Below the pieces are notes generated by a model. The model did not search any database and was not told where the DNA came from. It was given only the letters and a program-made list of their open reading frames with translations. Both the position numbers and the translations under genes were made by a program. From Candidatus Mediterraneibacter intestinavium (lineage in GTDB: Bacteria > Bacillota > Clostridia > Lachnospirales > Lachnospiraceae), in the NCBI GenBank assembly GCA_019119205.1, contig DWXK01000062.1, forward strand, positions 1 through 64,000: 64,000 nucleotides of DNA, written 5' to 3'. This document shows, piece after piece, positions 1-64,000 of this stretch. Every line of letters starts with the position of its first letter. Position 1 is the stretch's first letter.

Positions 1-245
1 CCCGGGATGTAGCTTGTTACTTCGATTCCGTTAGAAAGACGAACTCTGGCGATCTTTCTGAGAGCTGAGTTAGGCTTCTTCGGTGTAGCAGTCTTAACAG
101 CTGTGCAGACACCTCTCTTCTGCGGTGCAGATGTGTTTGTCGCACGTTTTTTCAGAGAGTTGTATCCTTTCTGAAGTGCCGGTGCTGTAGACTTTTTCTC
201 AGAAGTCTGACGTCCTTTTCTAACTAACTGGTTAAATGTTGGCAT
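1..245 (-). CDS. rpsL: 30S ribosomal protein S12 (3' end outside window)
   Basis: Reverse translation [85 protein letters not shown] at 245..243. Confidence 0.95.
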
Positions 246-568
246 TCTTTTCACCTCCTATGAATTATTCGTTACCTTGCGGCTTATGCCGTAAGGGGCT
301 GCGGATAATCATGTCATTATCCATTTTCGCGCACAAAAATAATACGTTTTTGCACGCTAGATTAGTTTATTACGTTTATTTTCGGATGTCAAGGGATTTT
401 ACGATGTTTTTAAAAAACTGTGTTTCCTTAATAATGTAAATATAGAATCAGTGCCGTGCGCTCGTTCAAAAGCACACGGCACCTGCAGCGATATATCATT
501 TGAATATCCTGACTCTGTTTTTATCCAGACCCGCCCCTCCTTTAAAAGGGACTGTCCACTGCACTAGA

Positions 569-2011
569 TCAATACGCTCTTCCCCAGTAGACCATATGCT
601 TCGCCGGCTTGCCGCAGCACACGCATACATCTGAGAGATGTTCCTCTTCCATCGGGATACATCTGGAAGTCACTCCTCCCGCCTGCGCCTTGATCTCGTC
701 CTCGCACGCTTCCTCGCCGCACCACATCGCTTTGACAAAGCCTTTCTTATTCTGAACAGCATCTTTCATCTCGTCGATGCTCGTCGCTGTGCTGATATGG
801 TCATCCAGGAATGCCTTTGCCTTCGCATAAAGATCTTTCTGGATCGTCTCAAGGATCTCACCCAGTTTTGTGGTGATCTCATCCATGGATACGACGATCT
901 TCTCTCTTGTATCACGGCGTACCACGACCACCTGTCCGTTCTCGATATCCTTCGGTCCGATCTCGATACGTGTCGGGATCCCAAGCATCTCCTGCTCACT
1001 GAACTTCCATCCCGGGCTCTTCTCAGAGTCGTCGATCTTCGCGCGGTATCCTGCCGCCTTCAGTGTCTCCAGCAGTTCGTTCGCCTTATCCAGCACACCT
1101 TCTTTATGCTGCGCGATCGGGATGACCCTTGTCTGGACCGGTGCGATCCTTGGCGGAAGCACGAGACCGCTGTCATCGCCGTGCACCATGATGATGGCAC
1201 CGATGATCCTGGTAGAAAGTCCCCAGGACGTCTCGTACACGCTGTGAAGCTCATTGTTCTTGTCCGCATATTTGATATTGAACGCGTCCGGGAACGCATT
1301 TCCGAAGAAATGGCTCGTAGCAGACTGGAGCGCCTGTCCGTCATGCATCAGCGCCTCGATCGTGTAAGTATCCTGAGCTCCGGCAAACTTCTCGCTCTCC
1401 GTCTTCCTTCCTGCGACCACCGGGATCGCCAGGTCCTGCTCTACGAAATCTTTGTATACGTTCCACATCATCTTCGTGCGCTCTTCCGCTTCCTCGTAAG
1501 TCGCATGGATGGTGTGTCCCTCCTGCCACAGGAATTCTCTGGAACGAAGGAACGGTCTTGTTGTCTTCTCCCATCTCAGGACAGAACACCACTGGTTCCA
1601 TACCTTAGGAAGGTCACGGTAGGACTGTACCGTCTTGCTCCACACATCGCAGAACAGTGTCTCAGAAGTCGGACGGATGCAGAATCTCTCCTGGAGCTGC
1701 TCCATCCCTCCGTGAGTCACCCATGCCACCTCCGGCGCAAATCCTTCGATATGATCCTTCTCCTTCTGAAGAAGGCTCTCCGGGATCAGGACCGGGAGAT
1801 AAACGTTCTCCACTCCTGTCTCTTTGAATCTTCTGTCAAGGTCCGCCTGGATATTCTCCCACAGGGCGTATCCGTTCGGCAGATAGTTCAGGCATCCTTT
1901 TACCCCTGAATAGTCGCACAGTTTCGCCTCTCGGACGACGTCCGTATACCACTGTGCAAAGTCTTCATCTCTTGATGTGATCGACTGTACCAGTTTCTTT
2001 TCCTTTGCCAT
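569..2011 (-). CDS. proS: prolyl-tRNA synthetase (short, archaeal/eukaryote-like type)
   Basis: 480 aa ORF with ProRS motifs ([30 protein letters not shown]); preceded by a T-box leader. Confidence 0.95.
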
Positions 2012-2034
2012 CTTTCTCTCTCCTTAAAAAATAA

Positions 2035-2362
2035 TAAAGCCGGGACATCCTGTGTCCCCTGAAAACAAGGGACCGGATTTCCCGGCGGTACCACCCTATT
2101 TAACTGCTCTGCGCGCCTCTCAGTCCAGGATAATGACCCGGAAGCCGCGCACCTTAGCAGCTCACTCTTTCGCCTTTAACGCAGGCTTACGCTGCACTTT
2201 CATGCAGAAGCTCCCGGGCCGGTTCTGTACATTCCTGCGAAGGCTCTCACCAGCCGCCTCCTCTCTGTGGCATTCCCCGTACATACTAATCCCGTTCATC
2301 GCTGTCCGTAAGTTGCAGTCCACACCTAAACTGAGCGCAGCGTGAACTGTAACGTCCGTAAC
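2035..2362 (-). promoter_or_regulatory. T-box leader of proS
   Basis: Minus strand carries the T-box core AGGGTGGTACCGC (2085..2097), a stem I-like start GATGAACGGGATTAGTA, AGAGAG/GGTGAGAGCC motifs, and a terminator hairpin GCCGGG...CCCGGC followed by a T-rich run. Confidence 0.9.
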
Positions 2363-2366
2363 TGTG

Positions 2367-2395
2367 ATTTTATCGAAAAACACCGATATTGTCAA
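2367..2395 (-). promoter_or_regulatory. sigma70-type promoter for the proS T-box transcript
   Basis: Minus strand TTGACA (2395..2390), 17 nt spacer, TAAAAT (2372..2367). Confidence 0.75.
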
Positions 2396-3531
2396 CCTTG
2401 GATCTGCAGCAGCTTCTGTTTCAGTTCATTCTCCATCGTCTGGAGTTCCGCCTCAGCCTCCGCTCTCTTCTGCCTTCCTTCCCTCTGGATGTTCATCACT
2501 TCATCCAGGGTGGAGATCAGAGATTCATTGGTCGCCTTGAGGGTATCCATATCCACGATCCCCCTCTCGGACTCTTTCGCCGTCTCGATCGTCGCCATCT
2601 TAAGTTTCTCCGCATTCTTCCGGAGAAGTTCATTTGTCATGTCTGTCACTTCCCTCTGTGCCGCTGCTGCCTGGGTAGAATGCTCCACGCCGAGCGCCAG
2701 CACCATCTGGCTCTTCCAGAGCGGGATGGTGTTCACGATGGTGGACTGGATCTTCTCCACCATCAGAGTATCGTTGTTCTGCACAAGACGGATCTGTGGA
2801 GCGGTCTGGATCGAGATCATCCGGGTCAGCTCCAAGTCATGGATCTTCTTCTCAAACCGGTTACACATAGAATCCAGGTCTTTTGCCGCCTGCGCATCCT
2901 CAGGAAGCCCGGACGCCTGCGCCTTTGCCGTCAGTTCCATCAGCTCGCCGCTTCTGACCTCCTGAAGTTTCTTCTTCCCGGCAAGGATGTACATGGACAG
3001 TTCTTTAAAGTACGTAAGGTTCAGCTCGTACATCTTGTCCAGCAGCGCCGTATCTTTCATAAGCTGCACCTGATGCTTTTCCAGCACTTTGACGATCTCA
3101 TTGACGTTCGCCTCTGCCTTGGCGTATTTTGCCTTCATGTTCTCGATCTTATTGGAAGCTTTCTTAAAGATCCCGAGAAATCCTTTCTCCTCTTCTTCAT
3201 CAAAATTCTTCAGTTCCTTCACGACTCCGCTGAGAAGGTCTCCGACTTCTCCCAAGTCTTTTGACCGCACATTCTCCAGCGCTGACTCGGAAAAATCCGC
3301 CATCTTCTTCTGCGTCCCCGCTCCGTACTGGAGCACCAGCGTGGAATTTGTCAGATCGATCTGCTTTGCAAACGCATCCACCGTGCGGCGCTCCTCCTCT
3401 GTGAGGATGCTGTCATCCAGCGCCGGTTCTTCTTTCTGCTGCTGTACCGGCGGTTTCTTCTCCTCCATCCCCTGGAAAGGATCCAGTGTAAGTGTCGGCG
3501 CCGTACTCATGTCCTGAAAATCACTGCCCAT
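2392..3531 (-). CDS. toxic anion resistance protein, TelA family
   Basis: 379 aa; TelA-like coiled-coil sequence (KAKYAKAEANVNEIVKVLEKHQVQLMKDTALLDKMYELN), adjacent to an XpaC-like gene. Confidence 0.9.
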   Translation of the reverse strand: MGSDFQDMSTAPTLTLDPFQGMEEKKPPVQQQKEEPALDDSILTEEERRTVDAFAKQIDLTNSTLVLQYGAGTQKKMADFSESALENVRSKDLGEVGDLLSGVVKELKNFDEEEEKGFLGIFKKASNKIENMKAKYAKAEANVNEIVKVLEKHQVQLMKDTALLDKMYELNLTYFKELSMYILAGKKKLQEVRSGELMELTAKAQASGLPEDAQAAKDLDSMCNRFEKKIHDLELTRMISIQTAPQIRLVQNNDTLMVEKIQSTIVNTIPLWKSQMVLALGVEHSTQAAAAQREVTDMTNELLRKNAEKLKMATIETAKESERGIVDMDTLKATNESLISTLDEVMNIQREGRQKRAEAEAELQTMENELKQKLLQIQG

Positions 3532-3624
3532 TTTTCTTCCCTCCGTTTATCTTTTTCTGTTATTTAGCACATAACTCTTTCTTATTCTTGTTTCTCTGTC
3601 CGTTTCCGGGATCAGTCCCGGGGA

Positions 3625-4845
3625 TCATTTTTTGTTTTTCAGTCCGTCCTCTGTGAGACCTTCCTGCGCCAGCATCATGTTCAGCACAGAGATATCGGAC
3701 GACACATCCCACGCGGTATCCTGGAACAGATCGTCCAGCAGCTTTTCAAACGCCACGTTCAGAGTATCCAGCGTTTTCTCGATCTCTTTCTTGGAAGAGA
3801 TGATGTTCTCCCCCTGTACCGGCTGGGCATCCAGTTCCTCATATGCGTCCAGCAGTTTGATCGTCATCGGAAGATAGTAGTCCATCAGACGATGGATATC
3901 ATCCACTGTTTCCGGATTCTGCTCTACCCTGTCAAAGATCTTATCCACCAGCATCTCCATCCGGGCGATCTTATTGGATATCTCTTCGCCCGGAATGGCA
4001 TCGTTCGCCTCGCGGATCTTCTTCACATATTCATCTCCTGACCGGATGATCTCCTGCACCTCCGGAGACAGCTTTGAATACTCCTGGCGTGCCTTTTCTT
4101 CCGCCGCTTCCTTTTCTGCCTTCTGCTGCCTCATCTGTTCCATCAGGCTCGTGTACTGCTGAAACGCCGCGTCACTGGACATAAGGCATGTCCCCTGCTC
4201 ATCCAGATGTCCCTGCCGGAACCAGCCTTTTTTGATCATCTTCTTCAGGTCCTTCAGGACCGCCTTCACCGGACGTCCTGTCTGGCGTGCCAGTTCCTTG
4301 ACCTCACAGTATTCCTGGTTTCCCATGATCTTCACATATTTCCGGAATCTCCCCACGCTCCGGACCATGCTGGTCCCGGTCCCTGCCATGAACGCAAAGA
4401 TCAGTGTCACGATCGCCATCGCCGCCGCACCAAGACCAAAAGCCGTCCCCCAGCCCGCCGCCGATGCCGCGATGAGAACTGCGATCAGGAGGATGAGCGC
4501 TCCGGCTCCGAAAACATATCCCGTTGCTGCCAGGAATATCCCTCCGATCCTGGTGGAATTCCCCCTCAGGTACAGAATCTTCTTTTTCTCCTGGGGTGAC
4601 TCTGTCTTCGCGCCCTGACGCGGTTCATAAGGCGGGGTGTACGCCTGCGGGCCGCCCCAGTTTCCTCCGATGGGTCTCTCCCTGTACCAGCCGCCATTTT
4701 TCAGTCCCCGCGACACATTATCCATCGCCTGGCCGATGGTGTCAGACACCGTCTGGTTCAGCCTGCTGAAATCTCGGGAATCCACTGCATCCTGTATCGT
4801 CCTCCTGATGTCTTCCCCAAATCTTTCCCAGTCGTTATTTATCAT
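3625..4845 (-). CDS. XpaC-like 5-bromo-4-chloroindolyl phosphate hydrolysis family protein
   Basis: 406 aa; two TM segments, C-terminal XpaC-like helical domain; operon partner of TelA. Confidence 0.8.
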   Translation of the reverse strand: MINNDWERFGEDIRRTIQDAVDSRDFSRLNQTVSDTIGQAMDNVSRGLKNGGWYRERPIGGNWGGPQAYTPPYEPRQGAKTESPQEKKKILYLRGNSTRIGGIFLAATGYVFGAGALILLIAVLIAASAAGWGTAFGLGAAAMAIVTLIFAFMAGTGTSMVRSVGRFRKYVKIMGNQEYCEVKELARQTGRPVKAVLKDLKKMIKKGWFRQGHLDEQGTCLMSSDAAFQQYTSLMEQMRQQKAEKEAAEEKARQEYSKLSPEVQEIIRSGDEYVKKIREANDAIPGEEISNKIARMEMLVDKIFDRVEQNPETVDDIHRLMDYYLPMTIKLLDAYEELDAQPVQGENIISSKKEIEKTLDTLNVAFEKLLDDLFQDTAWDVSSDISVLNMMLAQEGLTEDGLKNKK

Positions 4846-4942
4846 GGAAATCCTCCTTAAAAGCTTGACCTGAAAATTCTTTTATATGATAATCAGTTTA
4901 GTCGCAACCTGCGGAAAAGTCAAGAATACAAGGAGTACCAGA

Positions 4943-5677
4943 ATGAACCAGGATACCAGCAGCCTCATCATATATGAAGACCCGCATATCATCGTCTGCC
5001 GCAAACCCGCCGGGGTTCCCACCCAGAGCAGCCGGATCGGCACCCGTGACATGGTCAGCCTCCTGAAAAACCATCTGGCTGACGCTTCATCTTCCAAAAA
5101 CAAAAACATCAAAAGCGGGCAGACAAAAGAGCCTTACCTTGCCGTGATCCATCGTCTGGACCAGCCCGTGGAAGGGCTTCTCGTCTTTGCCAAGACACCT
5201 GCTGCCGCCCGGGAGCTTTCACGTCAGCTGACAGGCTCCGGTTTTGGGAAATATTACCTTGCCGCAGTCCGGGGGATCCCGGTCCCGCCCGAAACGGACC
5301 TGGAAGATCATCTGGTCAAGGATGGACGCGCCAACACTTCCCGGGTCTGCCAGCCGGACACGCCGGGAGCGAAACCTGCCCGCCTTCATTACCGCACCCT
5401 TGATACGTATCCGGATGCCGGCACCCCTTATTCTGTAGTCGAGATCCATCTGGATACCGGGCGCCACCATCAGATCCGGGTCCAGATGGCTCATCACGGA
5501 TTTCCACTCCTGGGCGACCGGAAATACGGTGAAGATCCCCACTACGGCAGCCTTTCCGGAACACCACTCCCAAAGACACTATGTCTCTTCGCATACAGGC
5601 TGGATCTTTGTCATCCTTCAACCGGAAAGGAAATGCACTTTGAACTGCCGGCGCCCCGCTGGGACAGCCTGATCTGA
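4943..5677 (+). CDS. RluA-family pseudouridine synthase
   Basis: HRLDQPVEGLLVFAKT catalytic motif and GRHHQIRVQMAHHGFPLLGDRKYG; start at ATG 4943 after an AGGAG RBS. Confidence 0.93.
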   Translation: MNQDTSSLIIYEDPHIIVCRKPAGVPTQSSRIGTRDMVSLLKNHLADASSSKNKNIKSGQTKEPYLAVIHRLDQPVEGLLVFAKTPAAARELSRQLTGSGFGKYYLAAVRGIPVPPETDLEDHLVKDGRANTSRVCQPDTPGAKPARLHYRTLDTYPDAGTPYSVVEIHLDTGRHHQIRVQMAHHGFPLLGDRKYGEDPHYGSLSGTPLPKTLCLFAYRLDLCHPSTGKEMHFELPAPRWDSLI

Positions 5678-5771
5678 CATCTGCGCCGCAGTTCCCGCAT
5701 CAGCCCCCGCTCAGCTTCATGCCCTGTTCACGCTCTTCTGCATGGTCATTTTCCTTCTCATGGCAAAATAA

Positions 5772-5826
5772 GGCTGCCGTCACCATCCTGTGATATGCTC
5801 CACTGGTGATACGGCAGCCCTTTTTC
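5772..5826 (+). terminator. Rho-independent terminator downstream of the RluA-family gene
   Basis: GGCTGCCGT...ACGGCAGCC stem followed by CTTTTTCT. Confidence 0.7.
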
Positions 5827-5871
5827 TCTGTTTCACTGTTCACACATCAGCGCAGTCAGTTCGGTACCTCC

Positions 5872-6159
5872 TCATATCTCCCCGACTTCTGCCTCCGGCT
5901 CTTCTTCAAGGTTTTCCTCATATTTCTGGAGGATCGTCGTCTGTATCCTCTCTCTTGTGCCGGAATTGATCGGATGCGCGATATCTCTGTATTCCCCGTC
6001 CAGAGCTTTCTTGCTCGGCATCGCGATAAACAGGCCTTTCTCTCCCTCAATCACTTTGATGTCATGTACAACAAATTCGTCGTCGATCGTGATAGATACG
6101 ACGGCTTTTAATTTCCCCTCTTTCGCGACTTTTCTCACACGTACATCAGTAATCTGCAT
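5872..6159 (-). CDS. spoVG: septation protein SpoVG
   Basis: [51 protein letters not shown], characteristic SpoVG. Confidence 0.97.
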
Positions 6160-6263
6160 ACTCTCCAGTCTCCTTTCTCTGTCTGCATCTCCCACGGTCC
6201 CGCCGGTCTTATTCCTTTTTCCTTTCCTCCCCGGGCACCGCAGCCCGTCTGTATCTTCCGGGC

Positions 6264-7382
6264 TTATAATGCATATCTCTCGTTCTTCTCAACTACTACT
6301 TTTATACCGTTTTCTCCAACATGTCTCGTATTCGCTCTGATCGTATCGCGGCTCTCCACGATACAGTTCTCAATATAAGTGTTGTCCCCAAGATAAACAT
6401 CATTGAGAATGATCGAATTCTTGATCACACAGTTATTTCCGACAAATACTTTCTTAAATATAACAGAATTTTCCACTGTCCCGTTGATGATGCTCCCACT
6501 TCCCACAAGACTGTTCTTCACAACAGCTCCCGGGTTGTATTTTGCAGGCGGCTGGTCGCTCACCTTTGAGAATACGCTCGGAAGTTCCCGGAAGAAATAA
6601 TTGCGCACTTCCGGCTTCAGGAAATCCATGTTTGTCTGATAATAGGAATCAACAGTTGAGATATTGTTCCAATAACTGTTTATCTTATAACCGTAAATCT
6701 TTTTCAGGTTCTTATAACGGATCAGGATGTCCGTTACAAAGTCGTGCCTCTCCTCTTCAGCACAATGTTCAACAAGGTCGATAAGCTGTCTCCTGCGGAT
6801 CACATAGATCCCCGTGGAGATCGTCTGGGAATGTGCCACCATCGGCTTTTCCTCAAACTCCTCGATCCTTGCCGACTCGTTCATGCGGATCGTCCCGAAC
6901 CGGGTAGCGTCCTCGCCCGGCTCCAGTTCTTTGCACACGACTGTGATATCAGCCTTCTTCGCGATATGATATTCCAGCACCTTGTTGTAATCCATCTTAT
7001 AGACAGCGTCTCCCGACGTGATGATCACATAAGGCTCATGACATTTTCTCAGGAAATCCAGGTTCTGATAGATCGCATCTGCAGTCCCTCTGTACCAGTA
7101 TCCGTTATCCGCAGTGATCGTCGGCGTAAACACATACAGCCCGCCCTGCTTTCTCCCGAAATCCCACCATTTTGAAGAGTTCAGATGTTCATTCAGGGAT
7201 CTGGCATTATATTGTGTCAGCACCGCCACTTTCTGAATATGAGAATTGGTCATATTGCTCAGCGCAAAATCGATCGCCCGGTAGCTTCCGGCAACCGGCA
7301 TTGCTGCAGCAGCGCGCTTTGCCGTCAGCTCCTTCATCCTCCTGCTGTTACCGCCTGCTAAGATAATGCCTACCGCTCTCAT
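6264..7382 (-). CDS. glgD: glucose-1-phosphate adenylyltransferase regulatory subunit GlgD (copy 1, full length)
   Basis: 372 aa; GlgD-type N-terminus [45 protein letters not shown]-terminal hexapeptide repeats; start overlaps the 3' end of glgC by 4 nt. Confidence 0.93.
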
Positions 7383-8653
7383 ACTCTGTCACCTGCCTTT
7401 ATCAATGTCTCGCCGCTCTCCAGCACGCCGCCCGGATAATCTTCTGCGGAGGTCACGCCGCTGACGGCTGTGTTCTTGCCGATCTGCACTCCCTCAGGGA
7501 TCACAGAGTTCTCACCGATCGTCGCCAGCCCGCCGCTGTAGATGTTTGGTTTCATCTTGTTCGGTACTTCGCTTCCGATCCCGATGACAGCGCCTTTGCC
7601 AACCACGGTATCCTCCGCGATGATCGCTTTCTCGATCACGCAGTTCTCACCGATCGTAACCCCCTGCATGATAATGGAATCACGCACGACACTTCCTTTT
7701 CCAACGACTACGCTCCCGCCCAGGACGGAATTATGGACTTCCCCATAGATCTCCGAGCCGTTGCTGATGATACAGCGGTCCACAACACCCTGCTCCGCGA
7801 TATACTGCGGCGGGATGTTGGCGCTGTTTGTATAGATCTTCCAGAATTCTTCATACAGATTGAATTCCGGAATGATATCGATCAGTTCCATGTTAGCTTC
7901 CCAGTAGGAGCTCAGCGTCCCCACGTCTTTCCAGTAGCCGTTATATTCATACGCAAACAGCCTGTCCCCTTTCTGATGGCAGTAGGGGATGACATGTTTC
8001 CCAAAATCACAGTTGGGCTGGTCTTTCAGCTTTATAAGAGCTTCCCTCAGCACCGGCCAGCTGAAAATGTAAATTCCCATTGAAGCGAGATTGCTGCTCG
8101 GTTTCTCCGGTTTTTCTTCAAAATCTCTGATCTTTCCATCCCCGTCCGCGACAACGATACCGAACCGGCTCGCTTCCTCGATCGGCACCGGCATCGCCGC
8201 GATCGTCACATCGGCTTTGTTCGCCTTGTGGAAATCCAGCATCACCTCATAATCCATCTTGTAGATATGGTCACCTGACAGGATCAGTACATAGTCAGGG
8301 TTGTATGTTTCCATATAATTCAGGTTCTGATAGATCGCATTCGCCGTACCGGTATACCACTCGCTGTTCGAACTTTTCTCATACGGCGGCAGGATAGAGA
8401 CTCCGCCCACATTGCGGTCCAGATCCCACGGAATGCCGATCCCGATGTGTGTGTTCAGCCGAAGGGGCTGATACTGTGTGAGGACTCCGACCGTGTCGAT
8501 CCCAGAATTGATACAATTGCTGAGTGGAAAATCGATGATACGGTATTTCCCGCCAAAAGCAACTGCCGGTTTCGCGACTTTCGCCGTGAGCACTCCCAGT
8601 CGACTGCCCTGTCCTCCCGCCAGGAGCATGGCAATCATTTCCTTTTTAAACAT
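7379..8653 (-). CDS. glgC: glucose-1-phosphate adenylyltransferase GlgC (copy 1)
   Basis: [42 protein letters not shown]. Confidence 0.96.
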
Positions 8654-8883
8654 TGCGTCACCTCATTTCTAGTTGGTTTCATCTATTATAACACATATTT
8701 AGCTTTATCCAATAATTTTTTACAATTTTTTTGTGTTTTTTCACTTCTTTTTGTGAAATTCAAACAAAAAGATATTCTTTTAATTTTGACCATATATAGT
8801 ATAATATAGTAGATAACAGTATTTATATGACTCAGACACAAAAATTTTCAGAAAGTAAAGCAGATAAAAAAGGGGTATATGTA

Positions 8884-10260
8884 ATGTATAAAATTGATTT
8901 TCAGAAACCGATCCACATCCATTTTATCGGGATCGGCGGCATCAGTATGAGCGGGCTTGCGGAAATCCTTCTGGAGGAGGGTTTTACTGTATCCGGCTCC
9001 GACTCAAAGGAGTCTCCCCTGACCCGAAAACTGGAAAGCGAAGGCGCCCTGATCCACTACGGACAGTGTGCCGAAAATATAACTGACGGCATCGACTGCG
9101 TTGTCTATACCGCAGCGATCAACCGGCGCAATCCGGAGCTTATGGAAGCCGTAGCGCGTAAGATTCCCATGCTTACCCGCGCAGAGCTCCTCGGACAGCT
9201 CATGACGAATTATGACACTCCGATCGCAGTTTCCGGGACTCATGGAAAGACAACGACCACTTCCATGATCTCACACATCCTTCTTGAAGCCGATATGGAT
9301 CCGACCATATCCGTGGGCGGTATCCTCAAGGCGATCGGCGGGAATATCCGCGTGGGAAGTTCAGGGACTTTTCTGACCGAGGCATGTGAATATACAAACA
9401 GCTTCCTCCATTTCTTCCCGAAGATCAGTGTGATCCTGAACATCGAGGAGGATCATCTCGACTTCTTCAAGGACCTGGAGGACATCCGCCATTCTTTCCG
9501 CCAGTTCACAGCGCTGCTGCCCTCTGACGGAACCCTTGTCATCAACGGTGACATCAAAGACTATGAAGAGATCTACAAAGGGCTCGACTGCCGGGTCATC
9601 ACATACGGCTCTTCCGCAGATCTTGATTACAGCGCATCAGACATCCGCTACGATGATCATGGACACGTCTCCTTTGAGCTCCTGAGAAAAGGAGAGTCCG
9701 CCGGCAGAGTCGCACTTTCCGTGACCGGAGACCACAATGTCTCCAACGCCCTTGCGTCCATCGCCGTGGCAGATCTGCTGGGTATCCCTGCCGAGACCGC
9801 CAGAAAGGGGCTGTTCTCTTTCACAGGGACCGACCGCCGCTTTGAATACAAAGGTACATTTAACGGCGTCACAGTGGTTGATGACTATGCGCATCACCCC
9901 ACAGAGATCGCCGCTACTCTGAAAGCAGCGCAACATTACCCTCACAATGACGTATGGTGCGTCTTTCAGCCCCATACCTATACAAGGACAAAAGCATTTT
10001 TCCACGAATTTGCAGAGGCACTTTCCCATGCAGACCATCTCGTCCTTGCGGATATCTATGCAGCACGTGAGACGGATACTCTTGGAGTCTCTTCCGAAGC
10101 GCTGGCAGAGGAAGCGAAAAAACTGGGAACGGACGCATTTTATCTTCCCACATTCGCTGATATCGAGTCGTTCCTGAAGGAACACTGCCGCCCGGGAGAC
10201 CTTCTCATCACCATGGGTGCAGGAGACATCGTCACTGTGGGTGAAGACCTTCTGAAGTAA
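8884..10260 (+). CDS. murC: UDP-N-acetylmuramate--L-alanine ligase
   Basis: IHFIGIGGISMSGLAEILLEEGFTVSGSDSKES; AVSGTHGKTTTTSMISHIL; ATG at 8884. Confidence 0.96.
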   Translation: MYKIDFQKPIHIHFIGIGGISMSGLAEILLEEGFTVSGSDSKESPLTRKLESEGALIHYGQCAENITDGIDCVVYTAAINRRNPELMEAVARKIPMLTRAELLGQLMTNYDTPIAVSGTHGKTTTTSMISHILLEADMDPTISVGGILKAIGGNIRVGSSGTFLTEACEYTNSFLHFFPKISVILNIEEDHLDFFKDLEDIRHSFRQFTALLPSDGTLVINGDIKDYEEIYKGLDCRVITYGSSADLDYSASDIRYDDHGHVSFELLRKGESAGRVALSVTGDHNVSNALASIAVADLLGIPAETARKGLFSFTGTDRRFEYKGTFNGVTVVDDYAHHPTEIAATLKAAQHYPHNDVWCVFQPHTYTRTKAFFHEFAEALSHADHLVLADIYAARETDTLGVSSEALAEEAKKLGTDAFYLPTFADIESFLKEHCRPGDLLITMGAGDIVTVGEDLLK

Positions 10261-10272
10261 ATGATATCTGAC

Positions 10273-10336
10273 TTTTCCACATAGATATGCAGATATCCAC
10301 ATACTTATCCACACTTTCTACACAGAGTTATCTACA
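10273..10336 (+). promoter_or_regulatory. cluster of DnaA-box-like 9-mers upstream of dnaD
   Basis: Same-strand TTTTCCACA (10273), ATATCCACA (10293), TTATCCACA (10305, perfect consensus), TTATCTACA (10328). Confidence 0.6.
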
Positions 10337-10386
10337 AAAAAGCGGGATTTACCCACGAGAAAATCCTTTTTAACTCTATTGCCAGA

Positions 10387-10395
10387 TGTTATAAT
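10387..10395 (+). promoter_or_regulatory. extended -10 promoter element for dnaD
   Basis: TGTTATAAT (TGnTATAAT) at 10387..10395 upstream of ATG 10519. Confidence 0.6.
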
Positions 10396-10518
10396 GAGCA
10401 CACGACAGACAAAGGATATTTATCCGGGACACAGAGGAAATGCGGTTTCCTGTGTGTCCGCTTGATTTTGGCTCCCGGCAGCACCGCCGGACCGTAACAG
10501 AAAGTGGGACAGGATATT

Positions 10519-11625
10519 ATGAAAAAATTGACATTGAAAAACAGGTTTCAGACAAACGCAACTCTGCTTCCGAATGACTTTATAGATGATTACATGGTGA
10601 ATGCCAACGGCGAATTTGTAAAAGTTTATCTTTTCCTCCTCCGCCATCTGGACGACCCGTGTTCTTCTCTTACGATCCCGATGATAGCGGATTGTCTGAA
10701 CAATACGGAGAATGATGTCCTCCGTGCATTCCGTTATTGGGAGAACGCCGGTCTCATCCGCCTTGAGCGCGATGCAGACGGAAAGATCACAGGGATAGAA
10801 CTCCAGAAGATCGGTTCCTCCCGCAAGAATGACACCGGGACTGAGACCGTTCCCTCCGTATCGGCATCTTCTGAGCCGTCCTCAGGCGTACCCGCTTCTG
10901 CAAAGCCTGCACCTGCTGCTCCGGTCCCGACAGCATCCGCTGCTGCTCCGGCTGTCCCCACAAACGCGGTGGCACTGGATACATTCCGCGCACAGAAAGA
11001 GATCAAGTCTCTCCTCTTTATCGCAGAGCAGTATCTCGGAAAGACACTGACGCGCACAGACATGGAGACGATCACTTATTTTTATGACACGCTCCATATG
11101 TCCGCGGATCTCATCGAATACCTGATCGAGACGTGTGTGGAAAACGGGCACAAAAGCATGCACTACATACGAAAGGTTGCACTGTCCTGGTCTGATGCGG
11201 GTGTAGAGACTGTTTCTCAGGCAAAAGAGCAGTCACTGAACTACAACAAAAACTGTTTCCTGGTGCTGAATGCTTTCGGCATCAAAAACCGCGGTCCTGC
11301 CGCTTCAGAACTTACCTATATCCGCAAATGGGCAGAAGAATATGGATTTGCCGCGGATATGATCGAAGAAGCGTGCCGCAGAACGATCTCTGCAACCCAC
11401 CAGCCCAGTTTTGAATACGCTGATACGATCCTCACCAAATGGCATAACAGCCATGTGAAAAGCCTCAAGGATGTCACCGTTCTTGACGAGGCATATCAGA
11501 AAGAGAAGGCTGCTCAGAGGATCACCCCTGTCCGCGCACGGACTGCAGTGAGAAACCTGAACAATTTCGAACGGCGGAATTACGATATGGACTCTCTGGA
11601 AGAACAGCTGTTGAACAGTAATTAA
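10519..11625 (+). CDS. dnaD: DnaD domain-containing replication initiation protein
   Basis: MKKLTLKNRFQTNATLLPNDFIDDYMVNANGEFVKVYLFLLRHL with DnaD domains; followed by a DnaC/DnaI-like ATPase. Confidence 0.88.
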   Translation: MKKLTLKNRFQTNATLLPNDFIDDYMVNANGEFVKVYLFLLRHLDDPCSSLTIPMIADCLNNTENDVLRAFRYWENAGLIRLERDADGKITGIELQKIGSSRKNDTGTETVPSVSASSEPSSGVPASAKPAPAAPVPTASAAAPAVPTNAVALDTFRAQKEIKSLLFIAEQYLGKTLTRTDMETITYFYDTLHMSADLIEYLIETCVENGHKSMHYIRKVALSWSDAGVETVSQAKEQSLNYNKNCFLVLNAFGIKNRGPAASELTYIRKWAEEYGFAADMIEEACRRTISATHQPSFEYADTILTKWHNSHVKSLKDVTVLDEAYQKEKAAQRITPVRARTAVRNLNNFERRNYDMDSLEEQLLNSN

Positions 11626-11638
11626 AAGGAGTTTATAC

Positions 11639-12664
11639 ATGGGCCTAAAGAGTTCACAATACTACGCGATCATGCGTGAATATGAAAAGAAGCAGTTAAA
11701 AAGCCATGATATCCAGACGCGGCGGTATGAGGAAGTATATGAAAAGATCCCGGAGTTCAGATCGATCGACGAATCCATCTCCATTCTTTCCGTCCAATAC
11801 GGGAAAAAACTCCTGGGCGGGGACGATCATGCGATCACTTCCCTCAAGGAAGAACTGGCGATCCTTCGGAGCAGCAAGCAGAACCTTCTTCTCTCCGCCG
11901 GATTTCCCGCTGATTATCTCGAACCGGTATATGAATGCCCCGACTGCAAAGACACCGGATATATAGGAAATAAAAAGTGTCACTGTTTCCGCAAGGCGAT
12001 CATACATCTCCTGTATGAGCAGTCCAACATGAAGGAACTTCCATATAAGACCGGTTTCGAAAATTTTAGACTTGATTTTTATTCGCCCTCCTACTATGAT
12101 AAGAAGACCGGGCGTTCTGCACGGGCGATCATGGAAGATACTCTTAAAATATGCCATCAGTTCATTGATACTTTCGGCACAGATTTTCGCAACCTCTTTT
12201 TCTATGGGGATGTGGGAGTCGGTAAAACGTATCTCTCCACCTGTATCGCCCGTGAACTCATGGAGCGGGAATTTTCCGTTTTATATTTTTCCGCTCCGCA
12301 GCTTTTCAATTCCCTCGCCCGGGCAGCGTTCAGCAAAAAGGATGTTGACGCCGGGAATATGAACGAGTATATTTTTAACTGTGATCTTCTGATCATCGAC
12401 GATCTTGGAAGCGAATATACAAACAGCTTCATCGCATCACAGTTTTTTACCTGCATCAATGAAAGACTTTTACACAGGAAATCAACGATCATCTCGACAA
12501 ACCTTTCCCTGGAGGCTCTGGCAGACCTGTACACGGAACGCTCTTTCTCCAGGATCACGAGCAGCTATACACTGTTGAAGATAATCGGGGATGATATACG
12601 TATCAAAATGAAGTTAGAGCACAGGGAGGACAATTCATGTTACGTCGAACAGAAAGAATCTTAG
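11639..12664 (+). CDS. DnaC/DnaI-like helicase loader AAA+ ATPase
   Basis: CPDCKDTGYIGNKKCHCF zinc-binding motif; Walker A FFYGDVGVGKTYL; Walker B LLIIDDLG. Confidence 0.92.
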   Translation: MGLKSSQYYAIMREYEKKQLKSHDIQTRRYEEVYEKIPEFRSIDESISILSVQYGKKLLGGDDHAITSLKEELAILRSSKQNLLLSAGFPADYLEPVYECPDCKDTGYIGNKKCHCFRKAIIHLLYEQSNMKELPYKTGFENFRLDFYSPSYYDKKTGRSARAIMEDTLKICHQFIDTFGTDFRNLFFYGDVGVGKTYLSTCIARELMEREFSVLYFSAPQLFNSLARAAFSKKDVDAGNMNEYIFNCDLLIIDDLGSEYTNSFIASQFFTCINERLLHRKSTIISTNLSLEALADLYTERSFSRITSSYTLLKIIGDDIRIKMKLEHREDNSCYVEQKES

Positions 12665-13821
12665 AGAATATTCCGGTAGGTGCACTCGGGCTGATCGCTC
12701 TCACCGGATGTGAGGAAATGGGAGCCAAAGTGAATGACTATCTTGTAAAATGGCGTCACGAGAGCGCTCATGAGTACCGTGACGACATTGCCTTTTCGGG
12801 ATATGAGAGAGATAACTACCTCATCAATGCGCGGGTACCGCGCTTTGGCTCCGGAGAAGCAAAAGGCATCATCGGAGAATCTGTAAGAGGAAAAGATCTC
12901 TATCTGATGGTAGACGTATGCAATTACAATGTAACGTATTCGCTGACAGGTAATGTCAACCACATGTCCCCCGACGATCATTTTCAGAACCTGAAAAGGA
13001 TCATCGCTGCAGTAGGCGGCAAGGGCAGAAGGATCAATGTTATCATGCCTTTCCTCTATGAAAGCCGTCAGCACAAGAGAAGTTCAAGAGAATCTCTTGA
13101 CTGCGCGCTTGCCCTTCAGGAACTTGTGCGCATGGGCGTGGAAAACATCATCACTTTTGATGCTCACGATCCCAGAGTCCAGAACGCTATCCCACTGAGC
13201 GGATTCGAGACAGTCTCTCCGACCTACCAGTTTATCAAGGGTCTTCTCCGGACAGTAAAAGACCTGCAGATCGACAGCCAGCACATGATGGCGATCAGTC
13301 CGGACGAGGGAGGTACAAACCGTGCCGTATATCTTGCCAATGTTCTTGGGCTTGATATGGGTATGTTCTATAAGCGCCGCGACTACACCAGGATCGTAGA
13401 CGGCCGCAACCCGATCGTAGCTCATGAATTCCTCGGAAGTTCCGTGGAAGGAAAAGATGTGATCATCATCGACGATATGATCTCATCCGGAGACAGCATC
13501 ATCGATGTCGCGACGGAATTAAAGCGTAGAAAAGCGAAACGTATCTTCGCTGCTGCCACCTTCGGTCTGTTCACGAACGGACTGGAAAAGTTCGATAAGG
13601 CATATGAGGACGGGATCATAGACGGGATCCTGACAACGAATCTGATCTATCAGACTCCCGAGCTTTTGTCAAAACCGTATTATATCAATTGCGACATGAG
13701 CAAATATATCGCGCTCATCATCGACACACTGAACCACGACGGATCGATAAGTTCTATCCTCAGCCCGAACGAGAGGATACAGAATGTTATCCGAAAATAC
13801 AAAAACGGAGAACCGATTTAA
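12637..13821 (+). CDS. prs: ribose-phosphate pyrophosphokinase (long form, 394 aa)
   Basis: DVIIIDDMISSGDSIIDVATELKRRKAKRIFAAATFGLFTNG PRPP loop; overlaps the dnaC-like 3' end by 28 nt. Confidence 0.92.
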   Translation: MLRRTERILENIPVGALGLIALTGCEEMGAKVNDYLVKWRHESAHEYRDDIAFSGYERDNYLINARVPRFGSGEAKGIIGESVRGKDLYLMVDVCNYNVTYSLTGNVNHMSPDDHFQNLKRIIAAVGGKGRRINVIMPFLYESRQHKRSSRESLDCALALQELVRMGVENIITFDAHDPRVQNAIPLSGFETVSPTYQFIKGLLRTVKDLQIDSQHMMAISPDEGGTNRAVYLANVLGLDMGMFYKRRDYTRIVDGRNPIVAHEFLGSSVEGKDVIIIDDMISSGDSIIDVATELKRRKAKRIFAAATFGLFTNGLEKFDKAYEDGIIDGILTTNLIYQTPELLSKPYYINCDMSKYIALIIDTLNHDGSISSILSPNERIQNVIRKYKNGEPI

Positions 13822-13838
13822 ACCACGAAAAGACAGAT

Positions 13839-14906
13839 ATGCTGAAACGAATCATTTGTGATCTTGCTGTTACCGTACTGCTGCTCCTTGCAGCCACAGT
13901 CCTGAGTTTCTGTTTCTTTTATTTCGGAAATAAGAACCTCGCCAATATTACCGTGATCTATATTCTCGCACTGATACTGATCGCGCTGAATACATCAGGA
14001 TATCTCTATGGGATAGGAGCGTCTGTTTTCTGTGTTGCCGCAGTCAACTATTTTTTCTTCTATCCCTACAATATGATAGATTTTTCCATCGCAGGCTACC
14101 CGGTCACTTTTATCGGGATGCTTGCGATTTCTATCATTACAAGCACAACGACGACCTCCCTGAAACAGCAGCGTCAGGCGATCGCCGAGCGGGAAAAAGC
14201 ACTTTTTGAAGCAGAGCAGGAAAAGCTTCGCGCCAATCTGCTCAGAGCAGTCTCCCATGACCTGCGCACTCCTCTGACGACCATCATCGGCTCTTCTTCC
14301 TCCTATCTGGAGAACTATCCGGTTCTCTCCGAGGATGAAAGGGTGGAATTAGTCGCAAATATCAGGGAGGATTCCGAATGGCTTCTGAACATGGTAGAGA
14401 ACCTGCTGACTGTGACCAGGATCAATGCAGACTCTGACAATAAAGTCAGAAAGACTTCAGAAGTGGTGGAAGAGGTTGTATCGGAAGCTATCCAGCGCCT
14501 ACAAAAGCGTATTCCGGACATCCGCATCAGAGTTACAATGCCGAACGATTTTCTTATGCTTGCGATGGATCCCACATTGATCGAACAGGTTCTGATCAAT
14601 CTTATGGAGAATGCAGCGGTCCATTCCTGCAGCAAGGATGCCATTGATCTTACCATCACAGAGGATAAAGATGTCGTATCCTTTTCTGTCCGTGATTATG
14701 GCTGCGGGATCTCTTCGGAACTTCTTCCACGCATCTTTGACGGTCATCAGTCTGCGGTCGAAACAGCAGACGGGCACAGGGGGATAGGCATCGGACTTTC
14801 CATCTGCCGAACGATCATCCAGGCGCACGGAGGCAGGATAAGTGCTGTCAACCATGAAAAAGGTGCTGAATTCACCTTCACGCTTCCAAAAGAAAAGGAG
14901 AACTGA
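13839..14906 (+). CDS. KdpD-like sensor histidine kinase (DUF4118 TM region, HisKA, HATPase; lacks the N-terminal KdpD/Usp domains)
   Basis: HDLRTPLTTIIGSSS H-box, N-box LINLMENAAVHS; four TM segments at the N-terminus. Confidence 0.88.
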   Translation: MLKRIICDLAVTVLLLLAATVLSFCFFYFGNKNLANITVIYILALILIALNTSGYLYGIGASVFCVAAVNYFFFYPYNMIDFSIAGYPVTFIGMLAISIITSTTTTSLKQQRQAIAEREKALFEAEQEKLRANLLRAVSHDLRTPLTTIIGSSSSYLENYPVLSEDERVELVANIREDSEWLLNMVENLLTVTRINADSDNKVRKTSEVVEEVVSEAIQRLQKRIPDIRIRVTMPNDFLMLAMDPTLIEQVLINLMENAAVHSCSKDAIDLTITEDKDVVSFSVRDYGCGISSELLPRIFDGHQSAVETADGHRGIGIGLSICRTIIQAHGGRISAVNHEKGAEFTFTLPKEKEN

Positions 14907-14910
14907 AGCT

Positions 14911-15636
14911 ATGTCTAAATGTTCCGTCCTGGTCATCGAGGACGAAAAAAAAATCCAGGCTTTTATGGGCAAAATCTTAAAACGTCAGGAATACCGCGTA
15001 TTTTATGCAGACACAGGGACACAGGGACTGGAGTTCATCCGTTCCCAGTGTCCTGACATTATTCTTCTCGATCTGGGTCTTCCTGATATGGACGGTGATG
15101 ATATCATCCGCGAAGTCCGCAGCTGGTCGAGCATCCCGATCATCGTGATCTCCGCCAGGACTGCAGAGCGCGAGAAGGTCATCGCACTTGATCTGGGTGC
15201 CGACGATTATATCACCAAACCGTTTGGCACGTCCGAGCTCCTTGCACGGATCCGGGCCTCTCTGCGGCACAGCAACCGGCTCCGCACAGATGAAAGCTAT
15301 TATCTCCGTCCTTACCGGCATGGGGATCTGATCCTTGATTTTTCAAAGCGTCTCCTCACCATCGGGGAAAAAGAAATCCATCTCACACCGATCGAGTATA
15401 AGATCGTTGCCTGCCTTGCACAGAATTCAGGAAAAGTCATCACCTACTCTTCCATCCTGTCAAACGTATGGGGACCCTATGCCGATGATGACAATAAGAT
15501 CCTCAGGGTAAACATGGCAAACATCCGGCGAAAGATCGAGACCGATCCTGCCCAGCCCAAATATATCTTCACTGAAGTAGGTGTCGGATATCGCATGGCT
15601 GAGGACGAGGCAGATATTTCTCCGAAAAAAAGATGA
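14911..15636 (+). CDS. KdpE-like OmpR-family response regulator
   Basis: CSVLVIEDEKKIQAFMGKILKRQEYRVFYADTGTQGLEFI receiver and winged-helix output domain. Confidence 0.9.
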   Translation: MSKCSVLVIEDEKKIQAFMGKILKRQEYRVFYADTGTQGLEFIRSQCPDIILLDLGLPDMDGDDIIREVRSWSSIPIIVISARTAEREKVIALDLGADDYITKPFGTSELLARIRASLRHSNRLRTDESYYLRPYRHGDLILDFSKRLLTIGEKEIHLTPIEYKIVACLAQNSGKVITYSSILSNVWGPYADDDNKILRVNMANIRRKIETDPAQPKYIFTEVGVGYRMAEDEADISPKKR

Positions 15637-15674
15637 GGTTCCAACTGACCAGATCAGTTGAAACCTCATTTTTT
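15633..15674 (+). terminator. terminator after the kdpE-like gene
   Basis: GATGAGGTTCCAACTG-ACCAGAT-CAGTTGAAACCTCAT followed by TTTTTATTTT. Confidence 0.8.
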
Positions 15675-15715
15675 ATTTTCTTATAGTTTCATTTCTTATC
15701 GTTTTAAAACGATCA

Positions 15716-18700
15716 TTATTCCTGAACTGCCGGCTCTTCTTCCTGAACGTTTTCTTCCTCTATCGGAATCTCTTCATCCAGGCTGATCTCTTCGTCAAAT
15801 TCCAGTTCATCTTCCATATGGATGTCTGTATTGAGTTTAACGTCACGGTACTTCTTCATACCCGTTCCTGCCGGGATATGTTTACCGATGATAACGTTTT
15901 CTTTCAATCCGATAAGGTGGTCAACTTTACCGTTGATCGCAGCCTCTGTCAGCACCTTCGTCGTCTCCTGGAAGGATGCCGCAGACAGGAATGAATCTGT
16001 AGCCAGAGAAGCCTTTGTGATACCGAGCATGATCTGCTCACCCGTTGCAGGTTCTTTACCTTCTGCTTCAAGCTGTTTGTTGATATCCTCGAATTCGAGA
16101 ACATCCACCATCGTACCCGGAAGGAGTTCGGAATCGCCTTTCTCCTCGACACGTACTTTCTTCAGCATCTGGCGAACGATGACCTCGATATGCTTATCAT
16201 TGATATCAACACCCTGGAGACGGTATACACGCTGTACCTCTCGGAGCATGTAATCCTGAACTGCACGCAGTCCTTTGATCTTCAGGATATCATGCGGATT
16301 TACACTACCTTCGGTAAGCTCGTCACCCGCTTCGAGCATCTGGCCATCCTGCACTTTGATACGTGATCCGTACGGGATAAGGTATGCCTTGGATTCGCCT
16401 GTTTCCTCGTTTGTAACGATGACTTCGCGTTTCTTCTTTGTATCGGAAAGAGTCGCTCTTCCGGCAAATTCTGTGATGATCGCAAGTCCCTTCGGCTTTC
16501 TCGCCTCGAAAAGCTCCTCGACACGGGGAAGACCCTGTGTGATATCGTCACCGGCAACACCACCGGTATGGAATGTACGCATGGTAAGCTGTGTACCAGG
16601 CTCTCCGATAGACTGAGCTGCCACGATACCGACTGCCTCTCCAACCTGTACGACTTCTCCACTCGCCATGTTGGCGCCGTAGCACTTCGCACATACGCCG
16701 TTCTTGCAGCGGCAGGTAAGGATCGTACGGATCTTCACCTTGCTGACCGGTTCGCCGTTCTCGTCCACACCTTTCTTAATGATACGCTCTGCACGGCGCG
16801 GTGTGATCATATGATTTTTCTTGACGATCACATTTCCTTCTCCATCTTTGATATCCTCGCAGGAGAAGCGTCCTGTGATACGGTCCTGAAGGCTCTCGAT
16901 CTCTTCGTTTCCGTCTGTAAATGCATGTACATACATTCCCGGGATCTCCTCGCCCGGCTCCACACAGTCAGTATCATGGATGATCAGCTGCTGTGATACG
17001 TCGACCAGACGTCTTGTCAGGTATCCTGAATCGGCTGTACGAAGTGCCGTATCAGACAGACCCTTACGTGCTCCATGCGCAGACATGAAGTATTCCAGTA
17101 CGTCCAGACCTTCACGGAAGTTGGACTTGATCGGCAGCTCGATAGTACGTCCTGTCGTATCCGCCATCAGCCCTCGCATACCTGCCAGCTGTTTGATCTG
17201 TTTGTCAGATCCACGGGCTCCGGAATCAGCCATCATAAAGATGTTATTGTATTTATCCAAACCGGAAAGCAGTGCCTCTGTCAGTTTATCGTCGGTCGCC
17301 TTCCATGTCTCAACGACTTCTTTGTATCGCTCTTCCTCGGTGATCAGACCACGTTTGTAGTTCTTTGTGATGCGGTCTACTGTATTCTGCGCATCCTCGA
17401 TCATCTGCGGCTTCTGCGGCGGCACAGTCATATCGGAAATGGAAACCGTCATGGCAGCTCTCGTGGAGAACTTGTAACCGATCGCCTTTACATCATCGAG
17501 CACTTCTGCTGTCTGCGTTGCGCCGTGTGTATTGATGACCTTCTCGAGAATCTGTTTTAACTGTTTCTTTCCTACGTGGAAATCAATCTCCATCAGAAGT
17601 TCATTGCCCGGGATCTCTCTGTCTACAAAGCCAAGATCCTGCGGGATGATCTCATTGAAGAGAAGTCTTCCCAGTGTAGCGTCGATAGTTCCCGTCTTCA
17701 CAGTTCCGTCCGGCATCGTCCTGGACACACGCACTTTGATCTGAGAATGCAGTGTGATATAGCCATTCTCATAAGCAAGGATTGCCTCACTCACGCTGCG
17801 GAAGAACATTCCTTCGCCTTTTGCCCCCGGTCTTAATTGTGTCAGATAGTAGATACCAAGGACCATATCCTGTGAAGGAACCGCAACCGGACCTCCGTCC
17901 GACGGTTTCAGCAGGTTGTTCGGTGAGAGGAGCAGGAAGCGGCACTCTGCCTGAGCTTCCACGGAAAGCGGTACATGGACAGCCATCTGGTCACCGTCGA
18001 AGTCCGCGTTATATGCGGTACAAACGAGGGGATGCAGCTTGATCGCCTTACCTTCCACAAGGATAGGCTCAAACGCCTGGATACCCAGTCTGTGGAGCGT
18101 GGGGGCACGGTTCAGCATAACAGGATGCTCTTTGATGACTTCCTCGAGCACATCCCATACCTCCGGCTGAAGTCTCTCTACCATTTTCTTTGCATTCTTT
18201 ATATTATGAGCTGTACCGTTCGCCACAAGTTCTTTCATAACGAAAGGCTTGAACAGCTCGATCGCCATCTCTTTGGGCAGACCGCACTGATAGATCTTCA
18301 GTTCCGGTCCTACGACGATAACGGAACGTCCGGAATAGTCAACACGTTTTCCGAGCAGGTTCTGACGGAAACGTCCGGACTTACCTTTCAGCATGTCTGA
18401 GAGGGACTTCAGAGCTCTATTTCCAGGTCCTGTCACCGGGCGGCCGCGGCGGCCGTTGTCGATCAGCGCGTCTACAGCTTCCTGGAGCATACGCTTTTCG
18501 TTTCTCACGATGATATCCGGTGCTCCCAGTTCAAGCAGTCTCTTCAGACGATTGTTCCTGTTGATGATCCTTCTGTACAGGTCGTTCAGGTCAGATGTCG
18601 CAAAACGTCCTCCATCGAGCTGTACCATCGGGCGCAGATCCGGCGGGATCACCGGGATCGCTGTCAGGATCATCCACTCCGGTCTGTTTCCGGATTCGCG

Positions 18701-19372
18701 GAACGCCTCTACGACTTCCAGACGCTTCACGATCCTTGCGCGCTTCTGTCCTGTCGCGTTCTCCAGTGCTTTCTGGAGCTCCCCGTACTCTTTCTCAAGG
18801 TCGATGGACTCAAGAAGTTCTTTGATCGCCTCGGCACCCATTCCTACACGGAACGCGCCGCTGCCCCATTTTTCTCTCTGCTCCTGATACTCAGCCTCAG
18901 ACAGGATCTGACGGTTCTGCAGGTCCGTCTCGCCTTTGTCCAGCACGATGTATGAAGCAAAATACAGAACTCTCTCCAGCGTTCTCGGAGAGATATCAAG
19001 GATCAGACCCATACGGCTCGGGATCCCTTTGAAATACCAGATGTGGGACACCGGAGCGGCAAGGGCGATATGCCCCATACGCTCACGGCGCACACTTGAC
19101 TTTGTGACCTCAACTCCGCATCGGTCGCATACAACACCTTTGTAGCGGATCTTTTTATATTTTCCGCAGTGGCACTCCCAGTCCTTGCTCGGTCCGAAGA
19201 TCCTCTCACAGAACAGACCGTCTTTCTCCGGTTTCAGTGTTCTGTAGTTGATAGTCTCCGGTTTTGTGACCTCACCTCTGGACCACTCAAGGATCTTTTC
19301 CGGTGAAGCCAGACCGATCTTGATCGCATCAAAAGTTAACGGTTGATATTGTTGTTCATTATTATTTGGCAT
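15716..19372 (-). CDS. rpoC: DNA-directed RNA polymerase subunit beta'
   Basis: 1218 aa; [12 protein letters not shown] catalytic motif. Confidence 0.99.
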
Positions 19373-19386
19373 AGAATCGGCTCCTC

Positions 19387-22300
19387 CTATTCTTCCTCGT
19401 CACCCAGATACTCGTCAAAACTGATCTCTTCAGCCCCGAAATCACTGTCATCCGGCTCCTCCTCCGGTTCGATGTCTGTAAGTTCCTCGCCAACAAACTC
19501 CTGCTCGGTATATCCGTGATCTCCGAAGGACTCGTTTTCATCCCGGTATTTCCTGTCTCCCTCGATGATGTGGCGCAGATCTGTCTCACCGTAGTCCACG
19601 TTCTCCATGATCTCAACCTCTGTGTTGTCATCACGCAGCACGCGCACATCCAGTGCAAGAGACTGCAGCTCTTTTAAGAGCACCTTGAAGGATTCCGGGA
19701 CACCCGGCTCCGGTATATTTTCACCTTTGATGATCGCTTCATATGTCTTGACACGTCCCACTACATCGTCCGACTTCACAGTCAGGATCTCCTGCAGCGT
19801 GTATGATGCGCCGTATGCCTCCAGAGCCCATACCTCCATCTCTCCGAAACGCTGTCCGCCGAACTGGGCTTTTCCACCCAGCGGCTGCTGCGTTACCAGG
19901 GAGTACGGTCCGGTAGAACGTGCATGGATCTTGTCGTCTACCAGGTGATGCAGCTTCAGGTAATGCATGTGTCCGATGGTAACAGGACTGTCAAAATACT
20001 CTCCTGTCCTTCCATCGCGGAGACGCACCTTACCGTCTCTTGAGAGCGGCACTCCCTTCCAGAGTTTTCTGTGCTCCCTGTTATCTGACAGGTACTGGAG
20101 CACTTCCGGAAGAAGTTCCTCTCCGTGTTTCTTCTCAAACTCATCCCACTCGAGATTTACATAGTCATTCGCCAGGTCGAGGGTATCCATGATGTCAACC
20201 TCGTTCGCTCCGTCGAATACCGGCGTGGAGATATTGAATCCCAGCGCCTTTGCCGCAAGGCTCAAGTGGATCTCGAGCACCTGTCCGATGTTCATACGGG
20301 ACGGCACGCCCAGCGGGTTCAGCACGATATCCAGCGGACGTCCGTTCGGAAGGAACGGCATATCCTCTACCGGAAGCACGCGGGAAACGACACCCTTGTT
20401 ACCGTGACGTCCGGCCATCTTGTCACCTACGGAGATCTTTCTCTTCTGCGCGATGTAGATCCTTACCGACTCGTTCACGCCCGGAGAAAGTTCATCTCCG
20501 TTCTCTCTTGTGAACACTTTGGCGTCCACTATGATACCATATTCACCGTGGGGTACTTTCAGGGAGGTATCCCTTACCTCACGTGCCTTCTCACCGAAGA
20601 TGGCGCGCAGCAGGCGCTCCTCTGCTGTAAGTTCTGTCTCTCCCTTCGGAGTCACCTTTCCGACAAGGATATCACCTGCACGGACTTCCGCACCGATGCG
20701 GATGATGCCTCTCTCGTCAAGATCTTTCAGAGCGTCGTCACCGACACCCGGGATATCTCTTGTGATCTCCTCCGGTCCCAGTTTTGTATCTCTCGCCTCT
20801 GCCTCATATTCTTCGATATGGACAGAAGTGTACACGTCATCCTGTACCAGTCTCTCGCTCAACAGGACAGCGTCCTCGTAGTTGTAACCTTCCCATGTCA
20901 TGAATCCGATCAGCGGGTTCTTTCCGAGAGCCATCTCTCCGCCGGAGGTCGACGGACCGTCTGCGATGACCTGTCCTGCCTCGACTCTCTCTCCCTTGTC
21001 AACGATCGGTCTCTGATTGTAGCAGTTGCTCTGATTGCTTCGCTGGAACTTCGTCAGCTTATAGGACTGCTTTGTTCCGTCGTCGTGTTTGATCACGATC
21101 TCAGTGGATGTGGAACTCTCCACCACACCTGCCTGCTCCGCTACGACGCAGACTCCGGAGTCAACCGCAGCCTTCACTTCCATACCTGTTCCTACGACCG
21201 GCGCCTCAGTTGTGAGGAGCGGGACCGCCTGACGCTGCATGTTGGATCCCATCAGCGCACGGTTCGCATCGTCGTTCTGGAGGAACGGAATCAGAGCCGT
21301 AGCGACAGAGAATACCATCTTCGGAGAAACGTCCATGTAATCGAACTTGTTCCTCTCGTATTCCTGGGTCTCTTCGCGGTAACGACCGGATACATTTTTA
21401 TTGACAAAGTGGCCTTCTTTATCCAGAGGCGTGTTCGCCTGTGCCACATGGTAATTGTCTTCTTCATCCGCAGTCATGTATACAACTTCGTCTGTGACGC
21501 GCGGGTTCTGCGGATCTGTCTTATCTATCTTGCGGTACGGCGCCTCGATGAAGCCATACTCATTGATCCTTGCATAAGTTGCAAGGGAGTTGATAAGACC
21601 GATGTTCGGTCCCTCAGGCGTCTCGATCGGACACATTCTTCCGTAATGGGAATAGTGCACGTCCCGGACCTCGAATCCGGCACGGTCTCTGGAAAGACCT
21701 CCCGGTCCAAGGGCTGACAGACGTCTCTTGTGAGTCAGCTCACCAAGCGGGTTGTTCTGATCCATGAACTGGGACAGCTGGGAAGATCCGAAGAACTCCT
21801 TCACTGCTGCGGTCACCGGCTTGATGTTGATCAGGGACTGCGGAGAAATGCCGTCCTGATCCTGTGTCGTCATCCTCTCGCGGACAACTCTCTCCAGTCT
21901 GGAAAGACCGATCCTGTACTGGTTCTGGAGAAGTTCTCCCACCGCACGGATACGGCGGTTGCCCAGATGGTCGATATCGTCGTCATTTCCCATGCCGTAC
22001 TCAAGATGCATGTTGTAGTTGATGGAAGCAAGGATGTCTTCCTTCGTGATATGCTTCGGGATCAGATCGTGGATGTCACGCTTGATCATGCGCTTCATCT
22101 CATCGATGTCACCTGCCGCTTCCTCGATAATACCTGCGAGGACAGGATAATATACCTGTTCTTTCACTCCGACTTCCGCCGGGTCGATGTCAACGACTGC
22201 CTGAAGGTCTACCATCATGTTGGAAAGGACCTTGATGTTCCTGGACTCGTCCTCTCCCTCAACCCACAGATACGGCGCCGCAGAGTTCTGGATCGCATCC

Positions 22301-23256
22301 GCGATCTCGCGGGTGATCTTCGTTCCCTTTTCTGCAACGACTTCTCCTGTGATCGGGCTCACGACATCCTCTGCAAGGATCCGTCCTGTGACACGGTTCT
22401 TGAGCATCAGTTTCTTATTGAATTTATAGCGTCCGACTTTCGCAAGGTCATAACGTCTCGGATCAAAGAACATGCTTGTGATCAGACTTTCCGCACTGTC
22501 TACCGCAAGCGGCTCACCCGGACGTATCTTTTTATACAGTTCTAACAGACCCTCCTGATAGTTCTCAGCAGTGTCCTTCCCAAAACTTGCAAGGATCTTC
22601 GGCTCCTCACCGAAGAGTTCAACGATCTCAGCGTTTGTCCCAATACCAAGGGCACGGATCAGAACCGTGATCGGCACCTTCCTTGTCCTGTCAACGCGCA
22701 CGTAAAAAACGTCATTGGAGTCTGTCTCATACTCAAGCCACGCACCTCTGTTCGGGATGACTGTTGCTGAATAGAGTTTTTTACCAAGCTTGTCGTGGGC
22801 AATTCCGTAGTAAATTCCCGGAGAACGCACAAGCTGGCTGACAATAACACGTTCCGCGCCATTGATCACGAAAGTACCTGTCTTCGTCATCAGCGGGAGA
22901 TCTCCCATGAAGATCTCGTGTTCATTTATCTCATCATTTTCCTTATTGTAAAGCCTCACTCTGACTTTCAGGGGAGCCGCATAAGTTGCATCCCGCTCTT
23001 TACACTCGTCGATCGTGTACTTTACGTCGTCTTCGCAGAGCGTAAAATCAACGAATTCCAGACTGAGATGACCGCTGTAATCTGCGATCGGTGAAATATC
23101 ATCGAACACCTCTTTCAGACCTTCATCCAGAAACCACTGATAGGAATCTTTCTGAACTTCAATGAGGTTTGGCATCTCTAATACTTCTTTTTGCCTGGAA
23201 TAGCTCATGCGGAAGCTTTTTCCGGTTTTGATGGGACGGATTCTGTTTTTCTCCAT
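19387..23256 (-). CDS. rpoB: DNA-directed RNA polymerase subunit beta
   Basis: about 1289 aa; [44 protein letters not shown] (Rif region). Confidence 0.99.
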
Positions 23257-23394
23257 TGACGTTTCACTCCTCATATATTTTTTTCACCAGCCCGCCATAC
23301 GGCTGGTATGCCTGAACTTCTGCTTATGACTGAAAGCTCTGTACGGTGTTCTCCACCGTCGTATGGCATAGCTTTCCATAATAGAGCATCTTAT

Positions 23395-23424
23395 ACTATA
23401 GCATAATGTCCTTTTTCTTGTCAA
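23395..23424 (-). promoter_or_regulatory. rpoBC promoter
   Basis: Minus strand TTGACA (23424..23419), 18 nt spacer, TATAGT (23400..23395). Confidence 0.65.
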
Positions 23425-23635
23425 CAAGATTTCCATGATTTTTCTTGACTTTTTGCACTATATGTGATATGATTCTATCTCTATATGGTGTATCAATTCT
23501 ATATACACTTCTTATCCGGATCGATCGTCGGATCTTCCCGAACTTTTTAACAAATGCAGAAACGATTTTGCGCATATGAAGAAACTTCCCGATATATTCA
23601 GCAGATTTTCATCGCAAGTGCCTTCATATGAGTAA

Positions 23636-23672
23636 AAAGACCGCAGAAGCGGTTTTATCTTCTGCGGTCGCT
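23636..23672 (-). terminator. terminator downstream of rplL
   Basis: GACCGCAGAAG...CTTCTGCGGTC stem followed by CTTTTT on the minus strand. Confidence 0.8.
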
Positions 23673-23690
23673 GCATCATTGTGTAGATGA

Positions 23691-24068
23691 TTATTTCAGG
23701 TTAACCTCTGCACCCTGCTCTTCAAGTTTTGTCTTGATCTCCTCAGCCTCTGCCTTGGAAACAGCCTCTTTCACTACCTTCGGAGCGTTGTCAACAAGCT
23801 CTTTTGCTTCTTTCAGTCCAAGACCTGTGATCTCACGAACAGCCTTGATAACTTTAACTTTAGAAGCTCCTGCAGAAACGAGTTCTACATCGAACTCATC
23901 CTTCTCATCTGCTGCTGCAGCTCCGTCTCCACCTGCTGCTGCAACTACAACGCCTGCTGCTGCAGATACGCCGAACTCTTCTTCGCAAGCTTTTACAAGC
24001 TCGTTTAACTCTAATACTGATAACTCTTTGATCGCATCGATCATTTCAGCTGTTGTCAATTTAGCCAT
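23691..24068 (-). CDS. rplL: 50S ribosomal protein L7/L12
   Basis: [38 protein letters not shown]...[24 protein letters not shown]. Confidence 0.99.
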
Positions 24069-24157
24069 TTTTGATATCCTCCATTTTCTTATTTTGATTT
24101 TTTCATGTGATCTTCATTTACAAACTGTAAATCCCACCCAGCAGAAAAACGTTCTCC

Positions 24158-24718
24158 TTACTCTGCTGCCGGTGCCTCTGCTGTCTCAGCAGGTGCTTCT
24201 GCAGTTTCCTCTGCTGCTTCAGCCGGTGCAGCCTCACCGTCTTTCTCTGCGATCTGCTTAATAACACGCGCAAAGTTTGCGATCGGTGACTGCATGCTTC
24301 CAAGAAGTCTTGAAAGAAGTACCTCTCTTGACGGGATCTTGGAAAGTTCTGTCAGGCCTGCAATGTCGTAAACAGTTCCCTCTACGACTCCGCCTTTGAG
24401 TTCAAGTGCCGGAGCATCTTTTGCGAAATTGCAGATGATCCTTGCCGGTGCTGTCGCATCATCTTTTGAAATCGCGATAGCGCTCGGTCCTTCCAGACAG
24501 TCCTCAAGTCCTGCGAACTCTGTCCCTTCGAAAGCCCTCTTCATCATCGTGTTCTTGTATACCTTGTAAACAACACCTGCTTCTCTGAGCTGCTTACGAA
24601 GCTCTGTATCCTGAGCAACTGTCAGTCCGCGGTAGTCAACAAGAACAACTGACTGAGCATCTTTGATCTCTTCTGCGATCGCCTCAACGATCGGCTGTTT
24701 CAATTCAACTTTTGCCAC
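24158..24718 (-). CDS. rplJ: 50S ribosomal protein L10
   Basis: VAKVELKQPIVEAIAEEIKDAQSVVLVDYRGLTVAQDTELRKQLREAGVVYKVYKNTMMKRA; probable GTG start at 24718. Confidence 0.97.
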   Translation of the reverse strand: MAKVELKQPIVEAIAEEIKDAQSVVLVDYRGLTVAQDTELRKQLREAGVVYKVYKNTMMKRAFEGTEFAGLEDCLEGPSAIAISKDDATAPARIICNFAKDAPALELKGGVVEGTVYDIAGLTELSKIPSREVLLSRLLGSMQSPIANFARVIKQIAEKDGEAAPAEAAEETAEAPAETAEAPAAE

Positions 24719-24739
24719 TTTCGGGTACACCTCCTTATT

Positions 24740-24925
24740 TTATTCTGCGTGTACTGCCAAAGTATCCGTTTCGCAGAAGCTGTCTCTGCAAAAAAGAACC
24801 TCTGCATCCAAAGACACAGAGGTTCGTAAATTCATACTTGCGTAATAAATCTCACTTTCCTCGGTAGGCGTTTTTATCCTTACGCTTTACAGCACCTACT
24901 GTCTTCGGCAGTTGCTGTATTACAT
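24740..24925 (-). promoter_or_regulatory. L10 ribosomal protein leader (rplJL autoregulatory RNA)
   Basis: Structured region directly 5' of rplJ with attenuator-like hairpin AACCTCTG...CAGAGGTT and an upstream stem; position and layout match L10 leaders. Confidence 0.7.
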
Positions 24926-24950
24926 TACCACGCCTTTTCTGTTTTGTCAA
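24922..24950 (-). promoter_or_regulatory. promoter for L10 leader/rplJL
   Basis: Minus strand TTGACA (24950..24945), 17 nt spacer, weak -10 TAATGT preceded by TGG. Confidence 0.5.
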
Positions 24951-25038
24951 GCATTTTCCGGATTTTTCTTCATTTTTCGCAGCAGTTCATCCATCAGAGA
25001 CCGAACAGACTAAACTGTTACATTTTTCTCCATCTGCT

Positions 25039-25943
25039 TTACACGCTCTGAGGCAGAAGGCTCTCCTGCTCGATTTCCAGCCCTTTTTCCAGGATACAGC
25101 TTTTCAGTCCGTTCAGTGAGCCCGCCTCCATCCTTTCAAGTCTCTCCCTTTTCTCCTTTGCAAGAGGAATCCCCGCACCCGCAGCGATTGCATTTTCATA
25201 GGCATCCCTGTCCATCCGGTATGGTTTCAGCTCCGGAAACAGCTTTCTCTGATTATAAAAAAATATCCTGATCCCGCCCAGATCCATGTCTCCCCAGTGC
25301 AGATATTCTGTCCCTCCGTCTGCCGCCTTCCTCAACCCTCCAAGAAATCTCAGTTCTTTGGGTGAAAAAAAAACATGGCAGTACACATAAAGCGTATCCT
25401 CTCTGTAGGGCACAGACTCATAGTTCGCTTTATTTTCTATGAGCATGATCCGGCGGATACCCGGAAGAGAAACCGGCCCGGCGTGCTCCAGCGTCTGCGC
25501 GTTGAGTACGGTTCCGAAAACATTCAGAGAAGTATCTATCTCTCCCCCTTCACCAATCCGATAGACAAGGGGACCTTTCCATTCCAGTGTCTGCGAATAC
25601 GTCCGTATTCCATGGATTCTGAGGATGTCATCGTCTGTCATCCCTTCCTCACTGAGAGGGGAATGATTCCTCAAAACCGTTATGACTCTCCGCTGATATT
25701 TTTTCTCAAACAGCTTGGAATCCCCAAGCACTTTATATCTGCTCCCATATCCTTCCACTCCACCTGTACCAGCCCCGCTTTTTCCAGTTCCTTCGCCTCT
25801 TCAACCAGCACTCTCCTGCCGCCGACCGCCCGGATCATCCTGCCATCCGCCGCAGGATGGCGCATCCCCTTAAGCCGTCCTGAACGATAAGCTTCTCCGT
25901 CAGCGCTCCTGATCAGATATTCCGTCAGCTTCACGTTCCTCAC
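25039..25943 (-). pseudogene. jetD: jetD (Wadjet nuclease subunit, DUF3322/DUF2220-like), split into two frames: 25680..25943 (N-terminal part) and 25039..25758 (C-terminal Toprim part)
   Basis: N-part ...LVEEAKELEKAGLVQVEWKDMGADI; C-part in the -1 frame RYKVLGDSKLFEKKYQRRVITVLR...IENKANYESV...HWGDMDLGGIRIF (Toprim-like). The two parts abut directly. Confidence 0.8.
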
Positions 25944-28900
25944 CGCCTTCGATCATTTCAAGATAATGTCCTTTGTCTATATGCATCATGCTGACCTGAT
26001 TCTTAAACCGCCGGAACCCGTACACACTGTCCACGTTCCGGATCAGGGACTGCAGACGCTCGTCCGGCACACAGACGATGAGCTGAAGTTCCAGTTCCCT
26101 GGCATACCTCAGGCACACCTCGCTCCTCTCCTTATCCATCTTGGAGAACGCTTCGTCCAGAAGCACAAGGCGGATCTTGGAATCCCGGTTGCTCTGCTGC
26201 ATGTACAACATGGCAAAGCCTGCGAGCAGGGCCACATATTTCGGATTCTGGCCCTCTCCGCCGGAATCCACCCCGGCCATATCGTCCACGTAGTTCTTTT
26301 TTTCCACGCCATTCTCGTCGATCACCTGCTCATACATGCTGAAATTCAGATAATTTCGGTAATCCGCGAAACGCTCCATCTCCTGACGGTGCTTCTCCCG
26401 GTTCTGGCTGTCCTCTTCCTTCAGGGGCATGAACTTCTCCGTGAGAAGCAGGATCTTCTGCTCGTATTTCTGAAAGAAATCATCCTCCATCAGGCTCATC
26501 TGCCCGTCTATCCCTCCGGTATCGATCACTTTACTGTCCAGTTCCTGAGCCATCAGCATATCGTAAAACTGTCCGTTCTCATTCTTTGCCGGCAGGATAT
26601 CGATCTGATAGATACTGTCGGAGAACCGTATCCTGGAGAGCATCCGGTTGATCTCTCTCCTGTGCCGGTAAGCAGCTTTGATCTCTCCATGCAGTGTGGC
26701 GATCACATTGTCCCGCAGAGAATGATAGACCAGTTCATACTGTTTCCGGAACTCCTCTTTATACTTCGGTTCGAAATCCCTGCGGCATCTCTCCAGCACC
26801 TGATCATAGACATCGTTCGTGTGTTCCACTCCGGTAAATCCATACGCCGGGTATTCCATATTGAACCGGTTCCTCGCAATGGTGCGCGCATCAGAAAATT
26901 CCTCTTCCCTTGCACTCAACTCTTCGAACCGCGCCCGCAGCATCTGGCGGTAGGAAGCTTCTGTCCGTTTCGAAATCTCCGCATTTACCTCTTCCGTAAG
27001 TTCAGGATTCTCTGTGAATCCCATCGTCAGCTCATCCAGCCTGACCGTCAGATCCCGTATCTCCCGTTCTGCCGTCTGCACCACTCCGCCGAGACGGATC
27101 TGCTCTTTCTGGATTTCCCGGGACACCTCTTCCTTCTCCGACACGGATGCCTCCAGCTTCTCCTGCTCCGCTTTCAGTTCCGCCGTTCTGGTACCGTCTT
27201 CCAGTTCCTTTAACTCTTTCTGAAGCTGCTCCTGCTTTTTATAATATTCCTCCAGCTCCTCCGACGCAGAGGCAAGGCGCAGGATCTGCCCCGTCTCCTG
27301 GCTCAGACTCTCATATTTCTGCGCTTCTTTCAGAGAAGCCTCTGTCTGGCGCTCCCTGATCAGGTTCTCCTGGAGTCCTGTGATCTCCTCCGCCAGTTCC
27401 GTCAGGCGGGCTTTCGAGATCCTGGTCCCGATGCACGCTCCTTTCGTATAATCCCTGCTGCGCAGATGACGGAAAATATAATTGCTGTAGGAATAGCAGT
27501 CCGGAGTCACGCCGTCGCGTACGCTGTCCAGTTCCTCCACGGTCTCGCACTTGCGGATCCTTCCCAGATATCGCTTCAGACACCAGTCCACATAGCCCAG
27601 ATCTGTGTGTACCGCTTCATAAAGGGAGTGTTCCTCCGCCTGAGGAGACTCCCGTTTCAGGGCAGCGCTGTTGATAAGATCCACTTCCTCAAATTTCTTC
27701 ATCTTCCGGAATATCTTCGCCGCGTCCAGAGCATATGCCGGCTCCGTGATCATGCTTTTCTTCAGCCGCCCAAGGCGCCCTTCCACCGCGTTTTTCCACT
27801 TCTCATCCGTAATGTCAAAAAGATCTGCAAGGATATGTACATGGATCGTCCTGCCGTAGCGGTCGCTCAATGCGCTCTGAAGCTGTGCTCTGGCCTCCTT
27901 AAGTTCTTTCGGATAGGGTTTCCTGTCATTGTTCATATCCTCCAGAGCTTCTTCTTTCTCCCGAAGCTCCTTCGTCAGCTCACGGATCGACACCGCCTTT
28001 TCCGACAGTTCCTCGGAGATGTTGTCCATGGCCGCCTTCAAATGGGTACGCAGCTCCCCACAGTTCTCCTCTGTCACATCGCCCCGGGCAAAATCATCAA
28101 TGAGCTGCAGAGCACGGTTGCTCACATAATCCGTCGCCGTCTCATCCGTTTCCCAGCTTTTCAGGCCATTCACGATCCTGCGCCAGTCCGCGGAGCTGTC
28201 CGCCAGGAGCCGGATCGTATGTTCCATCTCCTGAAGTTCCTGCTGTTTCTGCCCGTAGTCGCTCTTCTTAAGCTCCGCCCGGACGTCCACCAGCCGGTTT
28301 CTCAGGGCAGTAAGTTCCTCCTGGATCCCATTCTGCCGCCGCACCGCCCGGTCCGCCGCCTCATTCGCCCTCTCCAGGTCCTCCTGGCGGGAGGCAAGCT
28401 TCGCCCGGCAGCCTTCGATATCCACATATTTCTGAAGCGTCTCAATATACAGCTTGTCCGCCCTGACGCCGGTCAGTCCCTGATCCGCAGCATGGATCTC
28501 GTCCAGCATTCCGATCCGCTTTTCCAGATCCTCCACCCGCTCCCGGATCTCCCGGTAGGCGCCAAGCTGCTCACTGATCACCGCCACCGTATTTTCCCGG
28601 CTCTTCGGGAACATATAGTCCCGGATAAACTGACCCGTTCCGCTGGTCATCCGCAGGGCGATGGCGCTCTTCTCCATGGTGATCATGCGCCCTGCTTCCA
28701 CATAGCCGAAGATCACTTCATAGAGCGTGTTCAGGTACGCCTCCTTAGAAGGATAGACCCGGTTCACATCGCCGTGTCCCCGGTTATCCACACTGTTCGC
28801 CCGTTCCTTCGCCAGCTTCCGGATCTGATCGATGGTATAGGGCACACCGTCCTTCAGGTATCCGTCCTCCGGCATCCGCCCGGAATGGCTGAAGAAATTG

Positions 28901-29286
28901 TACCGCCTCAGATCCGTATCATTCTTCCCCACCTCAAACGCCGCGCCGATACAGGTCGTGATATGGGTGCCTGTATCCTCGATCTCCATCACGATCTGAG
29001 AGCAGAAATCCATTCCCTCCCGGTTTACAGTCCCATCTTTCTGCGCGCCGCGGAGATAGCTAAGTACGCTCCGCTTGTTCTTTGAATCGTCCGCCGCCTT
29101 ATTGAGGAAATTAGCGGACACACTTCCGTATAGGACGACCTGGATTGCGTCCATGACCGTGGATTTTCCCGAGCCGCTCTTTCCACTGAACAGGTTTACA
29201 TATTCATGAAGGACGAGTATCTTATGACTGATCCCGCCCCAGTTATTGATCAGGATCCGCGTAAAAAGCTTTTTCGGCTGTTTCAT
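25900..29286 (-). CDS. jetC: Wadjet JetC, SMC/MukB-like ATPase
   Basis: 1128 aa; Walker A LFSGKSGSGKSTVMDAIQVVLYG, long coiled coils, C-terminal GGEGQNPKYVALLAGFAMLY signature and Walker B RLVLLDEAFSKMD. Confidence 0.92.
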   Translation of the reverse strand: MKQPKKLFTRILINNWGGISHKILVLHEYVNLFSGKSGSGKSTVMDAIQVVLYGSVSANFLNKAADDSKNKRSVLSYLRGAQKDGTVNREGMDFCSQIVMEIEDTGTHITTCIGAAFEVGKNDTDLRRYNFFSHSGRMPEDGYLKDGVPYTIDQIRKLAKERANSVDNRGHGDVNRVYPSKEAYLNTLYEVIFGYVEAGRMITMEKSAIALRMTSGTGQFIRDYMFPKSRENTVAVISEQLGAYREIRERVEDLEKRIGMLDEIHAADQGLTGVRADKLYIETLQKYVDIEGCRAKLASRQEDLERANEAADRAVRRQNGIQEELTALRNRLVDVRAELKKSDYGQKQQELQEMEHTIRLLADSSADWRRIVNGLKSWETDETATDYVSNRALQLIDDFARGDVTEENCGELRTHLKAAMDNISEELSEKAVSIRELTKELREKEEALEDMNNDRKPYPKELKEARAQLQSALSDRYGRTIHVHILADLFDITDEKWKNAVEGRLGRLKKSMITEPAYALDAAKIFRKMKKFEEVDLINSAALKRESPQAEEHSLYEAVHTDLGYVDWCLKRYLGRIRKCETVEELDSVRDGVTPDCYSYSNYIFRHLRSRDYTKGACIGTRISKARLTELAEEITGLQENLIRERQTEASLKEAQKYESLSQETGQILRLASASEELEEYYKKQEQLQKELKELEDGTRTAELKAEQEKLEASVSEKEEVSREIQKEQIRLGGVVQTAEREIRDLTVRLDELTMGFTENPELTEEVNAEISKRTEASYRQMLRARFEELSAREEEFSDARTIARNRFNMEYPAYGFTGVEHTNDVYDQVLERCRRDFEPKYKEEFRKQYELVYHSLRDNVIATLHGEIKAAYRHRREINRMLSRIRFSDSIYQIDILPAKNENGQFYDMLMAQELDSKVIDTGGIDGQMSLMEDDFFQKYEQKILLLTEKFMPLKEEDSQNREKHRQEMERFADYRNYLNFSMYEQVIDENGVEKKNYVDDMAGVDSGGEGQNPKYVALLAGFAMLYMQQSNRDSKIRLVLLDEAFSKMDKERSEVCLRYARELELQLIVCVPDERLQSLIRNVDSVYGFRRFKNQVSMMHIDKGHYLEMIEGGEEREADGISDQER

Positions 29287-29881
29287 ACTCTTCCTCCTCT
29301 CCCCGGTACTCTTCGATCAGTGCATTGATATCCGCCGCCGTCACATAAAGATTTACCGTGCTGTAAATATAGATCGGCGTATCGTCTTCCACGTCTCTCA
29401 CCGCACCCGGGACGTCAATGACCTGGTGCGTGCGCATCAGGTACAGAGCCTCCCTCCACTGCGCCTGGGTCAGCTTCTCTGTGATCAAATTTGTGTTTCT
29501 CCCGTATTCACGGATCTCTTTCAGGGTGGTCAAGGGCGCGTTCAGCCCCTCTCCCATGATCCGGTCCCGGTAGATCAGCTTCACGAGGAGGAGGATCACC
29601 GTGCTCGTCAGGCTGAGTTTCTCCTGTGGCACATGCTCTCCGACAAGACGGAAGACGTGTTCCTGGGCATCATGGACCAGCTCGCACCCAAGCACCTCCA
29701 CATAATCAGCAATAAAATTCCGGTGTCTCGCGCAGAGTTCATACTGCGGGTTATCCCTCGGCGTCAGAGTCGCCGGATCGTATTTCACCTGAAGGATACA
29801 GGTCTGTCGGAACAGGGCCTGTATTACTCTCTGTACCTGCTCCGCCTCTGTCACCGCCAGTTCTTCCAGATATTTAAACAT
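29243..29881 (-). CDS. jetB: Wadjet JetB, DUF4194-like
   Basis: 212 aa KleE/MukE-like; overlaps jetC start by 44 nt; gene order A-B-C-D. Confidence 0.85.
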   Translation of the reverse strand: MFKYLEELAVTEAEQVQRVIQALFRQTCILQVKYDPATLTPRDNPQYELCARHRNFIADYVEVLGCELVHDAQEHVFRLVGEHVPQEKLSLTSTVILLLVKLIYRDRIMGEGLNAPLTTLKEIREYGRNTNLITEKLTQAQWREALYLMRTHQVIDVPGAVRDVEDDTPIYIYSTVNLYVTAADINALIEEYRGEEEEYETAEKAFYADPDQ

Positions 29882-29911
29882 AAGGCTTTTCCTTTCCCGT
29901 TCGATGTATTC

Positions 29912-31312
29912 TCAATGAATCTGAAGAGAGGTGAACCGGAATCCGTCGCTGTTTTCCAGTTCATCCCCGAGCGTGATCTCTCCATTCCCCTCCGCCGTCT
30001 CCGTGGCCTCCTGCCATACAAAGAACAGCTTCTCCAGGTCTTCCACACTGTGTACCGTGTCCTCGGCCACACGGAACACGCCGTCTTTCTCATTCTTCCT
30101 CCGGAACTTCTCGATCTCTTTCCTGGTATAAAGAGGCTTCAGCACAAAGGAATCCATCTCCTCTGTTCCCGCCGCTTCTTCTTCCGTCAACGCCTGAGGT
30201 GAAAACTCCTCTTTTGCAGAGGATTTTTTGTGGTACAGGCTGTCCTGGGACAGGAGTTGATACGGCGCGCTCATCCGCACTCTCTCACCAAGCGCTTCCA
30301 GGATTTCCCCTTTCCTGCTGCTTCGGTTCAGGAGACTGACGAACGCCGTCGTCCTGTCATCGCCGTCCGCCCCCTCCTGCATGATGTATCGGATCCGGGC
30401 AGCCGCCCTTCCGGCAAACACCGTCTTCTGCTCAATCAGCTTGTTGTATCTTCTCTCGATCACATCCGACTGGCGCTCGATCCGGAACATAATATCTGCC
30501 GCTTCATCACAGAGCCGGATCGCCTTCTGGCACCGGACGAACTCCGGCGTTCCCTCTTCAAGAACGATCAGTTCGCGCTCCTTCTTTCTCCGCCTCGCTT
30601 CATTCTCATCAAGGTTCTTCACGATCAGCTCCTTCACCGCCTCTTTGTAACGGTAGAAGCTGTCCGTCGTGGTAAGGATCGCGTATTTTCTGCTGTCGCT
30701 GTTGTTGATCTCTTTGACCAAGACATCCTGGATCCCTTTGAAATCCTTCTGCCGGGAAAGTTCGTCAAAATATTCCCGCATCCCGTCCTGCATGTTGACC
30801 AGCATGCGCACCAGCCTCTTTGACGCGTTCAACGCACTTTTCAGGATCTCATTGTTCTTTTCCTGATCCACACTGTATGTATAGAGATAGCTGTAGATCG
30901 CAAGGACACTCTCGCGCTCCTGGCTGTCGCTCTCATCCATCAATCTCGTGAATAGTTCCACGTACATCTGACTGTACTCCGGGAACGTGACAACATACGT
31001 GTTCAGTGTCTCGTCGTAGTCCTGCTTGAGCCAGCCCCAGTCCTCAAAATGCTTCAGGCAGACAGACGCCATGTTCGACCGGGTGAGAAACACGCCCTCC
31101 TCGTCGTAATTCTCGCCATCCCACAGGATCGCCTCGGACGCGATCCGCTCGTTCATCACAGCCCTGCACTCTTTCTCTGTCAGACCAAGCACAGAGTAAG
31201 ACTGTTCCATTGCCCCGTAGATCGCTACAAGGAACGCCATGTAGTATTCCGTATATTTACTTGTAAACAGCTTATAGAAATCCCGGGGGATCCTGCTCAT
31301 CAGACTCATCAC
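29912..31312 (-). CDS. jetA: Wadjet JetA family protein (DUF5716-like)
   Basis: 466 aa; RIPRDFYKLFTSKYTEYYMAFLVAIYGAMEQSYS...; first gene of the jet operon. Confidence 0.85.
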   Translation of the reverse strand: MMSLMSRIPRDFYKLFTSKYTEYYMAFLVAIYGAMEQSYSVLGLTEKECRAVMNERIASEAILWDGENYDEEGVFLTRSNMASVCLKHFEDWGWLKQDYDETLNTYVVTFPEYSQMYVELFTRLMDESDSQERESVLAIYSYLYTYSVDQEKNNEILKSALNASKRLVRMLVNMQDGMREYFDELSRQKDFKGIQDVLVKEINNSDSRKYAILTTTDSFYRYKEAVKELIVKNLDENEARRRKKERELIVLEEGTPEFVRCQKAIRLCDEAADIMFRIERQSDVIERRYNKLIEQKTVFAGRAAARIRYIMQEGADGDDRTTAFVSLLNRSSRKGEILEALGERVRMSAPYQLLSQDSLYHKKSSAKEEFSPQALTEEEAAGTEEMDSFVLKPLYTRKEIEKFRRKNEKDGVFRVAEDTVHSVEDLEKLFFVWQEATETAEGNGEITLGDELENSDGFRFTSLQIH

Positions 31313-31332
31313 ATTCTCCTGTCAGTCAATTC

Positions 31333-31354
31333 TGTAACGCAATCATTATACCAC
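31333..31354. repeat. 22-bp direct repeat, copy 1
   Basis: TGTAACGCAATCATTATACCAC, identical to 31464..31485. Confidence 0.9.
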
Positions 31355-31411
31355 AAGCGCAGAAAAGGAAGCGCCGCGCAGCGGCATTTACTTTTCAAGC
31401 TGTAGGTTGCC

Positions 31412-31484
31412 TGGTATAATCCCCGCAAAGCGGGGCAGACCGATTTTATCGGTCTGGATTGCGTGTAACGCAATCATTATACCA
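31412..31484. repeat. 73-bp cloverleaf-like palindrome (9-bp closing stem plus three perfect hairpins)
   Basis: TGGTATAAT | CCCCGC-AAA-GCGGGG | C | AGACCGAT-TTT-ATCGGTCT | G | GATTGCGT-GTA-ACGCAATC | ATTATACCA. Confidence 0.9.
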
Positions 31485-31485
31485 C
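31464..31485. repeat. 22-bp direct repeat, copy 2 (forms the right arm of the cloverleaf)
   Basis: TGTAACGCAATCATTATACCAC, identical to 31333..31354. Confidence 0.9.
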
Positions 31486-31503
31486 GCGCGCCTCCAACAT
31501 GCA

Positions 31504-31550
31504 AAAATCCCCCGGCAGGTTCCGGATACGGGACCCGTCAGGGGATTTCT
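31504..31550 (-). terminator. terminator downstream of rplA
   Basis: Minus strand AAATCCCCTGACGGGT...CCTGCCGGGGGATTTTTG. Confidence 0.7.
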
Positions 31551-31562
31551 CATTTTTATAAA

Positions 31563-32255
31563 CTATGCGAGTTTCATCGGGTTGACCTTCACTCCAGGGC
31601 CCATTGTAGATGTAAGAGTCACGCTCTTTAAGAACTGTCCCTTTACAGCTGCCGGTCTCGCCTTGTTGATCGCATCGATAAGCGTCTGGAAGTTGTCCGC
31701 TAACTGCTCTTCAGTAAAGGATGCTTTACCGATCGGCACGTGGATGATGTTTGTCTTGTCCAGTCTGTACTCGATCTTACCAGCTTTGATGTCGTTGATA
31801 GCCTTTGTCACGTCCATCGTAACTGTTCCCGCTTTCGGGTTCGGCATAAGACCTTTCGGTCCAAGTACACGTCCCAGACGTCCGACGATTCCCATCATAT
31901 CCGGTGTTGCAACAACAACGTCAAACTCAAACCATCCCTCGTTCTGGATCTTCGGGATCAGTTCGTCTCCGCCAACATAGTCAGCGCCCGCTGCCTTTGC
32001 TTCCTCTGCTTTTGCGTCTTTTGCAAACACAAGGATACGAACCTTTTTACCAGTTCCGTGCGGAAGTACGACCGCACCACGGATCTGCTGGTCAGCGTGA
32101 CGTCCGTCACATCCTGTTCTGATGTGTGCTTCGATCGTCTCATCAAACTTTGCTGTTGCTGCTTTCTTTACTAATGCGACTGCTTCTTCTTTATCGTAGA
32201 GATTTCCTCTTTCGATCAGTTTCGCAGCCTCGATATATTTCTTTCCTCGTTTCAT
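31563..32255 (-). CDS. rplA: 50S ribosomal protein L1
   Basis: [48 protein letters not shown]. Confidence 0.99.
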
Positions 32256-32346
32256 TTTACAATAACCTCCTTGTGGTATTCGCGGGATCTTGCCCCTCCC
32301 ACTTGTCTATGACTCTCTGTATCTGAGTTCAATACATCGCCAAGTG

Positions 32347-32772
32347 CTACTCTTCGACAACTACTCCCATTGAGCGGCATGTACCAGCCACCATGCTCAT
32401 AGCTGCTTCAACAGTTGCTGCATTCAGGTCCGGCATCTTCATCTCAGCGATCTCTTTTAACTGCTCTTTCGTGATCGTTGCAACTTTATTCTTGTTCGGT
32501 ACACCGGAACCGGATTTGATCTTGCAGGCTTTCTTGATAAGGACTGCTGCCGGCGGTGTCTTTGTGATAAAGCTGAAACTTCTGTCATTGTATACAGTGA
32601 TGACTACCGGAATGATCAGGTCGCCCTGGTCTGCTGTTCTTGCATTGAACTGCTTTGTAAACTCAACGATGTTTACACCGTGCTGTCCAAGTGCAGGTCC
32701 AACCGGCGGTGCCGGAGTTGCCTTGCCGGCAGGAATCTGTAATTTGATGTAACCTTCTACTTTTTTTGCCAT
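32347..32772 (-). CDS. rplK: 50S ribosomal protein L11
   Basis: [44 protein letters not shown]. Confidence 0.99.
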
Positions 32773-32822
32773 TTCAATAACCTCCTTGTGGTATTCGCGG
32801 GATCACTCCCTCCCACCAATTC

Positions 32823-33341
32823 TTAATCCATTTTTTTCACTTCTGAAAAACTGAGTTCAACCGGAGTCTCTCGGCCAAACAGCTCAACATTGATAGACAG
32901 GCTCTTCTTCTGCTCGTTCATGCTCTGGACCGCTCCCACGGTACCTTCCCACGCTCCGCTCAGAACAGTGACGATATCGCCAACGCCGAAGTCGACCACC
33001 ACGTCATCCTTCTTAATGCCGAGGTTTTCCATCTCGCTGTCCTCCAGCGGGACCGGCTTGGACCCGGGTCCTACGAACCCTGTCACGCCGCGGGTATTTC
33101 TCACCACATACCATGTATCGTCATTCATGATCATGTGGATCATAACATAACCCGGGAACATCTTTCTCTGAACCGCCTTCTGGACTCCGTTCTTGAGTTC
33201 GGTCACTTCCTCCATCGGAACGCGCACCTCAAGGATCTGGTCTTCCAGATGCCGGTTCTCGATCGTCTTGTCAATGTTAGCTTTTACCTTGTTCTCATAC
33301 CCGGAATAAGTATGAACTACATACCATCTTGCCTCTGACAT
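32823..33341 (-). CDS. nusG: transcription termination/antitermination protein NusG
   Basis: MSEARWYVVHTYSGYENKVKANIDKTIENR. Confidence 0.98.
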   Translation of the reverse strand: MSEARWYVVHTYSGYENKVKANIDKTIENRHLEDQILEVRVPMEEVTELKNGVQKAVQRKMFPGYVMIHMIMNDDTWYVVRNTRGVTGFVGPGSKPVPLEDSEMENLGIKKDDVVVDFGVGDIVTVLSGAWEGTVGAVQSMNEQKKSLSINVELFGRETPVELSFSEVKKMD

Positions 33342-33366
33342 ATAATCACCTTTCTGCTGCGGTCAA

Positions 33367-33564
33367 CTATCTTACCAATAAGTCAATCCCATATCTCAGG
33401 ATAACGTCGATCACTGCGATCAGCGCTCCCAGGACAACGGAAACAGCAACAACTGCCGTGGTCTGCTTTGCAAGTGTCTTCTTATCTGGCCAAATGACCT
33501 TCTTGAACTCTGCCTGAAGTCCTTTGAACCAGCTCTTCTTCTGAGTTTTTGTCTTTTCACTCAT
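33367..33564 (-). CDS. secE: preprotein translocase subunit SecE
   Basis: 65 aa; FKGLQAEFKKVIWPDKKTLAKQTTAVV. Confidence 0.95.
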   Translation of the reverse strand: MSEKTKTQKKSWFKGLQAEFKKVIWPDKKTLAKQTTAVVAVSVVLGALIAVIDVILRYGIDLLVR

Positions 33565-33587
33565 GATCGTCCACTTCCTTCCAGCGA

Positions 33588-33737
33588 CTACTTTGTTTCC
33601 TTGTGCAGTGTGTGTGATTTGCAGAATCTGCAGTACTTCTTAGTCTCCATGCGTTCCGGATGAGTTTTCTTATCCTTGGTCATGTTGTAGTTACGGTTCT
33701 TGCATTCCGTACACTCCAGAGTAATTCTTGTGCGCAC
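33588..33737 (-). CDS. rpmG: 50S ribosomal protein L33 (GTG start)
   Basis: Reverse translation (M)[48 protein letters not shown]; not in the supplied ORF list (below length cutoff). Confidence 0.95.
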
Positions 33738-33840
33738 AACTTCCACCTCGCTTTTTACTTATTCACCTACGTGTTGCTGATGGTTGCGAAGCCATCGGTT
33801 TTTAGGCATAAAAAAAAGACCTACTTCCATTCGCCGTAGT

Positions 33841-33870
33841 AGTATACCATGGCAGGCGGGAGGAAGTCAA
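33841..33870 (-). promoter_or_regulatory. promoter of rpmG-secE-nusG-rplKA
   Basis: Minus strand TTGACT, 18 nt spacer, extended -10 TGGTATACT. Confidence 0.7.
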
Positions 33871-33993
33871 GGTCTTTGTGGGTATTTGTTAGATTTTCAG
33901 CAAAACAAAGGATATAAAGTACCTGGCATAAAACAGAGTCCAGACTGATCCGTGCCCTCCATGCAGCCTTCCCCGGCACTCTGCCCCACGCTA

Positions 33994-34570
33994 TCACTCT
34001 TTCCAATATTTCTCCACGTATCGCTCTGCACTTTCGTCAGCCAGATCGTACTGCTCTTCCAGCTGGAACACAGCCTCTTTCCTGGGGATTCCCAGATTCC
34101 GCAAGGAACAGATAAGAGATTTTATCCCAGCTTCCTTCTGTTCTTTTATACGCTGCTCCACCCGCTTTTCTACCTGTTCTTTTATACGCTGCTCCACCCG
34201 CTCTTCTACCTGCTCTTCTACGTAATCTTCCATCAGTTCTACCAATGCATCACACATCTCTGCACGCACCTCCTCAAATTTTTTCCAGTTTGCTCTAACG
34301 ACCAGATCCATGACCGTCCTATAGAGCGGATCCTCTTTATGTCCCTCGTAATTTTCCAAAAGCCTGCTGATCTCTTCTTCCTCTGTCATCTGTCTTTTTG
34401 ATGATGAGCAGATCTACTCTGACCGGTTCGCTCCCCAGCGTATGCTCCGCTTTGAATTCCAGCCGTCCGGCGTCCTCCTGCAGTTCGATCTGCATCCCGG
34501 CATAAAAAGCAGGATGCCACCGCAGTGTCTTCTTACGTCTTGCCCTGAAAACCTCCTTTTCAGTTTTTAC
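33994..34570 (-). pseudogene. remnant of an Rpn/PD-(D/E)XK-type transposase-like protein: N-terminal and C-terminal parts joined out of frame
   Basis: N-part LRWHPAFYAGMQIELQEDAGRLEFKAEHTLGSEPVRVDLLIIKK (in ORF 34337..34768) followed in another frame by the C-part EEEISRLLENYEGHKEDPLYRTVMDLVVRANWKKFEEVRAEMCDALVELMEDYVEEQ (33994..34389); the middle of the family is absent. Confidence 0.65.
34139..34202. repeat. tandem 36-bp period repeat (two copies, 28-bp identical core)
   Basis: TGTTCTTTTATACGCTGCTCCACCCGCT at 34139..34166 and 34175..34202, encoding VEQRIKEQVEKRVEQRIKEQ coiled coil. Confidence 0.85.
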
Positions 34571-34905
34571 TGCAGGAAATTTTCTTTTTTCGGAAAACTC
34601 CTGCTGTTCATAATGGAAATAAAAGCATGAATCTTCCGATAGGCACAGCTTTTGGCTGCTATAGAAATATGGCAGATAACGGCGTGACGCCGTTCCGTCT
34701 GAATGATAGAAAATATGCTTTGTAGAAAGTTTATCACCGGCAGAAGGGAAATGCAAGAGTTCAAACACCTTTATCCCCGCTTAAGATAGACATACAATCC
34801 AGATCACCGACCAACAAAGACGTTTACTCGAATACGCCGCAAAGCTCGATCCCGAACAGTACGGAGTTCTACTTGAATTTTTAAGAACACTCTAAAGAAA
34901 TTTAC

Positions 34906-34977
34906 AACAAAAAGAACCTGTGAAGCAGGCAACAATCTTTTTCTAGATTGTCCCCTGTTATACAGGTTCTTTTTTGC
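34906..34977. terminator. bidirectional terminator-like hairpin
   Basis: AAAAGAACCTGT...ACAGGTTCTTTTTT with inner stem ACAATCT...AGATTGT. Confidence 0.65.
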
Positions 34978-35046
34978 TACATTATTTTTTCTATTACTTT
35001 TCTGAGAGGAAATACAAATCCTAAGGCACATTGCTGCCACATAGAA

Positions 35047-36249
35047 TCAACTATTATCCTTCTCCCCACTGTCCTCTTCCGTCTTCTCTTTCTCCGCCGT
35101 CCGGATATCCCTGTGTTTCTTCCTCAGTCTCTTATACACGCTCGCCCGGAAAAGGTTATACACCACCGACACGGTCGGGATGAATATCAGCATTCCCACA
35201 ACGCCCATCAGACTGCCGCCGATGGTCACCGCAGCAAGCACCCAGATCGAGGGAAGACCCACGGAACTTCCCACTACCTTCGGATAGATCAGGTTGCCCT
35301 CGATCTGCTGGAGAACCAGGAACATTATGACGAAGCCCAGTGCCTGAAACGGATCAACCATCAGGATCAGAAACGCTCCGATCACGCAGCCTATAAACGC
35401 CCCAAAGATCGGGATCAGCGCAGTAAATGCGATCAATACACCCACCAGCATAGCATACGGCATATTGAAAATGTTCATGGCAACGAAGAACATCACCCCG
35501 AGGATCAGCGCTTCCAGACACTGTCCGGTCAAGAAATTGGAAAAAGACTTAAATGTCAGTGATGAAACCTCAAGGCTCCACTCCACTTGCTTTTCTGAAA
35601 GAAATGCATACATGACCTTTCTGGCCTGTACTGTAAGCTTTTCTTTCTGTAAAAGGATATAGCACGAAAACACAAATGCGATAACAAATGTGGTCACTCC
35701 GCTCACGATCGAACCGATCGCAGACACAGTTGAATTGAGAACATTCCCGACACCGTTCTGGATAAAGCTGATCGCACTGTTTATCATCCGTTCCGGATCA
35801 AGGTTAAGGTTATTGATCCACGCCTGAATCTCCGGATTATCCTGAAAAAGTTTCTCCAGGAACTGCTGCGCTTCCGGTATAAATGTCCGGATCGTCATGC
35901 CCAGGGACAACAGCGTCTTCCCAAGTTCCGGGATCACGACAAACATGACCAGCACCACGACTCCGATCACAACAACGATCGTGAGGATAAGGCTGAGCGG
36001 CCGCGCAAGTTTTCGCGCCACTTTTTTCTCTTTCAGATATTTATTGCCAAAGATCAGTTTTTCAAAAAAGCTCATCGGCACATTCAGAACGAATGCGATG
36101 GCACCGCCTAAAAGAAACGGAAATATGATTCCGAATACAAAGCGGATCGCTTCGAAGATAAGTCCGTAATTTGCAAGGGCGATCAGTATTATGATCGTAA
36201 ACAGGATCAGTTCCCTTAGTTTTTTCATCGTTTCTCTGTCAAGTTTCAT
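35047..36249 (-). CDS. AI-2E family transporter
   Basis: 400 aa, multiple TM; IFGAFIGCVIGAFLILMVDPFQALGFVIMFLVLQQIEGNLIYPKVVG signature. Confidence 0.92.
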   Translation of the reverse strand: MKLDRETMKKLRELILFTIIILIALANYGLIFEAIRFVFGIIFPFLLGGAIAFVLNVPMSFFEKLIFGNKYLKEKKVARKLARPLSLILTIVVVIGVVVLVMFVVIPELGKTLLSLGMTIRTFIPEAQQFLEKLFQDNPEIQAWINNLNLDPERMINSAISFIQNGVGNVLNSTVSAIGSIVSGVTTFVIAFVFSCYILLQKEKLTVQARKVMYAFLSEKQVEWSLEVSSLTFKSFSNFLTGQCLEALILGVMFFVAMNIFNMPYAMLVGVLIAFTALIPIFGAFIGCVIGAFLILMVDPFQALGFVIMFLVLQQIEGNLIYPKVVGSSVGLPSIWVLAAVTIGGSLMGVVGMLIFIPTVSVVYNLFRASVYKRLRKKHRDIRTAEKEKTEEDSGEKDNS

Positions 36250-36347
36250 AGTTCCTCCTCAACGGGATATCATTATCATGTCTTTGTTATGTATCAAGTA
36301 TTGCCGTTTCCGGCGTCGATTTATTCTATCACGCCTCGCCCAATGCA

Positions 36348-36396
36348 ACAAGGCTGTCGGCCGATTTTTAACAAAATCTATGCCGGCAGCCTTGTA
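36348..36396 (-). terminator. terminator-like inverted repeat after truncated glgD
   Basis: CAAGGCTGTCGGC...GCCGGCAGCCTTG. Confidence 0.6.
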
Positions 36397-36412
36397 AGGA
36401 TCACATCATTTC

Positions 36413-37093
36413 TTAAACTGTCTTCCCTTTTTCAACGAACACCTGGCTGATCTGGTCGATCAGCAGCTCTCTCTCGATCGCGTAAATGTTCATTGAGAAG
36501 TTCTGTACTCCGGTCGCCTTTGAGTTGATCCTGATGTTATTGACTCTCTTGTTCTCAAGTTCCAGCGTATAATACAGGGACTTGTTGTCTGTTCCGGCTT
36601 CCAGAGCGCTCTTCGGGAGTTCTTCCTCTGTATATGCGATCGTCACGTCGGCGCCGCTCTCAATGTGCTGCTCAAGAAATGCTCCGAAATCAAAATTCAC
36701 TGCAATATTCGTATCCGCCATAACGACATACTTTTCTTTCTGGCTCTTCAGGAACCCCAGTATGCTCGCCAGCGCTTCCACACGCCCGTTGTATACCTTG
36801 ATATTCTTCTCTGCGAACGGAGGAACGATGTTCAGACCGCCGTTCTTGCGTGTAAGATCCCATTCACGTCCTGAGCCGAGATGGTCCAGAAGGGAATGAT
36901 AATTCTTTCGCACGATAACGGAAACATTATCGATCCCGCAGTTTACCATACTGGACAGGATAAAGTCGATCATACGATAACGGTCTGCGAACGGTATCGA
37001 AGCCATCAGGCGGTCCGCCACCAGTTCGGGGACCAGATCATCGTAACTGTTTGGGAAAATAATGCCCAATGCATCAATATTCGAATTTACCAT
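36413..37093 (-). pseudogene. glgD: GlgD-like subunit, copy 2, truncated to 226 aa (no C-terminal beta-helix domain)
   Basis: [60 protein letters not shown]...LLIDQISQVFVEKGKTV*; copy 1 is 372 aa. Confidence 0.7.
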
Positions 37094-38295
37094 TGCTCTT
37101 CACCGTCCTTTACATTATTGCTGACCATGGCGTTCGGTCCGACCTTCGCTCCGTTTCCGATCTCCACGCCGCTTCCGACTGTAGCTACGCCGCTGCTCTC
37201 TCCGTCCGGCATCGCGCCGACTACTGCGTTTTCCCCGATCGTCACATTCTCCGCAACGATACAGTGTTTCACGACAGCGCCCGCCTTGATCGTTGTGCCG
37301 CCCATAACAACTGCGTCTTCCACCTCAGCGCCCGGCTCCACCTTGACGCCTGCGAAGAGGATCGAGTGTTTTACATGACCGTTGATCCGGCATCCGTCTG
37401 TGATCATGGAGTTTTCCACCACGCCGGTCTCGCCGATCTTATGCCCGGTCATTCCGCTGTTGCGGCTGTAGATCTTCCACTCTTCATCAAAGAGGTCGAT
37501 GCCGCTGTGTTCCGGATCGAGGACCTCCATATTCGCTTCCCACAGCGACGGGATCGTTCCCACATCTTTCCAGTATCCGCTGAAGCGGTATGCATACATA
37601 TCTCGTCCGTCGCGGAGCAGATTCGGGATGATATTATTTCCAAAGTCATTCTCTGAATTCGGATCCGCCTCATCTTCTTCCAGGTATTTTCTGAGGATGT
37701 CCCAGTTGAAGATATAGATTCCCATGGAAGCAAGATTGGACTTCGGCTCTTTCGGTTTCTCCTGGAATTCCGTGATCTTGTCATTGTCATCCGTTACCAT
37801 CAGACCGAAACGGGATGCCTCTTCCCATGGAACTTCCATGACCGCCACACTGAATTCCGCGCCTTTTTCTTTGTGGAACTTCAGGAAATCGCTGTAATCC
37901 TGCTTGCAGATCTGGTCTCCGGAAAGGATGATCACATACTCAGGATCATAACGGTCGATAAATGAGATGTTCTGATAGATCGCATTCGCTGTTCCCTTAT
38001 ACCAGTCCGAGCCGGAAGCCTGCTGGTAAGGAGGAAGCACATGCACGCCGCCGTGCAGACGGTCAAGATCCCACGGCTGTCCGTTTCCTATGTACTCATT
38101 GAGCACGAGCGGCTGATACTGGGTCAGGATACCAACAGTATCAATACCCGAATTCACGCAGTTCGACAGCGGAAAATCAATGATACGGTATTTCCCGCCA
38201 AAAGGAACTGCCGGTTTTGCCAGATTCTGCGTCAATGCATAAAGACGCGATCCCTGTCCTCCGGCAAGGAGCATTGCAATCATTTCTTTTGCCAT
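37087..38295 (-). CDS. glgC: glucose-1-phosphate adenylyltransferase GlgC (copy 2)
   Basis: 402 aa; [42 protein letters not shown]. Confidence 0.95.
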
Positions 38296-38410
38296 AATTC
38301 TTCCCCTATTCTAATAGATTTTTATGGTAAAATTGCACCTCAAAAGCCAAAAAAGTGGAAGTTTTTTATTCAAATAAGACAAAATCAGTCGATTTTTCCA
38401 TAAAATAGTA

Positions 38411-38432
38411 CGCGGAGTGTCACCACTCCGCG
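38411..38432 (-). terminator. hairpin overlapping the stop codon of the dgoD-like gene
   Basis: CGCGGAGTG-TCAC-CACTCCGCG; minus strand GAG TGG TGA lies inside the stem-loop. Confidence 0.5.
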
Positions 38433-39568
38433 ATCGATCCGTCTTCATGCCGCCACACCGGGTTCTTCCAGTTATGAGGATTTTTGTTTTCTTCGACAAC
38501 AAGCTCCCTGTTTATCTCAACACCAAGCCCTGCCCGTCTGGGAAGTTCCACATATCCATCTGTGAATTTAAAGTCTTCCGGGTTCAGCACATAATCCAGG
38601 ATGCTCTTCCCCACATTATAGTGGATCCCCATACTCTGCTCCTGGATGACTGCATTGTAAGAGCACGCGTCTACATTGAGGCATGCAGACAGAGCGATCG
38701 GTCCGAGCGGGCAGTGAGGCGCCAATGCCACATCAAATGCTTCCGCCATCGCCGCGATCTTTCTTACCTCCGTGATTCCTCCTGCGTGGCTTAGATCCGG
38801 CTGCACGATATCGACGCCCCCGATCTTCAAAAGCCGTTTAAAATCATATCTTGAATACAGCCTCTCTCCTGTTGCAATGGGAATATTGCACGCTGCAGCG
38901 ATCTCCGGGAAATATTCCATCTGTTCGCACAGTACCGGCTCCTCGATGAACATGGGATCAAACTCTTCCAGCTTTTTTGCCAGGATCTTAGCCATAGGCT
39001 TATGCACCCTGCCGTGAAAATCGATGGCGATCCCGAAATATCTTCCACAGCTTTCTCTGATCGCCGCTACCCGCTCCAGGACAGCGTCTATTTTATCGTA
39101 GGAATCTATCATCTGCAGTTCATCCGTGGCATTCATCTTAACCGCGGAAAATCCCGCCTCTTTTCTTTCAAGGGCCGCGCGCCCGACATCCCGGGGTCTG
39201 TCTCCGCCAACCCAGCTGTAGACTTTCATTTTATCCCTGCAGGCTCCGCCCAGCAGTTCATAGACCGGGACGCCAAAGTGCCTGCCCTTAATATCCCACA
39301 GTGCCTGGTCAATCCCGGCTATGGCGCTCATCATAACGCCTCCGCCCCTGTAGAATCCGGCTCGGTACAATGTATTCCAGATATCTTCAATCCGTGTGGG
39401 GTCTTTTCCGATAAGATAATCTCTCATCTCCTCAACACAAGCCAGTACCGTTCTGCAATGACCTTCCAGGACCGGCTCTCCCCATCCTGATATTCCTTCG
39501 TCTGTCACGATTTCCACGAACCCCCATCGCGGACGCACTGTAAAGGTATTTACTTCTCTGATCTTCAT
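38420..39568 (-). CDS. dgoD: galactonate dehydratase (mandelate racemase/enolase superfamily)
   Basis: [36 protein letters not shown]...[14 protein letters not shown]; next to KDPG-type aldolase and KDG kinase. Confidence 0.9.
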
Positions 39569-40212
39569 TCCTGCGCTCCTTCCTGCCATGCTCTGACCTT
39601 TTCCACAAGTGTACGGATCATCTCGCTTCCTTCTGCCCAGCGACCCTCTCTCACGATATCTTTTGGCACCAGGGCGCTCGCCAGCCCGGCTCCCAGGTAT
39701 CCCTGTTCCAAAAAGTCCGTAATGTTATTTCGATCCACACCGCCGATAGCCACATATTCTGTATCGTCAAAGGGTCCTTTCAGATCCCGCACATATCTTT
39801 GAGGCATACTGCCGGCAGGAAACAGTTTCATTGTATCAAATCCGTATTTCAGGCAGACAGCCACATCGCTGGGAGTCATCACTCCGGGAAGAAGCGGGAT
39901 TTTTCTTTCTGCGCAGAATGCCAGCACATCTTCCGGGGTTCCCGGTGTCAGCAGAAACTGTGCGCCGGCTTTCACCGCGGCATCTGCTTTCTCCACAGTT
40001 ATGGCGGTGCCGGCTCCGATGATGCACTGGTCCCCCATCTTCTCCCGCAAAAGGCTGATCTGTTCCAGCGCCCGCCCGCTGTTCAGCGCCACTTCAAAAA
40101 ATGATATGCCCCCGTTCACCGTCATCTCTGCATAATCCAGCGTTTTCTCAAATGGTACATTCCGCATGATCGCCAGAACCCGATTCTCTGATACGACTGA
40201 TCTTATGTCCAT
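39565..40212 (-). CDS. 2-dehydro-3-deoxy-6-phosphogalactonate/KDPG aldolase
   Basis: [28 protein letters not shown]...; 215 aa class I aldolase. Confidence 0.9.
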
Positions 40213-40307
40213 TTCATTTTCCTCCTTTTTCCTTCCTGTCTGCCTTCCATCTGCACTTCTCTGTTTCCCTTACCGGACAGGTCTTTTTCTTCTTTTATCT
40301 GCCTTCT

Positions 40308-41294
40308 TTACCGGGCAGGCTCTCTCCTGCCTTCCAGAGCCGTTCTCATTTCTTCCGCATCCGGATAGCCTTCATAATCTCCCCGTGTCTGGGTCGCCAT
40401 CGCACCGCAGATACTGCCCATAATCGCTGCCTTTTCCAGATCTGCTCCCTTTATAATGCCGGACAGAAATCCCGCATTAAATCCATCACCCGCTCCGATC
40501 GTTTCGATCGGTGTGCAGGGATAAGGCGGGATCTTTATAGTCTGGGAACCGTCTGATACGACCGTGCCTCTGGCCCCGTCTTTTATGACAAGGTATTCTG
40601 CCCTTCCTTTCTGAAACACAGTCTGAACGATCTCCTCAACAGTCTGTACTCCCAAAATCTCTCTGCCCTCATCCAGCCCGGTCAGCACAATACCGCTGCG
40701 GAGCGCAAACCTTCTCAGAATTTCCGTATGATCCTTCCCATGCCACAGTTTTTCCCGTATATTGGGATCAAACGCAACAGTAATATTCCTGCTTTCCGCC
40801 AGATCAAACATTGCTTCCACTGTTTTCCGGCAGCTTTCGCTCAAAACCGGCGTGATCCCGGTCAGATATACGACCCGTACGCCTTCCAGTTCCAGCCCGT
40901 CCAGGTCGGATGGACACATCGTGCTTGCCGCGCTGTCTTTCCGATAATAAAAAACCTTTGTTTCTCCTCCTGATATCCCCTTAAACATGATCCCTGTGGG
41001 ATGCTCGCTGTCAAGGAGCAGGTGGCCGCACTTCACCCCTTCTGCAAGCAGCTTTCCCCTGATAAAATATCCAAACTCATCCATGCCGAGACGGCTGAAC
41101 CATTCTGTATCCACGCCCAGTTTTGCCGCCCCCACTGCCACATTGCTCTCCGAACCTGCCGCATAAGGCTGAAAGTTTCCCGCATATCTGAGCGGACCTT
41201 CCCTGTCCGGGGCGAATGCCGCCATCGTTTCCCCAAAGGTAAATAATTCCGCCAAAAGATACCGCCCCTTTCTATTTCTCTTATATGTCCTCAA
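40308..41294 (-). CDS. 2-dehydro-3-deoxygluconokinase/galactonokinase (PfkB family sugar kinase)
   Basis: FTFGETMAAFAPDREGPLRYAGNFQPYAAGSESNVAVGAAKLG...IETIGAGDGFNAGFLSG. Confidence 0.9.
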   Translation of the reverse strand: MRTYKRNRKGRYLLAELFTFGETMAAFAPDREGPLRYAGNFQPYAAGSESNVAVGAAKLGVDTEWFSRLGMDEFGYFIRGKLLAEGVKCGHLLLDSEHPTGIMFKGISGGETKVFYYRKDSAASTMCPSDLDGLELEGVRVVYLTGITPVLSESCRKTVEAMFDLAESRNITVAFDPNIREKLWHGKDHTEILRRFALRSGIVLTGLDEGREILGVQTVEEIVQTVFQKGRAEYLVIKDGARGTVVSDGSQTIKIPPYPCTPIETIGAGDGFNAGFLSGIIKGADLEKAAIMGSICGAMATQTRGDYEGYPDAEEMRTALEGRREPAR

Positions 41295-41387
41295 TTATAT
41301 GGAGTTATGGGCTTGAAACATATGGAGGAATCTGTATTCAGTTATGGAAAATAGGATAATCTTCAAGCCAATTTTCTCACAGAAAAA

Positions 41388-41427
41388 CCCCGGCAAATCC
41401 TATTCTTGTTTCAGGATCCACCGGGGA
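41388..41427 (-). terminator. terminator of the V-type ATPase operon
   Basis: Minus strand CCCCGGTGGATCCTGAAACAAGAATAGGATTTGCCGGGGTTTTTCT. Confidence 0.75.
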
Positions 41428-41454
41428 TTCACATATGCTTATTTGTTGTACTTT

Positions 41455-42111
41455 TTATTTCTCGCTGTAATGATGCGCATCCTCGAGCATCATATCCTTC
41501 ACCTTCATCAGTCGGATCTGGGTACTCCTCTCGTTCTCATCCAGCTTCATCGTGATATATTTTATATTCTCCTCCGTCTCCGGGATGATCACGTGTTCCA
41601 GCGCGTTCACACGCCTTCTCGTCTTCTCGATCTCCGCCGCCATAAGCTGGCAGGCCTTCTCGCACTCAGCAAGCCGGATCATATCCGGAAGGATATCCGC
41701 CAGAGATTTCACCGCTCCGTCCAGATCACTGGAAGTAAAGGCGAATCCGTAGGAATAGATATCGTTCTCGTCCGCAGTGCGGGTCTTATACTCAAACGTG
41801 GGGATATCCACGCTCATCACGTTCTTCTCCCCCGCTTCAAGATTGACTTCCTGCTTTGGAGCCATGAGCGCCGTGTTAAGCGCTGCCTCAGACATCCCTG
41901 CTTTGGCGATGACAAAATTCCGGTTTGCAGACTTGATGCCCGCCTCCACTTTCTTGCGCACTGTCATATTCTCACGGACCAGGTCCAGATACTGGCGCAT
42001 CAGTTCATCCCGCTTGTCTTTCAGGAGCTTATGGCCGCGGATCGCAGTCACACGTTTCTTCTTCAGCCTTGTCAGCTCCATCCGGGTCGGATTCACATGT
42101 TTCGAAGCCAA
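41455..42111 (-). CDS. V-type ATP synthase subunit D
   Basis: NPTRMELTRLKKKRVTAIRGHKLLKDKRDELMRQYLDL. Confidence 0.96.
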   Translation of the reverse strand: MASKHVNPTRMELTRLKKKRVTAIRGHKLLKDKRDELMRQYLDLVRENMTVRKKVEAGIKSANRNFVIAKAGMSEAALNTALMAPKQEVNLEAGEKNVMSVDIPTFEYKTRTADENDIYSYGFAFTSSDLDGAVKSLADILPDMIRLAECEKACQLMAAEIEKTRRRVNALEHVIIPETEENIKYITMKLDENERSTQIRLMKVKDMMLEDAHHYSEK

Positions 42112-42197
42112 AACTCCACCTCCTTTGATAAATCATCTGAATATTTCACCCCGCTTTGCACCGCTCGCGGGCTTCGCGTTTTCGTTCCTCGGAACTG

Positions 42198-43571
42198 CTA
42201 TTCGGCGTCGTAGAATTTATCCAGATATTTATCATCAATTCGTTTCAGCTCTGTTCTTGGGAGCATGCGCAGCAGTTTCCAGCCGATATCCAGTGTCTCT
42301 TCGATACTGCGGTCTGTATTGTATCCCTGGGATACGTATTCCTGCTCGAATGCGTCCGCGAATTTTGCGTACATCAGGTCGATCTCGGTCAGCGCTGCCT
42401 CACCCAGGATCACCATGAGTTCTTTTGCGTCTTTTCCGCGGGCATATGCAGCGAAGAGCTGGTTCATGGTGTTGGAGTGGTCGGCACGGGTCTTGCCTTC
42501 ACCGATTCCCTTATCCTTCAGACGGGACAGGGACGGCAGCACATCGATAGGCGGCGTGATGCCTTTGCGGTAGAGCTCGCGGCTCAGGATGATCTGTCCC
42601 TCGGTGATATACCCGGTCAGGTCCGGGATGGGATGAGTCTTGTCATCCTCAGGCATGGTCAGGATCGGGATCATGGTGATACTTCCCTTCTTCCCGTTCT
42701 GCCTTCCTGCTCTCTCATAGATGGACGCCAGGTCTGTGTACATATATCCGGGATATCCGCGGCGTCCTGGAACTTCCTTTCGTGCCGCAGACACCTCACG
42801 GAGCGCATCCGCGTAGTTTGTGATATCCGTCAGGATGACGAGCACATGCATCTCCTTTTCAAAAGCAAGATACTCTGCTGCTGTCAAAGCCATCTTCGGC
42901 GTTGCGATACGTTCGATGGCAGGGTCATTTGCAAGGTTTACGAACAGCACCGTCCTGTCAAGGGCGCCTGTCTCCCGGAAACTCTCGATAAAGAAGTTGG
43001 ACTCCTCGAAAGTGATTCCCATCGCGGCAAATACAACGGCGAAGTTCTCGTCTTTTCCAAGCACTTTCGCCTGTCTTGCGATCTGTGCCGCGAGCTGTGC
43101 ATGGGGAAGTCCCGATGCCGAGAAGATCGGCAGCTTCTGTCCGCGGACCAGTGTGTTCAGTCCGTCGATGGCGGACACACCGGTCTGGATGAACTCCTCC
43201 GGGTAGCTTCTTGCCGCCGGGTTCATGGGAAGACCGTTGATGTCCATCCTGGCTTCAGGAAGGATATCCGGACCGTCGTCAATGGGACGTCCCAGTCCGT
43301 CAAAGACACGTCCCAGCATGTCCTCGGACACGCCAAGTTCCATGCTCCTTCCAAGGAAACGTACTTTGCTGTTTGACAGGTTAATCCCCGTTGAGCTCTC
43401 GAAAAGCTGTACCAGCACGTCACTTCCGTTTACCTCAAGGACTTTGCATCTCCTGGTCTCGCCGTTTACCAGCTCGATCTCTCCCAGTTCGTCATAGGTC
43501 ACGCCTTCCACGCCGCGCACGAGCATCAGCGGTCCTGCGACCTCCTGTATGGTTCTGTACTCCTTCGGCAT
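42198..43571 (-). CDS. V-type ATP synthase subunit B
   Basis: [45 protein letters not shown]. Confidence 0.97.
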
Positions 43572-45338
43572 TTAGCGTTCCCCCTTTCCGAATGTGTTTG
43601 CGATCTGTACGCTCAGCTCTTCTTCCACTTTTTCATATTCTGCGTCAAGCGCGTCTTCCTTCACATATTTAAAACGTCCGATCTGCTCTCTGACAGGCAT
43701 GGAAATCAGTTTCTGAAGGGAAGCTCCCTGTGAGAGCGCCTCCACGGCTCTGTCATAAAATGCGTTTACAAGTTTCATCATCATATACTGCTTTTTCAGC
43801 GACGTATAGGTATCGACCTCATGGAACGAGTTCTGATGCAGGAAATCCTCGCGGATGGAGCGCGCCGCTTCCATCTTCAGCCGGTCTCCCGGTGAAAGGG
43901 CGTCCATACCTACCATCTTTACGATTTCTTCCAGTTCCGCCTCTTCCTGGAGCAGGGTCATCATCTTCTGCCTGCCCTCCATCCAGTCCGGAGCCACCTC
44001 TGCGTTAAACCATTTCTCCATATCGTCCAGATACAGGGAATAGCTGTTCAGCCAGTTGATCGCCGGGAAATGTCTCTTGTACGCCAGCTGTGAATCCAGT
44101 CCCCAGAACACCTTCACGATACGAAGTGTTGCCTGGGATACCGGCTCTGAGGTATCTCCTCCCGGCGGGGATACTGCCCCGATCACAGAGAGTGCGCCCT
44201 CACGTCCGTCTTTTCCAAGGGAGATCACATGTCCCGCACGCTCGTAGAACTGTGCCAGACGGCTTCCCAGATAAGCCGGGTAGCCTTCCTCACCGGGCAT
44301 CTCCTCCAGACGTCCGGACATCTCGCGGAGCGCCTCTGCCCAGCGGGATGTGGAATCCGCCATCAGCGCGACGGAATATCCCATGTCGCGGAAATATTCC
44401 GCGATCGTGATACCGGTATAGATAGAAGCCTCACGTGCTGCAACCGGCATATCCGATGTGTTGGCGATCAGCACGGTCCGCTGCATCAGGGGCTGTCCTG
44501 TCTTCGGGTCTTTCAGCTCCGGGAACTCGTTCAGAACGTCCGTCATCTCATTTCCACGCTCGCCGCATCCGATATAGACAACGATGTCCGCCTCTGCCCA
44601 TTTTGCAAGCTGATGCTGGATCACGGTCTTTCCGCTTCCGAAAGGTCCGGGCACTGCAGCCACACCGCCCTTTGCGATCGGGAAGAACGTATCGATCACG
44701 CGCTGTCCTGTTACCAGAGGCATCTCCGGCGGAAGTTTCTTCTTATACGGGCGTCCGCGGCGAACCGGCCATTTCTGCATGAGTGTGAGCTCTTTGTCGC
44801 CCTCTTCCGTGGCGACCACTGCCACAACCTCTTCCACCGTAAACTCACCGGCTTTGATCTCTTTTACCGTTCCCCTGATCCCGTAGGGAACCATGATCTT
44901 CTGCTGCACCAGCACCGTCTCCTGGACAGTACCGATAACGTCGCCCTCCTCTACTTCATCGCCCGCCTGGACTGTGGGAACAAACTCCCACTTCAGGTCA
45001 CGCTTCAGGGAAGGAACTTCCACGCCGCGCTTTAAGTTGTTTCCTGAGATCTTCATGATGTCGTCCAGAGGTCTCTGGATCCCGTCATAGATACTTGTGA
45101 TCAGTCCCGGTCCCAGTTCAACGGACATTGGGACTTCCATCGATTCCACCGGTTCTCCCGGTCCCAGGCCGGAAGTCTCCTCGTAGACCTGGATCGACGC
45201 CTCGTCTCCGTGCATCTCAATGATCTCGCCGATCAGACGCTGTTTTGACACACGGACCACGTCAAACATATTTGCATCACGCATTCCCTCTGCGATGACG
45301 AGAGGTCCTGCGACTTTCTTTATTACTCCTGTGCTCAT
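43572..45338 (-). CDS. V-type ATP synthase subunit A
   Basis: 588 aa; Walker [19 protein letters not shown]. Confidence 0.97.
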
Positions 45339-45661
45339 TCACTTACTCCTCCAAACAGAATATCTGACCCGACCGCCTGCTCCACGGTCTTCTTGACGCC
45401 TTCCACACCGGCTCCGGTGTTCCCGGATACTCCGGGGATCCGGATGATCGCCGGGAGCGTCTTCTCCCGGTACTCCTCGATCTCTTCTTCCAGCTCCGCT
45501 GCCGCAGCCTCGGTGATATAGATGATCCCGTACTGCCCGTCCGCAAGCTGTCTGAGTTTCTCACGCGCTTCGTCCCGGGTCTTTACAGGGCAGATGGAAA
45601 GGCCCAGAGTGGCGAATCCGTAAATACTGTCGTAATCGCCGATCACTGCAATCTTATACAT
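45335..45661 (-). CDS. V-type ATP synthase subunit F
   Basis: [26 protein letters not shown]; operon position. Confidence 0.92.
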
Positions 45662-46625
45662 ACATCTCCCTTATCCTTTCCCGGATCGCATCGTCCGGAA
45701 AATGATTTTGTTTTCCGGTCAGAATAATCCGAACTGTCTTGATCTCGTTCTCTCTCGCGATCAGATACCCCAGCAGGGGTCCCACAGAAAACGTCTCATA
45801 TTTCTGCGGTTTCATGGTCTCGATCATACGGTTATCGCACCAGCGTTCAAACGCCGACGGCGATTCTTTCAGCGCCTCTGCCCCGCCCGCATAGGAAGTT
45901 CCTTCCAGATACTGGGCGATCTCATCCATTCCGGAGAGCGCCGCCCGGATCAGCTGTTCCACGCTGACTCCCCGGCACTCCGCCATGGCGCTGTGCATAA
46001 AGTCTGCGGATTTTCCTGTCTTCTGTGAACGGACCGCGATCTTGATATCCGCGATCGCTACTGTGGTATCCGCATAATCATCAATGATCGGCTCGCCGGA
46101 GCGGCGTCCGGCATCCCGGATCGCTTCCAGGGCCGCCTTGTCGATCATGATGTCGCATAGCTGCCCGTCCCTTGTATGGAGCAGGGTCTCAAACGCCTCC
46201 TGCGCCGTTCGGGGCATATTTCCCGGAAGCCGTGCAAAATCTTTGTTCTCGACGATCTTCAGCATCTCCTCCCCGGGGATGGAACAGTCGTCGTAAAAGA
46301 TGTTAGGATTCCGCACTTCCGTGCACACTTCCTTAATCGCAGCTTTCAGGTTGTGATACAGCTTCGGGTAGGAAAGGACATCAAAGACGCTCATATCCGG
46401 GGCAACATCCCGGATCACTTTCCACGTCTTCTCTTCCTCTCTGCTTAAGACCGCATCCATATCATTTCCCGAAGATGCGTCTCCCCAGCCCTTCTCGATC
46501 AGAAGCTGCAGCGCCTGCTCCGCCGTTTTGCACGCCAGGAGCTGTTCGATCACCGCGTCGGTAAGGAGTGAGGTTTCAAGGGCACGTATACGGGCAACCG
46601 CATAGGTATACTTTGTCTTCCCCAA
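45654..46625 (-). CDS. V-type ATP synthase subunit C
   Basis: YTYAVARIRALETSLLTDAVIEQLLACKTAEQALQLL. Confidence 0.93.
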   Translation of the reverse strand: MGKTKYTYAVARIRALETSLLTDAVIEQLLACKTAEQALQLLIEKGWGDASSGNDMDAVLSREEEKTWKVIRDVAPDMSVFDVLSYPKLYHNLKAAIKEVCTEVRNPNIFYDDCSIPGEEMLKIVENKDFARLPGNMPRTAQEAFETLLHTRDGQLCDIMIDKAALEAIRDAGRRSGEPIIDDYADTTVAIADIKIAVRSQKTGKSADFMHSAMAECRGVSVEQLIRAALSGMDEIAQYLEGTSYAGGAEALKESPSAFERWCDNRMIETMKPQKYETFSVGPLLGYLIARENEIKTVRIILTGKQNHFPDDAIRERIREMYV

Positions 46626-46627
46626 AT

Positions 46628-47236
46628 CTATCCCTCCCTGCCGGAGGCAAACAGCATCCTGTTCACCTGATCCGATAATTCTTCTCTCTTTGAATCAAAC
46701 ACTGCTTTTATCGTACAGTTTTCTTCCACTCCGCCGTATACCAGGAGGAATCCGCCCTCCGCTGCACACGGCTCATTGGAGATCTCCAGGCTTCCGCCTT
46801 TTGCTGCCGCGATCGTCTTCACCCTGCCTGAGAATCCTTCGGGCATCCTCTTAAGATCCTTCTCTGTAAACCGGATCTCTCCGCTCTCCGGAAGCACATA
46901 TCTCTCAAGCAGCTTTTCCATAAATCCAAAATATTCTTTGTCATCCAGATCCAGGACTTTCTCGTATGCCTTGCGGAGGATCTCCTGTATGACTTCCTGT
47001 TTTGCCGCCAGGTAAGCCTGTTTCCTCTGCATGTCCCGGGCAGAAACCGCACGGGCCGCATACTCCTGCGCCTCTTTCTCCGCCTCCCGGGCGATCCGTG
47101 AAGCTTCCTTATCCGCCTCTTCCCGGGCGCCGTCAAGGATCTTCTGCGCTTCCTCCTGCGCTTTTGTCCGGATCTCCCGTGCAGAGTTCTCTGCTTCCTC
47201 CAGGATCTGGGCTTTCATTTTCTCCAGTCCACTCAT
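46628..47236 (-). CDS. V-type ATP synthase subunit E
   Basis: MSGLEKMKAQILEEAENSAREIRTKAQEEAQKILDGA coiled coil; operon position. Confidence 0.92.
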   Translation of the reverse strand: MSGLEKMKAQILEEAENSAREIRTKAQEEAQKILDGAREEADKEASRIAREAEKEAQEYAARAVSARDMQRKQAYLAAKQEVIQEILRKAYEKVLDLDDKEYFGFMEKLLERYVLPESGEIRFTEKDLKRMPEGFSGRVKTIAAAKGGSLEISNEPCAAEGGFLLVYGGVEENCTIKAVFDSKREELSDQVNRMLFASGREG

Positions 47237-47287
47237 GTTCCGTTCTCCTTCTTGATTCAGTCAGTTTCCCGATTTCCTGCCTCAGGC

Positions 47288-49782
<2,495 letters not shown>

Positions 49783-49865
49783 AGTCTTATCCCCTCCTTT
49801 TCTGTTTTATTTTCTGTTGTGTTCCTTTTCTGAGTATAAGAGTGAACAGTAACTCTTCCGCTGCA

Positions 49866-50174
49866 TCACACTGCCTGAGAGATCACAAGATCGACTGCTT
49901 CCGCTTCCCTCTTAAGAGCCGCATCTTTCAGCTTACCGATCTCTGCGCTGAGTTCCTGCGCGTCTTTTTCTCCGGCTTCCGCCGCTTTCTTCTGTGCCTC
50001 CGCTGTGACTGCCGCAGCACTTTCCCTTGCTTTTTGAACCGCCTCTTCCTTCATCGCAGAAGCTTTCTCTTTCGCCTCTGCCAGGATGCTGCCGCTCTCT
50101 TCCTCGGCCCTCTTCACGATCTCATCTGCCTGTTTCTCTGCCTCACGGATCGTACGGATCGTCTCCTCAACCAT
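49866..50174 (-). CDS. V-type ATP synthase peripheral stalk subunit (AtpH/NtpH-like)
   Basis: MVEETIRTIREAEKQADEIVKRAEEESGSILAEAKEKASAMKEEAV coiled coil; first gene of the operon. Confidence 0.85.
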   Translation of the reverse strand: MVEETIRTIREAEKQADEIVKRAEEESGSILAEAKEKASAMKEEAVQKARESAAAVTAEAQKKAAEAGEKDAQELSAEIGKLKDAALKREAEAVDLVISQAV

Positions 50175-50389
50175 ATCCGCTCCACCACCTTTCTGTTGAG
50201 ATATTTTTTCCAATACGCACAACTTCATACTTACATTAATTTTACGATTTTTATAAGCAAGTATACGGGTATTATATAACACGATCATATTTTTTTCAAA
50301 ACATTTATCAGAAACAATGATTTTCACCTATTACCATCACTTATAAGTATACTGAACAAACTGGCTGTTACGATCACCGGCGCAGAAAA

Positions 50390-50433
50390 AGGATCCCCGG
50401 CAGGACGTTGTGTCTCCTCCTGCCGGGGATCCA
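50390..50433. terminator. strong hairpin between the V-ATPase operon and trmL
   Basis: GGATCCCCGGCAGGA...TCCTGCCGGGGATCC. Confidence 0.75.
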
Positions 50434-50461
50434 TCTATGTTTATTATTTCCGCTCCGTTTC

Positions 50462-50956
50462 TCACTTCCATGACAGCCGGTGCAGATCTCCTTCCAGGTT
50501 CATTCCCGCAAATCCGTTCTGCCTCAGCGCCTCATACAGCACAATGGCAGCTGAATTTCCAAGGTTCAGGGAACGGATATCCCCTATCATAGGGATCCTC
50601 ACGCAGTTCTCCTGATTCTCCACAAGGATCTCCTCCGGGATCCCCGCGCTCTCCTTCCCGAACATGATATAGCATCCGTCCTCATAGGCGGCTTCTGTGT
50701 AGACTTTCTGCGCCTTTGTCGTCGCCATATAGATCTTTGCCCCCGGATTTTTCTCCAGGAAATCCTGATAGTCTATATAGGTAGTCACATCAAGATCCTT
50801 CCAGTAATCCATCCCCGCACGTTTCAGCGCTTTCTCGCTGAGGCTGAACCCGAGCGGCTCGATCAGATGGAGACGGCTTCCCGTCGCCACGCAGGTCCTC
50901 CCGATATTTCCCGTATTCGCCGGGATCTCCGGCTCTAACAGCACGATATTGAACAT
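50462..50956 (-). CDS. trmL: tRNA (cytidine(34)-2'-O)-methyltransferase
   Basis: MFNIVLLEPEIPANTGNIGRTCVATGSRLHLIEPLGFSLSEKALKRAGMDYW. Confidence 0.95.
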   Translation of the reverse strand: MFNIVLLEPEIPANTGNIGRTCVATGSRLHLIEPLGFSLSEKALKRAGMDYWKDLDVTTYIDYQDFLEKNPGAKIYMATTKAQKVYTEAAYEDGCYIMFGKESAGIPEEILVENQENCVRIPMIGDIRSLNLGNSAAIVLYEALRQNGFAGMNLEGDLHRLSWK

Positions 50957-51039
50957 TTCTCCTGTCTCCTTTTCTACTACATAAAAAACCTGCGGCAGGT
51001 CCCTTAATCAATATATTTTCCCCGCCGCAGCCTCTTTTT

Positions 51040-52212
51040 TCACTTTCTCTGTCCACGCAGGCGTCCGATGAAATGCTCTACCCTTCCGAGCGCTTCTTTC
51101 AGATCCTCGATCGAATATGCATAGGAGATCCTCAGGAACCCTTCTCCGCACTCACCGAACGCGGTCCCCGGCACGACAGCGACCTTTTCCTCATTGAGGA
51201 GCCTTGTGGCGAATTCCTCAGAACTCATCCCAAACTCTTTGATACTGGGGAAGACATAGAATGCGCCGTACGGTTCGAAGCATTCCAGCCCCATCCTCTT
51301 AAACTCGCTCATGAGGAAACGCCTTCTCTCATTATAAGAACGGCGCATCTCCTGCACTTCATCCTCGCAGTTTCTTAAGCCCTCTGCCGCCGCATACTGG
51401 CTTGTGGTGGGCGCGCACATGATCGCATACTGGTGGAGTTTTGTCATCTGTTCAATGATGTTTTCCGGTCCGCAGCAGTATCCGAGACGCCATCCTGTCA
51501 TCGCAAAGCCCTTGGAAAATCCGTTGATCACGATGGTACGCTCGCGCATCCCCGGCAGAGATGCGATGGAGGCATGCTCTCCCATATAGGTCAGTTCGGA
51601 ATAGATCTCATCAGAGATCACAAAGAGATCGTGTTCCTTTACAAACTCTGCCACCGGTTCCAGGTCTTCTTTTGTCATGATCGATCCCGTCGGATTGTTG
51701 GGGAACGGCATGACGAGCACCTTTGTCTTCGGGGTGGTATATTTTTCCAGATCTTCCACTGTCAGCTTGAACTCATTCTCATACTGCAGCGGGATCACCA
51801 CCGGGACCCCGTCTGCCATCAGCGTACATGGCAGGTAGGAAACATAACTGGGCTGAGGGATCAGCACCTCGTCCCCCTCATCCAGCATACAGCGCAGCCC
51901 GATGTCGATCGCTTCGCTGCCTCCCACTGTGACCAGCGTCTCCTTCTTCGGATCATAGGAGACCCCGATTTTTCTCTTCAGGTATCTGCAGATCTCATTT
52001 CTCAGGTCCTGCAGTCCTGCATTGGATGTATAAAATGTCCTTCCTCTCTCAAGAGAGAAGATACCTTCCTCGCGGATCCTCCACGGCGTGTCAAAATCCG
52101 GTTCCCCCACACCCAGAGAGATCGCATCTTCCATCTCGTTTGCCACATCGAAAAATTTGCGGATCCCGGAAGGCTGGATGTCTATGATCTTCTTTGATAA
52201 TGGATTTCTCAT
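51040..52212 (-). CDS. pyridoxal phosphate-dependent aminotransferase (class I)
   Basis: INGFSKGFAMTGWRLGYCCGP PLP-lysine motif; FPNNPTGSIM. Confidence 0.95.
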   Translation of the reverse strand: MRNPLSKKIIDIQPSGIRKFFDVANEMEDAISLGVGEPDFDTPWRIREEGIFSLERGRTFYTSNAGLQDLRNEICRYLKRKIGVSYDPKKETLVTVGGSEAIDIGLRCMLDEGDEVLIPQPSYVSYLPCTLMADGVPVVIPLQYENEFKLTVEDLEKYTTPKTKVLVMPFPNNPTGSIMTKEDLEPVAEFVKEHDLFVISDEIYSELTYMGEHASIASLPGMRERTIVINGFSKGFAMTGWRLGYCCGPENIIEQMTKLHQYAIMCAPTTSQYAAAEGLRNCEDEVQEMRRSYNERRRFLMSEFKRMGLECFEPYGAFYVFPSIKEFGMSSEEFATRLLNEEKVAVVPGTAFGECGEGFLRISYAYSIEDLKEALGRVEHFIGRLRGQRK

Positions 52213-52715
52213 TACGGCGTCACCAGCATCCTTTCCGACCCTTTTTTCGGCACCATGATCGTGCCGTGGTCTTTGTATTTCTTAAGGATAAAATGGGTGG
52301 CGGTGCTGAGGACTTCGTCAATGGGCGACAGCCTCTCGGACACAAACCTCGACACTTCTTTGAGCGTCTTGCCCTCCAGCGTTACGAGAAGATCATAGCT
52401 TCCGGAGATCAGATAAACTGCATAGACTTCCGGATAATTGTATATCCTCTCCGCGATACGGTCAAAACCGCGGTCCCTCTGCGGGGTAACGCGGACCTCG
52501 ATCAGAGCGGTCACCATCTCCACGCCCGCTCTGTCCCAGTCGATCAGAGTGTGGTATCCGCAGATGATCCTTTCCTTTTCCATCTCTGCCATCTCATTTG
52601 CAACGTCAACTTCCTCCACACCAAGGCGAACTGCAAGCTCGCCCAGGTCCACGCGGCTGTTCTTCTCGATATCCCTTAAGATCTCCAGACGCAGCGCTTC
52701 TTTTTTCTCGTTCAT
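52212..52715 (-). CDS. Lrp/AsnC family transcriptional regulator
   Basis: N-terminal HTH and AsnC-type ligand domain; overlaps the aminotransferase start by 1 nt. Confidence 0.92.
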   Translation of the reverse strand: MNEKKEALRLEILRDIEKNSRVDLGELAVRLGVEEVDVANEMAEMEKERIICGYHTLIDWDRAGVEMVTALIEVRVTPQRDRGFDRIAERIYNYPEVYAVYLISGSYDLLVTLEGKTLKEVSRFVSERLSPIDEVLSTATHFILKKYKDHGTIMVPKKGSERMLVTP

Positions 52716-52767
52716 ATCTTTTACCTCCTGATCATGAAGTCCCGCCCTTCTCCGGCGTTCCTTCCCT

Positions 52768-53988
52768 TTATTTTCTTTCTCCGGACAGGTTACAGTTCAC
52801 ACCGTGCTCAGGAACTCGTAACCCGGACAGACGTTCTTCCCACCACCGTATCAGTTCATCCGGTGCGGGACGGTCCAGATACCTTGTCTCTTCTCCGCTT
52901 GTGATCACCCGCGCGTTCTGCGCCCTGGCAACCCCAAGCCTTCCGGCTCGTGCGCCGGCCCCCTCCAGCGCCCCGATCACCTCATCCGCATGATCTGCCG
53001 CCAGAAGAAAGCTTCCCGCCGACGTCATCTGGTAAGGATTCAGGCGGAAATATTCACATACCTCCACGGTTTCCTGTTTCAGCTGCATACAGTGCATATC
53101 CACTTCGATCCCTGTCCCTGACAGCTCTGCCATATCCCACAGGGCGGCGAGGAGCCCGCCGCTGCCGATCTGTCTCACTGCAGTGACAAGAGGGCGGCTC
53201 TGTCCGTTGTCCGCTTCTTTTCTCAGGCTGCATGCCTTTCGGATCACTTCCGGCGTCACCAGGTCCTTTTTCAGCGCTTTCGCTCCCGCAAGGAAAGACG
53301 GGACAAAACGGCTGCTCAGTTCCTCTTCCGCTTCGTCCAGTATCCGGAGCGTGCCTTCCAGTCCCGCATACCCGCAGAGGATGATCTCCTGTCCGGGATA
53401 CATGATTCCCGGATATCTCCCGGCTTTCCCGCCGCTTCCTGCCGTGCCATTTAGCACCGTGTCATTTTGCACTGCGCCATTCTGCACAGCGTCATTCTGC
53501 ACCATGTCATTCCGTACTGCATCTTTCTCCGCCGCACCGTCGTGCCCGCACATATCATGCGGTATGCTGCCCGCAGCAGTAACGGTGATGACCGGACACC
53601 TGACCGCAGGAGAGACTTCTCCCTGTACGCATGCTGCCTGAAGATCCAGCCAGGAACAGGCTTCCTCCACTCCCGCGGCAAGAGAGCGCAGTTCCTCCTC
53701 TTCTGCTCCCGCAGGAAGGACTATCCTGGCAGAGAGCCCCGCAGGGACTGCTCCTCCTGCTGCCACGTTTCCCGCCGCCTCCAGCACGGCATAGAACCCG
53801 GTCCTTCCGGAGTTTCCAAAGGCTGACGCCTCCGCCCAGACCACAGCGTCTGCACCGCCGGTCCCGATCAGGGCGCTGACGCTCTCCCTGTCCATGCCGG
53901 AGACTTCTCCCGGGCGTCTGTTATGAAATTGTTTTCCCACAGACCTGCGCCAGGCAGTCTGCGATATCATTCCGGTCCTCATTGTCAT
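52768..53988 (-). CDS. AIR synthase/HypE-like protein with a low-complexity insertion
   Basis: MRTGMISQTAWRRSVGKQFHNRRPG...AVRQIGSGGLLAALWDMAELSGTGIEVDMHCMQLKQETVEVCEYFRLNPYQMTSAGSFLLA. Confidence 0.75.
   Translation of the reverse strand: MTMRTGMISQTAWRRSVGKQFHNRRPGEVSGMDRESVSALIGTGGADAVVWAEASAFGNSGRTGFYAVLEAAGNVAAGGAVPAGLSARIVLPAGAEEEELRSLAAGVEEACSWLDLQAACVQGEVSPAVRCPVITVTAAGSIPHDMCGHDGAAEKDAVRNDMVQNDAVQNGAVQNDTVLNGTAGSGGKAGRYPGIMYPGQEIILCGYAGLEGTLRILDEAEEELSSRFVPSFLAGAKALKKDLVTPEVIRKACSLRKEADNGQSRPLVTAVRQIGSGGLLAALWDMAELSGTGIEVDMHCMQLKQETVEVCEYFRLNPYQMTSAGSFLLAADHADEVIGALEGAGARAGRLGVARAQNARVITSGEETRYLDRPAPDELIRWWEERLSGLRVPEHGVNCNLSGERK
53446..53520. repeat. 15-bp minisatellite (5 degenerate units) inside the AIR-synthase-like CDS
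   Basis: GCCATTTAGCACCGT/GTCATTTTGCACTGC/GCCATTCTGCACAGC/GTCATTCTGCACCAT/GTCATTCCGTACTGC. Confidence 0.85.
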
Positions 53989-55502
53989 TCTTCCGAACTT
54001 CCTTCTGTAATCTCCTGGATCGCGGCAAGGATCTGTTCCTCATCCTGCATCTCGATGGCCGCGTTCATCTTCTCTGTGTCTTCCTCATTGTCCGAGGCTG
54101 TACCCACGGAAACCGTCTCCGCCGATCCGTTATACTGACTGTAGTTTACCGTATCCCGGCTGACTTCCTCTCCGTCTTCGTATACGATCTTCCAGAGCTG
54201 CGCTGTCAGCCCTTCCTGCGAGGAACTGCTCGTATACATTTCTCCGATGTAGTCGTCTGTAGCCACATATCGGATCTCATCCGATTCTATCGTCTCAATA
54301 GTCTCGCTCTCAAACTCTATGGAGCGGTTCTCGGCTCTCGTCTCTTTCCCGTAGATATTAAATCCGATATTTCCGTCAGAGAGCACCGCCTCTATATAGA
54401 TCGGATCCTCCTTGTTGTTCTTAAACTTCAGATCCTTCACATCATCTGCGATCGCTGCGTCCATGGACGGCTCCACGTAAGATACCAGCATGGAGTGCGC
54501 ATACCGCTCGGTGATCTCCACCTCGGCAAGGAGCAGCGCATTGTAAAGAGTCGTAGACACCTGGCAGATCCCGCCTCCCATGGAATCTACAACCTCCCCG
54601 TTCTCGTAGGAGGCTGCCATGCCATACCCGTTCTCTTCCGTGTACGGTTCCATCAGCGCGTTGGCAGAGACTTCCTCCCCGGGCTGTACCAGGATCCCAT
54701 TGATATGGCCGGCGCCGGATTCCACGTTCATAGTCCGTCCGGAATCGCCGTCTCCATAATACGTGCTGTAAGATCCGAGCACATCCGTGAGCCCGCTCAG
54801 GTCCTCCGATACGATCCCGGCATCTTCGTAGCTCACTTCCGCCTGCACTGTACCACCCTTTTTGTCCCATTCTCCTCCGATCAGGTCATTGATGTTCGCC
54901 ACTGTCTTCTCCAGGTCGATCACCTCGCCCTGCTCGTCATCTATGAGCTGTGTCTCCCCGCCCTGCTGCGTCAGGCGCGCGTTCACAGGAGACTTCAGCA
55001 GGTCTTTCAGGCTGGCGTCCAGCGCCTCCTGCGCCGACTCTTCTGTCACCTGATATTCGATCTCAAACGTCTTGCTGTTTGTTCCTTCCTCCGAACTTCT
55101 CAGTATCTTATAATTGTCTACCGCATTTCCTTTTTTTCCATAATCCGCCGCTTCCTGCACGATCCTGTCCAGATCTTTCACAGAAAGTCCCAGTTCTCCC
55201 AGCGTCGTGCTTCCCTGCTCTCCGTTTTCCAGGGTCAGTATGATCTCCTCATCCGCGTAACTCTGAGACGCACTCTCAACAGCAGCTTTCGCTTCCTCTG
55301 CAGTCATCCCCGAAACATCCGTCTCACCGATCGACACGCCGTCTATGATGATATCCGGATCGTATCCGCTGATGGTCCGCCGTATCGTCACCTGCACGAC
55401 AAGTATGACTGCCAGCGCACACACAAGGAGCACTGCCAGCCCGATCAGTGTTCTCTTCTCTGAATCTCTTCTGCTTCTTTTCCGTTTCCTTCTCTCAGCC
55501 AA
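53985..55502 (-). CDS. VanW family protein with peptidoglycan-binding-like domain
   Basis: N-terminal TM anchor; VDSMGGGICQVSTTLYNALLLAEVEITERYAHSMLVSYVEPSMDAAI VanW signature. Confidence 0.92.
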   Translation of the reverse strand: MAERRKRKRSRRDSEKRTLIGLAVLLVCALAVILVVQVTIRRTISGYDPDIIIDGVSIGETDVSGMTAEEAKAAVESASQSYADEEIILTLENGEQGSTTLGELGLSVKDLDRIVQEAADYGKKGNAVDNYKILRSSEEGTNSKTFEIEYQVTEESAQEALDASLKDLLKSPVNARLTQQGGETQLIDDEQGEVIDLEKTVANINDLIGGEWDKKGGTVQAEVSYEDAGIVSEDLSGLTDVLGSYSTYYGDGDSGRTMNVESGAGHINGILVQPGEEVSANALMEPYTEENGYGMAASYENGEVVDSMGGGICQVSTTLYNALLLAEVEITERYAHSMLVSYVEPSMDAAIADDVKDLKFKNNKEDPIYIEAVLSDGNIGFNIYGKETRAENRSIEFESETIETIESDEIRYVATDDYIGEMYTSSSSQEGLTAQLWKIVYEDGEEVSRDTVNYSQYNGSAETVSVGTASDNEEDTEKMNAAIEMQDEEQILAAIQEITEGSSEE

Positions 55503-55620
55503 AGCTCATCCGCTCCCAACTCATTCCAAACCGCTTCTGTCTTTTCTGCTCTTCTGCCTTCTCCGCTCTTTTTGTGCCCTTTCGCGTCTCCCGCCCATAC
55601 GGCGGGACCTCGCCCTGCCG

Positions 55621-55722
55621 TTACATCAGATACGGGATCACCATTGTGGCAAGCATCGCCACGATCACGACCATAATGATAATAGATATGATCCTTCTTA
55701 CTTTTTTATCATAAAAATTCAT
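55621..55722 (-). CDS. 33-aa putative single-TM small protein
   Basis: MNFYDKKVRRIISIIIMVVIVAMLATMVIPYLM*, internal start of ORF 55621..55860; positively charged N-terminus plus one TM helix. Confidence 0.6.
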   Translation of the reverse strand: MNFYDKKVRRIISIIIMVVIVAMLATMVIPYLM

Positions 55723-55804
55723 GAGCCTCTGTCCTTCCTTTCGTACAGCGCCGTCCGAACTGCCGGCTTCCCTGTCCTGTTCCTGCGTACAGCGCCAGCC
55801 TCTG

Positions 55805-57538
55805 TCACTGCTCCCATCCTGTAACGCTGCGCCATCCGGTGACATCCTGCACTGCCGCATCCGAATTCAGCGGATCACGATGCCTGTAATCAAAGAGGAG
55901 CAGCTTTCCCCGGAATCTCTCCAGATGCGTCATCTTCCTGATCTGCCGGCTGTCATAGCCTTCATAGTCCCGCAGATAGAAATGCTCCTGCGCTTCCATC
56001 TTATAAAACGCTGCCGCGTCTTCTTTTTTCACACTGTTTTCTCCCAGGAATCCCGGACGGTTTCTCACATTATCTCTCAAATACAGGTCCAATGTCAACC
56101 ACCCTCTGTATTCTTCCGGATCTTTCACATCCAGTCCGCAGATAAAACGATACAGTATCTCATATCTGGAGATCCTGGAGTGGCTCACGCCGAAAAGACC
56201 ATTTTCCTCATAATATCTTCCCATCGCTTCATACATTTCAAACGGTGAATCGAACTCCTTCTCCAGTTCCCGCATCGTGTTGGCGAACTGGGCGCTGTTA
56301 TAGTACACCTCCACCATCTCTTCCACTTTTTTCAGCCGGATGATATCCCCGTAGGAGAGCCAGCGGGTGGAGAGCACTTCATAAGGCGGCCTGTCCTGAT
56401 AAAAGAGCTCATACTCCCCTGTCTTTTCCTGCATCAGAGAACCTTTGAGCACCTTCAGGAATCCAAGCTGGAGCTGCTCCGGGCGCATGCTGTACACCTC
56501 GTTAAAAGACGCCGCAAAGCTGGCGTAGTCCTCATAAGGCAGCCCCGCGATCAGGTCCAGATGCTGATGGACATTTCCTCTTCCCCGGATCCGCGCCACG
56601 GTCTCTTTGACCTGCTCTGTTTTCATGGAGCGCCTGATCTCCCGGATCGTCCGCTCATTGGTGGACTGTACCCCGATCTCAAGCTGGATCAGTCCGGGTC
56701 TCATGCTGTTTATCAGACGGATCTCTTCCTCGTTCAGAAGGTCCGCCGCGATCTCAAAATGAAAATTTGTCTTTCCCCTGTCATGTTCCCTGATATAACT
56801 CCAGACTGCCATGGCGTGATCGTGACGGCAGTTGAACGTACGGTCCACAAACTTCACCTGGGGCACCTCATGGTCGATAAAAAACTGCAGTTCCCTCTTT
56901 ACCAGTTCAATCTCCCGGAACCGGAGGGTTTTATCGACAGACGACAGACAGTAGCTGCACGAGAAGGGGCAGCCACGGCTGGACTCGTAATAAATGATCC
57001 TGTTTTGGAAGTTTTCCAGATCTTCATACACAAAGGGGACTGTGCTCAGATCCAGGATCTTTCGCGCCGCGTTCACCTTCACGCTTCCCGACAGCATCCG
57101 GAATGCGATCCCCCTGATCTCCTCCAGGCGCTTTCCCTGTCCGCGGAAATACTCTGTCAATTCCAGAAAAGTCTCCTCTCCCTCCCCGCACATGATACCT
57201 TCCACCATCGGATACTCTCCCAGCATCTGCGGCGCATTGTACGAGACTTCAGGGCCTCCCAGCCAGAGTCTCGTATCAGGCAGCACTTTGGGCAGTTCCT
57301 CCAGGAGCATTTCTACATAAGTGATATTCCAAAGATAGCACGAGAGGCAGATCACATCCGGATGTTCCCCGTAGAGATCCATGAGGATCTCATCCACCGG
57401 CTGGTTTATCGTATATTCTTTGATCTGGATCTCCGGCGCCTGGTTCTCTGCATATTTTTGTGCATATGCCCGCAGACTGTAGACTGCCAGATTAGAATGG
57501 ATATATTTTGCGTTAATGGCTGTGAGCAGGATCTTCAT
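55805..57538 (-). CDS. B12-binding domain radical SAM protein (DUF4080-like C-terminus)
   Basis: YESSRGCPFSCSYCLSS radical SAM CxxxCxxC; N-terminal cobalamin-binding-like fold. Confidence 0.93.
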   Translation of the reverse strand: MKILLTAINAKYIHSNLAVYSLRAYAQKYAENQAPEIQIKEYTINQPVDEILMDLYGEHPDVICLSCYLWNITYVEMLLEELPKVLPDTRLWLGGPEVSYNAPQMLGEYPMVEGIMCGEGEETFLELTEYFRGQGKRLEEIRGIAFRMLSGSVKVNAARKILDLSTVPFVYEDLENFQNRIIYYESSRGCPFSCSYCLSSVDKTLRFREIELVKRELQFFIDHEVPQVKFVDRTFNCRHDHAMAVWSYIREHDRGKTNFHFEIAADLLNEEEIRLINSMRPGLIQLEIGVQSTNERTIREIRRSMKTEQVKETVARIRGRGNVHQHLDLIAGLPYEDYASFAASFNEVYSMRPEQLQLGFLKVLKGSLMQEKTGEYELFYQDRPPYEVLSTRWLSYGDIIRLKKVEEMVEVYYNSAQFANTMRELEKEFDSPFEMYEAMGRYYEENGLFGVSHSRISRYEILYRFICGLDVKDPEEYRGWLTLDLYLRDNVRNRPGFLGENSVKKEDAAAFYKMEAQEHFYLRDYEGYDSRQIRKMTHLERFRGKLLLFDYRHRDPLNSDAAVQDVTGWRSVTGWEQ

Positions 57539-58587
57539 CGCTTCGCCGCCTCCTTGTCTGTTTTTTCGTCCTTCCAGTATAGTTCTCTCTGTTTTTCATT
57601 CAGTCCGTTGATAAAACGCCTCTTCATGATCAGGAATTCTTCCAGGTCCATCAGGATATGATAGAGCACCGCTCTGTTCTCGAACTCTTCTCTGCTCTCC
57701 GGGAGCGGTTCGTCTTTCATGTCAATGAAGATCTGTTCCAGCTTCCCGATCTGCTCCTCCGGAGAATTATGCTCTACCACATAATCCGAAAGATACCGGA
57801 TATAATCTGCAATGATCTGCGCCTGGGCAGGGATCATGCGGATCCGTTTCGCCTCGTAGTGGAGATTATGGAGCGTACTGAGCTGTTTCATCCGCATCTC
57901 AAAATAGTCAATATAATAGCCTGGATGAGACTGGAATGTATTGTCCTGATATTCATAGGCATCTCCGATATATCCCTGCAGATCTGCCTCCAGGCTTTTG
58001 ATGTCGTCCCAGACATTTCTCTGCATCTCCTCGCTGGCGAGATAAGACGCCAGTTCCAGCAGGATCGCCCGGAGCCTCTCCTCCGTGACACGCATATTAT
58101 GGATCAGATATTCTCTCTGGCTCCGGTAATCGTGGAACAGGTTCAGTATCACAGCGATCGTGATCCCGATCAGCACCAGGAGGAATTCATTCCGCACAAA
58201 TTCATACCCGAAATCCCTGCTCGTCAAAAAATGTGTACCGATCACCGCGTTGACAGAGATGGTCGCCTTCCATCCCAGCGCGCTGCTGATCCCGAAGAGA
58301 AAAAAGATATATACCCCATACGCGATCCATTCACTGTCAAGGCATTCAAAAGTGATCCCCGCCAAAACGACGGAAAATACAAATGTGACAAGCCTGTACA
58401 CGGACAGCCTCACCGTCTCCCACTTCGTCGTCACCAGGGTAAGGAGCGCTATAGTCCCCGCTGAGGCCTCGTACTCCAGCCCCAGTATCTGGGCGATATA
58501 GATTGCGGCACTGCTCCCCACCGCGATCTTTGCCGCAAGGAGGATCACCTTTCTCCATTCATTCTTCGTTTTCACTTCTATCTTCAT
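57535..58587 (-). CDS. aromatic acid exporter family (ArAE/FUSC-like) membrane protein
   Basis: 350 aa; N-terminal TM cluster, C-terminal soluble helical domain. Confidence 0.85.
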   Translation of the reverse strand: MKIEVKTKNEWRKVILLAAKIAVGSSAAIYIAQILGLEYEASAGTIALLTLVTTKWETVRLSVYRLVTFVFSVVLAGITFECLDSEWIAYGVYIFFLFGISSALGWKATISVNAVIGTHFLTSRDFGYEFVRNEFLLVLIGITIAVILNLFHDYRSQREYLIHNMRVTEERLRAILLELASYLASEEMQRNVWDDIKSLEADLQGYIGDAYEYQDNTFQSHPGYYIDYFEMRMKQLSTLHNLHYEAKRIRMIPAQAQIIADYIRYLSDYVVEHNSPEEQIGKLEQIFIDMKDEPLPESREEFENRAVLYHILMDLEEFLIMKRRFINGLNEKQRELYWKDEKTDKEAAKR

Positions 58588-58694
58588 GTATTTCCCCTCT
58601 CACCGTTACGTTCCACTGTGATCTCTCATTTTCCATTCTAGTTTATTCTGTCGGAAAAAGCTATACAAAAACACTGTAAAAAGTCCCCCATCCA

Positions 58695-58723
58695 TTGACA
58701 TTTGCGGGAAAACCATGTAAAAT
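58695..58723 (+). promoter_or_regulatory. promoter of the SRP RNA
   Basis: TTGACA (58695), 17 nt spacer, TAAAAT (58718). Confidence 0.75.
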
Positions 58724-58731
58724 TATGATTT

Positions 58732-58990
58732 GTGCAGCCGGGGTGTTAGCGGTACCTTGTACCTGCAATCCGCTATAGCAGGGGTGATATTGCGCAGAGG
58801 GCGACAGCCGGCAGGGCTGCCCCCGGTAAGTGACGTTGATGTCCGGGTCTCACGCGACGGGAACCTGTGAACCGTGTCAGGTCGGGAACGGAGCAGCACT
58901 AAGCAGGAGCTCTCGGGTGCCGTGAGGGTGCCTGGGCTGAGTTAACTGCCGGGGTAACGCCTGTTAGCCGAGTTCGAAGCGCAATGCACG
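58732..58990 (+). ncRNA. ffs: signal recognition particle RNA (large bacterial type with Alu domain)
   Basis: Domain IV core CCGTGTCAGGTCGGGAACGGAGCAGCACTAAGC; closing GTGCA/TGCAC at the ends. Confidence 0.95.
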
Positions 58991-59010
58991 TTAAAAAGAA
59001 AAAGTCTCCG

Positions 59011-59052
59011 GAATATGCCGCAATCCTGCTGGCATATTCCGGAGTTTTTTAT
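59011..59052. terminator. terminator between SRP RNA and tadA (bidirectional)
   Basis: CTCCGGAATATGCC...GGCATATTCCGGAG followed by TTTTTTATTTT; A-rich on the other side. Confidence 0.85.
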
Positions 59053-59061
59053 TTTCTATTT

Positions 59062-59610
59062 CTATACTGATGCGCGCTTTACCATACACTCTTTCTCTCG
59101 TCTCTCTTTTTCCCTTTTCTTCCGCTCCCTCAGTTCCTTAAAAAACCGCTTCATCATCCCGCTGCACTCTTCTTCCAGCACTCCGGTGGTCAGCTCCGCC
59201 TGATGGTTGAAACGCTCCACCTGCAGCAGGTTCAGCACGGACCCGGCACACCCTGCCTTCGGGTTCATACAGCCCACGACCACCCGTGGGATCCTTGACT
59301 GGATGATCGCGCCGGAGCACATCTGACAGGGTTCCAGCGTCACATAGAGCGTACACTCCTCCAGTCTCCAGTCCCCGAGTTTTCTGCTCGCCTTTTTTAT
59401 GGCAGTGATCTCGGCATGGGCAAGAGGGCTTTTATCCGTATTGCGCCGGTTATATCCTCTGCCGATGATCTTTCCGTCGTGGACGATCACACAGCCGATT
59501 GGCGTCTCGTCAAGGGCATATGCTTTCTTCGCCTGTTTTATGGCTTCCCGCATAAATTTTTTATCCAGTTCACTGCCGGCAGACTGTTCTTCCCGAATCC
59601 TGTCTTCCAT
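59062..59610 (-). CDS. tadA: tRNA-specific adenosine deaminase
   Basis: HAEITAIKKASRKLGDWRLEECTLYVTLEPCQMCSGAIIQSRIPRVVVGCMNPKAGCAGS. Confidence 0.95.
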   Translation of the reverse strand: MEDRIREEQSAGSELDKKFMREAIKQAKKAYALDETPIGCVIVHDGKIIGRGYNRRNTDKSPLAHAEITAIKKASRKLGDWRLEECTLYVTLEPCQMCSGAIIQSRIPRVVVGCMNPKAGCAGSVLNLLQVERFNHQAELTTGVLEEECSGMMKRFFKELRERKKREKERREKECMVKRASV

Positions 59611-59690
59611 CTCATTCCATCCTTTCCCGGTTCTTTTTCCTGCCCTCTCTGAATAAACTAGCACAGAAAAGACAAGATAAGAGGTCATTC

Positions 59691-60701
59691 ATGAATCCCG
59701 GTATCTATTATCTGTATGAATATCAAAATAAAACGCGCAGAAGAAACGTCGGTTTCCTAAAGATCGCACGACACTATCAATCCTGCATCCTCCAGATCCA
59801 CCTCCGCGGGATCGGGACAGGGAACGGTGCTTCCCTAGAGCTCTGGGCATTCTGTCTCCAGGACGGGGACATGGTAGGGAGCCGGATCGCTGCTCTGACC
59901 TGCTTTAACCGCACCATATCCGCACGGCTTCCCGTATCCGAATCCACTTTTCCGGAAGAGCGCTCCCTCTCCGAGATAGACGGTTTCCTGGTCCGCCTCC
60001 CCGGAGGGAACCCGCCCATCTTCTGGATCGCCTCCGGGCAGCTTTTTGATGCAGATCCTGCCGAGCTCAGAGAACCCGCGCCCGCCTCTCCCGAAGCAGC
60101 TTCGCAGAGTCCCGAAGAGAGGGATACCAGCGGTAATCTTCAGGATCTGTCTGATCTGCAGGCTCCGCTTGATCCGCAGGATCCGCCGGAAATCGCTGAG
60201 GACGTTCCTGAGGTGGTACCCGAGGGTGTACCTGATACAACTTCTCCCGGAACTGCGGCGGATTCCTCCGGAAATTCATCGGACACTCCCGGAACTGCAG
60301 CAGATGCTCCCCCCGGAAACTCGCCCGAAGCACAGTGCCGAACCGAATCCGCTCCGGACCACTCTTCTGCCAGAAAGATCCAGCGTTCAGACCTTACCCG
60401 GCTTCCGAAAAAATTCTGGACGCTCGCGAACAACAGTTTCCTGCTCCACGGTTATCACAACTACGGGCATCTCCTTCTGGTGGAGGAGGAAGGTAATGTG
60501 TGGCTGGGCGTTCCCGGGATCTATGATCCCCGTGAAGCAAGAGCCGCTGAACTCTTCGGTTTCCCCCAGTTCACCCGTTCCTATGCAGAGGAACTGGAAC
60601 TCAGCGAAGAAGAACGAAACGACAGTGCTGACTTCGGACACTGGTGCCGTTACCTTGATACGGCAAAGCGTACCGGCGGCGAAAATGAAATGCCCGGATA
60701 A
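59691..60701 (+). CDS. uncharacterised protein with conserved N- and C-terminal parts and a P/E/S/T-rich linker (DUF6128-like)
   Basis: 336 aa; MNPGIYYLYEYQNKTRRRNVGFLKIARHYQSCILQIHLRGI...LTRLPKKFWTLANNSFLLHGYHNYGHLLLVEE. Confidence 0.7.
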   Translation: MNPGIYYLYEYQNKTRRRNVGFLKIARHYQSCILQIHLRGIGTGNGASLELWAFCLQDGDMVGSRIAALTCFNRTISARLPVSESTFPEERSLSEIDGFLVRLPGGNPPIFWIASGQLFDADPAELREPAPASPEAASQSPEERDTSGNLQDLSDLQAPLDPQDPPEIAEDVPEVVPEGVPDTTSPGTAADSSGNSSDTPGTAADAPPGNSPEAQCRTESAPDHSSARKIQRSDLTRLPKKFWTLANNSFLLHGYHNYGHLLLVEEEGNVWLGVPGIYDPREARAAELFGFPQFTRSYAEELELSEEERNDSADFGHWCRYLDTAKRTGGENEMPG

Positions 60702-60734
60702 ACACATATCAAATCACCCTGCCAAAGGCTTTGC

Positions 60735-62150
60735 TTACAGTATCCCTTTCATCTGCTGATAAAGGCTTTTCGCATAGCTGTCTGTCATCCCGCACACATA
60801 GTCCGTGACAAGGAGCAGGCGGAGATACAGTTTTTCCGCCTCGCTCTTTCCTTCTGCCTGAAGGCGGTAAGCATTTTTATAATTGTCAGAGATAAAGGAT
60901 ACGACACGGATATCTGTCGAGTCCATCTTCCCCTCGGTATCATAGTACAGAACGGCGTGGACAAGCCGGTCCATCAGGAAATCAAGGATCGCTGACTCTG
61001 TCAGTTCCATCTCGTAGATCGCGCGGGAAGTAAATACGCGGCGGTATGCCAGGCCGCCCAGCAGTTCCATCAGCGGCTCCCCAAAAGTACCACTGAACAG
61101 ATCCTGTCCGAAAATCCCCTCCATGATCGCGTCATAGTTTGAAGTAAATCCATAGGTAGCGCAGTTGATCAGAAACCCCTGCGCGCTCACGATCCAGTTC
61201 TTCACCGCGTAGGACTCTGGACTGCTCACGCCTTTCTCCTGCCCCCTCGCGTAAAGCCTGCGCAGCTTGTCCAGCGGACGGAATCCCGCATCCTGAAAAG
61301 ATCCCTCGATCGATGAGAGTTCTTTTTCCAGCGTATAGTATGTGATAAATCCTTTCACAAATGCATCCTCAATGTCCGCCGTCTTATACGCCAGGTCATC
61401 CGCCGCTTCCAGGATATAAGTAAGGGGATGCCGCCTGTTTCCCGTCCCTGTCGCGCCGGTGATCTTTTTGAACGTCTCTTCATCCGCCAGATAATACCCC
61501 ATCTTCTTGTCCTTGATGTTCCCGCTCGCTGTGTTGATCTCAGTGGACGGGACCGGATATTTTATGATCGTATTGAGCAGGGCGTAGGTCAGGTTCATCC
61601 CGTGTTCATCTACAAGGTAATGAAGCCTGGTCACAAGGCGCAGCGCCTGTGCATTTCCCTCAAAATGAAGAAAATCCTGCTTCATCTGCCCGTTCAGCAT
61701 CTTTTCCACAGGCTTTCCGAAAAACATAAGTTTCGGGAGATGTTTCTCAAACCACTCCCTGATCGCTTCTTCCCCAAAATGACCAAACGGCGGATTTCCG
61801 ATATCATGGATCAGCCCCGCGCACTCCAGGATATGGGTGATATCCTCCCTCATCTTCGGCGTAAAACCGGGATCTTTACGATATTTCAGGATATTTTCGC
61901 CGATATTCTGCCCCAGTGATTTTCCCAGAGACGCCACCTCCAGCGAGTGCGTCAGCCGGGTCCGGATAAAATCACTCTTATCCAGCGGGAACACCTGGGT
62001 CTTGTCCTGCAGGCGCCGGAAGGAGGCACTGCCGATGATCCGGTGATAATCTTTTTCAAATTCACTTCTCAGGTCAGTCGATCTGTGCCGGCTGACGTTC
62101 TCCCGCTCCCGTCGTTCACACAGGAGACGGCTCCACTCCATTCTTTCCAT
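60735..62150 (-). CDS. dgt: deoxyguanosinetriphosphate triphosphohydrolase (dGTPase, HD domain)
   Basis: RLTHSLEVASLGKSLGQNIGEN...ECAGLIHDIGNPPFGHFGEEAI. Confidence 0.95.
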   Translation of the reverse strand: MERMEWSRLLCERRERENVSRHRSTDLRSEFEKDYHRIIGSASFRRLQDKTQVFPLDKSDFIRTRLTHSLEVASLGKSLGQNIGENILKYRKDPGFTPKMREDITHILECAGLIHDIGNPPFGHFGEEAIREWFEKHLPKLMFFGKPVEKMLNGQMKQDFLHFEGNAQALRLVTRLHYLVDEHGMNLTYALLNTIIKYPVPSTEINTASGNIKDKKMGYYLADEETFKKITGATGTGNRRHPLTYILEAADDLAYKTADIEDAFVKGFITYYTLEKELSSIEGSFQDAGFRPLDKLRRLYARGQEKGVSSPESYAVKNWIVSAQGFLINCATYGFTSNYDAIMEGIFGQDLFSGTFGEPLMELLGGLAYRRVFTSRAIYEMELTESAILDFLMDRLVHAVLYYDTEGKMDSTDIRVVSFISDNYKNAYRLQAEGKSEAEKLYLRLLLVTDYVCGMTDSYAKSLYQQMKGIL

Positions 62151-62285
62151 GCCTTTTCTGTCCTTTTATAAAGCGGACGGACGTATCTGCTCCGCTTCCG
62201 CGATAAAAACATGAATCGGCATACGGGATCATCTCTAATCTCCGTACGCCGATAATGTGTCATTGCCCCTTGTACACTGACGCTG

Positions 62286-63383
62286 TCAGTCAAGATAGAT
62301 CGGCGGTTCATACGCCTTGCCAAGAAGCGCTTTTTTCCGCTCCTGATATCCGAGGAACGCCCATTCTGTCATGTCTGTCCATTTATGTATGCTTCTGTCA
62401 TATACCTGTACATATCCGATCCTGGTCGGGTGCATCCTTACACTGTTGGACTGGTATTCCCTTCCGGTGTACGGGTTCACCTCGCCCTGTTCCCGGTCTT
62501 CCTCCACGTCATTGTGGGAGATCACAGGCTCAAAGTCATCTTTCCCCGCACTCTGCGCGCTGCTCTGTACACCGGCAGACGACAGCATGTCATCAGAGTC
62601 TGAAAGGCGCATTTCGTGTGATGCGTTATTTTCCTTTTCTTTTTTCTCCGCCTTTTTCTCCGGCTCTGTGTGTTTTCTCCTCAGGAAGAAATTGCCGAAC
62701 CTCTCTTTTTTCGGCTTTTCCAGTTCCTCTTTGATCACTTCCACCGGCTCTCCGGATTTTGCGTTTTCCTCCAGTTCCGAGAGTTCCTCATGGATCTCAT
62801 AGAGTTCACCGATCGTCATGTCCCTCTCGTCCTGCTCTTCCGCAGAAATATTCTCCTCTTCCGGAACAGCTTCCTCAGGAACCGCCCCCACTGTCAGAGA
62901 CTCTTCCTCCTCTTCCGGCATTTCCGCCGACGCTTCAGCAGCGCTTTCCTCCACAGTTTCCTGTTCCGCGTATCCTGCAGTTTCCGCTTCCTCCGAAACG
63001 ATATCAGCGGTCTCACCCGCAGAATCCGTTGAAGTCTCATATACCGCGCCTGCGTCTGCAGCAGCCTCCTCCTGAACTGCCTGTGTCTCTGCATGCTCCG
63101 CCGCAGCCCCGGCTGACACCTGTTCTGTCCTCCGCCCGGTCCTTGCCGGCGCTTTTGCCGTATCTCCACCCATGATGCTGAGCTGGAACGGACACTCCAG
63201 GATCGCAGCGATCATCCTCATATCCTGCTCCTGAAAATTGTCTCGTCCGAGACGCTGCGTCAGGTTCTGTCTGGACATCTTTTTCCCGGTCCGCTCCTCA
63301 ATGGTCTCCGCTAGTTCCTTGATCGTCATCCCTTTTCGGCCGAGAATGATCTTGACCTGTTCGCCAAACGTTAAATCTTCCAT
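62286..63383 (-). CDS. helix-turn-helix domain protein with a long acidic linker and a conserved C-terminal tail
   Basis: N-terminal LTFGEQVKIILGRKGMTIKELAETIEERTGKKMSRQNLTQRLGRDNF (XRE-like); C-term VRMHPTRIGYVQVYDRSIHKWTDMTEWAFLGYQERKKALLGKAYEPPIYLD. Confidence 0.75.
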   Translation of the reverse strand: MEDLTFGEQVKIILGRKGMTIKELAETIEERTGKKMSRQNLTQRLGRDNFQEQDMRMIAAILECPFQLSIMGGDTAKAPARTGRRTEQVSAGAAAEHAETQAVQEEAAADAGAVYETSTDSAGETADIVSEEAETAGYAEQETVEESAAEASAEMPEEEEESLTVGAVPEEAVPEEENISAEEQDERDMTIGELYEIHEELSELEENAKSGEPVEVIKEELEKPKKERFGNFFLRRKHTEPEKKAEKKEKENNASHEMRLSDSDDMLSSAGVQSSAQSAGKDDFEPVISHNDVEEDREQGEVNPYTGREYQSNSVRMHPTRIGYVQVYDRSIHKWTDMTEWAFLGYQERKKALLGKAYEPPIYLD

Positions 63384-63434
63384 GGTTTTCCTCCTTATGT
63401 AAATTATACTCCTTTGTTCCTTTTGGTCATTGTC

Positions 63435-63634
63435 TGTAGTTCATAGTTCACACCTGACCGCCGCCCGCATGCGCACTCGTCGCGCTGACGCGCTCCAGTC
63501 CCGCGCTTCGCGCTAAGACTGCTTATGTAGGCGGCGGTTACGAGTTCCACTCGTACTCAGGAATAGGAAAATGCCTCTTACATGCAAGCATGACGCTGCA
63601 TTTTCCTATTCCTGAGCACGGTGTGAACTGTAAC
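63435..63634. mobile_element. MITE-like structured element
   Basis: Outer inverted repeat AGTTCACACC (63445..63454)/GGTGTGAACT (63620..63629); inner stems ACCGCCGCC/GGCGGCGGT and a perfect 19-bp stem CTCAGGAATAGGAAAATGC/GCATTTTCCTATTCCTGAG; flanked by 11-bp direct repeats TGGTCATTGTC (63424..63434, 63635..63645). Confidence 0.65.
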
Positions 63635-63637
63635 TGG

Positions 63638-64000
63638 TCATTGTCCCAGGATATATTCCTCCAGCGTGATCCCCTTTTCCGTGATCTCTTTCGCCGCCTC
63701 TTCTCCTACGTAGCGGTAGTGCCACGGCTCATAGATGATCCCTGTTATATCCGCCTTATCCTGCGGGTAACGCAGTATAAATCCATACTCCCAGCAGTGC
63801 TCCATCAGCCATTTCTGCTCGTCTGTATCTCCCTGTCTGTCATCCAGTTCCTCATATTCCGAGGAGATGATGTCCACTGCAAGTCCGGTCGCATGTTCGC
63901 TGGTCCCGGGAACGGCGACGGACTTCTTCGTCTCGTCATATGCGTTGAGAGGCGTGTAGCCCTGGTCGATCCAGTCCTGCATGGTAGAGTTGAACACTTC
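63638..64000 (-). CDS. M15 family D-alanyl-D-alanine carboxypeptidase (5' end outside window)
   Basis: VPGTSEHATGLAVDIISSEYEELDDRQGDTDEQKWLMEHCWEYGFILRYPQDKADITGIIYEPWHYRYVGEEAAKEI (VanY-type). Confidence 0.93.
   Translation of the reverse strand, partial: EVFNSTMQDWIDQGYTPLNAYDETKKSVAVPGTSEHATGLAVDIISSEYEELDDRQGDTDEQKWLMEHCWEYGFILRYPQDKADITGIIYEPWHYRYVGEEAAKEITEKGITLEEYILGQ

What the first reader, a model, noticed from the sequence alone, without database searches (positions are those of the whole stretch)
25039..31312. Wadjet-type SMC defence operon inserted between rplA and rplJ of the ribosomal/RNAP cluster
Seen: four overlapping or adjacent minus-strand genes (jetA 29912..31312, jetB 29243..29881, jetC 25900..29286, split jetD 25039..25943) lie between rplA (31563) and the L10 leader/rplJ (24718). 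Established: rplK-rplA-rplJ-rplL-rpoB-rpoC is usually near-contiguous, and Wadjet/JetABCD are SMC-family systems that cleave circular plasmids. The cassette sits after a terminator-like hairpin for rplKA and before a separate rplJL promoter (TTGACA at 24950..24945), so the insertion is compatible with expression of the essential genes. Inference: this is a permissive, horizontally targeted slot, and read-through could tie Wadjet transcription to growth rate. The DUF5716-like JetA suggests a subtype other than the classical DUF3375 type I.
Basis: partly seen in the sequence, partly recalled or inferred. Interest (0 to 1): 0.78.

Follow-up and report, generated by a model that had tools for sequence, protein, structure and literature searches.

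The report
Plasmid-cutting operon that lost its blade
A DNA-looping machine related to bacterial anti-plasmid 'Wadjet' systems sits in a swappable slot between two ribosomal-protein genes of a gut bacterium; here, and repeatedly in related species, its DNA-cutting subunit has been deleted while the looping motor is kept intact, which makes it a natural experiment on what the motor does without its nuclease.

Summary
jetA, jetB and jetC are intact at the stated coordinates, between an rplA terminator and the rplJ promoter/L10 leader of a Mediterraneibacter-type genome (Lachnospiraceae, incomplete MAG). PADLOC assigns all four genes to type I, not another subtype. 'Split jetD' is a damaged gene: a deletion removes about 90 residues and shifts the frame; the Toprim active site survives in a separate ORF. 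The rplA-rplJ gap is a real accessory slot in the genus: jetABC(D) in 19 of 58 genomes (20 operons, one on a contaminant contig), empty in 13, other cargo in 10-15 (surface proteins, sugar operons); no integrase was identified among cargo examined. The Wadjet there is mostly long-resident, not freshly inserted. The unexpected result is jetD: missing or broken in 7 of 20 slot operons with jetABC intact. On a JetC tree (60 scored) its presence changes at least 21 times, no better than random, whereas more distant Wadjets in the same family nearly always keep it (32/35 versus 13/32). Best reading: a type I Wadjet core that recently lost its nuclease and now probably works, if at all, as a MksBEF-like loop extruder. 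Retained function is inferred, not shown.

The parts
31563..32255 (-). rplA (L1), upstream flank of the slot
   Evidence: ORF and identity to relatives
31503..31550 (-). terminator hairpin of rplK-rplA, upstream edge of the slot
   Evidence: -29.7 kcal/mol, z=-4.6, followed by T-run; a similar hairpin follows rplA in most genus members
31464..31491 (-). 28-nt repeat copy 1 carrying an extended -10-like TGGTATAAT
31333..31360 (-). 28-nt repeat copy 2 carrying an extended -10-like TGGTATAAT, just upstream of jetA
29912..31312 (-). jetA (kleisin, DUF5716/PF18982), intact
   Evidence: PADLOC JetA1 E=6.8e-219, Pfam JetA E=9e-81
29243..29881 (-). jetB (KITE, DUF4194), intact
   Evidence: PADLOC JetB1 E=7e-106
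25900..29286 (-). jetC (SMC ATPase), intact, Walker A/signature/Walker B present
   Evidence: PADLOC JetC1 E=0; motifs; profile of relatives matches solved JetC chains 8as8 E=2e-23 and 8dk2 E=4e-17
25680..25943 (-). jetD 5' remnant (87 aa, about 72 in frame), profile positions 1-69
   Evidence: PADLOC JetD1 E=5e-13; alignment with intact jetD
25039..25758 (-). jetD 3' remnant (239 aa, Toprim part with ENKANYE, HWGDMDLGG, IEQES), profile positions 161-386
   Evidence: PADLOC JetD1 E=3e-93; conserved residues in alignment A1
24922..24950 (-). rplJ promoter TTGACA-17-TAATGT, downstream edge of the slot
   Evidence: sequence; TTGAC[AT] just upstream of the L10 leader core in 48 of 50 slots
24784..24926 (-). 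L10 leader
   Evidence: Rfam RF00557, 79 bits
24158..24718 (-). rplJ (L10), downstream flank of the slot
   Evidence: ORF and identity to relatives

Best explanation
The locus is a type I Wadjet operon (jetABCD) resident in an accessory-gene slot between the rplKA terminator and the rplJL promoter. Shown: jetA, jetB and jetC are intact, and jetD carries an internal deletion and frameshift that removes much of its N-terminal (CAP) part. Inferred: without intact JetD the complex can load on and extrude DNA but cannot cut plasmids, so the operon now works, if at all, as a nuclease-free JetABC loop extruder like MksBEF of Pseudomonas. This is one of many jetD losses in these JetABC lineages, in which the nuclease is a labile, sometimes exchanged effector and the motor is kept.
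For: jetD deletion. Intact JetABC with ATPase motifs in all slot operons whose genes are complete on a contig. Seven of 20 slot operons lack intact jetD, the six absences on contiguous sequence and with differing breakpoints; if damage struck in proportion to gene length, all seven hitting only jetD would have p about 6e-6. No matching JetD in trans with an 18-sequence profile. JetABC dN/dS about 0.03-0.10 with or without JetD in all but one very close pair, JetD 0.10-0.16. In a 63-row JetC tree (60 scored, 30 with JetD) at least 21 changes, shuffled mean 20.3. Distant JetC systems in the same genomes keep adjacent JetD in 32/35 versus 13/32. JetD swap: G286 JetC groups with the window's, its JetD with G291's. 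The review PMC10586767 says P. [quoted passage not shown] Cultured M. catenae SW178 also lacks jetD.
Against: No expression or functional data. Low dN/dS includes time before jetD loss; the window's Toprim remnant still shows dN/dS about 0.1, so this loss is recent. Damaged operons may be purged before decay is seen. Most genomes are MAGs. The own genome and several JetD-less relatives also carry a type II Wadjet, so JetABC may simply be redundant.
Confidence: 0.6

Rival explanations
1. The operon is simply decaying: jetD is damaged first because the nuclease is costly (self-damage, or rejection of useful plasmids), and jetABC will follow; it has no present function.
For: The window jetD loss is recent (remnant dN/dS about 0.1); JetD state is scattered at the tips; one genus member (G259, off slot) has a jetC with internal stops.
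Against: No broken jetA, jetB or jetC in any slot operon complete on its contigs. All JetC frames of the JetD-less loci read were at least 1115 aa. Pairs of species both lacking JetD keep JetC dN/dS 0.05-0.09 at dS of about 1.5 or more.
Confidence: 0.28
2. It still works as Wadjet: the 239-aa Toprim ORF is re-initiated and acts with JetABC, or another nuclease (for example JetD of the type II system in the same genome) replaces it in trans.
For: Toprim catalytic motifs and reading frame are preserved; a second Wadjet with a JetC of 1386 aa lies on contig C26 of the same genome, with a Toprim ORF after it.
Against: The N-terminal part is present in all full-length JetDs aligned; six relatives have no type I jetD at all; type I and type II JetC match different models.
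Confidence: 0.09
3. The jetD damage is an assembly error or strain mixture in the MAG.
For: G000 is 81.6% complete with 3.4% contamination, and holds a 9-kb contaminant contig of the same locus from a sister species.
Against: The remnant is only 64-73% identical to the contaminant's JetD, so it is not a chimera of the two; independent genomes including a cultured isolate lack jetD.
Confidence: 0.03

Closest known systems
Type I Wadjet (JetABCD/MksBEFG/EptABCD)
   Same: Gene order jetA-B-C-D, best PADLOC models of all four genes type I; JetC profile matches solved JetC chains
   Different: jetD is disrupted here; JetA is the PF18982 form; the operon sits in a ribosomal-protein slot
MksBEF condensin of Pseudomonas aeruginosa
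   Same: Three-subunit SMC-kleisin-KITE without the nuclease; [quoted passage not shown]
   Different: Loss here is recent and recurrent within a genus; a chromosomal role is untested
Chromosomal hotspots of accessory genes flanked by core genes (general knowledge, not tested)
   Same: Same flanking core genes, empty, and filled with unrelated cargo in sister species
   Different: Inside the usually compact rplKA-rplJL-rpoBC cluster; no integrase identified

Membership tests
Type I Wadjet | JetA, JetB and JetC homologues in one operon | tested here: met
   PADLOC JetA1/JetB1/JetC1 with E<=7e-106
Type I Wadjet | Intact JetC ATPase motifs | tested here: met
   GKSGSGKST, DSGGEGQNPK, LVLLDEAFSKMD present
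Type I Wadjet | Intact JetD with CAP and Toprim parts | tested here: not met
   Internal deletion of about 90 codons plus frameshift; no other matching type I JetD belonging to this genome (the C77 copy is on a contaminant contig)
Type I Wadjet | Restriction of small circular plasmids | not testable with these tools
   Needs an experiment
MksBEF-like condensin (JetABC without nuclease) | SMC, kleisin and KITE genes without a nuclease gene | tested here: met
   Window has no intact jetD; six slot relatives have none
MksBEF-like condensin (JetABC without nuclease) | Purifying selection on JetABC without JetD | tested here: inconclusive
   dN/dS 0.03-0.09, but the time before loss is included
MksBEF-like condensin (JetABC without nuclease) | Role in chromosome organization | not testable with these tools
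   Needs an experiment
Mobile island with site-specific integration | Integrase and attachment repeats at the slot | tested here: not met
   No integrase among the cargo proteins scanned, though not every cargo ORF was scanned; one DDE transposase in G263; no attachment repeat recognised by inspection of the flanks

The most novel reading that the evidence does not exclude
In two Lachnospiraceae JetABC lineages, JetD is a dispensable, exchangeable effector that is lost many times (at least about 20 state changes in 60 sequences), and the JetABC motor has a selected function of its own, so that Wadjet turns into a condensin repeatedly and recently, with JetD-bearing and JetD-less sister species available for direct comparison.
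Probability: 0.4. Interest if true: 0.75.

Novelty: new variant of a known kind. Interest (0 to 1): 0.56.

Why it matters
[quoted passage not shown] A genus in which closely similar JetABC exists with and without JetD, including a cultured JetD-less species (M. catenae SW178) and a cultured species with JetD (R. turbiniformis CLA-AA-H200), makes that directly testable. It also warns that annotating 'Wadjet' from JetABC alone overstates plasmid immunity in gut Lachnospiraceae.

Tried and rejected
Non-type-I subtype: rejected. Single-protein comparison with solved structures gave no hits; profiles were needed. A replacement effector downstream of JetD-less jetC: downstream ORFs of JetD-less loci do not cluster across genera, apart from the yfcE-NYN context that is also present when JetD is there. 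Second copy on contig C77 as a true duplicate: rejected, it carries its own rpoB-rplL-rplJ and rplA at about 80-90% DNA identity and is a contaminant from a sister species. JetD loss linked to owning a type II Wadjet: 6/7 versus 3/12 in slot operons (p=0.02), 10/16 versus 5/18 overall (p=0.08), not supported by independent pairs on the tree. Taking 'stops inside' in family JetC rows as pseudogenes: rejected, the open frames are full length. Looking for one shared Wadjet entry event: two slot clades exist.

Full report
Observation. The window holds, on the minus strand, rplK-rplA, then jetA (29912-31312), jetB (29243-29881), jetC (25900-29286), two jetD fragments (25943-25680 and 25758-25039), then rplJ-rplL-rpoB. 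PADLOC gives JetA1, JetB1, JetC1 and JetD1 as best hits, all type I models; the Pfam JetA family is PF18982. A profile of the JetC relatives matches solved JetC chains of about 1100 residues best (8as8, 8dk2) and a longer JetC chain of 1371 residues (9qe0) only weakly. A strong hairpin follows rplA, and TTGACA plus the Rfam L10 leader precede rplJ. Two 28-nt repeats with extended -10-like TGGTATAAT lie upstream of jetA.

jetD is damaged. The own assembly contains a second, 9-kb contig (C77) with rpoB-rplL-rplJ-jetD-jetC-jetB-jetA-rplA, about 85-91% identical in the ribosomal genes and 74-80% in the jet genes, evidently from a sister species. Its jetD is intact (396 aa). Against it the window jetD lacks an internal stretch of about 90 codons after residue about 75 and is frameshifted. 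The PADLOC profile is hit at 1-69 and 161-386. The Toprim motifs survive, and the remnant shows dN/dS of 0.06-0.12 like intact JetDs, so the damage is recent.

The slot. The genus, by contig names, is Mediterraneibacter. RplA and RplJ were located in 58 genomes of the genus and the gap between them read. jetABC(D) lies there in 19 genomes (20 operons with C77; in G275, G278 and G281 the rplJ end is on another contig). The gap is empty (210-465 bp) in 13. It holds other cargo in 10 with both flanks and about 5 with one flank; the remaining genomes lack the data. Cargo proteins are mostly surface or metabolic: large surface proteins, GH20, GH2 and GH65 enzymes, PTS and ABC sugar transport, an amino-acid permease with an aminotransferase. 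G294 has a 49-kb gap that includes kinases and a Tad-like gene. No integrase was found among those scanned; not every cargo ORF was scanned. Cargo lies between the rplA terminator and the rplJ promoter (promoter motif in 48 of 50 slots). By hand tally of the rows shown, genera with RplA at least 89% identical have gaps over 1 kb in 13 of 22, more distant genera in 6 of 55 (p=3e-5). So the slot is mainly a property of one part of the family. One neighbour genus (G134) has a NACHT protein in the slot.

History. On a ParE tree, slot state (Wadjet, empty, other) needs 11 changes against 20.6 in shuffles, and Wadjet presence 6 against 14. Seventeen slot JetCs form one supported clade; two slot JetCs group with off-slot copies. 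This indicates long residence with losses, replacement and some transfer, not a fresh targeted insertion. Exchange by recombination through the conserved flanks is inferred. Caution: the window species' ParE contig (C83) could itself be misbinned.

JetD is labile. Of 20 slot operons, 13 have jetD, six have none (G256, G271, G273, G270, G282, G294) and the window's is broken, with jetABC intact in every case complete on its contigs. Breakpoints differ, and the sequence from jetC to rplJ is continuous. G286 has JetC 96% identical to the window but a JetD that groups with G291's, so JetD is also exchanged. Off slot, G279 has only a short jetD remnant and G296 none. A second JetABC lineage (about 30% identical JetC), next to yfcE-NYN (and a nadA-like gene in some), shows the same pattern: JetD sits between jetC and yfcE in G261, G265, G266 and G267 and is gone in seven other species, in several with jetC and yfcE overlapping by 4 nt. 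Genome-wide profile searches found no matching JetD in trans in those genomes; G179 is an exception with a JetD far away, and G021 and G154 are ambiguous. On a 63-row JetC tree, JetD state in 60 scored rows needs at least 21 changes, the same as shuffled labels (20.3), with 30 of 60 having JetD. The control is strong: more distant JetC systems in the same genomes have JetD adjacent in 32 of 35, against 13 of 32 for these lineages (hand tally; p=1.5e-5).

Selection. JetABC dN/dS is about 0.03-0.10 whether or not JetD is present, except in one very close pair (G271-G286) with too few changes to judge; JetD itself is 0.10-0.16. Pairs of species that both lack JetD keep low values at dS of about 1.5 or more, but the age of each loss is unknown and synonymous sites are near saturation.

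Interpretation. Shown: a type I Wadjet core with an inactivated nuclease gene, in a variable slot, with many parallel losses of jetD. [quoted passage not shown] In Clostridium cellulovorans deleting jetABCD raises conjugation about five orders of magnitude (PMC12287153), and in C. [quoted passage not shown] Rivals are simple decay and residual function.

Noticed in passing
G000 contig C77 (L003:1-9027): The window's own assembly contains a contaminant contig with a second rpoB-rplL-rplJ-jetDCBA-rplA locus from a sister species, with intact jetD.
   Followed up: yes
G000 contig C26 (L230): A second Wadjet (JetC 1386 aa, matching PADLOC JetC2) with a Toprim ORF after it; such systems occur in about 16 genus members. 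A link to loss of the type I jetD is suggestive only.
   Followed up: partly
L217-L223, L116-L119: A second type I JetABC lineage next to yfcE and an NYN/OST-HTH protein, with an AbiEi-like gene just upstream of jetA in L217; JetD present in four species and cleanly missing in seven.
   Followed up: partly
window 31333-31360 and 31464-31491: Two copies of a 28-nt repeat carrying TGGTATAATGATTGCG upstream of jetA; the same element stands upstream of jetA in several relatives, so it may be a mobile promoter-like repeat.
   Followed up: partly
L049, L051, L074, L068 just before rplJ: In several relatives a palindromic element (GTAACAGTT...AACTGTTACAG) is inserted between the L10 leader hairpin and the rplJ ribosome-binding site, which could affect L10 autoregulation.
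   Followed up: no
L226:4295-8182: A 1295-aa NNH7/NACHT protein, a likely defence gene, occupies the rplA-rplJ slot in another genus.
   Followed up: no
L086-L088 (G294): A 49-kb gap between rplA and rplJ holding Ser/Thr kinases, WG-repeat and Tad-like proteins upstream of a JetD-less jetABC.
   Followed up: partly
L048 (G286), L058 (G291): JetD of G286 is related to that of G291 although the rest of its operon is 93-96% identical to the window's: exchange of the nuclease gene alone.
   Followed up: partly
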